A DNA stretch of 64,000 nucleotides from Chloroflexi bacterium GWB2_49_20. GTDB lineage: Bacteria > Chloroflexota > Anaerolineae > Anaerolineales > Villigracilaceae. A program made the translations under genes and the position numbers. Location: positions 1 through 64,000 of the forward strand of contig MGMF01000020.1 in NCBI GenBank assembly GCA_001796335.1, written 5' to 3'. The notes beneath the pieces were generated by a model. The model worked only from the letters and a program-made list of their open reading frames with translations. It was not told the DNA's origin and made no database searches. Positions 1-64,000 of this stretch are shown here, in pieces. Position 1 is the stretch's first letter. Each line of letters opens with the position of its first letter.

Positions 1-105
1 AACTCTCCTGTATTGATGGTTGCTCCAATTGTATTAAATTTTTCCCCTTCCGTCGATTAACCAACCATTTTGTCACTTGTTTTTCAACACCCTCAAGCGT
101 GATGC

Positions 106-134
106 TTGACATAACTGGAGTGATGTGCTATAAA
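106..134 (+). promoter_or_regulatory. Sigma70-type promoter of the met unit
   Basis: TTGACA (106-111) and TATAAA (129-134) are separated by 17 bp, close to the sigma70 consensus. Transcription would start near 141, about 30 nt before the SAM riboswitch, so the whole aptamer lies in the 5' UTR of metY. Bases 1-105 show no gene. Confidence 0.8.
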
Positions 135-170
135 CCGTCCAATTTACTAAAAACTGAATATCGTTTATCG

Positions 171-272
<102 letters not shown>

Positions 273-282
273 GCCAATATTA

Positions 283-324
283 AATTAATAAGACCTCTTC
301 ATCTAGGAAGAGGTCTTATTAATT
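283..324 (+). terminator. Riboswitch expression-platform terminator
   Basis: A near-perfect inverted repeat (283-300 with 307-324, 6-nt loop ATCTAG) lies 11 nt after the SAM aptamer. The 3' tail is AT-rich rather than a clean U-run. The left arm overlaps the sequence that would pair with the P1 3' strand in the SAM-free state, so it fits as the ligand-dependent terminator. Bases 325-490 lead to metY and end in an AAGGAGAAA ribosome-binding site. Confidence 0.85.
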
Positions 325-490
325 TCACAGCAGTTGGATTGAGAGATCACCATGAGGAAGATGGTTTAAGGGAGTTAAATATTTATGAGATGTCAATTAA
401 ATGCTAATGGTTGCGTATTTACAGATATGCAAGTGATTTTTTATCGATTATTCCATATTTCAAATCTCAAAATTTCAAGGAGAAATTATT

Positions 491-1786
491 ATGACCACCC
501 AGGAAACAAAACATAAGTATGGCTTCGCCACCCGTCAGTTACATGCCGGATATTCCCCTGACCCCACTACCGGCAGTTGTGCTGTCCCAATTTACCAGAC
601 CACCAGCTATCAATTTAAGAATACCGAACACGCTGCCAACCTTTTCGCCCTTAAAGAGTTGGGCAACATCTATACCCGCATTATGAACCCAACCTCGGAT
701 GTACTCGAGAAACGCCTGGCTGACCTGGAGGGCGGCATAGGTTCACTTGCAGTTAGTTCCGGGCATGCTGCCCAGGCTTTGACCATCCTAACCCTCGCTG
801 GTGCAGGTGACCACATTGTCAGCAGCAGCCGGCTTTATGGCGGAACCTACAATCAATTCAACTATTCATTTCCTCGCATCGGAATCAAAGTCACCTTTGT
901 TGATCCTACCGATCCGAAGAACTTTGAGAGAGCCATTCAACCGAACACCAAGATCCTGTATGGAGAGACGCTTGGGAATCCCGATATTTCTGTTTTCCCC
1001 TTCGAGGAAATCTCAGTAATTGCAAAGAAACACAAAATCCCTCTGGTGATCGACAACACATTCGCCACCCCCTACCTGTTCCGTCCATTCGAATGGGGAG
1101 CAAATATCATCACCCACTCTACAACCAAGTTCATCGGCGGACATGGCACATCCATCGGCGGTGTCATCGTGGATGGCGGTAACTTCGACTGGCACAACGA
1201 ACGCTTCCTCAACTTTACCACACCCGACCCATCCTATCACGGTTTAGTTTATGCGGATCTCCCAACTATTGGCCTGCCATCTTTCATCATCAAAGCCCGT
1301 GTCCAGATATTGCGAGACTATGGTTCATGCCAATCACCTTTCAATAGTTGGCAGACCATTCAGGGAATTGAAACTCTCAGTCTGCGCCTCGACCAGCACG
1401 TTCATAACGCCCAAGCTGTAGCAGAATTTCTGGAGAACCATCCCAATGTGAACTGGGTAAAATATCCTGGTCTCAAGAGTCATCCCGATTACAAAAGAGC
1501 CAAAAAATACTTCCCAAAAGGTCCCGGTGCGATCCTGGGTTTTGGCATCAAAGGCGGCGCAGAAGCCGGAAAGAAATTCATTGAAAAACTGCAGCTTTTC
1601 AGTCATCTTGCCAATGTAGGGGATGCAAAAAGCCTGGCGATCCATCCCGCCACTACTACTCACAGCCAGTTAACAGAGCCTGAGCAGTTATCAGCAGGGG
1701 TGACGCCCGACTTCATCCGTCTTTCCATCGGCATCGAAGACATTGAAGATATCTTGTGGGATCTCAATCAGGCTCTTAATGAATAA
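491..1786 (+). CDS. metY: O-acetylhomoserine sulfhydrylase (MetY)
   Basis: A 431-aa PLP enzyme of the Cys/Met-metabolism family. It makes homocysteine directly from O-acetylhomoserine and sulfide in the cytoplasm. The protein starts with [13 protein letters not shown] and has the YTRIMNPT segment. The PLP lysine is K213 in [12 protein letters not shown], and D188 in [10 protein letters not shown] is the expected pyridine-nitrogen ligand. Its length and the extra segment after the lysine fit MetY better than cystathionine gamma-synthase (about 380-400 aa). The ATG has an AAGGAGAAA site. It is the first gene after the SAM riboswitch and is followed 79 bp later by metA, which should supply its substrate. 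Confidence 0.93.
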
Positions 1787-1865
1787 AGTATGGACCATTC
1801 AAGTGGATGGAAAAGATTAATTCTTCATCCTTCCACTTGGATCCATTTTCATCTGTAAGGAAAAA

Positions 1866-2807
1866 ATGCCAGTAAATATTCCTCTCACCCTACCTGCTCG
1901 AACCACCCTCGAAAAAGAGAACATCTTTGTCATGGACGAAGAGCGTGCCCGCCATCAGGATATCCGTCCGCTGCACGTGGCCATCTTGAACCTTATGCCA
2001 ACCAAGATCGCCACTGAGACTCAGATCCTGCGCTTGCTTGGTAATTCACCTTTGCAGGTGGATGTGACTCTTCTTAACACCGCTACACATTACTCCAGAA
2101 ACACCCCCGCCCTGCATCTGCTCCAAAACTACAAATTGTTCAGCCAGGTACGCCGTCAAAAATTTGACGGCCTCATCATCACTGGCGCACCAGTGGAAAC
2201 CATGCCTTTCGAGGAAGTAGACTACTGGCCCGAATTGCAATCCATCATGGATTGGGCCAAGAAAAACGTTTTCGCCACACTTTTCATCTGCTGGGGCGCC
2301 CAGGCAGGCCTATACCATTTTTACTGCATACCAAAGTACCCTCTGGTTGAAAAGAAGTTTGGAGTATTCCCGCACCACGTCCTCGAGCGAACCCATAAAC
2401 TTCTGCGAGGTTTTGACGACATTTTCTACGCACCACACTCGCGCCACACTGAGATTCGCAGGGCGGACATCGTACGAATACCCGATCTGCACATTTTGGC
2501 TGAGTCTGACGAGGCAGGTGTCCTCATCGCGGCTTCCAAAGATGGGCGATCCGTCTTCGTTACCGGGCACGTTGAATACGACCCACTCACCCTCAAGAAT
2601 GAATACGAGCGTGACCTCGACAGAGGCCTGCCCATCCAAATCCCCGTCAACTACTTTCCTGCAAACGACCCATCACAGACACCCACTGTCCTTTGGCGTG
2701 GACATGCACACTTATTGTTTTCCAACTGGTTGAATTACCTTGTGTACCAGGAAACACCCTATAAAATCAGGGAGATCCCGGGCTCTGCCATAATCACGGA
2801 TACCTAG
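1866..2807 (+). CDS. metA: Homoserine O-acetyltransferase, MetA family
   Basis: A 313-aa MetA-fold acyltransferase that activates homoserine for methionine synthesis. The nucleophile C142 lies in FICWGAQAG, and the His/Glu pair is H235 and E237 in VTGHVEYD. Residue 111, which sets acyl donor preference in this family, is Glu (ITGAPVE). Glu is associated with acetyl-CoA and Gly with succinyl-CoA. That matches the upstream MetY, which uses O-acetylhomoserine, so MetAA is the better label than homoserine succinyltransferase. TAAGGAAAAA precedes the ATG. The gene is presumably co-transcribed with metY under the SAM riboswitch. Many databases will annotate it by name as a succinyltransferase. Confidence 0.93.
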
Positions 2808-3058
2808 TCTGCTCCCAGCAGGGTATGGCCAGCTAAGATTTCAATGCAGACAAAAGATCCAAGAAGAATATATATAGTAATTACCTAAGTCACCTTCCGA
2901 AAAATGTCCCGAAGGTTTAGATAAAAAGCATCCCAGAATTACGTGAATTTTTTGGGGCAGCACGTTACCCAAAATTCGATTAACTGGACGGAAAAGTATG
3001 CAAAGAAGTGAAAGACAGGGTCAAGCATTCACAATAACTGCCACTTTTGGATATACCC

Positions 3059-3086
3059 TTGACTTATTCTCAAACTGTCTTATAAT
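3059..3086 (+). promoter_or_regulatory. Sigma70-type promoter of the ilv-leu unit
   Basis: TTGACT (3059-3064) and a perfect TATAAT (3081-3086) are separated by 16 bp. Initiation near 3093 would leave about 16 nt before the first leader peptide ATG (3109). The stretch from the metA stop (2807) to here has no gene. It holds only small hairpins, such as CTGCT/AGCAG at 2809-2821, with no convincing terminator tail. Confidence 0.8.
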
Positions 3087-3108
3087 CGGACGAAACCTGA
3101 GACAAGCC

Positions 3109-3210
3109 ATGATAACTAATCTTTCAACACTCATCCTTATTACAATTATTTCTGTCCTTATTATTAAGGACAAATTTGTGGTTGGGATGGCACTGGTGAG
3201 AATAAACTAA
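3109..3210 (+). CDS. Branched-chain leader peptide 1 (attenuator)
   Basis: A 33-codon ORF (ATG 3109, TAA 3208-3210) starts just after the ilv promoter. Seventeen of its 33 residues are Ile, Leu or Val (8 Ile, 5 Leu, 4 Val), mostly in a run beginning LSTLILITIISVLII. This is the hallmark of a ribosome-sensed attenuator. Its codons include a 7-bp hairpin (3154-3160 with 3165-3171). GTGGTTGGG (3178-3186, codons for Val-Val-Gly) is perfectly complementary to CCCAACCAC (3238-3246) in the terminator that follows. A longer reading of the same frame starts upstream of the promoter and is not likely to be translated. The ribosome-binding site is weak. Confidence 0.85.
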   Translation: MITNLSTLILITIISVLIIKDKFVVGMALVRIN

Positions 3211-3233
3211 ACTCACCAGCTACAAGAAATTGA

Positions 3234-3259
3234 GCCGCCCAACCACGGGCGGCTTTTTT
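3234..3259 (+). terminator. Attenuator terminator 1 of the ilv-leu unit
   Basis: GCCGCCC (3234-3240) pairs with GGGCGGC (3247-3253) around the loop AACCAC, followed by six T. It lies 24 nt after the stop of leader peptide 1. Part of the left arm plus the loop (3238-3246) can be captured by 3178-3186 in the leader coding region, which would prevent terminator formation. A further hairpin, CTGGTGAG/CTCACCAG, spans the leader stop codon between the two. Confidence 0.92.
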
Positions 3260-3278
3260 GTTAAGAAAGGTAGCCGAG

Positions 3279-3389
3279 ATGAATTTTATACAAATCTTTG
3301 ATATTGTCATTATTCTAATTATTGCCCTCCTTCTTACGAAGGAGAGATCATTAGTGGTTGGGCTGATTAGGATAGTGACTGAAAGATAG
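3279..3389 (+). CDS. Branched-chain leader peptide 2 (attenuator)
   Basis: A second leader ORF of 36 codons (ATG 3279, TAG 3387-3389) begins 19 nt after terminator 1. AGAAAGG (3264-3270) serves as ribosome-binding site. Nineteen of 36 residues are Ile, Leu or Val, concentrated in DIVIILIIALLL. As in leader 1, a 7-bp hairpin sits in the codons (3327-3333 with 3338-3344). It is followed by GTGGTTGGGC (3354-3363, again Val-Val-Gly), which pairs over 10 bp (one G-U) with 3414-3423 in the next terminator. No promoter is visible between the two leaders, so both lie on one transcript. Confidence 0.88.
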   Translation: MNFIQIFDIVIILIIALLLTKERSLVVGLIRIVTER

Positions 3390-3410
3390 GCACACCTGTA
3401 GAAAGAAAAA

Positions 3411-3439
3411 ATCGCCCGACCACATCGGGCGATTTTTTT
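3411..3439 (+). terminator. Attenuator terminator 2 of the ilv-leu unit
   Basis: ATCGCCCGA (3411-3419) pairs with TCGGGCGAT (3425-3433) around CCACA, followed by a run of T through 3439. Flanking A and T runs extend the stem. It sits 21 nt after the stop of leader peptide 2 and 55 nt before ilvD. Its left arm and loop (3414-3423) are complementary to 3354-3363 inside leader 2, which provides the antiterminator. Confidence 0.93.
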
Positions 3440-3494
3440 ATCCCCAGGAATTATCTTCCATCGTTCCGACCAAGGATTGGAGTATATAAGAATT

Positions 3495-5174
3495 ATGCGT
3501 TCTGATACTGTCAAGAAGGGTTTTGATAAAGCACCCCATCGTGCCTTGCTACGCGCTACGGGGTTGAAAGAGGATGATTTTGGAAAGCCGTTTGTGGCAA
3601 TTGTCAATTCGTATGTGGATATCGTACCCGGTCACGTCCATTTGCAGGAGTTTGGCAGGTTGATCAAGGATGCTGTGCGTGCAGCCGGTGGTGTGCCGTT
3701 CGAGTTCAATACCATAGGCGTGGATGATGGTATCGCCATGGGTCACATGGGGATGAAGTATTCCCTTCCATCGCGCGAACTGATCGCCGATTGCGTTGAG
3801 ACCATGATCGAAGCTCACAGGTTTGACGCCATGATCTGCATCCCCAACTGCGACAAGATTGTCCCCGGAATGCTTCTGGCTGCCCTGCGGGTCAACATCC
3901 CGACCATTTTTGTCTCTGGAGGACCTATGGCAGCCGGACGCACTCCCGAAGGCGAAGTAATCGACCTGATCTCTGTTTTTGAAGGCGTCGGCGCTTTCTC
4001 TGCGGGAAAGATCAACGAAGACCGCCTGAATATGCTGGAACGCTTTGCCTGCCCTTCGTGCGGATCATGCTCAGGTATGTTTACAGCCAACTCGATGAAC
4101 TGCCTGATGGAAGTGTTAGGAATGGCGTTGCCTTACAATGGCTCAGCCCTGGCAAAAACCACTGAACGCGAAGCACTTGGACGGAAGGCTGCCGCACAGG
4201 TGCTTAAGTTGCTGGAGCGCGACATCAAGCCACGTGACATTGTAACTGTCGAAGCGATTGATGATGCCTTTGCCTTGGATATGGCCATGGGCGGTTCAAC
4301 CAACACCGTTCTGCACACGCTGGCTCTAGCCAACGAAGCGGGTTTGGACTATCCGTTGACACGTATTAACACTGTGGCCGACAAAGTTCCGTACATTTGC
4401 AAAGTCAGTCCTGCCGGTAAGTGGCACATGGAGGATGTCCATCGAGCAGGTGGTATCCCTGCAATTTTAAACGAAATCCAGCGCAGCACGGGAATGTTGC
4501 ATTTGGACCGCATCACGGTCAGTGGTGTGACCCTGAAGGAATCGATCCAGGGATGCGGTATTCAAGATGAGGATGTTATTCATCGCTACGAAAATGCATA
4601 TTCGCAACGCGGTGGCTTGTCAATTTTGTTCGGAAATCTGGCTCCCAACGGTGCAGTAGTCAAGGTAGGCGGCGTCAGTGAACTCATGATGAAGTTCAGC
4701 GGTCCAGCCCGGATTTATGAATCGCAGGACGATGCGTTAAAAGGCATTCTGGCTGGTAAAGTTAGGCCCGGGGAAGTCGTTGTCATACGCTATGAGGGGC
4801 CAAAGGGTGGACCTGGGATGCAGGAAATGCTCTCACCAACGTCTGCTATCATGGGTCAGGGGCTGGGCGATAATGTGGCACTGATCACCGACGGTCGTTT
4901 TAGCGGCGGGACACGTGGAGCCTGTATCGGCCATGTTTCACCGGAAGCAGCGGCGGGTGGCCCGATTGGCGCAATCAAATCCGGAGATATTATTGACATC
5001 GATTTAACGGAACGCAGCCTCGATGTCCGTTTGAGTGAGACGGAAATTAATCAACGCTTGAGTGAGCTGCCTCCGTTCCAATCCAATATCAAGAGCAAGT
5101 GGTTAAAACGATATTCATACTTTGTAACGTCTGCTGATACAGGTGCGATTTTATCTGTGGACGGTGGAAGGTAA
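3495..5174 (+). CDS. ilvD: Dihydroxy-acid dehydratase (IlvD)
   Basis: A 559-aa enzyme that dehydrates 2,3-dihydroxy-isovalerate and -methylvalerate to the 2-oxo acids of Val and Ile. I chose the ATG at 3495 (protein begins [10 protein letters not shown]) with GGAG at 3479-3482. A TTG at 3477 would add six residues but has no spaced ribosome-binding site. Cluster-binding cysteines are visible in [11 protein letters not shown] (C119) and [19 protein letters not shown]. The N-terminal VPGHVHL replaces the PCN motif of the [2Fe-2S] class and matches the E. coli type, which carries an oxygen-sensitive [4Fe-4S] cluster. It is the first structural gene after the double attenuator. Confidence 0.96.
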
Positions 5175-5239
5175 ATAGTAGATGCTGCACCGTTTCGGTC
5201 TAAGGGCAGCTATCGATTATCCCGAATAGAGGAGAGATA

Positions 5240-6931
5240 ATGAAATTAAGTGGTGCAGAAATTTTGTGGGAATGCCTGACACGAGAGGGCGTGGATGTAG
5301 TGTTCGGTTACCCTGGTGGTGCAAACATGCCGATCTACGATGCCATGCTCAGCAGTTCAGTGCATCATGTGTTGGTGCGGCACGAACAGGGTGCAGCGCA
5401 CATGGCTGACGGCTACGCTCGTGCATCAGGCAAGGTTGGCGTTGCTATGGCGACCTCCGGCCCTGGAGCGACCAACCTGGTGACCGGCATCGCCACGGCC
5501 ATGATGGACTCTTCTCCAGTGGTATTCATCACCGGACAGGTGCATTCCCGTCTGATCGGCGGGGACGCATTTCAGGAAATCGACGTAACGGGTATCACAC
5601 TTCCGATCACCAAACACAACTACCTGGTGACGCGTGCCGACGAAGTCGCCGAAGTGGTACGGGAAGCCTTCTACATAGCCCGCAGTGGACGCCCCGGTCC
5701 GGTATTGATCGATATCTGTAAGAACGCCCAAATTGAGAAGACTGAATTTATCTATCCTGAAAAAGTCAAACTACCTGGTTACAAGCCGCATTCCCACGCC
5801 CCGAAGGCGGATCTGCAAAGAGCAGTTGAGCTGATCGAAAAAGCCGAACGTCCGGTTATCCTGTGCGGCCATGGCATCATCATGTCTGGGGCAGAAGAAG
5901 TCCTGCACCATTTTGCCGTCAAGACCAACACGCCTGTCACCAGCACATTATTGGGGTTGGGTGCTTTTCCAGCTTCGCATCCACTCAGTTTGGGCTTGAT
6001 GGGCATGCACGGCGAAGCCCATTGCAATCTGGCAATCCAGAAAGCTGACCTTCTTCTGGCCTTCGGGATGAGATTCGATGATCGTGTGACCGGCACACTT
6101 AATACCTATGCACCTGGTGCGAAGAAAATCCAGATCGAGATCGACCCATCAGAACTCCACAAGAATGTACCCGTAGATGTCCCATTATTGGGTAACCTGA
6201 AAACCGTCCTGACAGATTTGATACCAATGGTCGATGAATATGAGCACGAAGAATGGCTAAAAGAGATCGGGGAATGGCAGACATATGGGGAAGCCCTTTC
6301 GATCATGGATTGGCCAGACGATGGGAAATTGTACGTCTCGCATATCATTCACGATCTATGGACTGCCACTGGTGGAGATGCAATTGTCACCACTGACGTC
6401 GGTCAGCACCAGATGTGGACAGCGCAGTACTATTTCCTTGAAAAACCCAACCGCTGGATCACTTCCGGCGGGGCGGGAACGATGGGATTCGGACTACCGT
6501 CAGCCATCGGGGCTTGGTTCGCCCATAAGGAAGATGAAATCTGGACAGTGGCTGGCGATGGCGGCTTCCAAATGACCGCGGCAGAACTGTCCACGGCAGT
6601 GCAGGAAAATGCAAATGTCAAAATTGCCATCATGAACAACAACTTCCTGGGAATGGTGCGTCAGTGGCAGGAATTCTTCTTTGAGAAGCGCTATTCAGCA
6701 GTGAACATAACCAGTCCAGACTTCGTCAAACTGGCCGAAGCACACGGTGTCCCTGCCCGGTGTGTGACCCGGTCCGATGAAGTGCAGGAAGCCATTGAGT
6801 GGGCTCGCAACACCTCCGGTCCGGTTGTGCTTGAATTCAAGGTAGAAAAAGAAGAAACAGTATACCCGATGGTTCCCAGCGGTGCAGCCCTGGACCAGAT
6901 GCTGCGCAGACCCATGAGAGAGATGGTTTAA
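5240..6931 (+). CDS. ilvB: Acetolactate synthase large subunit (IlvB)
   Basis: A 563-aa ThDP-dependent catalytic subunit that condenses pyruvate with pyruvate or 2-oxobutyrate in the first common step of Val/Leu/Ile synthesis. The ThDP-activating glutamate is E49 in VRHEQGAAHMADGYAR. The cofactor motif GDGGFQM starts near residue 438 and continues to MNNNFLGMVRQWQ, where the Trp is typical of biosynthetic, herbicide-binding AHAS. Length is normal. GAGGAGAGATA precedes the ATG. The gene lies 65 bp after ilvD and is paired with ilvN. Confidence 0.96.
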   Translation: MKLSGAEILWECLTREGVDVVFGYPGGANMPIYDAMLSSSVHHVLVRHEQGAAHMADGYARASGKVGVAMATSGPGATNLVTGIATAMMDSSPVVFITGQVHSRLIGGDAFQEIDVTGITLPITKHNYLVTRADEVAEVVREAFYIARSGRPGPVLIDICKNAQIEKTEFIYPEKVKLPGYKPHSHAPKADLQRAVELIEKAERPVILCGHGIIMSGAEEVLHHFAVKTNTPVTSTLLGLGAFPASHPLSLGLMGMHGEAHCNLAIQKADLLLAFGMRFDDRVTGTLNTYAPGAKKIQIEIDPSELHKNVPVDVPLLGNLKTVLTDLIPMVDEYEHEEWLKEIGEWQTYGEALSIMDWPDDGKLYVSHIIHDLWTATGGDAIVTTDVGQHQMWTAQYYFLEKPNRWITSGGAGTMGFGLPSAIGAWFAHKEDEIWTVAGDGGFQMTAAELSTAVQENANVKIAIMNNNFLGMVRQWQEFFFEKRYSAVNITSPDFVKLAEAHGVPARCVTRSDEVQEAIEWARNTSGPVVLEFKVEKEETVYPMVPSGAALDQMLRRPMREMV

Positions 6932-6943
6932 GAACTAGGGTAT

Positions 6944-7012
6944 GAATTTCACTGATTTCACGAAAAAGGATGGATTTATTTTATCTGTGAAGATCCTCTT
7001 ATCAGTGAATTC
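6944..7012 (+). repeat. Inverted repeat between ilvB and ilvN
   Basis: GAATTTCACTGAT (6944-6956) and ATCAGTGAATTC (7001-7012) are complementary apart from one bulged T and enclose 44 nt. It lies in the 111-bp ilvB-ilvN gap with no T-run after it. It is therefore more likely an mRNA-stabilising or processing hairpin than a terminator. Function is not known. Confidence 0.45.
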
Positions 7013-7042
7013 CGTGCAAGAAAAGGAAAATGGAGAAAACAC

Positions 7043-7594
7043 ATGCAATACACATTTATCATCTTAGTTGAAAATAAACCCGGTGTGCTGAACCGTGTGT
7101 CATCGCTTTTCCGCCGCCGAAACTTCAATATCGAGTCGCTAGCGGTCGGGCGGACGGATAATTCCGAAGTTTCATGTATGACCATCGTAGCTGATTGTGC
7201 CAACGACCTGGACGCCCACAAGATCGAAGCCAATCTCTATAAATTGGTAAACGTGATCGATGTGCAGGATGTCACCCACCAGCCAGCGGTGACACGCGAC
7301 CTGGCTCTTATCAAGGTGAGGGCAACGCCAGAACAGCGCGCTCAAGTTAACAACCTGGCAGACATCTTCCGAGCCCGTATCGTGGACGTGGCGGCTGATT
7401 CTGTCATCGTTGAAGCAACAGGTACGGAAGAGAAGATCGAGGGCATGGTTGAACTGCTGCGCCCGATCGGCATTCTCGAAATGGTGCGCACCGGTCAGAT
7501 AGCCATGACGCGCGGCGAACATTCCGGCATCCGCCGTACGCCAGGAGCCAATGGGAATGGGTGGCATGAAGAAGAGTTCGTAGTGGAAGCCTGA
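7043..7594 (+). CDS. ilvN: Acetolactate synthase regulatory subunit (IlvN/IlvH)
   Basis: A 183-aa protein with an N-terminal ACT domain. It opens YTFIILVENKPGVLNRVSSL and has FNIESLAVG, the hallmark of the AHAS small subunit that binds valine and activates or feedback-inhibits IlvB. A C-terminal ALS_ss_C domain follows from about residue 85 (DLALIKVRA). Length is slightly above the common 160-175 aa because of a tail ending NGWHEEEFVVEA. It follows ilvB and precedes ilvC, the classical ilvBNC order. Confidence 0.95.
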   Translation: MQYTFIILVENKPGVLNRVSSLFRRRNFNIESLAVGRTDNSEVSCMTIVADCANDLDAHKIEANLYKLVNVIDVQDVTHQPAVTRDLALIKVRATPEQRAQVNNLADIFRARIVDVAADSVIVEATGTEEKIEGMVELLRPIGILEMVRTGQIAMTRGEHSGIRRTPGANGNGWHEEEFVVEA

Positions 7595-7665
7595 AGCAAA
7601 ATTAAGCTTCTCGCTTTCAAACTGGAAAATGGTAATCGAAACCAATCATTAGGAGAAAAGGACTT

Positions 7666-8724
7666 ATGGCAAAAATCAATTTTGGTGGTGTAGTCGAAAA
7701 TATCGTCACCCGCGAAGAATTTCCACTTGAGAAGGCACGTGAAGTGCTGAAAAATGAAGTTGTAGCCGTGCTCGGTTACGGCGTACAAGGACCTGCCCAA
7801 GCATTGAACATGCGCGACAACGGCATCAAGGTAATTGTCGGTCAGCGCTCAGGCACACCCAGTTGGGATAAGGCCATTGCGGACGGTTGGATTCCTGGCG
7901 AGACACTCTTCTCGGTAGAAGAAGCTGCCGAACGTGGCACAGTCGTGCAATATCTGCTCTCGGATGCCGGTCAACATTCGCAGTGGCCAAAAATAGTCGA
8001 GTGCCTGAACGAAGGCGATATGATCTATTTCTCCCACGGCTTCTCAATCACATACAAGGATCAGACCGGCGTCGTGCCACCACCGCACCTGGACGTTGCC
8101 CTGGTCGCTCCAAAGGGTTCGGGCACCAGCGTTCGCCGCAATTTCCTGGATGGTTCCGGAATTAACGCCAGTTATGCAGTCCACCAGGATGCCACTGGCA
8201 AAGCCGAAGAACGGACGATTGCCCTTGGTATCGCCATTGGTGCGGGTTATCTCTTCCCAACCACCTTTGAAAATGAAGTCTTTTCCGACCTGACTGGCGA
8301 GCGCGGCATCCTGATGGGAGCCCTCGCAGGCGTGATGGAAGCCCAGTACACCGAATTACGCTCACACGGTCACTCCCCATCAGAAGCCTTCAACGAGACC
8401 GTCGAAGAATTGACCCAGTCGCTTATCCGCCTCGTCGCCCAGAACGGTATGGATTGGATGTACGCCAATTGCTCCACCACCGCGCAACGCGGTGCACTCG
8501 ACTGGAAGGACAAATTTCGTGACGCAGTTGCTCCGATTTTCTCTGATTTGTATCAGAGCGTGGTCAGTGGTGAAGAGACCCGCATTGTGCTGGAGAAGAA
8601 CTCCGACCCAAATTATCGTCAGAACCTCGAAAAAGAACTCAAGGTCATGCACGACTCAGAAATGTGGCAGGCAGGCCTGGCGGTACGGTCGTTAAGACCG
8701 GAGAACTGGAAGAAAGAAAATTAG
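7666..8724 (+). CDS. ilvC: Ketol-acid reductoisomerase, eukaryote/Bacteroidota-like type
   Basis: A 352-aa enzyme that isomerises and reduces acetolactate or acetohydroxybutyrate. The NAD(P)-binding motif is GYGVQG (37-42), followed by the cofactor loop VGQRSGTPSWDKA. APKGSGTSVRRNFL, HSPSEAFNETVEELTQ and the C-terminal LRPENW are as in fungal Ilv5 and Bacteroidota enzymes. The usual class I bacterial protein is about 330 aa with a different C-terminal knotted domain. I recall the resemblance from family knowledge and have not computed it. TTAGGAGAAAAGG precedes the ATG. Confidence 0.95.
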   Translation: MAKINFGGVVENIVTREEFPLEKAREVLKNEVVAVLGYGVQGPAQALNMRDNGIKVIVGQRSGTPSWDKAIADGWIPGETLFSVEEAAERGTVVQYLLSDAGQHSQWPKIVECLNEGDMIYFSHGFSITYKDQTGVVPPPHLDVALVAPKGSGTSVRRNFLDGSGINASYAVHQDATGKAEERTIALGIAIGAGYLFPTTFENEVFSDLTGERGILMGALAGVMEAQYTELRSHGHSPSEAFNETVEELTQSLIRLVAQNGMDWMYANCSTTAQRGALDWKDKFRDAVAPIFSDLYQSVVSGEETRIVLEKNSDPNYRQNLEKELKVMHDSEMWQAGLAVRSLRPENWKKEN

Positions 8725-8787
8725 CAAAGAGGAATACGATGATAGTGAGCAGGTTCCGTTTTTTTTAGTAGCCTGCTATGAAACGAG

Positions 8788-10407
8788 ATGAGTATGAGTA
8801 ATTACGTCAAGATCTTCGACACCACTTTAAGAGACGGCGAACAATCCCCCGGTGCGAGCATGACTTCCACTGAGAAGTTGGAATTGGCGCGCAACCTGGC
8901 TCGACTTGGCGTTGACATAATTGAAGCGGGTTTCCCGGCTGCCTCACCCGATGACCTGGAAGCCGTCCGCCTCATAGCGAATGAGGTTGGCAACCCCCCG
9001 TCTGGGGAGGAACAGACACAAGTTCCAGTGATCTGCGGACTGGCACGCGCCACAAGAGGTGATATCGATAAAGCTTGGGAAGCGGTCAAAGGGGCGCAAA
9101 AGCCACGCATCCACACTTTTTTGGCCACATCTGAAATCCATATGAAGCAAAAGCTCAGGATGGACCGTGAACAGGTGGTTGAGCAGGCGGCAGAGATGGT
9201 GGCGTACGCCCGTTCATTATGTGACAATGTAGAGTTTAGTCCCGAGGACGCTGGGCGTTCAGACCCTAATTTTCTATACATTGTTTTGGGAGAGGCTATC
9301 AAAGCGGGTGCGACCACACTCAACATCCCAGACACGGTCGGTTACACCATGCCCGAGGAGTTTGGTGCACTTATTGCAGGTATTATAGCCAACACTTCCG
9401 GAATGAGCGATGAGATCACCATCTCGGTTCATACTCACGATGACCTGGGATTGGCAACAGCTAACGCATTGGCCGGTATTCATGCGGGTGCACGTCAGGC
9501 TGAAGTGACCATTAACGGCATTGGCGAACGGGCGGGAAACACCTCACTTGAGGAAGTTGTCATGGCCCTCAAAACTCGCTTTCCTGTCTATGCTCTGGAA
9601 ACGGGGATTGATACCACTCAGATTTCCCGCCTCAGCAAGCTAGTCAGCAAATTCACGGGTATCCCGGTCCAACCCAACAAAGCGATTGTTGGCGCAAATG
9701 CCTTTACGCACGAGGCAGGCATCCACCAGGACGGAATGCTCAAAAGCAATCAGACCTATGAGATCATGCGACCCGAAGACGTGGGTGTTAACCAGACCCA
9801 GCTGGTGCTTGGTAAGCACTCCGGTCGTCACGCCCTGCGTGTCCGGCTGGCCGAAATGGGCCACGTACTGGATGAAGTCGAACTTGACCAAGCCTTCACC
9901 CGTTTCAAGGAACTGACTGACCGCAAGAAAGTCGCCACTTATGCAGACCTCGAAGCCTTGATAGCTGATGAGTTTTACCAGCCGCTTTCGGTTTACACAC
10001 TGGACGGTTTGCAGGTGACATGCGGAACGATGGGTATGCCAACTGCCACAGTGAGGCTGAAAGGCCCGGACGGAGAGGTTCACACCCAGGCTTCGATAGG
10101 CACCGGCCCGGTTGATGCGACTTATAAGGCTATTAACACCATTGTCAATAAGGGCAACACACTAATTGAATTCAATATCCACGCCATTACAGAAGGCATA
10201 GATGCCCTCGGCGAAGTCACTGTACGCATCCAGGGTAACAACGGCCACCAGTCGATGGATGCCCAAAAAGAACTGTCCTACAGCCGTATCTACAGTGGAC
10301 ACGGCGCCGACACCGACATCATTGTAGCCAGCGCCAAAGCCTACATCAATGCCCTCAATAAGTTGTTTATTTTGCAAACCGAGATGGAAACTGTCCGGAG
10401 TGTCTAA
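8788..10407 (+). CDS. leuA: 2-Isopropylmalate synthase (LeuA)
   Basis: A 539-aa enzyme that condenses acetyl-CoA with 2-oxoisovalerate, the committed step to leucine. The catalytic HMGL-like barrel opens with [13 protein letters not shown] and has [14 protein letters not shown] with the metal-binding His pair. A full C-terminal LeuA regulatory/dimer domain (about 395-530) is present, so leucine feedback inhibition is expected. An ATG six bases downstream (MSNYVKIF) is an equally good start, and neither has a strong ribosome-binding site. A hairpin (8748-8753 with 8772-8777) sits in the short gap after ilvC. Confidence 0.95.
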
Positions 10408-10454
10408 AAAGACTATCTGGCCGAATAACCCAACGTATTCAAGGAGAAATCACC

Positions 10455-10622
10455 ATGAAACCACCGAAAGAAAAAGTTGAAGATGTCCAGGCCCCGATCT
10501 TTGACCCATTTCCTGAACCAAATACCATGCCATCAGGTTGGGATTTGAGCGGGCTTATCCCGGACACGCGGCCATGCTCCCCTTCACCAGCAGAAAATTC
10601 TGCTGCCACAACCACAAAATAA
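10455..10622 (+). CDS. Small proline-rich protein of unknown function
   Basis: A 55-codon ORF between leuA and leuC. Its AAGGAG ribosome-binding site is eight bases before the ATG, stronger than those of its neighbours. The predicted peptide is hydrophilic and rich in Pro, Ser and Glu (KPPKEKVEDVQAPIFDPFPE near the start), with no membrane segment or recognised domain. It lies in the operon with gaps of 47 and 64 bp. It may be a genuine accessory peptide of the isopropylmalate pathway or a chance ORF. I do not recognise the family. Confidence 0.5.
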   Translation: MKPPKEKVEDVQAPIFDPFPEPNTMPSGWDLSGLIPDTRPCSPSPAENSAATTTK

Positions 10623-10686
10623 TCGATAAGAGCATAAAGCGTGAAAAAAATCTTTTCTTTCTTTGCATACATGACTGAAAAAAATT

Positions 10687-12090
10687 ATGGCAAATAACAT
10701 CTTTGAAAAAATCTGGTCTTCGCATGTTGTCAGCCAACAACCCGACTCCCCGGCCATCCTCTATATTGACCTGCACCTCATCCACGAGGTGACCTCGCCT
10801 CAGGCTTTCACCAGCCTCCGCAATCTGGGTCTGAAAGTTCGCCGATCGGACAGAACCTTTGCCACGATAGACCACTCCTCGCCAACACACTCCCCGTCCA
10901 TTCCGATTGCAGACCCCATCGCTGCGGCCCAGATCCGTCAGATGGAAGTCAACGCAGCCGAATTCGGCGTCACACTCTATGGTCTGGACAGTCCAAAACG
11001 TGGCATCGTCCATGTGATCGGCCCTGAATTGGGACTGACCCAACCGGGAATGACCATCGTATGTGGTGACAGCCACACCGCCACACATGGAGCCTTTGGT
11101 GCGCTGGCCTTCGGGATTGGCACTTCTGAAGTCGAGCATGTGTTGGCAACTCAGTGCCTGCTTCAGCGTAAGCCCAAAACCTTCGAAATCCGTGTGGACG
11201 GGAGACTCTCCAAAGGTGTTTCAGCGAAAGACATAATCCTTGCACTAATTGCCAAAATCGGCATCGGCGGAGGAACCGAGCATATCTTCGAGTACACCGG
11301 CGAGGCCATTCGTGCACTATCGATGGAAGAGCGGATGACCATTTGCAATATGTCCATCGAAGGCGGCGCACGCGCCGGGTTGATTGCTCCTGACGAAACC
11401 ACCTTTAAGTATCTGAACGGGCGTGAGTATGTCCCCAAAGGTGCAGATTGGGATGCCGCCCTAGCCCGCTGGAAATCGCTACCCAGTGATGAAGATGCGA
11501 CTTACGATAAATCCATCACTCTGGATGCCTCCAACCTGGGACCGATGATCACTTACGGGACCAACCCTGGTATGGGGATGAAGATCAGCGATCATATCCC
11601 TGACCCAGCATCATACAGCGATCCTTCCCAAAAATCCGCGCTTGAAAAGGCACTCGCTTACATGAACTTACAGCCTGGCCAGGTGTTGCTCGGCAAGAAA
11701 GTGGACGTGGTCTTTATCGGCAGTTGTACCAACTCGCGCATCACAGACTTGCGACAGGCCGCAACCTTACTAAAAGGTCGCAAAGTTGCTGAACAAGTGC
11801 GCGTCATGGTCGTGCCAGGTTCCCAACAGGTTAAGAAGCAAGCTGAGGCTGAAGGTCTTGATAAAATCTTCAAAGAAGCCGGGGCTGACTGGCGTGAACC
11901 AGGCTGCTCAATGTGCCTGGCAATGAATGGGGATCAGCTTGAGCCCGGTCAGTACGCGGTCAGCGCCAGTAACCGCAACTTTGAAGGACGCCAGGGTAAA
12001 GGTGGACGCACCTTCCTGGCTTCACCATTGACCGCCGCCGCCACTGCCATCACAGGCCAGATCACCGACGTACGAACAATTATGCCATGA
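10687..12090 (+). CDS. leuC: 3-Isopropylmalate dehydratase large subunit (LeuC)
   Basis: A 467-aa aconitase-superfamily subunit that, with LeuD, interconverts 2- and 3-isopropylmalate. It has [20 protein letters not shown] near residue 130. The [4Fe-4S] cysteines lie in [13 protein letters not shown] and GCSMCLAMN. Length is normal for the bacterial LeuC (about 465-470 aa). The gene follows the 55-aa ORF, and leuD starts 129 bp later. The gap holds an inverted repeat (ACGGATTGC/GCAATCCGT) that may be a processing hairpin. Confidence 0.96.
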
Positions 12091-12219
12091 GCAATACCGG
12101 CAGAAGCCCGGTTATGTAAATACGGATTGCTATTTACTCATTCAAAAACCGGCTGTATTTGGTGAACCGCAATCCGTTGAAACAATCTTATATTTAACTA
12201 CACGAATTAAGGAATTTTT

Positions 12220-12804
12220 ATGGCTCAATTTACAACACTTACATCCCGCGTAGTTCCACTGCCAATTGAAAATGTGGACACGGATCAGATCATCCCAGCG
12301 CGCTTCTTGAAAGCTACTGACAAAAACGGCATGGGTGATGCCCTGTTCTCCGATTGGCGCTACAGTCCGGACGGCAGTCCCAGGCCAGAGTTCGTGCTTA
12401 ACGATCCCAAATATCAGGGCGCGCAAATTCTCTTGGCCGGAGACAATTTCGGTTGTGGTTCAAGCCGGGAGCACGCTCCCTGGGCGTTGACCGGCTACGG
12501 GTTTCGGGCTGTGATCAGCACTTCCTTCGCTGACATATTTCGTAGCAATGCACTTAAGAACGGCCTCCTACCCATCATCGTCGATGCCGATACACATGCA
12601 GCCATGTTCGATTTAGTGGAAGAAGCTCCGAATGTAAAAATCACTATTAACCTGGAAACGCAAACTGCTACAATGCCTGGCGGATGGACCGTTCCATTCT
12701 CCATTGACATGTTTTCCAGGACCTGCCTGCTCAAAGGCGTGGATTTGTTGGGATATATCATGAGTTTTGAATCAGAAATCGAGGCATACGAAGCAACCCA
12801 TTGA
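12220..12804 (+). CDS. leuD: 3-Isopropylmalate dehydratase small subunit (LeuD)
   Basis: A 194-aa swivelling-domain partner of LeuC. The substrate-binding loop NFGCGSSREHAPWAL is intact, as is the N-terminal VPLPIENVDTDQIIPARFL. Length fits the E. coli-like LeuD of about 200 aa, not the shorter archaeal type. TTAAGGAATTTTT precedes the ATG. It follows leuC and precedes cimA. Confidence 0.96.
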   Translation: MAQFTTLTSRVVPLPIENVDTDQIIPARFLKATDKNGMGDALFSDWRYSPDGSPRPEFVLNDPKYQGAQILLAGDNFGCGSSREHAPWALTGYGFRAVISTSFADIFRSNALKNGLLPIIVDADTHAAMFDLVEEAPNVKITINLETQTATMPGGWTVPFSIDMFSRTCLLKGVDLLGYIMSFESEIEAYEATH

Positions 12805-12880
12805 TCCACGAAGGGCAGCCCGGGACTCTAGGTTGGCTGTTGGTTTTGCACCATGCACTTCGTGACTTCGTAAAAAAATT

Positions 12881-14437
12881 ATGACCATTCAAATTTACGA
12901 CACTACCCTGCGCGACGGTACCCAATCCGAAGGATTTAATCTGTCCAGTAATGACAAGATCCGCATCGCCAGGCGCATCGATGCTCTGGGAGTAACCTTC
13001 ATAGAAGGCGGCTGGCCAGGCTCCAACCCCACGGATGCAGAGTTTTTCGAACGCGCCCGCGATTATGAATGGCAAAACGCCATCATTACCGCTTTCGGCT
13101 CAACCTGCCGGGTTAAAGGCGGTCCAGAGGATGACTCCAACATCCAGGCTTTGCTCAATTCACATACACTGGTTTGCACTATTTTTGGAAAAACCTGGAA
13201 CCTGCATGTAACAGAAGTTCTACATACTACCTTTGAAGATAACCTGCGCATCATCGAGCAGTCGGTTGCCTTCCTCCGTGCCGAATGTCGTCGCGTCATA
13301 TACGACGCCGAGCATTTTTTTCAAGGCTACAAGTCCGACCCATCCTATGCCCTGGAGACATTAAATGCCGCCATCCGGGGTGGGGCTGAGACGGTCGTCC
13401 TGTGTGACACCAACGGTGGGACCATGCCCTGGGAAATGGAACGCATCATCCAGGAGCTGGGTACCAATCTTGCTCACCCGTTCGGAATCCACGCGCATAA
13501 CGATTCTGAATGCGCTGTTATTAACTCGCTGGTTGCTGTGCGTGAAGGGGCGATCCAAGTACAGGGTACGATCAACGGCATTGGTGAACGTTGCGGCAAT
13601 GCCAACCTGTGCTCGATCATCGCCGATCTTGAACTCAAAATGGACAAACGCTGCCTGCCCGAGGGAAAACTGTCCAATCTCTATGAGCTGTCACATTTCA
13701 TCAACGAAGTTGCCAATATCACCCCTGACGAACACCTGCCTTTTGTAGGCAAGTCTGCTTTTGCGCACAAGGGAGGCGTCCACGTGGCGGCCATGCGACG
13801 CTCCGTGCAGTCCTACCAGCACATCAATCCGGAGAAAGTCGGAAACAAAATGCGTGTGGTTGTCTCCGACCTTTCAGGGCGCGGCAACATTATAAGCAAG
13901 GCCGAGGAACACGGGGTGGAAGTGGAAAGCAACACCGATGTGATGACAGTACTTAACGACGTGAAAGAACTTGAAGCACAGGGCTTCTCCTTCGAGGCCG
14001 CCGAAGCATCTGTAGCGATGATGCTCAAGCGCCAGCAGTCCGACTACAAACCTCCATTTGAGCTGGTGGATTTCTCTGTCAACGTCGAACATCGCCAGGG
14101 CCGGGGTATCTTCGCTGAAGCGACTGTCAAAGTCAAGGTGGATGGAGAGATCCTTCACACCGCGGCTGAAGGAAATGGCCCTGTCAATGCTTTAGATATT
14201 GCCCTGCGCAAAGCCCTTCAGCCAATTTACCCTCAACTGGCTTCATTTCAACTTGCAGATTATAAGGTTCGCATACTGGACGGTGAAAATGGTACCCATG
14301 CCATCACACGCGTGCTCATTGATACCCAAAACGGCAACAAGCGCTGGAGCACGGTTGGCGCCAGTGGCAACATCATCGAAGCATCCTGGTGGGCACTAGC
14401 TGATTCGGTGGAATACGGATTGATGGTTGCACATTAA
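12881..14437 (+). CDS. cimA: Citramalate synthase (CimA)
   Basis: A 518-aa HMGL-like enzyme related to LeuA that condenses acetyl-CoA with pyruvate. This gives 2-oxobutyrate for isoleucine without threonine deaminase. It opens YDTTLRDGTQSEGFNLS and contains FIEGGWPGSNPTD, both characteristic of the CimA/LeuA2 subgroup. HAHNDSECAVINSL carries the metal-binding histidines. A C-terminal regulatory domain is present (about 390-515), so feedback control is likely. LeuC, LeuD and LeuB encoded around it also act on the citramalate intermediates, which explains its place in the operon. A leucine-pathway role is less likely because leuA is already present. Confidence 0.93.
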   Translation: MTIQIYDTTLRDGTQSEGFNLSSNDKIRIARRIDALGVTFIEGGWPGSNPTDAEFFERARDYEWQNAIITAFGSTCRVKGGPEDDSNIQALLNSHTLVCTIFGKTWNLHVTEVLHTTFEDNLRIIEQSVAFLRAECRRVIYDAEHFFQGYKSDPSYALETLNAAIRGGAETVVLCDTNGGTMPWEMERIIQELGTNLAHPFGIHAHNDSECAVINSLVAVREGAIQVQGTINGIGERCGNANLCSIIADLELKMDKRCLPEGKLSNLYELSHFINEVANITPDEHLPFVGKSAFAHKGGVHVAAMRRSVQSYQHINPEKVGNKMRVVVSDLSGRGNIISKAEEHGVEVESNTDVMTVLNDVKELEAQGFSFEAAEASVAMMLKRQQSDYKPPFELVDFSVNVEHRQGRGIFAEATVKVKVDGEILHTAAEGNGPVNALDIALRKALQPIYPQLASFQLADYKVRILDGENGTHAITRVLIDTQNGNKRWSTVGASGNIIEASWWALADSVEYGLMVAH

Positions 14438-14507
14438 ATTATAGTAAGGGCATACAGGATAGATCACAGAATTAAATCATTTCATTGTCCCGAAGTGCTC
14501 CTACAGA

Positions 14508-15578
14508 ATGGAAAAATTCATGAAAGCAAAAATAACTCTCCTCCCCGGCGACGGTATCGGCCCAGAAGTTGTGGCTGAGGCTGTGCGGGTTTTGGAAACT
14601 ATCGCAAGCAAATTCGGACACACCTTTACCTTCATTGAGCGCTTGATGGGCGGTTGTTCGATTGACAAATACGGATCCTCGCTTATTGATGAAACCCTGG
14701 CCGATTGCCAGGCTTCGGATGCAGTCCTTCTGGGTTCAGTCGGTGGCCCAAAATGGGATGATCCCATTGCCAAAGATCGCCCGGAACGTGGATTGCTGGC
14801 CCTGCGCAAGGGGTTGGGGGTGTTCGCCAACTTGCGACCGGTTAAGGTCCACCCTGCCCTGATCGAGTGGTCACCTCTCAAGCCTGAGAAACTCACAGGC
14901 GTAGATTTCCTGGTTCTTCGGGAACTGACAGGTGGCCTTTATTTCGGGTGGCCCAAAGGCCGTGATGTAAAAGACGGCCGCGAGCGGGCGGTGGACACAC
15001 TCGAATATTATGATTATGAGATCAAGCGAGTGCTGGATTTGGCTTTCAAACTTGCCAGGCAACGCAAGAAAAAAGTCACATCCGTGGATAAGGCCAACGT
15101 ACTCGAGTCTTCACGTTTGTGGCGTCAAATTGCGACCAAAATCGGAGCGGAGCATCCCGATGTGGAGTTGGAGCATATGCTGGTCGATACAGCCTCCATG
15201 CGCCTGATCACCGCTCCCGCCTTGATGGATATTATCGTCACTGAGAATATGTTCGGCGACATTCTCACTGACGAGGCATCCGTTTTAGCGGGATCAATGG
15301 GGATGTTGCCTTCGGCCAGCTTAGGGTCGTCGGGACCCGGATTATATGAACCGATCCACGGTTCAGCTCCAGATATTGCCGGGATGGGCATCGCCAATCC
15401 GATTGGCACCATCCTGTCGTCAGCAATGTTGCTGCGACATTCGTTGGGATTGGAAGTCGAAGCTGCCTCCATCGAAAAAGCTGTAGATGAGTCTATCACG
15501 GAAGGTTGCCGAACTTTGGACGTGGGCGGCAAGTTAATTACCCGCCAGATGGCAGATGAAATCATAAAGCGTTTGTAA
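14508..15578 (+). CDS. leuB: 3-Isopropylmalate dehydrogenase (LeuB)
   Basis: A 356-aa NAD-dependent beta-decarboxylating dehydrogenase acting on 3-isopropylmalate and probably methylmalate from the CimA route. [14 protein letters not shown] opens the fold. [26 protein letters not shown] and [14 protein letters not shown] are the conserved metal- and cofactor-binding regions. An alternative ATG at 14520 (MKAKITLL) gives the usual family start and 352 aa. Neither start has a clear ribosome-binding site. Confidence 0.95.
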
Positions 15579-15605
15579 GCTTGTAAGGGTACATCGAGTT
15601 AGGTT

Positions 15606-15636
15606 CGCAGCTTGGTTGAGGAACCAAATCGCTGCG
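15606..15636 (+). other. Intercistronic hairpin leuB-ilvE
   Basis: CGCAGC and GCTGCG close a stem that encloses a second stem, TTGGTT with AACCAA, in the 87-bp gap before ilvE. No T-run follows, so it is not an obvious terminator. It may be an mRNA-stabilising or processing element. Confidence 0.4.
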
Positions 15637-15665
15637 TTATTACCAAAATTTAAAGGAGAAATCGT

Positions 15666-16634
15666 ATGGGCATGGAATCAAAATTTATCTGGATGGACGG
15701 CGAACTGATCGAGTTTGAAAAGGCGACCATCCACTTCCTTACGCCAGCGCTGCATTATGGTGCGGCTGTTTTTGAAGGCATCCGCGCCTACGCCACAGAC
15801 AAAGGACCGGCGGTATTCCGCTTGAAGGAACATGCTGAGCGCCTGATTGACTCAGCCCAGGTCTTTGGCTTCCGTGAACTGCCGTATGATGCAGCCGAGA
15901 TCGCCGAAGCCATCCGGCAGACCGTGCGGGCGAACGGGTTTGGAGATTGCTACATCCGCCCGCTGCTGTATCTGACTGGAGGTGGTTGGAACCTGAACGT
16001 GGACGGTGGCAAAGCCAGTCTGGCGATCGCGGTTTGGGAATGGGGCAATTACCTGGGTGAGGAAGCGCTCGAAAAGGGCATACGAGCCAATGTGTCGTCC
16101 TTCACCCGCCATCAACCTAACGTGATGATGACCAAGGCCAAGATCGCCGGAAATTATCCCAACAGCATCCTGGCCAAAACCGAATCAGTGCGTCTGGGTT
16201 TCGACGAAGCCATCATGCTCAATCCGCAGGGATTTGTAGCCGAATGCACCGGCGAGAATATTTTCGTGGTTCGTGAAGGCAGAATATTCACCCCGCCGTT
16301 GGCAGATATTCTCGAAGGCATCACAAGAGAATCCTTGATTACCATCGCCACTGATTTGGGATTCAAAGTGATCGAAACATTGATCTCACGTGATCAACTC
16401 TATGTGGCTGACGAAGTTTTTGTCAGCGGCACAGCCGCGGAGGTAATAGGCTTGAGCGAAATTGATTTTCGTAAGATCGGAGGCGGAAAAACCGGGCCAG
16501 TGACACGCTCAATCCAGAAGGTTTTCCATGATGTGATCCGCGGCAAGGATCCAGCTTACGATGGCTGGCTGGATTACGTGGAGATAAGCCTGCCTGTCAA
16601 GGTGGCCGTCGATTCATCAGCGAAGTTGTTGTGA
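15666..16634 (+). CDS. ilvE: Branched-chain amino acid aminotransferase (IlvE)
   Basis: A 322-aa class IV PLP aminotransferase that makes Val, Leu and Ile from their 2-oxo acids. The PLP lysine is K159 in MTKAKIAGNYPNS. HYGAAVFEGIRAY and ECTGENIFVVREG are typical of IlvE type I enzymes. AAAGGAGAAATCGT precedes the ATG. It is the last gene of the ilv-leu unit. A new promoter and leader follow after 26 bp. Confidence 0.95.
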   Translation: MGMESKFIWMDGELIEFEKATIHFLTPALHYGAAVFEGIRAYATDKGPAVFRLKEHAERLIDSAQVFGFRELPYDAAEIAEAIRQTVRANGFGDCYIRPLLYLTGGGWNLNVDGGKASLAIAVWEWGNYLGEEALEKGIRANVSSFTRHQPNVMMTKAKIAGNYPNSILAKTESVRLGFDEAIMLNPQGFVAECTGENIFVVREGRIFTPPLADILEGITRESLITIATDLGFKVIETLISRDQLYVADEVFVSGTAAEVIGLSEIDFRKIGGGKTGPVTRSIQKVFHDVIRGKDPAYDGWLDYVEISLPVKVAVDSSAKLL

Positions 16635-16660
16635 GAATTACTCACACTGGAAATTGCCTC

Positions 16661-16689
16661 TTGACGGTTCCCATATTTCAACATAGAAT
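16661..16689 (+). promoter_or_regulatory. Sigma70-type promoter of the aro unit
   Basis: TTGACG (16661-16666) and TAGAAT (16684-16689) are separated by 17 bp. Initiation 7-9 nt after the -10 falls at about 16696-16698, only a few bases before the leader peptide ATG at 16700. The leader would therefore be translated from a nearly leaderless transcript. Confidence 0.75.
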
Positions 16690-16699
16690 AACGGGCAAT

Positions 16700-16783
16700 A
16701 TGCAACAGTCCAACCGCTTCTTTTTTAGCACCTATTATTACGGCTCCCAAATCTGGCTGCCGTTGGTGGCGCTTAAAAAGTAG
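16700..16783 (+). CDS. Phe/Tyr leader peptide (attenuator)
   Basis: A 27-codon ORF between ilvE and aroH. It contains three consecutive Phe and three consecutive Tyr codons, RFFFSTYYYG (residues 6-15), and a Trp at 19. Such runs are known in pheA- and pheST-type leader peptides. It starts directly behind the aro promoter and is followed by an intrinsic terminator 21 nt after its stop, the layout of a translation-coupled attenuator. The genes downstream make chorismate and prephenate products. The Phe codon stretch (16714-16722) could pair with 16805-16812 of the terminator, but I cannot assign a definite antiterminator. Confidence 0.88.
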   Translation: MQQSNRFFFSTYYYGSQIWLPLVALKK

Positions 16784-16804
16784 GTGGTTTTCCTGCCCAT
16801 TTTG

Positions 16805-16834
16805 AAAGAGCGAGCCTAACGGCTCGCTCTTTTT
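16805..16834 (+). terminator. Attenuator terminator of the aro unit
   Basis: AAAGAGCGAGCC (16805-16816) pairs perfectly with GGCTCGCTCTTT (16821-16832) around the loop TAAC, and the T-run continues to 16834. It lies between the Phe/Tyr leader peptide and aroH, so it would end transcription when Phe- and Tyr-tRNA are plentiful. Confidence 0.93.
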
Positions 16835-16900
16835 GTTGGCTCCACCGGTCCTGCGTTTGGAATGAACTTTATTCAAATCAGGCAAAGAAAGGAAGGATTC

Positions 16901-17272
16901 ATGACCACTCGCGGAATTCGCGGCGCAATCACCTTGAAAGAAGATGAAAAAGCGGAACTACTTTTGGCTACACAGGAACTATTGACAGCTATCTTTGCGG
17001 CAAATCCCGATTTGCAGACAGAGGATATCGCCTCGGCCCTTTTTACGGTTACGGATGACATTACATCCGCCTTCCCTGCGCAGGCAGCCCGGCAAATCGG
17101 CTGGGACCTGGTCCCGATGATATGTACCCGCGAAATTCCAGTGCCGGACAGCCTGCCATTTTGTATCCGGGTGCTTATCCACTGGAACACCACTATTCAA
17201 CAATCCAAAATTCACCATGTTTTCCTACGCGATTCTGTCACATTACGACCAGACTTGACGGCACGCACTTAA
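16901..17272 (+). CDS. aroH: Chorismate mutase, AroH type
   Basis: A 123-aa monofunctional chorismate mutase of the trimeric B. subtilis AroH fold. It converts chorismate to prephenate for Phe and Tyr. The protein starts MTTRGIRGAI with R7. C75, E78 and R90 fall at the family's active-site positions, in MICTREIPV and CIRVLIHWN, and R64 corresponds to the other active-site Arg. The ATG at 16901 has AAGGAAGG just upstream. A start 39 bases earlier would lengthen the protein beyond the family norm. First structural gene of the aro unit. Confidence 0.93.
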   Translation: MTTRGIRGAITLKEDEKAELLLATQELLTAIFAANPDLQTEDIASALFTVTDDITSAFPAQAARQIGWDLVPMICTREIPVPDSLPFCIRVLIHWNTTIQQSKIHHVFLRDSVTLRPDLTART

Positions 17273-17298
17273 ATTTTTTGTTCAAAGGAAAAATCAAA

Positions 17299-18342
17299 AT
17301 GATGATCATAATGAAAAGCAATGCAACGCCCCAGGAAGTTGAGCATGTTATCGAGCATATCAAAGATGCTGGGCTATCAGTCCATCTTTCCCAGGGTGTC
17401 GAAGCAACCATTATCGGTGCCATCGGAGAAACCCACGACCTGCCGACCGATCAGTTCGAAGTGTTGGACGGGGTTGAGATGGTCCAACGTATTACCCAGC
17501 CGTACAAACTCGCTTCACGACAGTTCCATCCCGAGAACTCGATCTTTCCGCTTGACGGGTTTACCGTAGGCGGCGAGGTAATTTCCATCATCGCGGGACC
17601 TTGCGCAGTTGAGTCTCGCTCGCAGATCATCGATACAGCCTATGCCATCAAGGAGGCAGGCGCCAGCGCCTTGCGTGGAGGAGTCTTCAAACCACGTACC
17701 TCTCCGTATGCCTTCCAGGGATTGGGGGAAGAAGGGCTGGAATTGCTTGCCGAAGCGCGCGACCTGACCGGTCTCCCGATTGTGGTCGAGATTATGTCTC
17801 AAGTTCAGATAGACTTGATGCTCAAGTATGTGGATGTATTGCAAGTTGGTGCCCGTAACATGCAGAACTTCAACCTGCTGCAGGTTATTGGAGAGACGCA
17901 AATGCCGGTACTGCTCAAGCGCGGACTTTCTGCTTCCATCGAAGAACTACTAATGTCAGCCGAATACATTCTTGCAGGTGGAAACAACCAGGTTATACTG
18001 TGCGAACGCGGTATCCGCACCTTCGAGACCACCACCCGTAACACGACTGATATTAATGCCATTCCTGTGCTTAAGAATCTGACCCACCTGCCAGTTTTCC
18101 TCGACCCCAGTCATTCGACAGGCCACTTTGACTACGTAGCCGCTATCGCCCGTGCTGCAGTTGCCGCCGGTGCAGACGGTCTGATCGTTGAGGTCCACCC
18201 CGATCCTGTCCATGCCCTTTCTGATGGACGTCAGTCGCTCAAGCCCGAGAAATTCGCCGCGATGGTCAAACAGGTCGGCCAGATCGCTGAAGTCATGGGA
18301 CACCGCCTTGCTTCTGTCTCCCCGTTTCCTGTCCATGGATAA
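17299..18342 (+). CDS. aroF: DAHP synthase, type I-beta (AroF)
   Basis: A 347-aa 3-deoxy-7-phosphoheptulonate synthase, the first step of the shikimate pathway. Residues 1-70 form a ferredoxin-like (FL) regulatory domain (MKSNATPQEVEHVIEHIKDAG). The barrel begins near IIAGPCAVESRSQI and has RGGVFKPRTSPYAFQG and FLDPSHSTG. Such I-beta enzymes are controlled through the FL domain, often by Tyr. I chose ATG 17299, preceded by AAAGGAAAAA, over an upstream in-frame start that lies inside aroH. The end overlaps tyrA by 8 bp. Confidence 0.95.
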   Translation: MMIIMKSNATPQEVEHVIEHIKDAGLSVHLSQGVEATIIGAIGETHDLPTDQFEVLDGVEMVQRITQPYKLASRQFHPENSIFPLDGFTVGGEVISIIAGPCAVESRSQIIDTAYAIKEAGASALRGGVFKPRTSPYAFQGLGEEGLELLAEARDLTGLPIVVEIMSQVQIDLMLKYVDVLQVGARNMQNFNLLQVIGETQMPVLLKRGLSASIEELLMSAEYILAGGNNQVILCERGIRTFETTTRNTTDINAIPVLKNLTHLPVFLDPSHSTGHFDYVAAIARAAVAAGADGLIVEVHPDPVHALSDGRQSLKPEKFAAMVKQVGQIAEVMGHRLASVSPFPVHG

Positions 18343-19195
18343 GCCTGACTTTTCATTAAGGGATGCCAATATTGCCATTATTGGTTTGGGACTTATGGGT
18401 GGATCCCTGGCTCTCTCTCTTAAATCGCGTTGCCGGCGCCTGTCTGCCCTCGACCCGAACCTGGCAACCCTTGAGATTGCCCGTCTTCAAGAGATCGTTC
18501 ACTATGCCGATAGCGACCCTGCAAAAATCCTGGCTAACGCGGACCTTGTTGTTCTGGCCTGCCCGGTCCCCAGCATCGTGGACTGGCTAGATTGCCTTCC
18601 GGCTTACATCCAGCACCCGTGCATCATTCTCGATATTGGCTCAACCAAGCGGGAGATCGTTGCTGCACTTGATGATCTGCCACCCAATTTCGATCCCATC
18701 GGCGGACACCCCATCTGTGGGCGCGAGAGACTCTCCCTAGAAAATGCCGAGCGATTCCTATTCCGGGACGCCCCTTTTGTGCTGACTCCGCTATCTCGAA
18801 CCAGCCAGTTCGCCCGGTCCGCTGCTCTGGAAATTGTCAGAATCCTCGGTTCACGACCCATCTGGATGGACGCCGATGATCATGATCGCATTCTTGCCTC
18901 CACCAGCCACCTGCCCTACTTGCTCTCGTCTGCCCTGGCTCTGGCTACCCATACAGAATGTGCACCCCTTATCGGCCCCGGCTTCCTCTCCACCTCACGC
19001 TTGGCAGATACGCCATCAAGTATGATGTTTGGTGTGATTCAGTCCAATCGCGACAACATTCTGACTGCGCTCCATCGACTGCAAGACCAACTATCCATCA
19101 TTGAATCCGCCTTATCTACTGAAGATTTCTCTTCTCTCCAAAAAACAATCAGCAATGCTGGCTTCCACTACCATCAATTAATAACTGAGAAATGA
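18335..19195 (+). CDS. tyrA: Prephenate dehydrogenase (TyrA)
   Basis: A 286-aa NAD(P)-dependent enzyme that converts prephenate to 4-hydroxyphenylpyruvate for tyrosine. The Rossmann motif GLGLMGGSLA spans 17-26, and GGHPICGRE is the conserved substrate-binding stretch. I chose ATG 18335, which overlaps the end of aroF and gives the normal length and an N-terminus just before the Rossmann fold. No ACT domain follows, so it is the short, unregulated form. It overlaps aroA by 4 bp (ATGA), indicating translational coupling. Confidence 0.92.
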   Translation: MDKPDFSLRDANIAIIGLGLMGGSLALSLKSRCRRLSALDPNLATLEIARLQEIVHYADSDPAKILANADLVVLACPVPSIVDWLDCLPAYIQHPCIILDIGSTKREIVAALDDLPPNFDPIGGHPICGRERLSLENAERFLFRDAPFVLTPLSRTSQFARSAALEIVRILGSRPIWMDADDHDRILASTSHLPYLLSSALALATHTECAPLIGPGFLSTSRLADTPSSMMFGVIQSNRDNILTALHRLQDQLSIIESALSTEDFSSLQKTISNAGFHYHQLITEK

Positions 19196-20514
19196 CAAAT
19201 TCCAGGCTGATCTCACCCATCTACCACCCACTGAATGCGAGCGTGCATGTTCCTGGCTCCAAATCGCTAACAAACCGCGCCCTGCTCATTTCAGCCCTGG
19301 CAGATGGAAAAACTTCTCTCACCAATGCCCTCTTCTCCGATGACTCACGTTACTTCGTGGATGCGCTGATTCAGGTGGGCTTTGATGTGATTAATGATCC
19401 TAAAAATACCAGCCTGACCATCACCGGTCTGGGGGGATGCATCCCGTCACACAAAGCTAAACTTTTCATTGGAAATGCCGGGACCGCGGCGCGTTTCTTG
19501 TCTGCATTTCTCACTCTTGGCAATGGTGAATACATACTGGATGGAGATGCAAGGATGAGAGAGCGCCCAATCGGTGATCTGGTTGAGGCACTGAGGCAGT
19601 TAGGCGCAATTGTTGAATCTGTTGAACAAAAAAAAATAAACTTTACAGGTCACATTTTCCCCCCCATCAAGATCATTGCATCCGGCCTGCCCGGTGGGAA
19701 AACTAAAATTGCCGGCAATATTTCCAGCCAATTCCTCTCCGCTCTACTGATGGTCGCACCTTACGCCCGATCCCCGGTGGAAATAGAGTTAACCACCGAA
19801 CTCAACTCAAAACCCTACGTGGACCTGACCCTGGCTATCATGAAAGATTTCGGTATCGAAATCCAACATCATGGGTACGAGCGCTTCATAGCATTTCCTG
19901 CCCGTTATTTTTCACGACCTTCCTATCTGATAGAACCCGATGCTTCCGCAGCATCCTACTTCTTTGCCGCGCCAGCTATTTGTGGTGGGTCTGTCCAGGT
20001 GGAAAATATCTCAAACCGTTCTAAACAGGGAGATATTACTTTTTTGGAAGTCCTCGCGCAAATGGGCTGCATCATCACCAAAGTTGATAGCCATTTACGG
20101 ATTACGGGTCACGCTCCCCTGCGCGGTATCGATGTGAATATGTGTGACATCCCCGACACTGCCCAAACACTGGCGACAATTGCGCCTTTCGCCTCAACAC
20201 CCACCCGAATCCGTGGCATCGCATCTGCTCGTCTCAAAGAGACCGACCGGGTGCACGCAACTTGCACCGAATTGTCCCGGTTAGGTGTGAAAGTGGATGA
20301 ACACGAGGATGGCATGACTATTTACCCATGCACTGTATTCCACCCGACAACCGTCCAGACCTACAATGATCACCGCATGGCAATGGCCTTCTCATTGATC
20401 GGTTTGCGCATACCGGGTATATCCATTGAAAATTCCGGATGTGTCTCAAAAACTTTCCCCCATTTTTTTGAAGTATTGGAAACTTTACGTTCCACGGAGG
20501 TTGGCATCTCTTAG
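19192..20514 (+). CDS. aroA: EPSP synthase (AroA)
   Basis: A 440-aa 3-phosphoshikimate 1-carboxyvinyltransferase that transfers enolpyruvate from PEP to shikimate-3-phosphate. VPGSKSLTNRALLISALADG near residue 20, GNAGTAARFL near 93 and the later KETDRVHATCTEL are the conserved substrate-binding motifs. The ATGA overlap with tyrA (19192-19195) suggests coupled translation. Confidence 0.96.
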   Translation: MTNSRLISPIYHPLNASVHVPGSKSLTNRALLISALADGKTSLTNALFSDDSRYFVDALIQVGFDVINDPKNTSLTITGLGGCIPSHKAKLFIGNAGTAARFLSAFLTLGNGEYILDGDARMRERPIGDLVEALRQLGAIVESVEQKKINFTGHIFPPIKIIASGLPGGKTKIAGNISSQFLSALLMVAPYARSPVEIELTTELNSKPYVDLTLAIMKDFGIEIQHHGYERFIAFPARYFSRPSYLIEPDASAASYFFAAPAICGGSVQVENISNRSKQGDITFLEVLAQMGCIITKVDSHLRITGHAPLRGIDVNMCDIPDTAQTLATIAPFASTPTRIRGIASARLKETDRVHATCTELSRLGVKVDEHEDGMTIYPCTVFHPTTVQTYNDHRMAMAFSLIGLRIPGISIENSGCVSKTFPHFFEVLETLRSTEVGIS

Positions 20515-20564
20515 CTTCAGACTATCGCAAGTCTAAAGACTTTCATTTTCGTCAATTATATACC

Positions 20565-21419
20565 ATGCAAAATACATTCAAACTCGGCTTGATCGGCTAC
20601 CCGCTCGGACATTCGCTTTCTCCAAAAATTCATGCTGCTGCGCTGAAAGCATGTAAGTTAAAAGGCGATTATTCGTTATTTCCTGTTGCTCCTGACGATT
20701 TGCAGGAGATGACGAATCTGCTTGATCGCCTCCGTTCCGATAAAATTCATGGGTTCAACATTACGATCCCTCACAAACAAAATATAATTTCATTTCTCGA
20801 TGAACTCACCCCAACCGCCCGGGTTATCGGCGCGGTGAACACCGTTTACATGCAAAATGGCAAATTAATTGGCGACAACACTGATGCGGCAGGTTTCCTG
20901 GCTGATTTGCACAAGTTATTAACCTTGATTCCTCATAAATATGGAAATGTTAAATCTGCTTTGGTACTTGGTGCAGGTGGATCGGCTCGTGCCGTCGCCT
21001 ATGCCCTCGTCAATGACAGTTGGGCGGTCACCGTCGCGGCTCGCCGTGTCGAGCAGGCGCATACACTGATCGCCCAATTCTTGAATCCCGGTTCCCGCTT
21101 AGCAAGCATTGAATATCATGCCACCGCTCTTAACTCCATCATCCCTTCTCTTTCCCTGCTGGTCAATACAACCCCGGTTGGAATGTTTCCTTCCATGAAT
21201 GAATCCCCATGGCCTGCTGAATTGCCATTCCCGTCGAATGCAACGGTGTATGACCTGGTTTACAATCCTCCAGAGACCAAACTGGTCACAGACGCCCGAT
21301 TTGCTGGAATACCTGCAACCACCGGCCTGGGGATGCTCATTGAGCAAGCTGCCCTGTCTTTTGAAATCTGGACTGGCCATAAACCATCTTGCGCAGATCT
21401 GACTGCTGCCATTTCTTGA
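20565..21419 (+). CDS. aroE: Shikimate dehydrogenase (AroE)
   Basis: A 284-aa NADP-dependent reductase of 3-dehydroshikimate. The shikimate-binding motif GHSLSPKIHAAAL is at 15-27. The catalytic Lys lies in TIPHKQNI and the Asp in GDNTDAAGF. VLGAGGSARAVAYAL is the nucleotide-binding loop, and NTTPVGMFP is typical. Length is normal. It starts 50 bp after aroA, with no strong ribosome-binding site. Confidence 0.95.
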   Translation: MQNTFKLGLIGYPLGHSLSPKIHAAALKACKLKGDYSLFPVAPDDLQEMTNLLDRLRSDKIHGFNITIPHKQNIISFLDELTPTARVIGAVNTVYMQNGKLIGDNTDAAGFLADLHKLLTLIPHKYGNVKSALVLGAGGSARAVAYALVNDSWAVTVAARRVEQAHTLIAQFLNPGSRLASIEYHATALNSIIPSLSLLVNTTPVGMFPSMNESPWPAELPFPSNATVYDLVYNPPETKLVTDARFAGIPATTGLGMLIEQAALSFEIWTGHKPSCADLTAAIS

Positions 21420-21459
21420 TCGCGGATTTCTGAAAGTTGTTCTGAATATAGGAGTTCAT

Positions 21460-22626
21460 ATGTTACATTTCCTCACTGCTGGCGAATCACATGGACCAGC
21501 TTTAACCGCCATCCTTGATGGAATGCCCGCTGGTCTGCCATTGGACACATCCATCATTGACCGTGAACTGGTCCGGCGCCAAAAAGGCTACGGGTCCGGT
21601 GGACGGATGAAGATAGAAAAAGATACCGTTCAGATTCTATGCGGTGTTATGGCTGGAGAGACCACCGGCGCACCGATTGCCATGCTGGTCGAAAACCTCG
21701 ACCAAGCCAAATGGAAAGGAAAAGCGGTTGATCCGCTGACCACACCACGTCCAGGACATGCCGACCTGACCGGGGCGGTTAAGTATGGTTATCGTGACTT
21801 GCGGCCAGCGCTGGAACGATCGTCAGCCCGGGAAACGACCATGCGCGTTGCCGTGGGTGCGGTTTGCAAGCAATTCCTGGCGCAGTTTGGGATTGTGGTC
21901 GGTGGGTACGTGAGATCTATCGGTGAGATAGAAGCTGAATTTAACGATAGCAGTTATTATGAAAAGTTTCAGGCGGCGGAAGAAAGTAATGTTCGCTGTC
22001 CCGATCCGGTCGCAACACAGAATATGTGTGCCCTTATCGAGAAAACGATCCAGGGCAAAGACACCCTGGGGGGTATACTTGAAATTGTTGCCGTCGGCCT
22101 GCCAATTGGGTTGGGCTCATACGTCCAGTGGGACCGCCGCCTCGAAGCCCGGGTGGCACAGGCAGTGCTTTCGGTACAGGCCATTAAAGGTGTAGAAATC
22201 GGTGACGCCTTTAAAAACACCCGCTTACCTGGAACCAGGGCACAAGATCCAATAATGTTGGAACATTCAAATATTCAACGTTTCACAAATAAAGCCGGGG
22301 GCATGGAAGGTGGCATAAGCAATGGACAGCCGCTGGTCATCCGGGCTGCGATGAAGCCAATTGCAACCACCCTCACGCCGCAAATGACAGTTGACCTCGC
22401 CACTGGAGAGGAATCCCTCACCCGGTATGAGCGCTCTGATTTTTGCCCCGTGCCACGCGCGGTGCCAATTTTGGAAGCGATGGTTGCCTTCGTATTGGCT
22501 GACGCTCTGATCGAAAAATTGGGTGGCGATTCACTGGAAGAAATGCGTCCACGTTTTGCCACTCTGCGAAAAGCAGTTCTGACCGATTTGCCAATGGACA
22601 ACATAGCCAATATTTGGTGGAAATAG
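21460..22626 (+). CDS. aroC: Chorismate synthase (AroC)
   Basis: A 388-aa FMN-dependent enzyme that forms chorismate from EPSP. It shows the signatures GESHGPALTAILDGMPAG at the start, RPGHADLTGAVKYGYRD near 100 and RSSARETTMRVAVGA near 125. Length fits the B. subtilis-like class (about 390 aa). GGAG lies before the ATG. Confidence 0.96.
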   Translation: MLHFLTAGESHGPALTAILDGMPAGLPLDTSIIDRELVRRQKGYGSGGRMKIEKDTVQILCGVMAGETTGAPIAMLVENLDQAKWKGKAVDPLTTPRPGHADLTGAVKYGYRDLRPALERSSARETTMRVAVGAVCKQFLAQFGIVVGGYVRSIGEIEAEFNDSSYYEKFQAAEESNVRCPDPVATQNMCALIEKTIQGKDTLGGILEIVAVGLPIGLGSYVQWDRRLEARVAQAVLSVQAIKGVEIGDAFKNTRLPGTRAQDPIMLEHSNIQRFTNKAGGMEGGISNGQPLVIRAAMKPIATTLTPQMTVDLATGEESLTRYERSDFCPVPRAVPILEAMVAFVLADALIEKLGGDSLEEMRPRFATLRKAVLTDLPMDNIANIWWK

Positions 22627-22698
22627 CCCGGCAATCATTGCGTATGGCGTTTCACAGAATATATTTTAAGCGACCTCACTCAACTATAAGGAGCCCAC

Positions 22699-24240
22699 TT
22701 GCCCCATATCTTTCTTTATGGCCCTTCCGGTTCAGGCAAAAGCACGGTAGGTAAAATCCTGGCAGATATTCTGAATCTGCCATTCCTGGATCTGGATGTC
22801 GAGATAGAAAATTCAGCCCGGCAATCAATCCCGGACATGATGGTTGAACACGGGGAAGCTTTCTTCCGGGACCTGGAAACAAATGCGCTTAGATCGGTCA
22901 GTGCCAGTTGCGAAACAGTCGTTTCCCTGGGTGGTGGAACTTTGTTGCGCACTGAAAACCGTGTTATAGCCGAAACTATTGGACGGGTGATCTTGCTTGA
23001 AACCGATTTGCCCACTCTGGTTGCACGGCTTCTGCGAGATGGAAACCAACGTCCTTTACTGGCAGTTAAACTGGAGAACAAACTTGCCCATCAACTAAAG
23101 GTGCGAAAGGCGCACTATCGATCTTTCGCATTACGCGTTGACTCTTCTCCGGCACCAGGGCAAGTTGTCCGGGATATTCAGCGCCTCTTGGGACGTTACC
23201 ACCTGGGAAGTATGGAACCAGGCTACGATGTGATTGTTCAAGAAGGTGTGCTTGACCAGCTCGGTGAAATGCTAAGATCTCGTAATCTAGGCGGACCTGT
23301 ACTGGTGGTTAGCGACACGAATACCTCCCCACTATACGGGGACCGGGTCCTGGGATCTTTACAAGCCGCTGGATACACAACCACCCAGCTAGCCATTCCT
23401 GCAGGTGAGATTCACAAAAACCTGGAGACAATTGTTTCCCTGTGGCACGGCTGCCTGAAGGCAGGACTCGACCGCAAAAGTACAATTGTGTCTTTGGGAG
23501 GGGGTGTGGTCGGTGATCTGGCCGGGTTCGCGGCGGCTACATTCATGCGCGGCTGCGTCTGGGTTAGCGTACCAACCACTTTGCTGGCAATGGTGGATGC
23601 TTCGTTGGGCGGTAAGACCGGTTTTGACCTGCCAGAAGGCAAGAATCTGGTCGGGGCATTCCACCCACCACGGCTGGTGCCGGTCGATCCGGATGTCCTT
23701 TCCACATTGCCAGACCGGGAGTTGCGCGCAGGAATGGCGGAAGTGGTCAAGCACGGCATCATCGCTGACCCAGATTTGTTCGCGTTATGCACCCAGGGTT
23801 GGGACGCAGTCTCTAGTCGCATACCCGAGGTTGTCCGGCGCGGCATAGCCGTCAAGGTGAAAATAATAGAGGAAGACCCTTATGAAAGTGGCATTCGGGC
23901 CGCGCTTAACTTTGGGCACACGATCGGGCATGCGGTGGAACTTGTCAGCGGATTTAATTTGCTGCATGGCGAGGCCGTGGCGATCGGGATGGTGATCGAA
24001 ACCCGACTGGCGGAACGTATTTTGGAAACAGATCCCGGGTTGTCCGAGATGCTGGCGGGAACACTATCTGGGTTGGGGTTGCCAGTCGAAATTCCTGATA
24101 ACTTGGATCGCGCGGATATCATTCAATCCATGAAAATGGACAAGAAAAAAACGGCCGGGGTTGTGCGGTTTGCCCTTCCGGTACGGATTGGTTGTGTGAA
24201 AGTGGGGGTGGAAGTGGCAAATCTGGAGGAGACGTTATGA
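22699..24240 (+). CDS. aroKB: Shikimate kinase / 3-dehydroquinate synthase fusion (AroKB)
   Basis: A 513-aa bifunctional protein. Residues 1 to about 165 are shikimate kinase, with the P-loop GPSGSGKSTVGKI at 7-19, DLDVEIE and a SLGGGTLLR shikimate-binding loop. From about 172 to the end it is dehydroquinate synthase, with SLGGGVVGDLAGFAAATFMRG and the metal-binding RAALNFGHTIGHAVE region. It covers two non-adjacent steps of the shikimate pathway. The start is TTG 22699 with AAGGAG seven bases upstream, and no ATG fits before the P-loop. It overlaps aroQ by 4 bp. Confidence 0.94.
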   Translation: MPHIFLYGPSGSGKSTVGKILADILNLPFLDLDVEIENSARQSIPDMMVEHGEAFFRDLETNALRSVSASCETVVSLGGGTLLRTENRVIAETIGRVILLETDLPTLVARLLRDGNQRPLLAVKLENKLAHQLKVRKAHYRSFALRVDSSPAPGQVVRDIQRLLGRYHLGSMEPGYDVIVQEGVLDQLGEMLRSRNLGGPVLVVSDTNTSPLYGDRVLGSLQAAGYTTTQLAIPAGEIHKNLETIVSLWHGCLKAGLDRKSTIVSLGGGVVGDLAGFAAATFMRGCVWVSVPTTLLAMVDASLGGKTGFDLPEGKNLVGAFHPPRLVPVDPDVLSTLPDRELRAGMAEVVKHGIIADPDLFALCTQGWDAVSSRIPEVVRRGIAVKVKIIEEDPYESGIRAALNFGHTIGHAVELVSGFNLLHGEAVAIGMVIETRLAERILETDPGLSEMLAGTLSGLGLPVEIPDNLDRADIIQSMKMDKKKTAGVVRFALPVRIGCVKVGVEVANLEETL

Positions 24241-24683
24241 AAATCATGGTCTTGCACGGCCCAAATTTGAATCTTCTCGGCAAGCGCGAACCGGATATGT
24301 ACGGCAAGCTGACTCTGGACGAGATCAACACCCGATTAATGGAATTGGGGAAATCCTTAGGCGTGGAAGTGACATGCCGACAGTCAAACCACGAGGGGGA
24401 TTTGATTGATGCCTTGCATGAGGCCCGCAACTGGGCAGACGGAGTGACCTTTAATCCTGGCGGCTATACACATACATCTGTGGCGCTACGGGACGCGGTA
24501 GCTGCGATTGGCATCCCGGTGGTGGAAGTACATATGTCAAATGTGTATGCTCGTGAAGAATTCCGGCACAAGTCACTCATCTCAGCTGTCTGCCGGGGTA
24601 AAGTCATTGGGTTTGGCTGGCAGTCGTATGCGTTGGGATTGCGAGCGCTGGTGGATTTATTGCAGACAAGTATGGAGCTCTGA
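24237..24683 (+). CDS. aroQ: 3-Dehydroquinate dehydratase, type II (AroQ)
   Basis: A 148-aa dodecameric-type dehydroquinase. It starts MKIMVLHGPNLNLLGKREPD. NPGGYTHTSVALRDA and EVHMSNVYAREEFRHKS hold the conserved His and Arg active-site residues. I chose ATG 24237 because it overlaps the aroKB stop (ATGA) and gives the standard length. An earlier ATG at 24192 lies inside aroB. It completes the shikimate set in this unit. Confidence 0.96.
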   Translation: MKIMVLHGPNLNLLGKREPDMYGKLTLDEINTRLMELGKSLGVEVTCRQSNHEGDLIDALHEARNWADGVTFNPGGYTHTSVALRDAVAAIGIPVVEVHMSNVYAREEFRHKSLISAVCRGKVIGFGWQSYALGLRALVDLLQTSMEL

Positions 24684-24800
24684 TTCCAGGGAAGCAAAGA
24701 GAACAGGCTGCGTTGACAAAAAACGATGATTGATCTTTACAGGTTCGATCTTATTCAGCTAATCTATGTTGAACTAGGTAAATTTTTTTAGGATGATCCC

Positions 24801-25862
24801 ATGGCATATAAAGGACTTATAGACAAATACAGTTCCCTGCTCGACTTGCCCGCCCACACCCGGCCTGTTAGCTTGCTGGAGGGAAACACTCCGTTAATCC
24901 CGGTCGATCGTCTGTCTCAACAACTCGGTGAAGGCTTTGAGCTGCTGGTCAAATTCGAGGGACTCAACCCAACCGGCTCATTCAAAGACCGTGGCATGAC
25001 TACCGCCATTAGTGAAGCTCTTGGACGCGGTTCAAAAACGGTCATCTGCGCCAGCACTGGCAACACAGCCGCATCTGCAGCTGCCTATGCTTCCCGTGCC
25101 GGATTAAAATCGATTGTCTTGATACCACAAGGTAAAGTTGCCACTGGGAAACTGTCCGGAGCCATTGTCTATGGGGCGCAAGTCATTCAAATTGATGGTT
25201 CATTCGATGATGCGCTGACGATGGTTGTCGAGATTTCAGAAAAGTACCCCATTTGTCTGGTCAATTCCATAAATCCTTACCGCATCGAAGGTCAGAAAAC
25301 CGGCGCGTTCGAGATATGTGATACGCTCGACCACGCCCCCGATTGGCTCTGCTTGCCGGTGGGAAATGCTGGAAATATCACTGCCTATTGGGCTGGTTTT
25401 AAACAATATGATGCCTTGTACGCTACCGGACGTCCACAGATTCTGGGGGTTCAGGCAGCTGGCTCAGCTCCATTAGTCCTGGGGCATCCTGTCGAAAACC
25501 CTGAAACAGTGGCAACAGCCATTCGCATCGGAAAACCAGCCCGTGGAGACGAAGCGCTTGAAACGGCATTGGAATCAAATGGCCGCATTATTGCCGTAAG
25601 TGACGACGAGATCCTTACCATGCAAAAGATGCTCGCTCAATTGGAGGGTCTTTGGGTCGAACCAGCCTCTGCAGCAGGGTTGGCGGGTTTGGCACACGAG
25701 ATCTCGGCTGGGAAATTTTCATTGAAAGGTCAGCGAATCGTCGCCATCTGTACCGGACACGGATTGAAAGACCCGGACATTATTACAAATGCCATGGTAA
25801 AACCGCAAATCATTGCGGCGAAATTAGAAGCCTTGGAATCGGTGATTCAAAGTAGCCTATGA
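24801..25862 (+). CDS. thrC: Threonine synthase (ThrC)
   Basis: A 353-aa fold-type II PLP enzyme that makes threonine from O-phosphohomoserine. The PLP lysine is in NPTGSFKDRGM near residue 60. ICASTGNTAASAAAYASRAG and LPVGNAGNITAYW (phosphate loop) are conserved. Length matches the short archaeal/actinobacterial-like class rather than E. coli ThrC (428 aa). AGGATGATCCC precedes the ATG. A TTGACA at 24713-24718 could be a -35 for a separate promoter, but the -10 is poor. It overlaps thrB by 4 bp. Confidence 0.94.
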   Translation: MAYKGLIDKYSSLLDLPAHTRPVSLLEGNTPLIPVDRLSQQLGEGFELLVKFEGLNPTGSFKDRGMTTAISEALGRGSKTVICASTGNTAASAAAYASRAGLKSIVLIPQGKVATGKLSGAIVYGAQVIQIDGSFDDALTMVVEISEKYPICLVNSINPYRIEGQKTGAFEICDTLDHAPDWLCLPVGNAGNITAYWAGFKQYDALYATGRPQILGVQAAGSAPLVLGHPVENPETVATAIRIGKPARGDEALETALESNGRIIAVSDDEILTMQKMLAQLEGLWVEPASAAGLAGLAHEISAGKFSLKGQRIVAICTGHGLKDPDIITNAMVKPQIIAAKLEALESVIQSSL

Positions 25863-26773
25863 AAATCTCAGTCAAGGTTCCCGCTACAACTGCCAACCTG
25901 GGTCCCGGTTTTGATGCGTTGGGGCTGGCACTCGATTTGTGGAATGAGACCGAATTTCTTCCTACAAATGATAAGCAAATGGCATTGACCATTTCCGGTG
26001 AAGGTCTGGGGAAGTTGCCGACCGATGCCAGCAATTGCATTATTGAAGCTGCTTTGCAAGTCTATGGTCAGGCGCACAAACCTTGCAATGGATTGCGAAT
26101 CCATTGCATCAACCGCGTACCGATTGGATCGGGGCTTGGTTCCAGTTCTGCAGCCATGTTGACCGGGATGTTGGGTGCCAATGCACTTCTAGGAAATCCT
26201 TTCTCTCAAGAAGAAATCCTTAAAATGGCCATCGAAACCGAGGGACATCCCGACAATGTTGCCCCGGCCATGCTGGGCGGTCTGGTTGCGTCAATTGTGT
26301 ATGAGGAGCGGGTGGTCTCGCTCAAACTACCTGCCCGGGCAAACCTTGGTCAGATCCACTTGACTGTGGTCTGGCCAGATTTTGATTTCCCAACCAAACA
26401 GGCACGAGCCATTCTGCCCAAACAAGTAGAACGGAAAGATGCCATCTATAACATCAGTCGTGCAGTTCTGGTGACAGAGGCTCTGCGAACCGGCGATCTG
26501 GATTTACTTGGCATAGCCATGACTGATATGTTGCACCAACCCTATCGTATTCCGTTGATCCCGGGCGCACAATTGGCCCTGGAAGCCGCTCGACAGGCAG
26601 GGGCTGCAGCGGTAGCCCTTTCAGGAGCAGGTCCCAGCCTGATCGCCTTCTCGTCCAAAGTGAACAAAATCATCGGGAAAGTGATGAGTCATGAATTTGA
26701 AAAAGCCGGTTTAAGTTCGAAGATATACCACCTGCAAGTCAGCCATGAGGGGGCAGAAGTATCCATCTTATGA
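25859..26773 (+). CDS. thrB: Homoserine kinase (ThrB)
   Basis: A 304-aa GHMP kinase that phosphorylates homoserine, giving the substrate of ThrC. It opens KVPATTANLGPGFDALGLAL. The GHMP ATP loop is PIGSGLGSSSAAMLTG, and the C-terminal motif is ALSGAGPSLIAFS. The ATGA overlap with thrC indicates coupling. It is the last gene of the 26-kb amino-acid cluster and competes with MetA for homoserine. Confidence 0.95.
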   Translation: MKISVKVPATTANLGPGFDALGLALDLWNETEFLPTNDKQMALTISGEGLGKLPTDASNCIIEAALQVYGQAHKPCNGLRIHCINRVPIGSGLGSSSAAMLTGMLGANALLGNPFSQEEILKMAIETEGHPDNVAPAMLGGLVASIVYEERVVSLKLPARANLGQIHLTVVWPDFDFPTKQARAILPKQVERKDAIYNISRAVLVTEALRTGDLDLLGIAMTDMLHQPYRIPLIPGAQLALEAARQAGAAAVALSGAGPSLIAFSSKVNKIIGKVMSHEFEKAGLSSKIYHLQVSHEGAEVSIL

Positions 26774-27227
26774 CCTGTCCATTCAGTAGGGCAAATGATT
26801 TAAAACCGATCCCCACGACTTGCCTTTTCACTTGATCAGCACGTACTCAAGGCAGTTCTTCAATAATCTCCTTCTTTAATCAAACAAGAAAAAGTGCTTG
26901 ACCTCCCCCACAAGACGGTTTACTATACGATTGCTGATTAACAACCGCAGCGTGCTTTACTCGACAGAACCGGAGTTCGTTTGACTCGCTGATTTGCTTG
27001 GTTTTGAGGTCAACGATCCCGAAATCAGGTTTCTCACTCACACCGTTCCGGGGCTTTTGCGGAATAACCCGGAGGTCGCAGGTTCCCTAAAGGGTGCTTC
27101 GCGACGAGTCCTGCCCCCGCTACTGTTTCCGAGACGCCCAGTAATGAACGTTTTTGGTTTAAACATGTTGTGATTATTTTTTTTATTTTTTATCCAGCAG
27201 GTAGTTATTCTAACTTGGATTAATGTC
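26774..27227. other. 454-bp gene-poor stretch after thrB
   Basis: No credible protein gene is seen here. A short minus-strand reading frame across 27038-27241 looks like noise through RNA-like sequence. TTGACC (26898-26903) with TACTAT (26921-26926), spaced 17 bp, is a possible plus-strand promoter facing the tRNA-like segment at 27048-27122. CTGATTT/AAATCAG (near 26989-27028) can form a stem. Confidence 0.5.
27048..27122 (+). pseudogene. Disrupted tRNA-Met-like 3' half
   Basis: ATAACCCGGAGGTCGCAGG followed by TTC, and then GAGTCCTGCCCCCGCTA (27106-27122), read like the anticodon 3' strand, variable loop, T arm and acceptor 3' strand of a bacterial tRNA-Met. The T loop is split by 20 extra bases (27086-27105), and the anticodon-like loop between CCGGG (27048-27052) and CCCGG (27068-27072) is 15 nt instead of 7. 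No matching 5' acceptor strand is visible. The insert allows an alternative hairpin, GTCGC (27075-27079) with GCGAC (27101-27105). It may be a tRNA remnant or an unrelated structured RNA. Confidence 0.4.
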
Positions 27228-28655
27228 TCATTGTACATCACCCTGTATAAATACTTGAAAAGTAAAACTGGAAGTATCCACCTGTGGATCCAAATCGATA
27301 TATAAGTTATATGAATTTACATCCCCCTGGGGGATAACACCACCTTCTGGAGAAATGTATGTATAATCTGTCGCTGCAATTTGTCCCGATCCATCATAAA
27401 TGACAACTACAACTGTTTCGCTACTTAGATTTTGGTCAGAAGTATTTGTAACAGTACCTGTAAAGCTCCAACTCGATCCATCTTTTGTAACAGAAGCATC
27501 AAGCGACTTCAGACTGACCTCATCGCCCACCGATGAGTAAGTGCTGTAAGTATCGATTTGCACTTTAAAAGCATCAATCCTGTTTGCCTCTTCGGGATTG
27601 GAGTTCACATTGCTGAAATTACTGATATCAAACGGCACAACAGCCCCAGGGCTAACAACCATTGCTAAAAACTCATTATCCGCATCCAATACAACTGAAT
27701 TAGCGTCATATAATCCAGCTATCAATAAAATACTCAAATATTCACTACTATTATTTGTGACCGTACCTATGATATGGAAACTATCGTATTCGTCAAAGTA
27801 ATGATTTGTCAGTTCAATCGAAAGAGAGTAAATTTCAGGAGCATCATCTGCAATTGCATCTATATAAATTTCCCAATCGGAATAATCCACACCAGGGTCA
27901 GGAATAGTTGCGATAAATGGAGTCCGGTCATACCCTCCCGGGTCATCACTTGGTGCCAACTCTGTAGCGTAAGCGCCTGACCAGTCGGCTGAAACGACTT
28001 GATTATTGCTATCCCGAACAGCTCCAGCAAATCCATTGATATGTGCCCACTGATCACTCTGATTGACAATTTCTCCTGAGATATAAATAGAACCAGCGTT
28101 ATCATCCACCATTTGGACATTTTCAACAACCAGTTTCACGCGGCTCACTTCCACGCCAAGGAAGCCTGTGATAGCAACATTATAAGTATCTGGTATTCCA
28201 TTAGCAGTATCATAATAATAGCTAAAAGGACTATATTCTCCCGCAGCCAGAGTATATAACAGTGGAAAAAATTTCTCTTGTTTTACAGAATTGCCATTTT
28301 CATCTTTCAACAAACTATTTCCTTCAGCATCCTTAATTTCAATACTTAACTCAATTGAGGCACATGGCGAATTTGACAAGTTCTGGATTTCACCCACAAC
28401 ATGGAAACCACCCCATTCATCATCATATGAAAACGAATTAACAATTAATATATCACCGCTTCCGGCATCCACCCGGCTGATTTCTGTACTTACATCTGTC
28501 GGTAAACTTGTAGGTGTGATTTTTGTAGGTATTATTGTTGTAGGTGTGGTTGTTATTGGTGCGAGAGTGCTAGCTACCCTCGAAAGTGCTGAACAAGCAA
28601 CAATCGTCAGCGCCATCATAGCCAAAATAACCTTATCCAAATTATTTGTTCTCAT
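27228..28655 (-). CDS. Secreted lipoprotein with FxLYD-like repeats
   Basis: A 475-aa predicted lipoprotein. The signal peptide ends in a lipobox, LTIVAC, with C21 as the lipidated residue. A Thr/Pro-rich linker (about 30-60) precedes four beta-rich segments of the FxLYD/DUF3426 type, each with a G-E/T-hydrophobic-x-N core (VVGEIQNLSN, ISGEIVNQSD, IIGTVTNNSS, FTGTVTNTSD). Such domains occur in extracytoplasmic proteins of unclear function in Chloroflexota and Firmicutes. It is the last gene of a minus-strand cluster after the esterase. No enzymatic motif is seen. Confidence 0.75.
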   Translation of the reverse strand: MRTNNLDKVILAMMALTIVACSALSRVASTLAPITTTPTTIIPTKITPTSLPTDVSTEISRVDAGSGDILIVNSFSYDDEWGGFHVVGEIQNLSNSPCASIELSIEIKDAEGNSLLKDENGNSVKQEKFFPLLYTLAAGEYSPFSYYYDTANGIPDTYNVAITGFLGVEVSRVKLVVENVQMVDDNAGSIYISGEIVNQSDQWAHINGFAGAVRDSNNQVVSADWSGAYATELAPSDDPGGYDRTPFIATIPDPGVDYSDWEIYIDAIADDAPEIYSLSIELTNHYFDEYDSFHIIGTVTNNSSEYLSILLIAGLYDANSVVLDADNEFLAMVVSPGAVVPFDISNFSNVNSNPEEANRIDAFKVQIDTYSTYSSVGDEVSLKSLDASVTKDGSSWSFTGTVTNTSDQNLSSETVVVVIYDGSGQIAATDYTYISPEGGVIPQGDVNSYNLYIDLDPQVDTSSFTFQVFIQGDVQ

Positions 28656-28668
28656 AAAATCTCCTAAA

Positions 28669-28693
28669 GTGAAAATCGTCGACTTATTTTCAC
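28669..28693 (-). other. Intercistronic hairpin, esterase-lipoprotein
   Basis: GTGAAAAT (28669-28676) and ATTTTCAC (28686-28693) are perfect inverted repeats directly after the esterase stop and just before the lipoprotein ribosome-binding site (TTTAGGAG on the minus strand). It may act as a partial terminator or processing site that separates the two genes. Confidence 0.45.
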
Positions 28694-29359
28694 CTAACCT
28701 TTAAAGAAATTCTCCAAACTTTTAAAGCATTGACTTCCAACCTTGTGTCCAACATTTTCTGTACATGTTTCAACTTCTGCGCCTGCATAACGAAGGATTT
28801 CAACCATCTCCTGCCCTTTACTCAGGGGAACCATTTCATCGCTGGTCCCATGCGCAGCGAAAACCTTTTTACCGGATAACATTCCTGGTATGGCAATTTC
28901 ATTTCCACCTTCAGGCATAAAACCAGCTAAACAAGCAACTTTTTCAATATGCTTTCGAGCAAACAATAACAAAGCACAGGCTAGAGCCGCACCCTGGCTG
29001 AAACCAATCAAGTCGATGGTTTTCAGAGTAACGGAATTTAATATTGACCAATCATTAAGCATTTCCATTAAAGGGTTCAATGACGACTGAAATTCGTTGA
29101 TTTTCGGTAACCCCCAAGTTCTACCTGGCGTAGGCTCCCGCCAGGAATAACCTTTTATCCCAGCTGAAAATGGGGCTCGAGGAGAGATCACCCAATAATC
29201 TTTTGGAATGTCCTTACCAAAAACCCACATGGAGTTTTCATCTCCAGACCACCCGTGCAGAAGGATTAGTATGCGACCGTAAGGCTTATTAACTGGTTGA
29301 CGAATTCTTAGAAACCATCCTTTATAATCGATTAATTCGGATTCATTTTCGATTCGCAC
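28694..29359 (-). CDS. Alpha/beta hydrolase, carboxylesterase/phospholipase-like
   Basis: A 221-aa protein of the YpfH/carboxylesterase type. LLHGWSGDENSMW is the oxyanion region. The nucleophile Ser lies in GFSQGAALAC, the Asp in AHGTSDEMVPL and the His in ENVGHKVG near the C-terminus, giving a complete triad. No signal peptide is seen, so it is probably cytoplasmic. The substrate is unknown. The start overlaps the upstream 74-aa membrane gene by 17 bp, indicating an operon with it and the patatin gene. Confidence 0.8.
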   Translation of the reverse strand: MRIENESELIDYKGWFLRIRQPVNKPYGRILILLHGWSGDENSMWVFGKDIPKDYWVISPRAPFSAGIKGYSWREPTPGRTWGLPKINEFQSSLNPLMEMLNDWSILNSVTLKTIDLIGFSQGAALACALLLFARKHIEKVACLAGFMPEGGNEIAIPGMLSGKKVFAAHGTSDEMVPLSKGQEMVEILRYAGAEVETCTENVGHKVGSQCFKSLENFFKG

Positions 29360-29567
29360 GTTTTACACTCCAGTTGATAATAGTAATAGTCAGAATTATC
29401 AATAGTACTGGAATTAATCCAATTAAAAGGCAAATCAATCCCATCAAGGCTGGTCGTGATCCATATATTAAGTAGATCAAACCATCCCCAACAAGGAAAA
29501 TCAGTATAAATGCTCCTATTACAAGCTGAATATTTGTTTCGTGCTTATATTTATTTAAATCTCGCAT
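29343..29567 (-). CDS. Small two-helix membrane protein
   Basis: A 74-aa protein with two hydrophobic helices (about 14-34 and 40-65) separated by YGSRPALMG, and a basic C-terminal tail ending RANRK. There is no recognised family. It lies 20 bp downstream of the patatin gene, and its end overlaps the esterase start. This position supports it as real although its ribosome-binding site is weak. Confidence 0.55.
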   Translation of the reverse strand: MRDLNKYKHETNIQLVIGAFILIFLVGDGLIYLIYGSRPALMGLICLLIGLIPVLLIILTITIINWSVKRANRK

Positions 29568-29587
29568 TGCTCGTTTCTTTACGTTTT

Positions 29588-30475
29588 TTAATTTCTAGAA
29601 ATACTTCGTCTGATCTGTCTTTTCAGATTGCTTTGCCATCCAGCTACACGTTTAAGTTGATCGATATGCTCCGTCACAGCTTCTTCTCCAAGGCGGACTA
29701 TGTCGTGAACATTCACTTTATCCAACAAACCAATATGCCCAACTTCTGGACGAATTATGCATTCCGGAGCGTCAATTTTTAAGCGCAATTCTGTTAACAT
29801 CCGCCCACCTGCATCAACTGAAAGCAAAAATATATTAAACGCTTGCGCGATTCGCGTTCTTTGTATTCGATTTGCTATAGGTGAAGGTATCAATGCAGGA
29901 AGATGAATTCCTTTCAAATGCCCTTCTGTATCAAGAATTGGTGTTAATACAACTGCTATAATCGGAAGATTTCCCGCTAAACTACGCGCAACCGATACTG
30001 GTACCGGGTCTAGTACACCCCCATCGACAAGTAAGTAATCCCCTTGTGAAAACGGCGGAAAGATACCTGGTAAAGCAATTGTCGCCAACACTGCATCCAC
30101 CACCCTGCCTTTTGTCAGAACGACTTCGCTGGCTGATTTTAAATCCACGGCAGTCATTGCACAGCGAATTTTTAAATCCTCCAGCTTTTTATCCCCAAAT
30201 AATTCTTCAAGCCATTTTGAAACACCGCTCAATCCCAGGATTGAAGGGCCGCTATTGGGTAAGCGTGCGTAAAGCTTGGATTGATCGGTATCGGCAAACA
30301 ATTTCTCCATCTCGTCAGGGGAGTATCCAGCTGCGTAACAGGCAGCTACTATCCCTCCAGCACTCGTACCAGCCAGTGCGCGAATTTTAAACCCAGCCTT
30401 CTCCAAACTACGGATCACTCCAATATGAGAAGTACCGCGCGAACCACCTCCACCCAATGCAAGAGCTATGTCCAT
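29588..30475 (-). CDS. Patatin-like phospholipase (RssA/NTE type)
   Basis: A 295-aa patatin-domain protein. The oxyanion loop is GGGGSRGTSHIGV (8-20), the nucleophile Ser is in GTSAGG (38-43), and the catalytic Asp is in LVDGGVLDPVPV. All catalytic elements are intact. Family members hydrolyse phospholipids or lysophospholipids at the membrane. No signal peptide is present. It heads the minus-strand cluster and is divergent from the 453-aa gene. GAGGA precedes the ATG. Confidence 0.88.
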   Translation of the reverse strand: MDIALALGGGGSRGTSHIGVIRSLEKAGFKIRALAGTSAGGIVAACYAAGYSPDEMEKLFADTDQSKLYARLPNSGPSILGLSGVSKWLEELFGDKKLEDLKIRCAMTAVDLKSASEVVLTKGRVVDAVLATIALPGIFPPFSQGDYLLVDGGVLDPVPVSVARSLAGNLPIIAVVLTPILDTEGHLKGIHLPALIPSPIANRIQRTRIAQAFNIFLLSVDAGGRMLTELRLKIDAPECIIRPEVGHIGLLDKVNVHDIVRLGEEAVTEHIDQLKRVAGWQSNLKRQIRRSISRN

Positions 30476-30549
30476 TTGTCCTCAGATTATCACACAAAAA
30501 ATATATTTATCATTTACAATTATTATACACTGCAGGAAAAGGATCAGAA

Positions 30550-31911
30550 TTGAACACAAAACCACTGGAATCTACAGAAAGTTCTTCGCCCATTATAACC
30601 AGGGCAGTAGCAGCAAGTTTGCAAGGCAAATATTGCGACAATTTATTAATTCCCTCCTGGCAGAAACAATTGCTTCTGGGTTTAGGATGGTTTCCACAAG
30701 GAGTAGCCCGTCAGGTCATCAGCCATTTTCAGACAATTTCAGGATTATCTCCTAAAGTGCTGGAAGATTTTTCAATTGTCACTTTGGTAAATCAACGGCT
30801 GAACGACTATGCAAAATTAGACAAACGATTTTCCTGCATCACATTGGGAGCCGGCTTGGGAGGCGCAACAACTTATATCTCAAAGGCACTGGGTGGCCCA
30901 TTCCTGCCACAGACATTTGTTCTCACCTTAAAAGGTGGTGCACCAACCGGAGATGTAAATCAATATTTTAATCGTTCCCACAAATCTGCTCTCAAAATCG
31001 CAGAGAAGAACCCGGAAGTGATCACCATCCAGCATTTTGACCCTATTCATGATGGATGGTTAACACGCTACGTCAACCACCTCAGATTCAAATTGTTATC
31101 ACTACCATCAGGTTATTCTGACTTCATTCGCGATAAACTTGTTCCAGGAGGTACGCTCGTATACCTTGATGGTCAGGCGGAATGGCTCCGCTACAAGGTT
31201 GGACCACACAGTTTCTTCCAGGTTGGAGGCTGGGGAGATATATCCGCCCAGGAATTTCTTGACGGAAGTCCCCGCATTCAAGATTATGCCATGAAATCCG
31301 GGTTAAGCCATACAAATTGGAAATTGGATGGATTTCCAAGTGAACATGGGGCAGAATCAGAGTGGGGTTCCGAACCAGGAATGGCGGATGCGCTCGAAGA
31401 ATTTTGCGCCACTGAAGGTTATCGATTCGTCCATATCTGCCTTCCCCACCCAAACGACTTCTCCCGATTGGCTTTCAACACTGCCATCCACCTATTGGAG
31501 AAATCTCATCAACAACCAGCCGGAGTATTAGTAGAAATGTTTACCCAATTCGACAGTCAGGCTGCTTTTCAGTCTGGACTGCTGCCGTTATGGTTAATTT
31601 TTAATACTCACGATAGCCTGGTTTATCTCGAGGAAATGCTTTCTAGATTTCCGCCTAGTAAACCGGTTTTTTTCTCCCCATTGGCAACTTTTTCAATAAC
31701 TCCCGATATCGTTCCCTGGTCTGATTGGGAAAAAACTTTATCAGGGTGGGATTGGATCAATATCGGGACTCGTCCAAGTCATTATCCGTCGGATTCCCGC
31801 GCAATTGTCCGGTGGGCAGATCCATTACGAGCTTGGGTTGCCAACCACCCACAACCACTTTTGGAGAGAATTGATCCGATTAAATTATTTGAACTGTCAC
31901 AAAAACTTTAA
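30550..31911 (+). CDS. Protein of unknown function (453 aa)
   Basis: I do not recognise this protein. I place the start at TTG 30550 with AGGAAAAGG upstream, because an ATG 93 bases earlier lies within the divergent patatin gene's first codons and adds an unlikely N-terminus. CITLGAGLGGATTYISKALGG (about 95-115) resembles a glycine-rich nucleotide- or SAM-binding loop. It is rich in Trp and His/Asp motifs (HFDPIHDGW, SEHGAESEWG, IGTRPSHYPSDSRA) and has no membrane segment. A methyltransferase-like fold is possible but unproven. The stop codon touches a decayed minus-strand reading frame. Confidence 0.6.
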   Translation: MNTKPLESTESSSPIITRAVAASLQGKYCDNLLIPSWQKQLLLGLGWFPQGVARQVISHFQTISGLSPKVLEDFSIVTLVNQRLNDYAKLDKRFSCITLGAGLGGATTYISKALGGPFLPQTFVLTLKGGAPTGDVNQYFNRSHKSALKIAEKNPEVITIQHFDPIHDGWLTRYVNHLRFKLLSLPSGYSDFIRDKLVPGGTLVYLDGQAEWLRYKVGPHSFFQVGGWGDISAQEFLDGSPRIQDYAMKSGLSHTNWKLDGFPSEHGAESEWGSEPGMADALEEFCATEGYRFVHICLPHPNDFSRLAFNTAIHLLEKSHQQPAGVLVEMFTQFDSQAAFQSGLLPLWLIFNTHDSLVYLEEMLSRFPPSKPVFFSPLATFSITPDIVPWSDWEKTLSGWDWINIGTRPSHYPSDSRAIVRWADPLRAWVANHPQPLLERIDPIKLFELSQKL

Positions 31912-32087
31912 CTGGTCGCCACCCAACTGTATCCCGGCTCCAGTTCCATATTATATGAATAAAAAGCATCCATGAAAATCTGCCGGTCTTCCAGATATGC
32001 CTTAATCGGATCTCCAAAGTATGCTATAACAACATCTATCTGGAATAACAGGGACTTATCTCTGGAATTATTAGGGTGAACGAAAAA
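31908..32087 (-). pseudogene. C-terminal gene remnant
   Basis: About 58 minus-strand codons read as protein-like sequence ending in a stop at 31908-31910, with segments such as LLFQIDVVIAYFGDPIKAYL and MELEPGYSWVATS. An in-frame stop precedes it at 32088-32090, and no start codon with a ribosome-binding site is visible. It looks like the tail of a decayed gene. The family is not recognised. It could also be a chance frame in the 285-bp gap. Confidence 0.3.
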
Positions 32088-32196
32088 TTAAGTCATCTGG
32101 AATTAAAATAAATAATTTGCTGTCGGGATATCGTGTAGATCAAGTCAATCATATATTAATATTCAATCTTGTTTGCAATAAGATGACTGAAGGATA

Positions 32197-33201
32197 TTAT
32201 TTTATGGTCGAAGCAAAAAATGGTATTTTATTAACCGCCCAATATGCCCCTGCTGCCAACAAACCAGAAGCCGGGATGGTGACAAGCCAGGCGATTGCGA
32301 TTTCCTTTGCAACACCCCAACGGACCTTACTGATACGTTCAGCAGATCCAACACCCATGATGGTTGAGCTAACAACCTGGGTCGTGCTTACCGGTCCACC
32401 GACAAAGGATGCGCCCAGGATTACAAGAGCAGATGTTAGTTGTACAGAAAATCCATGAATTGGGCGGATCTTATAGAATTTTCCACCCAAGGTTTTGATC
32501 AACCTCCATCCACCCATGGCAGTCCCTGCAGCTATAGCGCCTGCGCTCAACGCAATGACCCAAAAAGGAACTTTGAAAGAAGGGATGAAGCCAGTCATTA
32601 CCAGTCCTAATGTGATCACGCCCATAGTCTTTTGCGCATCATTTGTTCCATGGCTGAAAGCCAGAACAATGGCAGTCAGAATTTGTGATCGTTTAAAAAA
32701 CCAATTAATTTTTGGTGAAGCGCCTCGCGCCAGGAAAAAGATAAGTTTTGTAATATAGAAACCAAAAACAAGTCCAATAATTGGAGATATGAGCAGGGCA
32801 ATTAACACCTTATTAAGTCCAGAGAATTGAACTGCCGAAAGACCTACCCCAACAATTACCGCTCCCATTAAACCACCAACTAGCGCATGCGATGAACTAC
32901 TTGGTATCCCTAAAAACCAGGTTATTATATTCCACAAGATTGCAGCCATAAGCGCAGCAATAAGTACTTTCGGATTAATTCTTGAAATATCTATAATCTC
33001 ATTACCAATTGTATTCGCTACAGCCACTCCAAAAATAAATGGTCCCAGGAATTCCGCAGCTGCAGTAACGCCTAAAGCCGTCGCCGGTCGAAACGCGCGT
33101 GAGGAGATCATGGTTGCAACGATATTGCTTGAATCATGGATTCCATTAAGAAAATCGAATATGACTGACAAGCAGACAATAATAATAACAAAAGCCAGCA
33201 T
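32197..33201 (-). CDS. pit: Low-affinity inorganic phosphate transporter (Pit)
   Basis: A 334-aa polytopic inner-membrane protein of the PiT family (about 10 helices). It has the duplicated signature, here NGIHDSSN near the N-terminus and HGTNDAQKTMG in the middle. It transports metal-phosphate by proton symport. It lies 12 bp after the DUF47 gene, the usual Pit-accessory pairing. Confidence 0.92.
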   Translation of the reverse strand: MLAFVIIIVCLSVIFDFLNGIHDSSNIVATMISSRAFRPATALGVTAAAEFLGPFIFGVAVANTIGNEIIDISRINPKVLIAALMAAILWNIITWFLGIPSSSSHALVGGLMGAVIVGVGLSAVQFSGLNKVLIALLISPIIGLVFGFYITKLIFFLARGASPKINWFFKRSQILTAIVLAFSHGTNDAQKTMGVITLGLVMTGFIPSFKVPFWVIALSAGAIAAGTAMGGWRLIKTLGGKFYKIRPIHGFSVQLTSALVILGASFVGGPVSTTQVVSSTIMGVGSAERISKVRWGVAKEIAIAWLVTIPASGLLAAGAYWAVNKIPFFASTIK

Positions 33202-33213
33202 TATTACTCCAAA

Positions 33214-33834
33214 TTAAGTCATTTTAACGACGATGTCAGAAATAACATTTCCCGCCTCATCGCCTCTATCGGCCGCATTGCTTAAATGCCGATAGACTTC
33301 TCTCATTTTTAGCATCTCGATGATATGATGAACATCTTCTGGACCGCTGAATAAATCTGCAATCGCTTCTCGATAAACTTCTTCCACCCGATTTTCAAGG
33401 GCTTTGGCTCTCTGTGCATGATCAGTCGCAACACCAGGATGTTCTTCAATCCTTTGCACAGCCATGTAGATTTCATACGCAGCATCTCTCAATAATGAGG
33501 CAATTCGCCCCATATATGGAGTCGGGGCTACCTTCAGGACTCCCATTTCAGTTACCGTACTGTATGCGTAATCCAATACATCGTCGATGGTACGCGACAA
33601 TGAAAATATATCCTCACGATCAATCGGAGTTATAAATGTCTGGTTTAACTCTTCAATAAGAATACGGCGGATCTCATCCGCTTCCTTCTCAGTACGCGTC
33701 AACTCGTTAACAATTTCAGAATCACATGTTTTCATATATTCCGCGAGAAGCTCAACTCCTTTAAGGGTTAAAGCCGTCTGCTCGATAATTAATTTTATAA
33801 AGTTATCTTGTTTGCGTTTAAATATTTTACCCAT
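33214..33834 (-). CDS. DUF47/PhoU-like Pit accessory protein
   Basis: A 206-aa all-helical protein of the DUF47 family, distantly PhoU-like. Conserved parts include FITPIDREDIFSLSRTIDD near 65-85 and the C-terminal LRHLSNAADRGDEAGN-type sequence with acidic metal-binding residues. Family members are encoded next to pit genes and are thought to regulate phosphate uptake. It is upstream of pit in one operon. The 166-bp gap before the next plus-strand gene shows nothing else definite. Confidence 0.9.
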   Translation of the reverse strand: MGKIFKRKQDNFIKLIIEQTALTLKGVELLAEYMKTCDSEIVNELTRTEKEADEIRRILIEELNQTFITPIDREDIFSLSRTIDDVLDYAYSTVTEMGVLKVAPTPYMGRIASLLRDAAYEIYMAVQRIEEHPGVATDHAQRAKALENRVEEVYREAIADLFSGPEDVHHIIEMLKMREVYRHLSNAADRGDEAGNVISDIVVKMT

Positions 33835-34000
33835 ATCTAATCCTATTCACTATCTTGGATTTAAAATAACCAAATAACTCTATTTAAAAATGACGAAGTA
33901 GCTGGGATGTCCCAACTACTATTCCACTTTCTTCATTATACTCGGGTTCGCTTATAATGGTTCTGTATTTTCAATTAAAAAAGGATATGAAAACCACCCA

Positions 34001-34459
34001 ATGACCAATGTAACATGGTTCGGAGCACTTGGATATTGTCAATACTTTGATGGACAGCTTCCATCCGAGAACGAACGGGAAAAAGCTGCGCGTGGTTCGG
34101 ACAATCGTCCATTTCCCTGGGGAGAGCAAATTTATCGCGAGAATGCAAATTATTATGCCAGCCGGGATCCATTCGAAAACATGAGTTCTTTTGGGTCACG
34201 CACATCTCCGGTTGGCTTTTATAATGGTAAATCTTATGTTGGCTACCAAACGCTGGATTCAGCCAGCCCATACGGACTTTACGATATGTCGGGTAACGTC
34301 TGGCGGTGGACAGGTAATGTCTACCCTGGACAACACTACCGGTACCTGCGTGGAGGTTCTAAAGATACATACGACATGGATTTGCGAATATGGGTTCGCA
34401 ACAACGCCACCCCAACCTATTTCAGCCCTGGCGTAGGCTTTCGTTGCGTAAAACATTGA
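34001..34459 (+). pseudogene. Truncated SUMF1/formylglycine-generating-enzyme-like gene
   Basis: The 152 codons encode only the C-terminal part of an FGE-sulfatase domain: NVTWFGALGYCQYF, LPSENEREKAARG, PFPWG, LYDMSGNVWRW, LRGGS and a final VGFRCVK. A full domain is about 230-260 aa and begins well before NVTW. The frame stays open upstream to about 33915 and still reads KKGYENHPM just before the ATG. It has no start codon there, and the ATG lacks a ribosome-binding site. I infer a 5'-truncated remnant. A short functional protein is possible but less likely. Confidence 0.55.
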
Positions 34460-34507
34460 GAAGGATTTATTCAATAAATTATAGTAAAACTTTGATAATC
34501 TTACTGG

Positions 34508-35398
34508 ATGCGTAAAATAATTATGAAACGAATATTAGGCGAGTTTAGAAATATATTTTCGCTCTATTGGCCATTGACCAAGAGTCTGCAAACCGGACTA
34601 CTCCTTTTAACTGGAATTGCCGGATTAATGAGTGCACGTTGTCCGATTATTCACTGGACAACCCTTCTCGGGTTGGTTGTTAGTTTATTTTTGGCCATTG
34701 CTGGTAGTACCATCATAAACATGTGGTTTGATCGGGATATCGATGCCCGCATGGAACGAACCTGCAACAGGCCTCTGGCTTCCGGAAAAGTTTCACCGAG
34801 CGAAGCATTACGGGTCGGACTCGTTTTGTCTTTACTGGGAGTGGCTCTAGCAATCTTTATAAATACACTTTATGGTCTGGTTGTTTTCACCGGTCTCTTC
34901 ATTGACGTAATAATTTACACAATCTGGCTTAAACGACGAACTGCCTGGTCGATCGTTTGGGGTGGAATTTCGGGTGGAATGCCCATTTTGGCGGGTCGTG
35001 TCCTTGGGATGAATCAAATAGATGGCGTAGGCATTTTATTAACAATAGCCATATTGTTCTGGATTCCAACCCATATTTTGACTTTCAATATGCGTAATTT
35101 TAATGATTACAAATCTGCCGGGATACCCACCTTCCCATCCGTATATGGGTTTTCCATAACGCGCCTGACCATCGCATTATCCAGTATCATCTCAGCTCTA
35201 TCGATTGGAATTGCCGGTTTTTGGATAGGAATGCAATGGGGCTTCCTGCGGGTACTGGGGGTATTATCGGCTGGCTTATTTGTGTTGGCTATCATGAGTA
35301 TACGAAAACCATCTGATATGTTAAATTTTGGTTTGTTCAAGTATGCATCTTTATATATGTTGACGTCCATGTTCTTATTAAGCATTTACATTCGTTGA
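34508..35398 (+). CDS. ctaB: Protoheme IX farnesyltransferase / heme O synthase (CtaB)
   Basis: A 296-aa UbiA-family membrane prenyltransferase with about nine helices. Motif 1 is NMWFDRDIDARMERT with RPL after it, motif 2 is LKRRTAWSIVWGGISGG, and motif 3 includes FWIPTHI and DYKSAGIPTFP. These match heme O synthase, which adds a farnesyl group to heme for terminal oxidases. The sequence is divergent. ATG 34508 lies just after a GATAAT, so the message may be nearly leaderless. ATG 34523 is an alternative. It shares a 4-bp overlap with the next gene. Confidence 0.82.
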   Translation: MRKIIMKRILGEFRNIFSLYWPLTKSLQTGLLLLTGIAGLMSARCPIIHWTTLLGLVVSLFLAIAGSTIINMWFDRDIDARMERTCNRPLASGKVSPSEALRVGLVLSLLGVALAIFINTLYGLVVFTGLFIDVIIYTIWLKRRTAWSIVWGGISGGMPILAGRVLGMNQIDGVGILLTIAILFWIPTHILTFNMRNFNDYKSAGIPTFPSVYGFSITRLTIALSSIISALSIGIAGFWIGMQWGFLRVLGVLSAGLFVLAIMSIRKPSDMLNFGLFKYASLYMLTSMFLLSIYIR

Positions 35399-36003
35399 AA
35401 ATTTCAACCCTTAACCGTATTTTGCTTTTTTTTACAGCCTTGCTTGCATCTTATCAGGTTGCAGCTGGGGTGGATGGTATGAGCGTCATTCCAATGTTGG
35501 CTTACACTATCGGTTTTGGTATTTTGCTGGTTGCCTGCCTTATGTTGATTATTCTTGGATATGACGCTCTTGAAAGCCCTACAGTGGCGATAATCTCAAC
35601 GATTATCCCATTAAGTTTATCTCTTGGGTTGGTTTGGGAATATTTACCAAGTATTCATATACCCTATTTATTGTTCACATTGATGGGATTACTCTCCATC
35701 ACTATTTCCCGGTTCATCTTTTCCCGCCAGTTATCCACCTTGATACTTGCCTTTGTTCATGGGACAGCAGGCTTGGTTATTTTTATTCTTCCAATAGTTG
35801 TCAGCATTAATAGGTTGATACAACCAATTTTTATATTTGTTGGAGTGGGAGGTAGTTTGATCGGAATTGGTGGGTTGCTGCTCTACTTCCTAAAAACAGG
35901 AAAACCAATTTTCCCTCGTAGTATTATCCTGAATGTATTCCCTGCTCTCATGTTCGCAACAACCCTTGCTTTTGTTGTTGGTTTTTCGGCCTTTATTAAA
36001 TAA
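35395..36003 (+). CDS. Membrane protein of unknown function
   Basis: A 202-aa very hydrophobic protein with about six predicted helices and no recognised domain. It starts at TTG 35395, overlapping the ctaB stop (TTGA), so it is probably translated by coupling. Its position after ctaB suggests a link to heme or respiratory-oxidase assembly, but this is only context. Confidence 0.6.
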   Translation: MKISTLNRILLFFTALLASYQVAAGVDGMSVIPMLAYTIGFGILLVACLMLIILGYDALESPTVAIISTIIPLSLSLGLVWEYLPSIHIPYLLFTLMGLLSITISRFIFSRQLSTLILAFVHGTAGLVIFILPIVVSINRLIQPIFIFVGVGGSLIGIGGLLLYFLKTGKPIFPRSIILNVFPALMFATTLAFVVGFSAFIK

Positions 36004-36086
36004 GAGCATTCTAAAAGAATTCTTCAAAGGAAATTGCCGGTTAGATTCAACAAAATTGCTCAGGATACTTTATAAGGAGGTAATAA

Positions 36087-36776
36087 TTGAATAGAAGGAA
36101 TTGGTGGGTTAAATTGCTGCGCACGATCGGAATTGTGTTGATGGGCATAACTGCTGTCTTCACACTTATGGGTGGAGCCGGAACCGCTTGTGTAACCCTA
36201 AACCCAACGGGGTTTGGAGATAAATTTTCCGGCATAGCTAATCTTCAATGGCTGTATATAATTTTTGTCTTGGGTGGGATTGCGATTGGGATCATGGGGA
36301 TTCGTGCAGTAATTTATTTGATCAAAGGGAGTAAGAATTCATATCGCTTCATTTTGGGTACTCTGCTGTTGGGCACAGTTATTAACTTGGTGCACGTATT
36401 TGTATCCCGTGCCCTGCGGGGTGGGTCCATGCCAGTCGATGCTGTACTATATACAAATTTATTTACACTGGCATTATTCCTATTATTCGGCTTACCCGAC
36501 ATCCGGGAAGCAGTTGTCTTTAAGGAATCTGCGGCTGACAATCACGCAAATCGAGATGCCGCTGCAATTACCTTGGGAGCTGCGGGATTATTGTTTTTAA
36601 CAATCCAGTTCTTAATGGCTCCAACACATACTATTTCCTCCATCAATTATGCCGATGTATGGCATGTCAGTCTGACGATTATTGGAGTTGCTTTGATAGT
36701 TTCTGGAATTCTGCTTAAATTTAACCACAAACTTCATCTTCCAGATACTGATGTGATTTTTGAAACAAATGGCTAA
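36087..36776 (+). CDS. Membrane protein of unknown function
   Basis: A 229-aa protein with about six helices. The first loop holds GGAGTACVTLNPTGFGDKFS after helix 1. It starts at TTG 36087 behind a perfect AAGGAGGT site. No family is recognised. It follows the ctaB pair by 83 bp in the same direction and could belong to that operon. Confidence 0.65.
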   Translation: MNRRNWWVKLLRTIGIVLMGITAVFTLMGGAGTACVTLNPTGFGDKFSGIANLQWLYIIFVLGGIAIGIMGIRAVIYLIKGSKNSYRFILGTLLLGTVINLVHVFVSRALRGGSMPVDAVLYTNLFTLALFLLFGLPDIREAVVFKESAADNHANRDAAAITLGAAGLLFLTIQFLMAPTHTISSINYADVWHVSLTIIGVALIVSGILLKFNHKLHLPDTDVIFETNG

Positions 36777-36978
36777 AAGTAATTATTATGTTTGGATTAT
36801 CGACTATTCCATTGAAAAATTTTCCCCTTTAAACAATCTCGATAAAGACGTTATAATATATAATAGAGAATAAGACTATGTGCAAAACCAGCTCAGGCTA
36901 AACCTAGCCTACGCCGATCAATGAGCCTTTTGCGCGATATTATCTCAACAATATCAGAACCAAGTGAACGGAGCAGAT

Positions 36979-37974
36979 ATGCCTCTCGGCCTTAAATTAG
37001 GGGAGGTGCTGCGAAATCGTTACAAAATCCGTGAGCGAATCGGCCAGGGAGGTATGGGTAATATTTACCTTGCTGATGATTTACGGCTGGAAGGACGTCA
37101 GTGTGCGCTCAAGGAAGTTGAATACGATCGTAATACCCCTGAAAATTTACTAAAAGAGGCTCGTGAACAATTTTTGCGGGAAGCCACGGTATTGGCGCGT
37201 CTGGATCATCCCAATCTACCTAAAGTATCCGATTTCTTTTCCATCAACCAGAGGGACTATCTTGTAATGGATTTCGTTCCTGGAAATGATCTACGGATGA
37301 TCATGCAGGAAGCACGTCAACAAAACACATTCCTGGAGGAGAATACTGTTCTTAACTGGGCAAGTCAATTGATGGATGCACTGGCTTATTTACATAAACA
37401 AATACCTCCCCTTGTCCACAGAGACATCAAACCAAGCAATCTTAAGATCACACCCGATGGATTATTAAAACTGGTGGACTTTGGCTTGGTTAAAATACTT
37501 GCTCCAGATGAAGTAACAGTAACCATTATCCAGGGTCGTGGAACTGCATTATATACACCTCTTGAACAATATGGCGACGATGGTCGACATACAGATGCTC
37601 GCAGCGATGTTTACTCATTAGGGGCTACCTTGTATCACTTGCTCACCAACCAACCTCCTGCCGATGCCCGTCAAAGATTCCTCAATCCCGCCAGCCTTAT
37701 CCAACCCAGGAAGATCAACGCGATTATCAGTATAAAAACCGAAAAAACTATTCTTTGGGCGATGTCATTACACCCCGATGAACGTCCGGCTTCAATTGAA
37801 ATAATGAAAGATTCATTATTTTACGGTCGAGAGATTCCTGTACGCACTTTAGGTCAAACTCAAAAACCACGAGAGTCTATCCAAAAAATTCTATCCAGAA
37901 AACCTGATAACGCCCTGGTTTGGATTTCCGGCTTTCTATTTCTGACCAGTCTGATTGTCACTTTGCTTCGTTGA
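36979..37974 (+). CDS. Ser/Thr protein kinase, Pkn type, membrane-anchored
   Basis: A 331-aa Hanks-type kinase. The Gly loop is GQGGMG (22-27), the ATP-binding Lys is K45 in CALKEVEYD, the catalytic loop is HRDIKPSN (from 147) and DFG is at 167-169. The kinase domain is complete. One C-terminal helix ([16 protein letters not shown]) anchors it, but no extracellular sensor follows. ATG 36979 has GGAG five bases upstream, better than a GTG at 36964. TTATAATATATAAT at about 36851 is the likely promoter. The last 39 bp overlap the convergent GH3 gene. Confidence 0.88.
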
Positions 37975-40737
37975 AAATCGGGTCCACAAAAACCCACTCC
38001 CCCAGCCCAATACTGCCGCTATAAACACCAATTCAAACACTGCTGCCAATCCGGAGGATTGGATCCAATTTCGACTTCCAGAAAATCCAAGAACTAGATA
38101 ATTATAAGCAACCAATCCACTCAATAAAATACATAATACCCAACGGATTCCCCATCGGATCGAGTAAAAGCGAACGCCTAAAGTAAAAGCCAGCCAGCCC
38201 ATACCCGCAATAACTAAAACCATCATAAACCAACCCGCCACTCCCGGATAACCGGATTCAAGTGAGGTAAGCGTGACTGGCGTTGGGATGGTGGTGTCAA
38301 CAGGAATTGGTGTGGTTTCTGGAGCAGCTTGCGTAGGAGAAACAACCGTCACACTTATGCCCTCGCTGGTAATATCCAGTTGCATGACTACTGAAGTAAC
38401 GGATGGTTCGATGATAGCTCGGATTTCAACCAAACCAGGTTGGTTAATGCCAAAGGAGGTTTGAGCAATGCCTTGTGATGTGACTGCATCCACAACCTGT
38501 AAGATATTCCCTCCAACGCTTGAAGTAAGGGTAAATCGTACACCAGTACCATCTGGAACAGGCCTGTTATTATGATCAAGAATAACGCCTGTCTTTACAG
38601 TAATTGTGTCCCCTACTTTAAAAAATGGTGTCGCAGTTTCTTCGGGAGTTGCACCGGGTGTAACAGATGGATTGATGGGTAAATCCAGGGAAAGATCAAT
38701 AATCTGATCTGAATTTGGGGCAGTAGCTGATAAAAGATCATATCCGATCCCTGACACTGAAACCGGTAAAGATCCAACTGGCGTCAATTCCTGGAAGAGC
38801 AAGCGAGCAGCCATTTCAATAAAAGGCAACGATTTGCTGTACAGACCATAATATGCAGTTAATTTTGAAATATCAGTAGCGTCCAGAAAATAAGGGGCAT
38901 TAAAAGCAAATAAAACCACCCTTTTATTACGCAATAAATCCTGTCTTTCAAAAAAGAATTTTCGCAAGGTATCCAGCAAAGGCTGCTCTGGAGTTGAATC
39001 CAACATGCTTATGATCACCCAGTCGGCATTGTTTAATTCATATTCCAAGGTTGGATTCCCCTCACCACCTTGTAATATCAAGGTCAAATCATCAAAAGAG
39101 TAGGCAGATAAAGCACTTCGCTTTACCAATCCACCTGCCTGAGGTCCATAAAAACGAATAATTGCATCCGGTAGGGCTTCTTTACTGAGTGCTTCTTCTT
39201 CCAGGCAGGTACTGCATTGCTTTTGAATACGTGTATCTGTCAGAAATAAAAGCCGGTCATTTACACTTGGCGGCCAGGGAACAAGCGCGTCCAAATCAAT
39301 CGCATCAGGGCTGATCAGGGTGGCTGACTGCCGGGCAACCTCAAAAGTTACAGCCTGACCATTGCCGATGTTACTCAGGTCACTGGAAGTCAGAACTGTT
39401 CTTAATGAAAATTCCCCATAGACACGAAATTTAATTGTTAAGATACGTTTTACAGACTCGTCCACACGTTGCGCAAAAGCAGCATCTTCATTGTATTTTT
39501 GTGTAAAAAAATCGAGTGCCTCCACAATTGAAGAATAATTATCAACGGCATCACTGGAAACGATATTTCCCAGATAAAGCAGGTCATTTCCAGCCAGAAA
39601 AGCATCACGCGCCACGATCCGGGAGGAAAAAGATTGATTGGCGGGATCGTAAAAACGCCTGACAGCCTGGCTGCCCAGATCATCGCTTACGATCAAACCT
39701 CCATTTTCTCGCCAGGTGGAAAATGGTGAAAGAGCAAGAATTTGAGAGAGCGCTTGAGGGTCGAAGCTTACTGGTCGGGTTGTTGCCCGGATATTTCCCT
39801 GGAATCCCTGGTAACGGATGTGCGATAATAACAAACCATCCGTTGCACTGATTGTTCCTGGATTATCTTTTGTTACTTCAAAAAATGGTGCCAGTTCAAT
39901 TTGCTTCAATTGCTCCAGAGATTTCCGAACTGTGGCGACTTCTTCTTCTGAAGATCTGTCAGAGCTTCCTCTTCCGGGAAAATGCTTGGCAATGACTGCC
40001 AAACGTCCACCGCTGCCTTCATGCAACCCGGTGATATATTCCTTGCCCATCTCTGCCACCCAATAAGGGTCTCCACCAAAAGTTCGGGCACCCAAACCGC
40101 CTCCACCCGCTATACCGGAAGTAATGAGAACATCCAAAGAAGGTCCGATTGATAAATTGAAACCTATTTGTGAAAGCTCTTGTCCTGCGACCTTACCAAC
40201 CTCTCTGGAAAGTTCTGGTTGCCAGGTTGCCCCAATTGCCATCAAATCAGGTAAAGGTGTAAGACCATTTAATATTTGGTCATTTGGATATCCGTCTCCC
40301 TCCTGGGAGATTCCAACAAATAACGGAATATAGTTTCCTGTTGACCTTGAATTGGTTGTTGGGTTAATGATTGTTCCCTGTGATTTTTGCCATTCCAGGG
40401 TCTGCAATTCAGATATCAAATGATGCGCATTCGTGACTGTATCTGGCGCAAGTGTGAAATTATCATTTGAGTTTAGGAGCACAACACCACCAACATTGAA
40501 ATTTACTATCAAGTCAAATATTTGCGTGGTCTCGTCCACAAATGATCCATTAAAAGTTACCAGGAATAATTGACCCACCTTTTCTTGGGGTGACATTTTA
40601 TCCAGAATGATCTGTGCGCGCATGGCTGGGGTTTCCACTTGAGAATCATTCAATGCAAGACCGCGTATGGCAGGAAAAGCTGCTGAGATAAGCAGGTTTA
40701 TTAGAATCAGGATGGGTAGAATTCTTTTTGAGGTCAT
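37936..40737 (-). CDS. Glycoside hydrolase family 3-like exported membrane protein
   Basis: A 933-aa protein with a signal peptide (1-28) and a GH3 N-domain (about 40-430) of beta-N-acetylhexosaminidase type. It has KHFPGRG at 251-257, and the presumed nucleophile Asp is in IVSDDLG (349-355). The NagZ loop that normally carries an Asp-His acid/base dyad reads [10 protein letters not shown] here, with no His. A second GH3-like domain and an Ig-like (Big-type) domain near 690-790 follow, then a Thr/Pro linker and three C-terminal helices. It probably acts on cell-surface glycans or peptidoglycan, or may be inactive. It ends a minus operon and overlaps the next gene by 4 bp. Confidence 0.8.
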
Positions 40738-41684
40738 TTATTATCTGCGTGTCTCCGACATATCTGAGCATGTACTTCGGGTTGTATATTGCCTCCGGAG
40801 ATTACGATAATCGCTGGATGTTTGATCTTCCTGGTTAACACGGCTGCCAACGCAGTTGCGGCTGATCCTTCCACAATTTCCTGGTATTTATGCCAGGCAT
40901 AAGCGATCGCTTGTGCAATCTCATCTTCAGTAACCGTGATGATATCATTTACAACGTTCTTTATCATCGGAAGGGTTATCGAACCAACTTGCATTGGCCC
41001 GGAAAGACCATCTGCAAGAGTAGGCAGGTCAGGAACATCCACTTGATTCCCTTTATGAAACAGTGAATAGGTAAACGCAGAAGCCTCAGGCTGAACTCCA
41101 ACCAACCTGCAAGGCTTGTGGAGACTTCGTATAACAGCTCCAATGCCAGAGATTAGACCTCCCCCGCCAACTGGTATGATCCAGGTACAGTTTGCATCAA
41201 CATCAATATCCCGAAATACTTCCAATCCTATCGTTCCCTGGCCGGCAATTATCTGCCCATCATTGTAAGGAGAAATATAGGTGGAATGATTGTTGTTGGC
41301 AAATTCCAAGGCTGATTGCTCTGCCAAACCATAACCACCATTGACAAAGCGAATTTCTGCCCCCAAATTACGCATTGCTTCCACTTTGGCAGGCACCGCA
41401 TGATCGGACGCAAATACAAGCACAGGAGCAGAAACTATCGTCCCGCCTAATGCAACTCCCTGTCCATGATTTCCTGCTGAAGCAGTGACTAAACCCTGTT
41501 TTTGTTCCCACGGTTCAAGACTAATTATTTTATTGAGAGCGCCGCGCGCTTTAAAGGATCCCGTAACTTGTTTATTTTCCCACTTCAGGTAAATATTTAA
41601 CTCTTTATCATAAGTCACCGGCGTTCGAACGATATATTCCGAAATTCGTTCCGCAGCCAGATTCAACCATTCAAATGGGATCAT
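40734..41684 (-). CDS. Threonine/serine dehydratase-like PLP enzyme
   Basis: A 316-aa fold-type II PLP protein. The PLP lysine is K45 in TGSFKARGAL. SAGNHGQGVALGG and the phosphate loop PVGGGGLISG are intact. There is no C-terminal ACT-like domain, so it is the catabolic/serine-racemase-like form rather than biosynthetic IlvA. This fits with CimA supplying isoleucine elsewhere in the window. It overlaps both neighbours by 4 bp in a minus operon. Confidence 0.85.
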   Translation of the reverse strand: MIPFEWLNLAAERISEYIVRTPVTYDKELNIYLKWENKQVTGSFKARGALNKIISLEPWEQKQGLVTASAGNHGQGVALGGTIVSAPVLVFASDHAVPAKVEAMRNLGAEIRFVNGGYGLAEQSALEFANNNHSTYISPYNDGQIIAGQGTIGLEVFRDIDVDANCTWIIPVGGGGLISGIGAVIRSLHKPCRLVGVQPEASAFTYSLFHKGNQVDVPDLPTLADGLSGPMQVGSITLPMIKNVVNDIITVTEDEIAQAIAYAWHKYQEIVEGSAATALAAVLTRKIKHPAIIVISGGNIQPEVHAQICRRHADNK

Positions 41685-42430
41685 TGTCCCTGTTCCATAA
41701 CACGACGAAGCATACCAGGGTCATCCGTAAAAATGCCATCCACCTTCAGATCCAACATGTGTTTTAAATTATCTTCCCCATTTACCGTCCAAACATGGAT
41801 GCGCTTTCCGGCAGTATGCACATTGTCCACAAGAGCCTGGTCAACATCTAGGAAGGGAGAGTGTAATGCTTGAAAACGCTTTTTCCATCCGAAATGCCGC
41901 TGAACATAACCCTTCCAGCCGGAAAAGACCAGCAACCCACACGGCACTTGTGGTAACAATCTTTGAGAAACTCTTAGGTTTTTGGATAAGAAAGAAGAAA
42001 AGATAACGCGGTTTTCTAATTTGTAAAACCTAACCAACTCAACAACTTTAGTAACCAATCCATCAAAGGGGGTTGAATAATTCGTCAATTCAACATTCAT
42101 GAAGATTTGTTTACCGAAGCGTTCAAAAACTTCATTCAATGTGGGGATTTTTTCGCCTGCATACCTATCTGCAAACTTACTGCCTGCATCTAAACCCCGC
42201 AAAGCAACCAGGGACAAATTTGCAACTTTGCCCGTTCCATTTGTAGTACGATCCACGCTTGAATCGTGGATAATCACCACATGGTTATCTGAACTTAGTT
42301 TTACGTCAAACTCAATGACATCTGCCTGGTGATTGATTGCCAGTTCAAAAGAAGCTAGCGTATTTTCCGGTGCTTGCGCTGAAGCACCTCTGTGACCAAT
42401 TACTAGCGGTCGCGGCCAATTTTCCAGCAT
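41681..42430 (-). CDS. Glycerophosphodiester phosphodiesterase (GDPD)
   Basis: A 249-aa cytoplasmic UgpQ-like enzyme that splits glycerophosphodiesters to glycerol-3-phosphate and an alcohol. The active-site residues are visible: H13 and R14 in GHRGAS, E22 in PENT, E40 and D42 in IEFDVKLS, and H55 in IIHDSSVDRTT. The ATG directly follows the stop of the upstream ATPase gene, and its end overlaps the dehydratase gene, so it is mid-operon. Confidence 0.9.
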   Translation of the reverse strand: MLENWPRPLVIGHRGASAQAPENTLASFELAINHQADVIEFDVKLSSDNHVVIIHDSSVDRTTNGTGKVANLSLVALRGLDAGSKFADRYAGEKIPTLNEVFERFGKQIFMNVELTNYSTPFDGLVTKVVELVRFYKLENRVIFSSFLSKNLRVSQRLLPQVPCGLLVFSGWKGYVQRHFGWKKRFQALHSPFLDVDQALVDNVHTAGKRIHVWTVNGEDNLKHMLDLKVDGIFTDDPGMLRRVMEQGQ

Positions 42431-43762
42431 TTATAGCTCCACAAAATAAGATTGCGCAGCTCTGTCAAGTAATTCCCTATTCATAACAGGTTCAGTTGAT
42501 AGATAATGAGCTATATCTAATATCTGGTCACATAAATCCCTTGGATGGGATGCCCGCAGTTTTCGATTCCGCTTGATGTACCACTCTTGAAGTAAATATG
42601 CCAACCCCTGGTCATCATAAGCCAGACCCTTCTGCTGGGCAACTCTACGGAAAATCTCTCGATATTCTTCAAAAGACGGATCGCTAATTTCTATTTTATG
42701 GCGTAACCGTCTCAGGAAAGCTTCATCTACCAGGTCACGAGGTGGCAGGTTGGTTGAAAATACCACAAGGACATCAAATGGGATTTCCACCTTTCTACCG
42801 GTATGCAAGGTTAGAAAATCCACCCGATTTTCCAATGGGACGATCCAACGATTGAGCAGATCACGCGGTCGCACCTGTTGACGCCCAAAGTCATCTATTA
42901 AAAGAATGCCTCCGTTGGCTTTAACCTGAAATGGGGCTTCGTAATATTTGTGGGTATCGTCAAAGACGAGATCCAGACCTTCAAGAGTTAATTCACCTCC
43001 CACTACAATAAAGGGTCGTTTGATCTTTATCCAACGAGGATCCCGACGTATACCTGTTCGCATGGAACCTGTCCCATTAGTACCGGTATCTTCTTCAGGT
43101 GCACGTTGGTGATTTACCGAATCAAACAATTTTACGACCTGTCCACCCAGGAATAATGCATACGGAATATACATGGTCTGGCTTAAAACCATATTCCCAA
43201 AGGCTCTGGCAACACTTGTTTTACCATTACCAGGTGGGCCATAAAGGAAGATCGATGTTCCAGAATTTAATGCAGGACCTAAGCGTTGAAAAGTATCTTC
43301 AGATAATATAAGATGAGAAAGAAGCTGCCTCATCAACCTCGCAGTAACCATGATTCGTCCACGGCTTTGCCGCCGGATGGACTCATTATAAGTTTCTATA
43401 GGTACTGGAGCTGCGCCGGCATATTGGCTCCTATCCAAGGCCTCACGGGCTCTGAGCATCCCGGCGCCTGTTATGGCATATTGATAGGATCCATCTCCAA
43501 GCCCCATCTGAGTGGATTTCACTTCGATCAATTTCTCACGCTTCAACGCTTCAAGGATCTGGTCTACCACTCCTGCAAAAGGGAGCGCCAATTCCTCGGA
43601 TACTTTTAACCCAGTCATAAAACCTTGGAAGTACATGATTTTTAATGCTAGATCCTGTAACCAGAGCGAAGAAAGGCCTGTATCTTCCAGCTTATTGATT
43701 GGCGGCGGAAGAAACCCAGAATTTTTCTTGGATGATATATTGGATTTGTTAGGTAAGGACAT
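42431..43762 (-). CDS. AAA-family ATPase of unknown role
   Basis: A 443-aa protein. The Walker A motif GPPGNGKTS lies near residue 173, and Walker B ILLIDDFG near 285, followed by an arginine-rich sensor region (AFLRRLRHKIEI). The first 130 residues hold a helical, winged-helix-like domain with LKREKLIEVKSTQMG. It resembles a group of MoxR-like ATPases whose role is not established. It leads the minus operon with GDPD, dehydratase and GH3 genes. TATAAT on the minus strand lies about 40 bp upstream. Confidence 0.75.
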   Translation of the reverse strand: MSLPNKSNISSKKNSGFLPPPINKLEDTGLSSLWLQDLALKIMYFQGFMTGLKVSEELALPFAGVVDQILEALKREKLIEVKSTQMGLGDGSYQYAITGAGMLRAREALDRSQYAGAAPVPIETYNESIRRQSRGRIMVTARLMRQLLSHLILSEDTFQRLGPALNSGTSIFLYGPPGNGKTSVARAFGNMVLSQTMYIPYALFLGGQVVKLFDSVNHQRAPEEDTGTNGTGSMRTGIRRDPRWIKIKRPFIVVGGELTLEGLDLVFDDTHKYYEAPFQVKANGGILLIDDFGRQQVRPRDLLNRWIVPLENRVDFLTLHTGRKVEIPFDVLVVFSTNLPPRDLVDEAFLRRLRHKIEISDPSFEEYREIFRRVAQQKGLAYDDQGLAYLLQEWYIKRNRKLRASHPRDLCDQILDIAHYLSTEPVMNRELLDRAAQSYFVEL

Positions 43763-43927
43763 AATTACTCTTTCCTATGGGGATAATTTATTTGAATTAT
43801 AGCACGCTGTACTTTAAAAAGAGAATCGTTAGGGATCAATATCCTTTATGTACAATTATAAAATAAAATTTGTTGGGAGGCTTACCTTATTGATCGTTAT
43901 ATTTATAACCCAAACATGGATATCCTG

Positions 43928-43933
43928 TATAAT
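43928..43933 (+). promoter_or_regulatory. -10 box of a putative leaderless transcript
   Basis: A perfect TATAAT lies exactly six bases before the ATG of the family-2 glycosyltransferase, and no ribosome-binding site is present. Transcription would start at or next to the A of the ATG. A convincing -35 is not seen. Confidence 0.5.
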
Positions 43934-43939
43934 TAACAA

Positions 43940-44623
43940 ATGAAATTATCGGTGATAATTCCTGTTTATAACGAAGTCGAGACCATCAATGAGATCGTCC
44001 GCAGGGTGATGGAAACAGGGCTTCCCCATGAAATCATCATCGTTGATGATGGATCTTCCGATGGAACCCGTGAAGTGTTATCCGAGTTAAATAATAATGA
44101 AATAGTTCGAATCATCCTCCAAGATAATAATTATGGAAAAGGATTTGCCATTCGAACTGGGATAAATGCTGTCCAAGGGGATGTGATCTTGATCCAGGAT
44201 GCAGACTTGGAATATGATCCGCGTGAATATCCTAGATTATTGAAACCTCTGGAAGAAGATATCAGCGATATCGTTTATGGTTCTCGTTTCCTGGGAGGGG
44301 CTCGCCGACCCATCTTGTTCTGGCACATGATGGCAAACAAACTGCTAACTTTTACCACTAATATTCTTTATAACAACATACTCAGCGACATGGAAACGGG
44401 TTATAAGGTTTTCCGGATCAATGTGTTGGACGGAATTCACTTGCAGGCCAAACGCTTTGATTTTGAACCAGAATTCACTGCCAAAATGCTTAAAAAGAAG
44501 GCTCGCATATACGAAGTACCGATTTCCTTCAATCCACGCGACTATTCAAAAGGTAAAAAGATAAAATTGTCAGACGCCTTTATCGCCATGTGGACATTGA
44601 TTAAATACCGTTTTGTAAATTAA
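43940..44623 (+). CDS. Family 2 glycosyltransferase (dolichyl-phosphate mannosyltransferase-like)
   Basis: A 227-aa GT-A fold enzyme. It opens LSVIIPVYNEVETINEIV. The nucleotide-sugar motifs IVDDGSSDGT and QDADLEYDP (DxD) are present, then METGYKVFR and PISFNPRDYSKGKKI. There is no C-terminal membrane domain, as in soluble DPM1-like enzymes that load sugars onto polyprenyl phosphate. The start has no ribosome-binding site but follows TATAAT by six bases. Confidence 0.88.
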   Translation: MKLSVIIPVYNEVETINEIVRRVMETGLPHEIIIVDDGSSDGTREVLSELNNNEIVRIILQDNNYGKGFAIRTGINAVQGDVILIQDADLEYDPREYPRLLKPLEEDISDIVYGSRFLGGARRPILFWHMMANKLLTFTTNILYNNILSDMETGYKVFRINVLDGIHLQAKRFDFEPEFTAKMLKKKARIYEVPISFNPRDYSKGKKIKLSDAFIAMWTLIKYRFVN

Positions 44624-44670
44624 ATCATCTGGCTTGGCAACAATAACACATTCACCTGCTAATTGAAGTT

Positions 44671-46371
44671 CTATTCTGGTCTTTCAGCTGATTTTAGATC
44701 GCGCACATTCAGTTGAAAATTTTTTCGCCCATTGAATTCATTTAATTCAAATGTGAATAACAAGTCTACATAAGTTGGTAGGGTGGGTTGAAGGTCTCCC
44801 AATCGAAAACCTATCGCATCAAAATGTGAATATCCGTCTGTTACATTCAATTTGAGATGTTTCCCATCGCTTCCGACCGCCCTTGAGCTGGCAACGCGTA
44901 CACCTCTGGTTACAAAAACAGGTTCCGGATTACCATAACCCGTTGGTTCGAACCAAGCCAGTTGTTCCAACAACCTGGAATTCAATTCGGTGAGCGAGAT
45001 CTCCGCATCCGCACAAAGTAATGGGTGTAATTCCAATCCTGACAGCTGCTTTTCTGCAATGAATTTAATCCGCTTTTTAAGCTCTGGTAGTTTAGCATTC
45101 TCTACAGTAAATCCTGCTGCAGCAGCATGTCCACCGTACCTCACGAGCAAGTCTGCGCATTGATCCAAAGCCTCTGTGATATGAAATTCTGGGATACTCC
45201 GGCAGGAGCCTCGAGTAGTGGTTTCACCGATGCACGCCACTATGGCAGGTCGATAAAAAATGTCAGAAAGTCGTGAAGCAGCCAGCCCAACTACACCGGC
45301 GTTAAAATCTGGATCAACAGCAAAGAGGAGAAAAGCATCCGGATCTTCCTCCAGCACCATTTTCTCCGCCTGGGCTTGCATGGAGCGGGTAACTTGTTGT
45401 CTATCACGATTTTGAATTTCCAGCGTCTGCGCCAGTTGTCCGGATTCAAAAATATCCGTTGAACATAGAAGTTTAAAAGCTGCCAGCGCTGAATCGAGTC
45501 TTCCAGCAGCATTCAAGCGTGGTCCCAGGCCAAACCCAATATTGCTGGCATTAATATTTTTTAAATCCAAACCCGTTACCGCTGCAAGCGAGAATAAACC
45601 TTGCCGTTGGGTTTGTCGAAGCTGACGAAGTCCTTGTCTTACCAGGCTGCGGTTTTCTCCCGCAAGAGGTGCAAGATCAGCCACAGTACCCAATGCTACC
45701 AGGTCGAGCAGGTCGTCTTTGATAAAGCCATTATTTGGAAAACGCTCCAACAATGCCTCAGCGATCTTAAATGCCACGCCCACGCCCGCCAGATCTTTAT
45801 CCGGGTAGGCATCTCCCGGTTGCTTGGGGTTAATAATTGCATATGCATCGGGTAAAATTTCGCCGGGATGATGATGGTCTGAGATGATCAAATCCAGGTT
45901 CAGATTCCTGGCATGTACTGCTTCATCCAGTGAACGGATTCCACAATCCACCGTGATCACCACCCTGGAGCCTTCAGCCTTTAATGTATCCAAAGCTTCA
46001 TTATTTAATCCATAACCTTCATCAAATCGATTGGGAATATATTCCCGCACCTGCGTGCCTAATGATTTAAGTACCTGCACCAGCAAAGCAGTCGCTGTAA
46101 CTCCGTCTACATCATAATCACCATAGATTACAACAGGCTCTTGATTAAGGATCGCATATTCCAAACGAGTGATCGCTCTTTCCATGCCTGTTAACTGCCA
46201 GGGTGAAGTATCAAAGGCAACAGTCGCTTTCAGAAATTGACGGGCAGTTTCATCGGTCGCATATCCCCTATTGAATAATAATTGTCTGATAACAGTTGGA
46301 AATGCTTTTAATGCTTCATCGGCTTCTGGGGTGATGCGGGTTTCGGTTTGCCAGTGTTTTAATTTGCTCAT
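44671..46371 (-). CDS. recJ: Single-stranded-DNA-specific exonuclease RecJ
   Basis: A 566-aa DHH-family 5'-3' exonuclease for recombination and mismatch or base-excision repair. The metal-binding motifs are YGDYDVDGVTATALL near 80-95, DHHHPGE near 160 and GGHAAAAGF in the DHHA1 domain. A C-terminal OB-like domain follows. Length is typical (560-580 aa). It is convergent with the glycosyltransferase and divergent from tgt. Confidence 0.94.
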   Translation of the reverse strand: MSKLKHWQTETRITPEADEALKAFPTVIRQLLFNRGYATDETARQFLKATVAFDTSPWQLTGMERAITRLEYAILNQEPVVIYGDYDVDGVTATALLVQVLKSLGTQVREYIPNRFDEGYGLNNEALDTLKAEGSRVVITVDCGIRSLDEAVHARNLNLDLIISDHHHPGEILPDAYAIINPKQPGDAYPDKDLAGVGVAFKIAEALLERFPNNGFIKDDLLDLVALGTVADLAPLAGENRSLVRQGLRQLRQTQRQGLFSLAAVTGLDLKNINASNIGFGLGPRLNAAGRLDSALAAFKLLCSTDIFESGQLAQTLEIQNRDRQQVTRSMQAQAEKMVLEEDPDAFLLFAVDPDFNAGVVGLAASRLSDIFYRPAIVACIGETTTRGSCRSIPEFHITEALDQCADLLVRYGGHAAAAGFTVENAKLPELKKRIKFIAEKQLSGLELHPLLCADAEISLTELNSRLLEQLAWFEPTGYGNPEPVFVTRGVRVASSRAVGSDGKHLKLNVTDGYSHFDAIGFRLGDLQPTLPTYVDLLFTFELNEFNGRKNFQLNVRDLKSAERPE

Positions 46372-46512
46372 GGGTTGAGGTTGTGATTACTCCCGGTTTT
46401 ATTTATTCACCAAAGTATAGCCCCTGATGGAAGTCTGGACAAGGTAAAATTCCCCATTTCATGGAGATTGAAATGAGAATATCGATTGTCGGTGAGAGAC
46501 CTACCTTTCTGA

Positions 46513-47646
<1,134 letters not shown>

Positions 47647-47667
47647 AATTAACAGGAGAATTAATAA

Positions 47668-48492
47668 ATGAATCCAATCCAGGCATTGATATTAGGTGTT
47701 ATTCAGGGTTTGACAGAATTCCTGCCTGTATCATCCACTGCCCACCTGCTTATCGGGCAAAAATTAATGGGCATTCCTGCAAATGACGCCATATTTTCTT
47801 TCCTGGTGATCGTTCAATTGGGAACGATCCTTTCCCTGATTGTATATTTTAGTTCTGAGCTTTGGAAGATCGTTCTCGCAGTTATATCCAACTTTAATAG
47901 ATTGAAAGATTTCCGATCACTTCCTTTTGATGCCCGCCTGGGTTGGTATATTCTACTTGCAACCATACCTGCCTTGATCGCTGGTTTCCTCTTTAAAGAT
48001 ATGGTGGAAATGCTTTTCGCCAACCAGTTACTCGAAGCCTCCATCCGACTACTGGCTGCTGCCTTCTTGATGGTCCTGGCTGAATATTTAGGGAAACAAT
48101 CCCGGAAATTGGATTCGATAACCTGGTTGGATGGATTATTCATAGGAGTGATGCAAATTATTGCTGTATTTCCTGGTGCCTCCCGCAGTGGAACTACCAT
48201 CAGCGCAGGGTTGATTCGAAATTTTGATCGACCTTCAGCGGCGCGATTTGCCTTCTTGATGTCGGTTCCAGTCATGGCGGCTGCTGGCGCTTATGAATCC
48301 ATTAGTCTTATTCGAATTCCGGGGCTTTCTCAAATTCTGCCAGCTTTGATCATTGGTTTTATGGCTGCCGCAGTTGTAGGGTGGTTCGCGGTGCGCTGGT
48401 TTATGGGATATTTAAGCAAACACTCTCTGCACACCTTTGCGGTCTACTGCCTGTTGGTTGGGTTGGTTTGCCTGGTTTTTTCAATTATTTAA
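47668..48492 (+). CDS. uppP: Undecaprenyl-diphosphatase (UppP/BacA)
   Basis: A 274-aa polytopic membrane enzyme that recycles the C55 lipid carrier. The (E/Q)xxxE motif is QGLTEFLPVSSTAHL, with Gln in the first position, an accepted variant. PGASRSGTTISAGL is the second active-site motif. ACAGGAGAAT precedes the ATG. It is likely co-transcribed with tgt and the M20 peptidase gene, whose ribosome-binding site overlaps the uppP stop. Confidence 0.95.
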   Translation: MNPIQALILGVIQGLTEFLPVSSTAHLLIGQKLMGIPANDAIFSFLVIVQLGTILSLIVYFSSELWKIVLAVISNFNRLKDFRSLPFDARLGWYILLATIPALIAGFLFKDMVEMLFANQLLEASIRLLAAAFLMVLAEYLGKQSRKLDSITWLDGLFIGVMQIIAVFPGASRSGTTISAGLIRNFDRPSAARFAFLMSVPVMAAAGAYESISLIRIPGLSQILPALIIGFMAAAVVGWFAVRWFMGYLSKHSLHTFAVYCLLVGLVCLVFSII

Positions 48493-48502
48493 GGAGTTCT
48501 GG

Positions 48503-49642
48503 ATGATAAATTACGATTTGTACCTACCCTCCATGCTAGACTTGTTGAAGCGACTGGTCGAGACCGAATCCCCTTCCCACGATACATCCGCAGTGAATAA
48601 TGTTGGTGCGATAATTGGTGAAGAAGTAAAATCAATGGGGGGAAAAATTGAAATCATTCATAATGAAACATCTGGAAATCATATCATTGCCAGGTTTGAT
48701 CCACCCCTATCCCCGGGCAAGGCTACACATGAAAAAGGTTTCCTTTTGTTGAGTCACATGGATACAGTCTTTCCAGTAGGGACATTAACGCACATGCCAT
48801 TTAATGAAAAAGATGGGAGAATTCTTGGACCAGGAGTATCCGACATGAAAGCCGGAGCAGTTATTGGTTTGACTGCCCTGATTGCCTTATTGGAAAATAA
48901 AAAAATGCCACTGGTCCCAATTACCGCATTGTTCACATCGGATGAGGAAGCTGGCAGCCATACCTCACGAAAATGGATTGAAAAACTGGCTAAGGATGCC
49001 CAATTGGTACTGGTCCTCGAACCAGGTATGCCAGATGGATCTATTAAAACATGGAGAAAAGGTGTGGGGGATTTCCATATTGTAGTTCATGGGCAGGCTG
49101 CACACTCGGGCGGCAACCATGAGAACGGCAGAAATGCCATTGAAGAGCTTTCCCACCATGTCCTGGCAATCCAGGGGTTGACGGATTACAGCCGGGGGAC
49201 CACCCTCAATGTAGGCGTGATCCAGGGAGGAATTGTTGTCAATGTTGTTCCTGAAAAAGCCTGGATGGATGTTGATTTGCGCGTTATGCAACCAGGCGAA
49301 GCAGAACGCATCATGGAAGCGATTTATAATCTAAAGCCAGTTCTTCAAGGAACCTCTCTCGAAATTTCTGGAAATCTAAATCGTCCCCCAATGCCATATG
49401 GTGAATTGATGCAATCCACCTTTGAACATGCCAGGGAAATTGCAGCCGAAGATGGCATAACCCTAACTGCTGCAGGAACCGGCGGAGCTTCTGACGGTAA
49501 TTTTGTAGCTCCGCTTGGTATCCCGGTTCTGGATGGACTGGGAGCGATCGGTGGGGATTATCATTCAGAAAAAGAATATATCATTAAGGACAGCCTAGTT
49601 TCACGCACCAGGTTGCTGGCAACTCTCTTGCAAAACTGGTGA
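48503..49642 (+). CDS. M20 family metallopeptidase (carboxypeptidase G2-like)
   Basis: A 379-aa dinuclear Zn peptidase. LLSHMDTVFPVGT carries the first His-x-Asp, PGVSDMKAGAVIG the bridging Asp, and TSDEEAGS the Glu pair. HSGGNHENGRNAI is the dimerisation-domain His region. It most resembles glutamate carboxypeptidases. I chose ATG 48503 with AAGGAG (about 48491-48496) rather than an upstream ATG inside uppP. Confidence 0.88.
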   Translation: MINYDLYLPSMLDLLKRLVETESPSHDTSAVNNVGAIIGEEVKSMGGKIEIIHNETSGNHIIARFDPPLSPGKATHEKGFLLLSHMDTVFPVGTLTHMPFNEKDGRILGPGVSDMKAGAVIGLTALIALLENKKMPLVPITALFTSDEEAGSHTSRKWIEKLAKDAQLVLVLEPGMPDGSIKTWRKGVGDFHIVVHGQAAHSGGNHENGRNAIEELSHHVLAIQGLTDYSRGTTLNVGVIQGGIVVNVVPEKAWMDVDLRVMQPGEAERIMEAIYNLKPVLQGTSLEISGNLNRPPMPYGELMQSTFEHAREIAAEDGITLTAAGTGGASDGNFVAPLGIPVLDGLGAIGGDYHSEKEYIIKDSLVSRTRLLATLLQNW

Positions 49643-49690
49643 TCCTTTTAAACATAACCATCCCTTATTTAATTGAGTTAATAGAAATCA

Positions 49691-50215
49691 ATGATTGATT
49701 TCACAGTTGTTTTATTCGGATCATTCCTCATTGTATATTACTCAAGACAATCCATACTAAAACCATGTTCACATGGATTTTTCCGTTTCTTTGCCTGGGA
49801 AATTACACTGATTCAGTTTGTCTTCAATCGGATTGGATGGTTTTCGAATGCTTTTTTCTGGTATCAGGCGATATCCTGGTTCCTGCTGACAATCTCTATA
49901 TTTCTGGTTATCGAAGGAACCTGCTTTCTCAGAAAGTACGGCAAATCTGTAACTTCATTTGAAGCTACCAGGCAACTGGTGACCAAAGGTATATATCAAT
50001 ATATTCGGCATCCAATGTATGCATCATTGCTATTTTTAGCTTGGGGTATCTTCTTTAAATCTCCCTCCTGGCTGGATTTTGTCCTGACCATGACCTCATC
50101 CATATTCTTATATGCCACTGCCCACGCTGACGAAAAAAAATGTATAGCTAAGTTTGGCGATGAATATGAAATCTACATGAGGACTTCAAAGAGGTTCATT
50201 CCTTACTTATTCTAA
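49691..50215 (+). CDS. Isoprenylcysteine carboxyl methyltransferase-like membrane protein
   Basis: A 174-aa ICMT/PEMT-type membrane methyltransferase with about four or five helices. The C-terminal cofactor-binding region LVTKGIYQYIRHPMYASLL is characteristic, and DEKKCIAKFGDEYEIY ends the domain. The real substrate in bacteria is unknown. Its end overlaps the convergent amidase by 9 bp. Confidence 0.75.
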   Translation: MIDFTVVLFGSFLIVYYSRQSILKPCSHGFFRFFAWEITLIQFVFNRIGWFSNAFFWYQAISWFLLTISIFLVIEGTCFLRKYGKSVTSFEATRQLVTKGIYQYIRHPMYASLLFLAWGIFFKSPSWLDFVLTMTSSIFLYATAHADEKKCIAKFGDEYEIYMRTSKRFIPYLF

Positions 50216-51574
50216 GAAAGCGGTTGGAGGTTGTTCATGCCATCCAGTGGATTGCTCATAAGCGTACCCTGCCACCAATACCTTTGTTTCTGCCCACTCC
50301 GGACCGACGATCTGTAATCCAACTGGTAACCCTTCTGTCGAAAAACCACACGGAAGAGACATTGCTGGTAAACCAGCCAAGTTAAAGGGAGCTGTAAAAC
50401 GAGTTAATTTGCGGGCTTGTTCCACTGCATCAGACCCTTCAATCAGTGGTGCAGTACTTGGAGTGGTAGGCAGTATAAGCAGATCATAGTCGTTGAAAAA
50501 GAGTTTGAATTTGTGTTTGACTTCAGTTTGTAGTCTTCTGGCTTGCGCATATTCCGAGGATGTACAAGCCATCCCCATTTTCAAACGACGAAGGACATCT
50601 TCCCCAAAATCCTGTGGAGATGCAATAAGACGTTCATGGTGGTAAGCCGCGGCATCTGCCTGAGTCATGACTCCATTGGCAAGAGCAGCTTCGCGCAACC
50701 AGGGAACTACAGCATTTCCGATCTTTGCCCCCAAATTCTCAAATATTTTTATAACAGCTTGCATGGCTGAAAGTACATCCGGTTGAGATACCTCTATATA
50801 ATCCCCAATTGCATATGCTATTTTCCAACCTCTTACACCATTCTCAAGATGTGAGATATATTCATCCTCTGGGTGATCAATGGAAGCAGGATCCAATTTG
50901 TCATAACCCGCGATGGTTTGAAGAATGAGAGCTGCATCACGAACATTATTGGCTATAGGGCCTACATGGTCAAGGTTCCAGGATAGCGGGATCACTCCAT
51001 GCAGACTGACCTTTCCATAGGTGGGTTTAATACCAACTGTTCCACACAAAGAGGATGGAATTCGGATCGATCCTCCGGTATCACTTCCCAGGGCTGCAAC
51101 ACACATCCCGGCCGCCACAGCAACAGCTGACCCACCAGACGAGCCCCCGGGTATCCGCTGGATATCCCAAGGATTCAGGCAGTTTCCATAATGACTATTA
51201 ATATTGGTCACACCCAAAGCAATTTCATGCATGTTGGTCTTACCTAAAATAATAGCACCTGCATCCTTCAACTTTCTTACAACTGTAGCATCTTCCCCGG
51301 GAATATTATTTCTAAGAAACTTCGTACCCGCTGTTGTGGCTATCCCTTCAGTTTCAAATAGATCCTTTATAGCCAGGGGAATACCCGCCAATGGCTTCCC
51401 AATATCAAATACATTCAGTTTTGGCAAAAGGGTGGTTATATACGCATTTAATACTGGGTTGTGTTTCTTGATTTGCTTTCTATAATAGGTAACTATCTCA
51501 TCAATACTTGTTTTCCCCATTGAGAGAGCATTACGAATTTTAGTTACGGATAAAAAGTTTTTGGAATGATCCAT
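50207..51574 (-). CDS. Amidase signature family protein (GatA-like)
   Basis: A 455-aa amidase. The Lys-cisSer-Ser triad is visible: Lys in GIPLAIKDLF, Ser in PGGSSGGSAVAVAAG and the second Ser in LGSDTGGSIRIPS. It could be a general amidase or a GatA subunit. No gatB or gatC is adjacent, so I favour a stand-alone amidase. A terminator separates it from fhs upstream. Confidence 0.82.
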   Translation of the reverse strand: MDHSKNFLSVTKIRNALSMGKTSIDEIVTYYRKQIKKHNPVLNAYITTLLPKLNVFDIGKPLAGIPLAIKDLFETEGIATTAGTKFLRNNIPGEDATVVRKLKDAGAIILGKTNMHEIALGVTNINSHYGNCLNPWDIQRIPGGSSGGSAVAVAAGMCVAALGSDTGGSIRIPSSLCGTVGIKPTYGKVSLHGVIPLSWNLDHVGPIANNVRDAALILQTIAGYDKLDPASIDHPEDEYISHLENGVRGWKIAYAIGDYIEVSQPDVLSAMQAVIKIFENLGAKIGNAVVPWLREAALANGVMTQADAAAYHHERLIASPQDFGEDVLRRLKMGMACTSSEYAQARRLQTEVKHKFKLFFNDYDLLILPTTPSTAPLIEGSDAVEQARKLTRFTAPFNLAGLPAMSLPCGFSTEGLPVGLQIVGPEWAETKVLVAGYAYEQSTGWHEQPPTAFLE

Positions 51575-51580
51575 TATATT

Positions 51581-51616
51581 AAAAATGAAAGGGGCACGAG
51601 ATTACATGCCCCTTTC
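51581..51616 (-). terminator. Terminator of fhs
   Basis: GAAAGGGGCA (51587-51596) and TGCCCCTTTC (51607-51616) form a 10-bp stem in the gap between fhs and the amidase. Read on the minus strand the stem is followed by ATTTTTAAT, a reasonable U-tract. It ends the fhs transcript just before the amidase start. Confidence 0.8.
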
Positions 51617-51632
51617 GGACTACTTACATAAA

Positions 51633-53534
51633 TTAGAACAATCCGAGAACCTTGCCGGTTTTAAGGTCAAGGTCAACATCGTAGAACACCGGGCGGGTAG
51701 GCAAACCTGGCATGGTCCGCATGGTTCCAAGCAATGGGTAAAGGAATCCTGACCCAACCGAAGCACGAATATCCCGGATAGGTACCCGGAATCCGGTGGG
51801 GGCACCTTTCAGGCTGGCATCATGGCTGAATGATAGGTGGGTTTTGGCCATGCATAGGGGTAATTCTGAAAAACCAAGCTTGGTGTAAAGTTCAATTTTG
51901 GCTTCTGCTTCTGGCGAATAATCCACACCATCTGCGCCATAAATTTCTTTGCAGATGATCTCAATCTTCTCCTTAATAGGAAGATTGAGTGGGTAGAGCT
52001 GCTTAAAGTTACTCGGTTTATCTGCAGCTTTGATGACTGCTTCAGCCAGGACTACCGCACCAGCGCCACCTTCCATCCAATGGCGGGAGACGACAGCATC
52101 CATGGCGCCCGCTTCAATAGCAGCTTTGCGAACCAGGTCAACCTCTGCTGCGGTATCATCTTTAAATGAGTTCACAGCGACTACAACATTGACGCCATAT
52201 TTGAGGGCATTCTTAATGTGGCGTTCCATGTTAGGAAGACCTTTGCGAACCAGTTCAAGGTTCTCATCCGTATATTCAGATGCCAAGGGTTTACCTGCAA
52301 CTACCTTGGGACCACCACCGTGCATCTTGAGAGCACGTACGGTAGCCACCAGTACGACCACCTGGGGTATCAAACCAGAATAGCGACATTTAATGCCAAA
52401 GAATTTCTCCATACCAATATCAGCGCCAAAACCTGATTCAGTGATGACATAATCGGCAAGTTTTAATGCAATCTTGTCAGCGATAATGGAGGATTGCCCA
52501 TGAGCGATATTGGCAAATGGTCCAGCATGTACAAAAGCCGGTGTACCTTCTAGGGTTTGCATTAAATTGGGCTTGATGGCGTCTTTCATCAGGACTGTCA
52601 ATGCGCCAGCCACGCCCAGATCTTCGGCTGTGACCGCCTCACCCTTCTTGTTGGTACCGATCACAATTCTTCCGAAGCGTTCGCGCATATCAGCCAGGTC
52701 GGTTGTCAGAGCCAGGATGGCCATGATCTCGCTTGCCACGGTGATATCGTAACCAGTTTTGCGCTCGAAACCTTTTTCTTCAGGTCCCTGTCCAATGGTT
52801 ATTGTGCGCAGGAAACGATCATTCGTATCCACTACACGGCTCCAGGTAATTGCCGCTGGATCAATATCGAGACGAGCAAAGAGTGAACGCTCTTCCGGGG
52901 TCAGGGTTTCCGGGTCTGTCTTCTTTATCCCCAATTTTGCCAGGCGTCTGAGCATGGATGGGGAAAATTTCCTCTTGCCTTCTTTATCGATCGGGCATAA
53001 TGCATCAAACAGTTTTTTATCATCCTGCATGGACTCGTGCATGATGCGGACATCAATCGCGGCGGCCAGCAAGTTGTTGGCGGCTGTAATTGCGTGAATA
53101 TCACCCGTCAGATGCAGGTTAAAATCTTCCATCGGGATAATTTGAGAATAACCACCACCGGCTGCCCCACCTTTGATACCAAATGTCGGCCCTTGGGAAG
53201 GCTGGCGAATGGCCGTGATTACATTCTTCCCAAGATGAGCACCTAGAGCCTGGCAAATACCTACTGTGGTGGTTGTCTTACCTTCCCCAAGGGGAGTTGG
53301 TGTGATGGCGGTTACATCAATATATTTACCATCCGGGCGATCTTTTAACCGTTCCAGGATTTCAAGTTTGACCTTGGCTTTATAAGGGCCATAAAGTTCC
53401 AATTCATCTTCACGGATTCCAAGCTCATCAGCGATCTGAACTATGGGCTTGAGAGTTGCTTCCTGTGCAATGTCAATATCTGAAGGAACAGGTTTACGCA
53501 ATTTTAATGGTGTTGGTACAAATTTTCTCGCCAT
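51633..53534 (-). CDS. fhs: Formate-tetrahydrofolate ligase, long form (Fhs)
   Basis: A 633-aa ATP-dependent ligase that makes 10-formyl-THF for one-carbon metabolism. The P-loop [13 protein letters not shown] is at 78-90. The C-terminus is complete, with [10 protein letters not shown]. It is about 75 aa longer than the common bacterial enzyme (about 557 aa). The extra segment near 180-240 ([20 protein letters not shown], then ARLDIDP and [12 protein letters not shown]) resembles the synthetase domain of eukaryotic C1-THF synthase. That resemblance is from memory and not computed. GGGAGAAG precedes the ATG. No folD is adjacent. Confidence 0.93.
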
Positions 53535-54028
53535 ACAGTCTTCTCCCTTTCTAAAATGGTTAATATCTCATATTCTCATTGAAAATCAAGAATTGTACAA
53601 GAGATTTATATCCCTTCTTCACGTGCCAGTTGTCACAAGCGCACGAGGATTAAAACTGAAGCATCCATCTCATTCCCCATAACTCTCTTAAAAGTTTGAC
53701 CTTATTGCAAAAAGGATTCACAACACCCTCGAGTTATTTTAGGTTTTCCAAGGCAGAATAAATGTATCCTCCATGACGGAAGGTCGATTTCATCCACAGC
53801 TATACCCGCATTGGTTTGCTGTCCCTTCGCTTATAAGAAAAAGTGCGAGAATAATCCAAAATATAATCAGGTATTGTGCGGCAACAAACGGCAACCTGGT
53901 CTTTGCGGACATGACTGCGATCATCATTTTGCGCTCACAATGTAGATCCAAGAGGTTTTAAACGAAAATAAATTGTGTTATATTATTGTTTGTATATCAA
54001 AACCCCTTTTCTTAACGGAGGGAATTTC
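53535..54028. other. 494-bp intergenic region before the polysaccharide locus
   Basis: The region separates the divergent fhs and the large membrane protein gene. I see no credible gene. A 62-codon frame at 53773-53961 has no ribosome-binding site and no protein-like pattern. AT-rich stretches around 53975 may hold the promoter of the next gene. Confidence 0.5.
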
Positions 54029-56821
54029 TTGGAAAAAGAACAAATTTCGGAATATAGTCTATACAAAAATGTTAGATTAAACTTTATTTTTTCGATAATT
54101 GCATCCCTAGAACTCATTGCAGTAAGTATTGTAACCCTTACTATCTTACCTGACCCCAAAAATGCCTGGCTACTCGGCTTTTCACGGCAAAGATGGTTGT
54201 TAATGCTGGTCGCTATTTTTCTGGCAATTATTATTTTTTTTGCTGGAAAAGTTGCATATGCCAAGAAAATTACCTTCGCAAGTATTATGCAGAACAAGGA
54301 AAACAGCTTTAATCACCGGCTGCTTGTTACTGTGATTTTTCTCTTGTTATTGTGGGGATGGAGTTCCATCTTTTGCCCTGCTTATTTATTCGGGTACGGA
54401 GCTTCCTATTTCGAACGTCTGCGCCCATTATCGATTGCAGTAGGTCTTATCGTGTTTCAATTCTTCCTTTTATCTCTTTTTTTGGACAAAAAAATTACAA
54501 CAAGATCTTTGAAAAATTTAATTCTTAATGGTGAAATTCCCCGAGAGTCAATTTTTTTTGCAATCTGTCTTATTGCTCTATTCCTTTTCATTGCAACCAC
54601 AAAGATTGGCTTGGTGCAAGAAACTGGTTATTGGAATGTGCCCGGAATACCATTATCCGGGTTGCAATTTTTAGCTATTGTTGTCATTGTTGGATTGGGT
54701 ATCTATTTGATCCCTAAAGATGACCAATCTTTTTCACCAATAGGATTAAGAAGATTTTACCGGTTTATCCCTTTTCTGATTTACCTGGGGGCGGTTCTGA
54801 CATGGGGACTTACACCCATGGATAAGCATTATTTCTCTTTGACACCGACATCACCCAATTATCAGCCATTTCCTTATTCGGATGCGCGGGTTTATGATAT
54901 TGGAGGAATTTCCCTACTAGAAGGGGAGAGTAACTATTTTCAAAAATCAACAGACAAGCCACTATATATGGTTTTTCTAGCTTTATTGCATATTATTGCC
55001 GGTTATGATTATTCCCTCCTCACCTGGTTACAAATTATCGTTTTGGCTTTTATCCCTGTTATCCTTTATTTCTTGGGAAAAAATTTTTACAGTAAGAACT
55101 TGGGCATCTTCCTGGCTTTGGTCACCATTCTCCGGCAAAGAAATGCCATTGCACTCTCTTTTAAAGTTGCCTCAGTAAACCCCAAACTTTTTATCACCGA
55201 AGTGATGACTTTGTTGGGTGTTGTATTATTTACTTATCTGGTTTTTTTATGGCTTAAGAATCAAAAATACTGGTTGGCAATCCTCTCTGGAGGGGTTATA
55301 GGTGCTGCTTCATTGATCCGATTGAATCCCATCTTCCTTTTCCTAGGGATCGCCTGTTTGGCGTTGCTCGTACTCTGGAAATTCTCCAAGAGCAAATGGA
55401 AGCATTTGACCTTCTATACTTTGGGGTTTTTAATTGTGTTTATTCCCTGGATATTCATAGGTGTACACCCGAAAACTGGAATGCCCTGGGCTTTTGTAAA
55501 AGCGATTACCATTATTAATGGTCGTTATATTAATATCATGCATCCTTCTGGAACACCCGTTCCTTCTGCAACAATATCTGTAACGACGATTGTTGGTACT
55601 CCGGAATCTGCTCTTATCGAAGTTACGCCTAATCTTATATACAATCTGGGTCAACAGTCTGCCGATGGTATTTCTCCAGAGCCAAAAGCCACTCAATCCT
55701 TGTCGAACAGTTCAAGCGGGAATATTTATCAATCGTCATCAATTATTCCTCATTATATTAAAATCGTTCAACCATTGGGAACAGCTCTTCCTTCGGCAAC
55801 AATACCAGTGACTCCAATGGCAAATCCTGAATCCACTCCTTTCGTCGTCGCAACTGAGGATAATAAACCCCCGGTTCAGCTACCTGCTTTATCCAATTCC
55901 CCACAATCAAAAGACACTCAATCCTTATTGAACGGATTGGACCAGAATAATATTCAATTTCCAGTCCTTTTTATCAATCATTTTCTCCACAATTTCTCTA
56001 CATCCTTGCTAAGTCTACCTGATTCATTAATATATGACGACTTGGATCATTTAGCGCAGAGGGAGTATTGGATTGATTTAAACAAGTGGCAGGGAAACTT
56101 TCCGCCTGAACAAATCGTCTTTATTTTATTCAACCTCATCATGATCGCGGTAGGCTTGGGATATAGTTGGCACCAATACCGCTGGATTGGGTTTATTCCT
56201 TTAGTTATTTTTATCAGCTACGCAATTTCTTTAGCGTTTGGTATAAGTTCAGGCAGCAGATATATAGTCCCGATAGATTGGATCCTCTATTTCTATTATG
56301 GGTTGGGGATTGTCATACTTATACGCAAGGTTGTAACCTTCATCCGAGGTAAAGAGGCAAGTTTGGATGAAACGCGGATGGAGAATTCCCTTCAACCTTC
56401 AGCCGACCGTAAAAGATTCTGGTTTTCTTTCTTTGGACTTGTAATTATAGGTTGCATAATCCCTATAGCTAATCTTGGCTTACCTGCAAATTTCAGGGCT
56501 CCTGAAAACAGCCCTGAAATGGAAGCACTGACTCAAACCATCCCATCAAATCAAAGGGTCAATGCCATGATAATTTATGGAGAAGTTCTTTATCCTTATT
56601 ACAATTTGGAAGGAACCCTCGATTTTGTTTTAATGAAGGATAAAAAGATCACAAGTTATTCCATCAATTTGGACAATTTGGATTCGAAAGTCAAGCTTAT
56701 TGGTGGAGAACTCTTGTTCTTGGTGAAACTACCTGAAAATGGAGTATATATAGTAAAATCCATCTACATGAAGACAGGATCCACACTGGTATTAATTTGG
56801 GAACTTGGATCAAAGAATTAG
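54029..56821 (+). CDS. Large polytopic membrane protein, GT39/GT83-like glycosyltransferase
   Basis: A 930-aa protein with about 14 helices. The start is TTG 54029 with ACGGAGG seven bases upstream. An ATG 54 bases earlier adds an unlikely N-terminus. It resembles polyprenyl-phosphate-dependent GT-C enzymes: a Tyr/Asp-rich first large loop after TWGLTPMDKHYFSLTP with PYSDARVYD, then repeated helices. Between helices, around residues 500-650, lies a Ser/Thr/Pro-rich insert built from two related copies (GTPVPSATISVT and GTALPSATIPVT). First gene of the surface-polysaccharide locus. The sugar and acceptor are unknown. Confidence 0.7.
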   Translation: MEKEQISEYSLYKNVRLNFIFSIIASLELIAVSIVTLTILPDPKNAWLLGFSRQRWLLMLVAIFLAIIIFFAGKVAYAKKITFASIMQNKENSFNHRLLVTVIFLLLLWGWSSIFCPAYLFGYGASYFERLRPLSIAVGLIVFQFFLLSLFLDKKITTRSLKNLILNGEIPRESIFFAICLIALFLFIATTKIGLVQETGYWNVPGIPLSGLQFLAIVVIVGLGIYLIPKDDQSFSPIGLRRFYRFIPFLIYLGAVLTWGLTPMDKHYFSLTPTSPNYQPFPYSDARVYDIGGISLLEGESNYFQKSTDKPLYMVFLALLHIIAGYDYSLLTWLQIIVLAFIPVILYFLGKNFYSKNLGIFLALVTILRQRNAIALSFKVASVNPKLFITEVMTLLGVVLFTYLVFLWLKNQKYWLAILSGGVIGAASLIRLNPIFLFLGIACLALLVLWKFSKSKWKHLTFYTLGFLIVFIPWIFIGVHPKTGMPWAFVKAITIINGRYINIMHPSGTPVPSATISVTTIVGTPESALIEVTPNLIYNLGQQSADGISPEPKATQSLSNSSSGNIYQSSSIIPHYIKIVQPLGTALPSATIPVTPMANPESTPFVVATEDNKPPVQLPALSNSPQSKDTQSLLNGLDQNNIQFPVLFINHFLHNFSTSLLSLPDSLIYDDLDHLAQREYWIDLNKWQGNFPPEQIVFILFNLIMIAVGLGYSWHQYRWIGFIPLVIFISYAISLAFGISSGSRYIVPIDWILYFYYGLGIVILIRKVVTFIRGKEASLDETRMENSLQPSADRKRFWFSFFGLVIIGCIIPIANLGLPANFRAPENSPEMEALTQTIPSNQRVNAMIIYGEVLYPYYNLEGTLDFVLMKDKKITSYSINLDNLDSKVKLIGGELLFLVKLPENGVYIVKSIYMKTGSTLVLIWELGSKN

Positions 56822-56902
56822 CAGAAAATATTCTAAAATAATGTAAACTTGTAAAATAAATAATAATTACAGGTTAAGGAAATTAAATTCAGGAGAACTT
56901 GT

Positions 56903-58156
56903 ATGAAAGATATTGACCAACCCATCCATGAGGATGAAATTGACTTGCGCACATATTTTCAGGCTCTTTGGAAAGCGCGCAAGGCGATCCTTATTGTGAC
57001 TTTTGCAGCAGCGCTTATTGTTTTTGTCCTCAGCTTCTGGGTTTTGCCCAGCAGATATCAGGCGACTGCCTATGTTTTTGTTGGTCAACCGGTGGTTGAA
57101 TTCACCCAATCCCAGACAGATTCGGGTCTCCAGATTTTACCCATTCTTCCCGACATAAAAGCTGTGGTTAAATTATTCACCGCACCGGCATTGCTGGAAA
57201 GTGTGCTTAAGGATCCGGCGGTTGTCGCGGCCATAGGAAACGAAGAAATATCAGTTACCGATTTAATCGATATGGTGAATGTCTCTGATGTTGGCAAGGA
57301 TCAACTACGCCTGCAAGTAACCGAGCTTAACCCCCAAAGAGCAGCTCTGCTGGCCAACATCTGGGCTAAAAATGGGGTTGCTGTAGTGAATGACGCGTAT
57401 GGACTGGGTGCCGTGATACAGGTTTTGAAAACCGAAGAATTGAAATCTCAGAAAGATTTCGCGCAGGCTCAGACTGCACTGGAAGAAGCGTACTCCACAA
57501 GCCAGGTTCCCGCCTTAAGTGCTCAACTGGACAATCGCACAGCAGACCTGGCCATTGTGTTGAGTAATATATCCAACGTCAGGAGAGTATTGAATGATCT
57601 GCAATTCTTTGAGCAAGGGTTGACTGGTCAGCCAGGAGATACCCCATTGTCATTGGGCGACGGGCTGGCTTTGACCACCTTGCGCCAGCGTTCGCTGACT
57701 GTCGGGAACGCGAGTTATACCATTCAAATTGACAGTGCTTCCTTTGCAGGGTTCACTGTTTCAAAAGGGCTCGAAGCCACATCCCAAATGCGCGCCGGGC
57801 TTCAAGACCAATTAACGCGTTTACTAAGCGATCAAACTAGCCTGGAACAGGAAATTCCGCAATTAAATAGAGACTTGTCAAATGCCAACGCCCAGTTGAA
57901 TCAGATTTCCACGAAGAGAGATCAGTTCTTAGGGCTCTTCACTGACCTTTCGCAACAAGAAAAGCAAGTTACTGCTGCAATAGGGCTGGACGTAAACGTG
58001 GCAAGACTGAGCGTGGAGGCTGTGCCTCCTGATAAAGCGGAATCTCGAAATTTACTGAGGAATACAGCCGTGGCTGGGATGCTCGGGTTGTTGTTAAGCG
58101 TCTTTGGAACGCTGGCAGTGGAATGGTGGAGAGAAGATGGTGGAGATTTGAAATAA
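56903..58156 (+). CDS. Wzz-like polysaccharide chain-length regulator
   Basis: A 417-aa polysaccharide co-polymerase. DEIDLRTYFQALWKARKAIL leads into helix 1 (about 33-53), followed by a periplasmic coiled-coil-rich part (about 150-370) and helix 2 near the C-terminus (VAGMLGLLLSVFGTLAVEWW). No cytoplasmic kinase domain is present. It lies between the GT-C protein and the flippase. Confidence 0.85.
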   Translation: MKDIDQPIHEDEIDLRTYFQALWKARKAILIVTFAAALIVFVLSFWVLPSRYQATAYVFVGQPVVEFTQSQTDSGLQILPILPDIKAVVKLFTAPALLESVLKDPAVVAAIGNEEISVTDLIDMVNVSDVGKDQLRLQVTELNPQRAALLANIWAKNGVAVVNDAYGLGAVIQVLKTEELKSQKDFAQAQTALEEAYSTSQVPALSAQLDNRTADLAIVLSNISNVRRVLNDLQFFEQGLTGQPGDTPLSLGDGLALTTLRQRSLTVGNASYTIQIDSASFAGFTVSKGLEATSQMRAGLQDQLTRLLSDQTSLEQEIPQLNRDLSNANAQLNQISTKRDQFLGLFTDLSQQEKQVTAAIGLDVNVARLSVEAVPPDKAESRNLLRNTAVAGMLGLLLSVFGTLAVEWWREDGGDLK

Positions 58157-58437
58157 TAACTACTTCGATTATATTAACCAGTTTTATCTGATAAAAAGGT
58201 TGATCTATATCCATATTTTACAAACCTCACCAATTTATTTCATCAAATTCGCAGAGAAATTCTTGCTAATTACAAATTGGGTCCTTTCCGATGTTATTTG
58301 GGGATCTTAATTGTGTAGGATACTTTTTTCTCTTGATTTTTGGTATCAATTGAAGAAATAAAGCACCCTTTATAGACGAAAGATTAATAAGTACCTCGCA
58401 GGAGATACCTTTTGCGAAAATTATTGGTTGAGGTAGA

Positions 58438-59913
58438 TTGAATAAATATTCCCGGGCCATTTCAGCGAATTTAATCATATTTGGGATCAGTTCCATTTTT
58501 TATCTAGCCATCACCCCCATCGCCTTGCGCGTGATGGGGAGTGAATTCTTTGGTTTGTGGTCCATTTTATATGCTGTCATTCAAATTTCGGGGGTTGGTA
58601 CTGCTGGGATGAGTTCCATTGTCAATAAGTTCGCCTCTCAAGCTCACAATGACACAAAAATATATTTCGGTGAGATTATTGCGGGGGGAGTTGCCATTGT
58701 TCTACCGCTTGCCATCCTTACTGCCGCTGTCCTGCTTTCTCTGAATGGAATAATTGTTTCTCATCTCAACATTAGCTCGTTATCCCTGCAAATTCAATTT
58801 AGAAATGCTATTCTAGTTGTTGCTATCAGCCTGATACCGCTTTTTTTAAGTCGCGTATACCAAGGTTTTTTATTCTCACAACTTAAACATAATCTTGCCA
58901 AGCAAATTGACCTTTTTTATCACATTGCGTTATGGAGTGGCATTGTATTCATTTCATACATGGATAAAAACCTTATTTCAATTGCCATTTGGTGTCTGTT
59001 CATAAGTATTATTTCTTTTGTGGTATACATATTCACCGTAAAACGTATTAGTGTGTTTAAATTTAAGTTCAACTTTGAAATCATACGCAGCATGTTAAGA
59101 TTTTCTGCTTACTTGTTTTCTGAATCGGTAGCCATTACTTTGTTTCAACAAATGGATACTGTCCTGGTTGGCATGGTGCTTGGTCCAGGCATCGCCGGTA
59201 TTTATTCTGTAGGAACCAGTCTCAGCGTGCGCTTATCTTCGGTTACGGGACAAATCACCGAAGTGATGATCCCTTATGCCAGTTTAAAAGATTCATTGAA
59301 CGATCACGAAAGATTATATTCAATTTTCCGCAAATTGTCTCATTATGTCAGTTTGTTTGTCGCTTTGGTGGGAGCAGCAGCCATACTATGGATAAATGAG
59401 CTATTATCCGTTTGGATATCTCCGGAGTATGCATTAAATTACAGCAACTTCTATCGAATTTTGATCATTGCCTATAATATTCTTAGTCTGGTACGGCCAG
59501 CGCATCAAACATTGACAGGCATGGGAAAGGTAAAAGTCACATCTCTCGTATATACTTTAACGACTTTCTTATTCTTGATCTCTTTATTTTTTTTATCGCG
59601 GCAGTTTGGTTTTTTAGGGGCGGTTTTGGCCAATTGTGCCATGGGTCTACTCTTGTTTTATAATATTTACACCTATACTCTTCTCAAAGCAATAAACCCT
59701 TGGCAAGAATTTCTTGCAGACCTAGGATATGGTTTGTTTTTACCGATTCTCGCTTTTGTAATTATATTTTTTGTTCCCGGGTTAATAATTAAATTTACCT
59801 TATCAATTATTATTATTGTTTTTATCATATATCTTTTCATAAATGATACTTGGTTAAGGTTGGAATTGAAAAAGTGGATAAAACCTTATTTAAGAAAAAG
59901 AAAAAATATATAA
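58438..59913 (+). CDS. Wzx-like polysaccharide flippase
   Basis: A 491-aa MATE/MOP-type membrane protein with about 12-14 helices. It opens NLIIFGISSIFYLAITPIAL. The start is TTG 58438 with GAGGTAGA upstream. The family exports lipid-linked oligosaccharide units. The 281-bp gap before it holds nothing clear. The protein is AT-rich in codon use, like the following genes, which suggests the locus differs from the GC-richer amino-acid cluster. Confidence 0.85.
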   Translation: MNKYSRAISANLIIFGISSIFYLAITPIALRVMGSEFFGLWSILYAVIQISGVGTAGMSSIVNKFASQAHNDTKIYFGEIIAGGVAIVLPLAILTAAVLLSLNGIIVSHLNISSLSLQIQFRNAILVVAISLIPLFLSRVYQGFLFSQLKHNLAKQIDLFYHIALWSGIVFISYMDKNLISIAIWCLFISIISFVVYIFTVKRISVFKFKFNFEIIRSMLRFSAYLFSESVAITLFQQMDTVLVGMVLGPGIAGIYSVGTSLSVRLSSVTGQITEVMIPYASLKDSLNDHERLYSIFRKLSHYVSLFVALVGAAAILWINELLSVWISPEYALNYSNFYRILIIAYNILSLVRPAHQTLTGMGKVKVTSLVYTLTTFLFLISLFFLSRQFGFLGAVLANCAMGLLLFYNIYTYTLLKAINPWQEFLADLGYGLFLPILAFVIIFFVPGLIIKFTLSIIIIVFIIYLFINDTWLRLELKKWIKPYLRKRKNI

Positions 59914-59935
59914 AATATATTTAAGAAAGGGCAAG

Positions 59936-60820
59936 ATGAAATTATCAAAAAACCTACGACATATACTTAATCATCCATTAAATAAAACGAGAAAATTCCA
60001 ATCGATCATTCGTTTTATGAAATGGCAAATAGGCAGCAGGCTGGTTCCTGGAGAAGTGATTTGTCCTTGGATAAACAATACCAAACTGATAATTCGACAT
60101 GGCGAAACAGGATTGACCCAAAATCTCTATTGTGGTTTATCAGATTTTTCTGAAATGGGCTATTTATTACATATTTTACGTGATTCTGATTTATTTGTGG
60201 ATATCGGAGCAAATGCTGGAGCCTATACAATTTTGGCATCAGGGGCTATAGGTTGTCGTAGCATCAGTTTTGAGCCAGTCCCATCCGTTAACCATAGGTT
60301 GATGATGAATGTGTTAATAAATGATATAACTGATAAAGTAAATTGTATGAATTATGCCATAGGCGCTGAAGAGGGAGAAATTAGTATTACCAGTAACTTG
60401 GATACGATGAATCATATATCGTCAGATACAAACAAGAATTGTATTCCAGTAAAAATATTTCCATTGGATAGGTTGATGAAGGACGAGTTGCCCAACTTTT
60501 TAAAAATAGATGTGGAAGGTTTCGAAATGAATGTTTTACGAGGGGGGGTGGAGACCTTGAGAAAAGAATCTTTACATTCGATCATTGTTGAAACAAATGG
60601 TAATGGCGAGCGGTATGGGTTTAGTGATGATAATATTCATAATTTATTAACAGTTTTTGGCTTCAAACCGTTTAATTATGATCCATTTAATCGAATTTTG
60701 ACAGAATTAGATTGGGAGAGGCGAAAACCCGGTAATTCTCTCTTTATTAGAAATAGTAATTCCCTTATAGCGCGATTAAAAGAATCTCCGCCTTTTTCCG
60801 TTCATCAGATTAATATATAA
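59936..60820 (+). CDS. FkbM family methyltransferase
   Basis: A 294-aa SAM-dependent methyltransferase. The SAM loop is FVDIGANAGAYTILAS near residue 85. FEPVPSVNHRL and FLKIDVEGFEMNVLRGG are hallmark FkbM motifs. It probably methylates a sugar of the surface polysaccharide. AAGAAAGG precedes the ATG. The stop shares its final A with the next ATG (TAATG), showing coupling. Confidence 0.88.
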   Translation: MKLSKNLRHILNHPLNKTRKFQSIIRFMKWQIGSRLVPGEVICPWINNTKLIIRHGETGLTQNLYCGLSDFSEMGYLLHILRDSDLFVDIGANAGAYTILASGAIGCRSISFEPVPSVNHRLMMNVLINDITDKVNCMNYAIGAEEGEISITSNLDTMNHISSDTNKNCIPVKIFPLDRLMKDELPNFLKIDVEGFEMNVLRGGVETLRKESLHSIIVETNGNGERYGFSDDNIHNLLTVFGFKPFNYDPFNRILTELDWERRKPGNSLFIRNSNSLIARLKESPPFSVHQINI

Positions 60821-62238
60821 TGACCGTTATCTATTTAGTTTTGATTATTGTTTTGTCTCTTCTCTTTGCCCTGGCCATTCAGAGACAAATGAAATATTAC
60901 CCCGCTCTAACACCTGTTACGGGTTGGTTAGCCGGACTTTTTTATTTTATTGTTCTTCCTCTCACTTTAATTATTTTAAACCAGGGCTACGAAAGACCCG
61001 GTTATCCCCAAATAGCTGGTATGTGGGGGAAGATTACCACCAATTCTAATTCCTTTCTGCAGCCTTTTCTTATGGTTTGGTTAACATTGGCGCTGACATA
61101 TTTAACCGTAATTTTTTTTACACCCAGACGTATTGCAAGGAACAAAAAAACTTCCCAAAGCATTGAAAAAGGGATGGTATCTATATTCCAATTAAAAAAG
61201 ATCATCCTTTCCAGTATTTTAATCTCGTTTATTTTTTGGGGAATTAATATCTTTCTTTTGGGGGGCGGTCTGTCAAGCTATTTTTCGCAACATTGGTATT
61301 ACCGTTTTAGCGAATACTCAGAGCAACTTGGGCGAATATTTACTTTATATTTAAAAATCTATTCTGCCAATCAAATAATTCTCACTGCTGCCACTGGTTT
61401 ACTGGTTCTTGCCGCATTAAAAAAGCAATGGAACAAAAATTATGGCTTGCTCGCCTTGGCTTTCCTGACATTACTTCTCCATATGGTAATGAGTGGTAAC
61501 AGGATCTACATAGCCTTGGTATTGATATATTCACTGATGGGGATTTATTATTATTTTGGTTTCAAAACATTATTTAAATCCTCCCTGATCCTGGCGCCCT
61601 TGGGTTTAATTTTTAGTATCTGGGCTTATATACGCAGTAACATCGCAAACCTACCCGTTGCATTAAATAACTACCTCATAATTATTAATCAGGCCTCTTC
61701 TAGAATCATGACAACGCTGATGGATATCACCGAGGGATCAGATAGTATGATGTTGATTAAGGTTATTCAAGAATTTGGAAATACTTATGGTTTTTTATAC
61801 GGTCAAACTTATTTAAGAGCTGTCACCTGGGTCCTGCCTGGAAGTTCTGGTTTACATGTTGATAGTTTTTCAATCGTTTTGGCGAAAATCTACCAACCTG
61901 GTATTCCCAGCAGCATGAGTTCAACCGCACTGGGAGAAATGTGGGCAAATTTTGGTTATTTCTCAATTTTTCTAATGCCAATTTTCACCTTTGTACTGAT
62001 GAGTTTAGGGCATTATATTCAAAAACATATCAATAAGATGGTGCTTTTGAATTCTTACCTTTTTGTTATACTCATTTGGATGGCTCGTTCGGTTTTTGGG
62101 GATAATTTTCAAATACTTATCGTCTCAATCTTAATAATTTGGGGTATGCGTTATGAAAAAAATTTGTATTATCTATCCGAGGGTAACAAAATACATCCTG
62201 CCAGTAGTTCAGGGGATGAGCGAGCATTGCCATCTTGA
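60820..62238 (+). CDS. Wzy-like O-antigen/oligosaccharide polymerase
   Basis: A 472-aa protein with about 11-12 helices and a large loop between them (about 290-380, EGSDSMMLIKVIQEFGNTYG and a Ser/Gly-rich part). This is typical of oligosaccharide repeat-unit polymerases. MSGNRIYIALVLIYSLMG carries the conserved Arg region. Its last 86 bases overlap the following glycosyltransferase in another frame. The C-terminal tail after the last helix is short and polar. Confidence 0.75.
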   Translation: MTVIYLVLIIVLSLLFALAIQRQMKYYPALTPVTGWLAGLFYFIVLPLTLIILNQGYERPGYPQIAGMWGKITTNSNSFLQPFLMVWLTLALTYLTVIFFTPRRIARNKKTSQSIEKGMVSIFQLKKIILSSILISFIFWGINIFLLGGGLSSYFSQHWYYRFSEYSEQLGRIFTLYLKIYSANQIILTAATGLLVLAALKKQWNKNYGLLALAFLTLLLHMVMSGNRIYIALVLIYSLMGIYYYFGFKTLFKSSLILAPLGLIFSIWAYIRSNIANLPVALNNYLIIINQASSRIMTTLMDITEGSDSMMLIKVIQEFGNTYGFLYGQTYLRAVTWVLPGSSGLHVDSFSIVLAKIYQPGIPSSMSSTALGEMWANFGYFSIFLMPIFTFVLMSLGHYIQKHINKMVLLNSYLFVILIWMARSVFGDNFQILIVSILIIWGMRYEKNLYYLSEGNKIHPASSSGDERALPS

Positions 62239-63244
62239 CTTTATCTTTAGCCCCGCCCCCATCGAAGCAGGTTTTGGTGAACATCAACTGCCTCAAAATG
62301 ATCATATCCGTTGGATGTCAGTAAAAACCTTTAGACCCTTTGGGGAAAAAATCGGATTAATTCAACGAGGTCTTGTTTCTTATATGATTCACAATCATCC
62401 AGACGCTGTCATCATTTTTGCCAATCCAAGATATCTGAGCTATTGGTTTGTTTTATTGGCTGGAAAATTTCTAAACATTCCCATTTATTCACGCGGGCAC
62501 GGTTTATATAAAAAAGAAAAGATCAGTTTGTTTTATAGGATCATGTATGGCAGTATGATCCAATTAAGTAAAAAATATCTGTGTTACACGGACAGCGTCA
62601 AGGACTCATTATTGCCATTGGTCAAGGATCCTAATAAATTGGCTGTAGATTACAATACGCTATATAATAATTATCCTGTTTATCCGCAGGAAAAAACGGG
62701 ACAAGAAAAGGGAATATTTTTCATTGGACGTTTGCGCCCGCGCTGTGGGATTGAAGAATTAATCGCATCGATTCAGTCTTTGCGGGAAGATAGTTTATTG
62801 GAAATCGACCTTCATATCATTGGCGATGGTATTCTGGGAGAATGGGTTAGGAAACAGGTTAAAGCTTACCCATGGATCTTTTATCATGGTATGGTCTATA
62901 CAGATCGAGAAATTCAGACTATTTCACGAAATTGCCGTTGCGGGGTTTTTCCGGGAGATGCGGGTTTGAGTGTTGTACATATGATGTCTTTGAGTCTGCC
63001 CCCATTGACGCATGACACCATGTACACCCATATGGGTCCGGAACCGAGTTATATTCAACCAGGAGTGAATGGATGGTTCTACGGTCCATCGTCTCCCAGC
63101 AAGACATTATCGGAAGCCATATCAGTCTTGATTATGCTAACGCCGGAGAATATGAAAAAATTTCAAAAAAATGCTTTCGATACTTTTCAAAACTTGAGTA
63201 TGCCTCCATTTCATGAACGCTTATGGGCATTGATCGATTATTAA
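62153..63244 (+). CDS. Glycosyltransferase, GT4/GT-B-like
   Basis: A 363-aa GT-B protein. It opens MKKICIIYPRVTKYILP. GIFFIGRLRPRCGIEELIASI marks the start of the C-terminal domain, and SLSLPPLTHD with later acidic residues sits where the donor-binding site is expected. The start at ATG 62153 gives a normal N-terminus but overlaps the polymerase by 86 bp. A later start would remove the first strand. Donor and acceptor are not predictable. Confidence 0.8.
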   Translation: MKKICIIYPRVTKYILPVVQGMSEHCHLDFIFSPAPIEAGFGEHQLPQNDHIRWMSVKTFRPFGEKIGLIQRGLVSYMIHNHPDAVIIFANPRYLSYWFVLLAGKFLNIPIYSRGHGLYKKEKISLFYRIMYGSMIQLSKKYLCYTDSVKDSLLPLVKDPNKLAVDYNTLYNNYPVYPQEKTGQEKGIFFIGRLRPRCGIEELIASIQSLREDSLLEIDLHIIGDGILGEWVRKQVKAYPWIFYHGMVYTDREIQTISRNCRCGVFPGDAGLSVVHMMSLSLPPLTHDTMYTHMGPEPSYIQPGVNGWFYGPSSPSKTLSEAISVLIMLTPENMKKFQKNAFDTFQNLSMPPFHERLWALIDY

Positions 63245-63263
63245 TGAAATTCTACAAATTAAT

Positions 63264-63312
<49 letters not shown>

Positions 63313-63344
63313 GTTTAGGATAGATCATTTGAGAGGCATCAATA

Positions 63345-63914
63345 ATGCATCCTGACCACGTGAATGTCAAAACGCTAGAGAAATGCAGAAGGTTACTTAG
63401 AGAAGATTTTGTAAAGCAAAACTTGCGCAAGATATATATCGTTTATCTTAATTACAAATATAAATTTCTTGAAGTTGGGGAGAGTTTCCGGTGGGGGAAA
63501 AATTGGCGGGTTAGAAAAGGAGTATTATCAATCGGTCATTTTGCTTTTATCGGTCCAGATGCGCATATTATTTATCCAACTGTTATCGGTGATCTAACCA
63601 TGCTAGCTCCTGGTGTCCATATTATTGGGGATGATCATGATTTTTCACAAATCGGCGAGCCAATTCGAGTGGCAAAACCGGAAGTTAACTCTAAAAGTCT
63701 GGTAACTGTGATCGAATCAGAAGTATGGATTGGCCAGCGTGCAACGATCAAACACGGTGTTACCGTAGGGAGGGGATCTATTGTCGCTACAGGTAGTATG
63801 GTGACAAAAGATGTCCCCAGATATTCAATCGTGGCAGGTAATCCTGCGAAAATCTATAAAATGCGGTTTTCTCCAGATCAGATTCAATTACATGAAAAGG
63901 AACTATATGGGTGA
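63345..63914 (+). CDS. Hexapeptide-repeat (LbH) acetyltransferase
   Basis: A 189-aa left-handed beta-helix acyltransferase. The first 40 residues are basic and helical. Hexapeptide repeats follow from about residue 60 (SIGHFAFIGPDAHI, TVIGDLTMLAPGVHIIG). The HDF region is followed by the second helix part (EVWIGQRATIKHGVTVGRGS, SIVAGNPAKI). It probably O-acetylates a surface sugar. GAGAGG (63331-63336) precedes the ATG by eight bases. The last 86 bases of the window after it show no gene. Confidence 0.88.
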   Translation: MHPDHVNVKTLEKCRRLLREDFVKQNLRKIYIVYLNYKYKFLEVGESFRWGKNWRVRKGVLSIGHFAFIGPDAHIIYPTVIGDLTMLAPGVHIIGDDHDFSQIGEPIRVAKPEVNSKSLVTVIESEVWIGQRATIKHGVTVGRGSIVATGSMVTKDVPRYSIVAGNPAKIYKMRFSPDQIQLHEKELYG

Positions 63915-64000
63915 TCCATAATTGTTGGCAACATCTGTATTGAGTTTCTTTCGACCAGGCAGGTGGAAAAGAGCATTTTCTATGTTGGTTTAATTTGTAA

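Follow-up and report, generated by a model that had tools for sequence, protein, structure and literature searches.

The 64-kb window (the whole stretch of DNA analyzed here) harbors a presumed branched-chain amino acid (BCAA) operon composed of ilvD, ilvB, ilvN, ilvC, leuA, leuC, leuD, and cimA, upstream of which two complete leader-peptide attenuators are present in series on one transcript (Table 1). Each of these two units possesses a short leader open reading frame (ORF), an antiterminator, and an intrinsic terminator; the serial arrangement of two leader ORFs, each with its own terminator, had been proposed in the preliminary description of this DNA. The BCAA operon is adjoined by an ordinary pair of methionine genes, encoding an O-acetylhomoserine sulfhydrylase (positions 491 to 1786) and a MetA-type homoserine O-acetyltransferase (positions 1866 to 2807), and a SAM riboswitch (RF00162; 94.9 bits) is located upstream of this pair at positions 171 to 272. 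Among the matches listed to named Chloroflexi/Anaerolineae MAGs, the closest in terms of IlvD identity were L040 (82%) and L031 and L032 (79%).

Table 1. Features of the tandem leader region and the presumed BCAA operon (positions within the window)
Feature	Coordinates	Strand	Sequence	Details
Promoter	3059..3086	+	TTGACT-16-TATAAT	Consensus matches 11/12
Leader ORF 1	3109..3210	+	MITNLSTLILITIISVLIIKDKFVVGMALVRIN	33 amino acids; I8, L5, V4 (17/33 Ile/Leu/Val)
Region 2 of unit 1 (within ORF 1; 5′ strand of the antiterminator)	3178..3186	+	GTGGTTGGG	Perfect 9-bp complement of 3238-3246
Intrinsic terminator 1	3232..3255	+	GAGCCGCCCAACCACGGGCGGCTT then TTTTGTT	9-bp stem, 7 GC; T tract
Region 3 of unit 1 (within terminator 1)	3238-3246	+	CCCAACCAC	Exact complement of GTGGTTGGG
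Leader ORF 2	3279..3389	+	MNFIQIFDIVIILIIALLLTKERSLVVGLIRIVTER	36 amino acids; I9, L6, V4 (19/36 Ile/Leu/Val)
Region 2 of unit 2 (within ORF 2; 5′ strand of the antiterminator)	3354..3363	+	GTGGTTGGGC	10-bp complement of 3414-3423, one G-U
Intrinsic terminator 2	3406..3438	+	AAAAAATCGCCCGACCACATCGGGCGATTTTTT	GC-rich stem lengthened by A-T pairs; T tract
Region 3 of unit 2 (within terminator 2)	3414-3423	+	GCCCGACCAC	Pairs with GTGGTTGGGC
ilvD (first structural gene)	3495..5174	+		TIGR00110, 825 bits (cut-off, 618)
ilvB, ilvN, ilvC, leuA, leuC, leuD, cimA (rest of presumed operon)	5240..14437	+		NCBIfam match above cut-off for each

Composition of the leader region

Transcription of the leader region is predicted to start at approximately position 3093, downstream of the promoter given in Table 1. 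A consensus scan of the plus strand between positions 2500 and 4000 returned no promoter-like site beyond this one, and within the 90 nt upstream of the ORF 2 start no match exceeded 6/12, in agreement with the earlier claim that no promoter separates the two units. The start codon of ORF 2 is located 23 nt beyond terminator 1. The Ile/Leu/Val counts originally given for the two leader ORFs (17/33 and 19/36) proved exact on recount, and each ORF is indeed followed by its own intrinsic terminator, the boundaries of which differ slightly from those first reported (3234 to 3259 and 3411 to 3439; Table 1). Terminator 1 was found by a consensus scan and a hairpin script alike; terminator 2 was absent from the consensus-scan list and was found by the hairpin script. 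The GTGGTTGGG stretch, which constitutes region 2 of unit 1, occurs in the last third of both ORF 1 and ORF 2.

A unit detector, which requires an Ile/Leu/Val-rich ORF, a terminator-like hairpin, and a complement linking the two, was applied to the entire window. With its antiterminator filter turned off, matches on the plus strand were confined to units 1 and 2, and a single match, with a 6-bp complement, was obtained on the minus strand (25050 to 25142 in reverse-complement coordinates). None of 500 dinucleotide-preserving shuffles of positions 3090 to 3480 produced a unit with an antiterminator of at least 8 bp, and the segments spanning 3094 to 3265 and 3266 to 3450 folded with z scores of −6.5 and −6.1, respectively, equally stable shuffles numbering 0/200 for each.

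The leader region was matched by no Rfam family at the gathering threshold, the best of the leader families being Phe_leader (24.5 bits versus a threshold of 55), with Leu_leader reaching 13.7 bits (threshold, 50) on the minus strand. No T-box was detected at the gathering threshold in the window, nor at an E value of up to 10 between positions 3000 and 3520.

Antiterminator pairing and predicted folding

The unit detector identified 175 units in 165 of 170 ilvD upstream stretches, the window included. An antiterminator complement of at least 7 bp was present in 159 of these 175 units, with one of 6 bp in 14 units and none in 2. Together they represent 97 distinct strand pairs, a figure which includes length variants as well as some pairs which are probably spurious. 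Pairing is maintained even where both strands have changed, as exemplified by GGTTAGG/CCTAACC, GGTTGAGCGG/CCGCTCAACC, GTTTGGGC/GCCCAAAC, and TTTTGATTGG/CCAATCAAAA. The mean score of region 2 was 13.1 against the terminator of its own unit, compared to 10.4 against the terminators of other units and 9.2 for shuffled region 2 sequences; when compared with that of other units, a unit's own region 2 had the higher score 72% of the time (ties being counted against it), and 66% of units outscored all five shuffles of their own region 2.

In an alignment of 45 units, both sides had changed in at least one sequence for 12 of the 15 predicted pairs, comprising 7/9 pairs of the terminator and 5/6 pairs of a hairpin located in the coding sequence. 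The coding part exceeds its shuffled counterparts in structure (mean z of −2.69; n = 158 units), and the hairpin linking regions 2 and 3 does so only weakly (mean z of −0.84), with 38/159 units near the best 5%.

The RNA downstream of the ribosome was folded for every codon position, with the transcript either cut after region 3 or comprising the whole unit. When cut after region 3, unit 1 yielded an antiterminator probability of 1.00 for stalls at codons 1 to 19 and 0.00 from codon 22, and unit 2 yielded 0.99 to 1.00 for codons 6 to 21 and 0.00 from codon 24. Once wholly transcribed, unit 1 was balanced, with an antiterminator probability of up to 0.80 (at codon 13). In wholly transcribed unit 2, terminator 2 was favored at equilibrium for all stall positions (antiterminator probability of ≤0.35), and this unit would therefore have to reach its decision kinetically, before its 3′ arm exists. 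The antiterminator was also favored at equilibrium when unit 1 was cut after region 3 and folded with no ribosome (probability of 1.00), so that the hairpin meant to prevent this pairing would have to form first. Because region 2 of unit 1 ends 21 nt upstream of stop codon 1, a ribosome positioned at this stop codon would leave region 2 uncovered.

With regard to the hallmarks of ribosome-mediated attenuation, the sequence thus places Ile/Leu/Val-rich leader ORFs between a promoter and the operon, together with intrinsic terminators, and an antiterminator which would be freed by stalling and exclude the terminator is indicated by sequence, covariation, and folding, in the case of unit 2 only kinetically.

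Single and double units among relatives

IlvD was searched for in 152 genomes of the host family, 109 of which yielded a match, and in 400 genomes of the order, at least 204 of which did so. A first round of upstream stretches was drawn from 110 chosen ilvD places (30 + 80), representing a subset of the IlvD matches, and a second round from 60 places outside the family, which were the best among the order-level matches listed. At least one unit was present upstream of ilvD in 106/110 and 59/60 of these stretches, respectively (165/170 overall). Two units, one unit, and no unit were observed at 8, 98, and 4 places in the first round and at 2, 57, and 1 places in the second. The tandem arrangement consequently accounts for 10/170 stretches, in addition to a decayed second copy in the sister genome G008 and a tandem in the named record L041; as some rows are near-identical genomes, these tallies represent records rather than events. 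Among the five stretches without a unit, L153, L184, and L229 run off the contig, and L186 and L188 are of a distant IlvD type. For L218, the detector called a wrong ORF and covariance model R1 (see below) gives a unit at 73 bits, and the first leader of L268, which ran off the initial stretch, was later read whole.

Forty-five of these units served as training rows for covariance model R1, including units 1 and 2 of the window themselves (125.7 and 89.9 bits, respectively). Within the host family, tandem units occur in G000, G031, G023, G022, G118, G119, and G120, for which R1 gives the same adjacent pairs, all 14 units being R1 training rows. R1 matched 103 of the 152 family genomes, mostly directly upstream of ilvD, and ten of these were matched twice, namely, the seven tandems, G008 (decayed copy), and G026 and G135, in which the second match is on another contig. 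The matched genomes also include G082, which lacks an IlvD match, and G122, in which the match is on a different contig from ilvD, whose own upstream region runs off the contig. In one set, R1 matched 99/99 sources, 31 of which are training rows, and in a set from outside the family it matched 58/59 (L224 being missed), none of which are training rows. At the level of the class, R1 matched 149/396 genomes. Of 19 class-level or second-contig R1 places, counted without a twentieth that repeats G228, 15 are followed by BCAA genes of the window, with ilvB, ilvD, or leuC first. The R1-type attenuator in L307 (G454) precedes leuC; those in L299 (G026), L300 (G445), L304 (G606), and L306 (G463) have no BCAA gene of the window in the stretch fetched. 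A third R1 match in the window itself, at positions 60820 to 60947, is weak (22 bits; E value of 0.016) and is probably due to chance.

Doubling was also observed outside the family with other leader types, in G054, G195 (units approximately 200 nt apart), and G228. Among the loci listed by a contig scan (at least 80, mostly from distant taxa), 45 were checked with R1 and 61 with the detector. R1 matched L031, L032, L040, L041 (twice), and L055, and the detector matched the same loci plus L072; the Chloroflexi-labeled L035, L036, and L046 among these listed loci gave no match. The leaders of L031, L032, and L040 are identical to those of L167, L168, and L018 and were not recounted. L041 (JAEKNU010000015.1), a Chloroflexi MAG, is new and carries two units (83.7 and 47.2 bits) of another leader type. 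In L291 (G599), two Ile/Leu/Val leaders are located upstream of ilvB (at approximately 248 to 392 and 492 to 640), with R1 matches 126 nt apart; the upstream unit has a GC-rich hairpin without a good T tract and is perhaps a decayed first gate. G599 was left out of the tandem count, as was L269, which has an extra weak R1 match (13.6 bits; E value of 0.5).

In the nine tandem loci scored, the promoter match before unit 2 did not exceed 7/12, and that before unit 1 ranged from 9 to 12. As in the window, it reached 11/12 before unit 1 in L002, L008, L020, L011, L172, L173, and L174, and among 154 single-unit loci, 88 reach 11/12 and 12 reach 12/12. In L172, L173, and L174, the −10 box ends only 10 nt upstream of the first leader ATG, and the first leader may therefore be nearly leaderless. 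No Shine-Dalgarno match was present ahead of 102/154 single-unit leaders and of 5/7 first leaders of the family tandems. AGGA is present ahead of 4/7 second leaders of the family tandems, which is what a need for independent ribosome recruitment by the second leader would predict.

It was considered whether the short ORFs might be chance occurrences or genuine small proteins, with the hairpins representing mere terminators of upstream transcription. Hydrophobic leader-like ORFs do resemble small membrane proteins, but the location of a promoter upstream of unit 1 with none found between the units, the compensatory changes in the antiterminator complementarity, the recurrence of R1 matches before ilvD across the family, and the failure of all 500 shuffles to yield a comparable unit make this explanation extremely improbable.

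Origin and retention of the second unit

Many family members with only one unit carry a leader resembling ORF 1 in it, and orthologs of ORF 2 are found in six further genomes. The seven family second leaders all fit the pattern LLL.[KR]E[RS]..[VL][VI]G, and the first leaders do not. In a tree of 57 units, the seven family second units group together in a single clade (support, 98/95; recovered in 98% of 200 bootstrap trees), which is compatible with a single origin. Another operon from which the second unit might have been derived was sought with R1 over the 152 family genomes and was not found. Fusion of operons as a source of the doubling was rejected, as tandem and single-unit genomes share an identical order of the eight BCAA genes across 21 stretches (window included). 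In this comparison, the stretches of L271 and L275 stop short, additional genes may intervene, and several of the matches were weak (leuA, 31% in L289; ilvC, 33% in L277 and L278).

The preliminary description had held that lack of conservation of the second ORF and its terminator in close relatives would count against it; the second unit and its terminator are, instead, retained in six further family genomes, including G031, which belongs to the same IlvD clade, and are decayed in the close relative G008. The latter genome is the sister of G000 in the IlvD tree, inside a supported clade with G031. Its second unit (L011:3227-3383, minus strand) scores 48.1 bits and has a reduced T tract and a start codon which is out of frame with the Ile/Leu/Val stretch, while a GTGGTTGG stretch remains. 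The single-unit genome G035 (L021) is located inside the tandem IlvD clade of G118 to G120 and, together with the broken unit of G008, points to loss. In G022 (L020), both units are of the G000/G023/G031 type, and its IlvD sisters, G087 and G090, carry a different single leader, which suggests that the control region alone may have been transferred. The doublings in three other families, judged by leader type and family, are apparently independent of that in the host family.

The patchiness of the tandem arrangement and the decay or loss of the second unit in these genomes could be taken to mean that only the first attenuator matters and that the second is a neutral duplication remnant heading to decay. 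Such an account appears unlikely, as seven genomes from five genera have second units in which the reading frame, Ile/Leu/Val content, antiterminator, and terminator are all retained, and as lineages whose leaders differ in sequence (G054, G195, G228, and L041) are doubled as well. Furthermore, the pN/pS of ORF 2 was 0.21 to 0.64 in seven pairwise comparisons (among the four G000-type second leaders plus one further pair), below most of the values for the matching ORF 1 comparisons (0.47 for one pair and 0.66 to 1.03 for the other six), which indicate weak constraint. As the RNA structure constrains some of the same bases, these ratios support, rather than prove, coding constraint on the second leader.

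Proposed mechanism and relation to known systems

Based on the sequence elements, compensatory changes, conservation, and folding models described above, we consider it highly probable that two ribosome-mediated Ile/Leu/Val attenuators act in series between a single promoter and ilvDBNC-leuACD-cimA, forming consecutive gates with AND logic. In each unit, a ribosome would translate the Ile/Leu/Val-rich leader. When the corresponding charged tRNAs are plentiful, the ribosome would arrive at or move past the GTGGTTGGG stretch, the terminator would form, and RNA polymerase would stop. When Ile, Leu, or Val is short, the ribosome is expected to stall within roughly the first 20 leader codons, disrupting the coding-region hairpin around region 2; the freed region 2 would then pair with the 5′ arm of the terminator, allowing transcription to continue. 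RNA polymerase would subsequently reach the second leader, with its own start codon, and the same decision would be repeated.

Because full-length mRNA would require both antitermination events, repression by the two units would multiply and the response would be steeper. Tighter repression, which had been suggested in the preliminary description, follows logically from gates placed in series, and the operon is probably off unless both switches report amino acid shortage. Two gates for one signal may thus provide lower basal expression behind a near-consensus promoter as well as a steeper response. The presence of only one unit in most relatives and the decay of the second unit in G008 are points against the two-gate model as a whole.

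Attenuation by leader peptides is textbook knowledge, and the ilvGMEDA and leuABCD operons of Escherichia coli each possess one leader and one terminator with a mutually exclusive antiterminator. As far as the available text of the cited sources describes them, classical BCAA attenuators (E. coli ilvGMEDA and leuABCD; Corynebacterium ilvBNC, PMC11857589; actinobacterial ilvB, PMC1262725) share with the present locus an Ile/Leu/Val-rich leader ORF and a terminator. The present arrangement, found in Chloroflexota, differs in that it comprises two whole units one after the other and in that the leader codons themselves contain the antiterminator strand. The available part of the actinobacterial ilvB paper makes no mention of a tandem, of two leaders, or of two attenuators (PMC1262725).

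Among published systems, the closest one found is mgtCBR from Salmonella, in which, according to the available text, one leader RNA contains two short ORFs, each of which controls transcription into the coding region, and which the 2012 abstract calls a singular example of tandem attenuators for different signals (PMC3641672). There, however, the signals are different (ATP and proline), their effects add up independently of each other, and the stem-loops are unlike intrinsic terminators (PMC3641672, available text), whereas the two units described here share codons for one set of three amino acids and are each furnished with an intrinsic terminator. A similar division of labor could be envisaged for the present units, with, for example, Ile being sensed by the first and Leu/Val by the second, and the preliminary description had indeed raised a different sensitivity to Ile versus Leu/Val. 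Codon order varies among leader types, and in G118 to G120 the second leader has 2 to 3 Ile, 6 Leu, and 5 Val codons compared to 4 to 6 Ile, 5 Leu, and 6 to 7 Val codons in the first. Nevertheless, the Ile/Leu/Val proportions of the two window leaders are similar (8/5/4 and 9/6/4), and the pooled codon content of first and second leaders is nearly equal: in the codons preceding the stall limit in the seven family pairs, first leaders contain 34 Ile, 33 Leu, and 24 Val among 135 codons, and second leaders contain 28 Ile, 36 Leu, and 18 Val among 134. We therefore regard separate sensing as distinctly unlikely; of the earlier interpretation, the serial attenuators are supported, and the differing sensitivity finds no support in codon content.

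Other two-element leaders resemble the proposed pair of same-signal gates in part, insofar as the available portions of the sources describe them. In the rimP leader of some Gammaproteobacteria, an additional terminator lies in tandem ahead of the first, together with a potential antiterminator, and the pair precedes one gene; no leader ORFs are described there for this terminator pair (PMC2965389), in contrast to the two amino acid-sensing leader peptides predicted here. Two leader peptides also precede the single gene ermB, but they serve erythromycin-induced translational attenuation (PMC8274638) rather than transcription termination in response to amino acid supply. Tandem riboswitches likewise place two RNA switches in series before a gene or operon (PMC5912903), and the SAM/B12 pair of Bacillus clausii metE also has two presumed intrinsic terminators (PMC3641672); in such systems the RNA senses its ligand directly, whereas here the ribosome would be the sensor. 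In 2010, leader-peptide attenuation, ermC apart, had to the knowledge of the authors of the rimP study been shown only in Proteobacteria and Actinobacteria, to which a Firmicutes case was then added (PMC2965389, available text), and the only mention of the Chloroflexi in the available part of a further paper is as a group whose genomes were too few for its statistics (PMC4833913). Among the matches listed from the open-license literature, no report of tandem branched-chain attenuators or of leader-peptide attenuation in Chloroflexota was found.

An Ile/Leu/Val attenuator is present upstream of nearly all examined ilvD genes in an order of the Chloroflexota. Tentatively, and with slightly less than even confidence, we propose that attenuators in this phylum have been doubled repeatedly (in the host family, in G054, G195, and G228, and possibly in the L041 lineage), that the doubled state has been maintained by selection and sometimes lost, and that it serves the entire Ile/Leu/Val operon as an ultrasensitive AND gate with multiplicative action. 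Since single, doubled, and decayed states are available as a natural series, the gain in dynamic range and steepness conferred by a second gate for the same signal becomes a testable question. If this proposal is correct, serial gates responding to one signal would represent a ribosome-based counterpart of tandem riboswitches.
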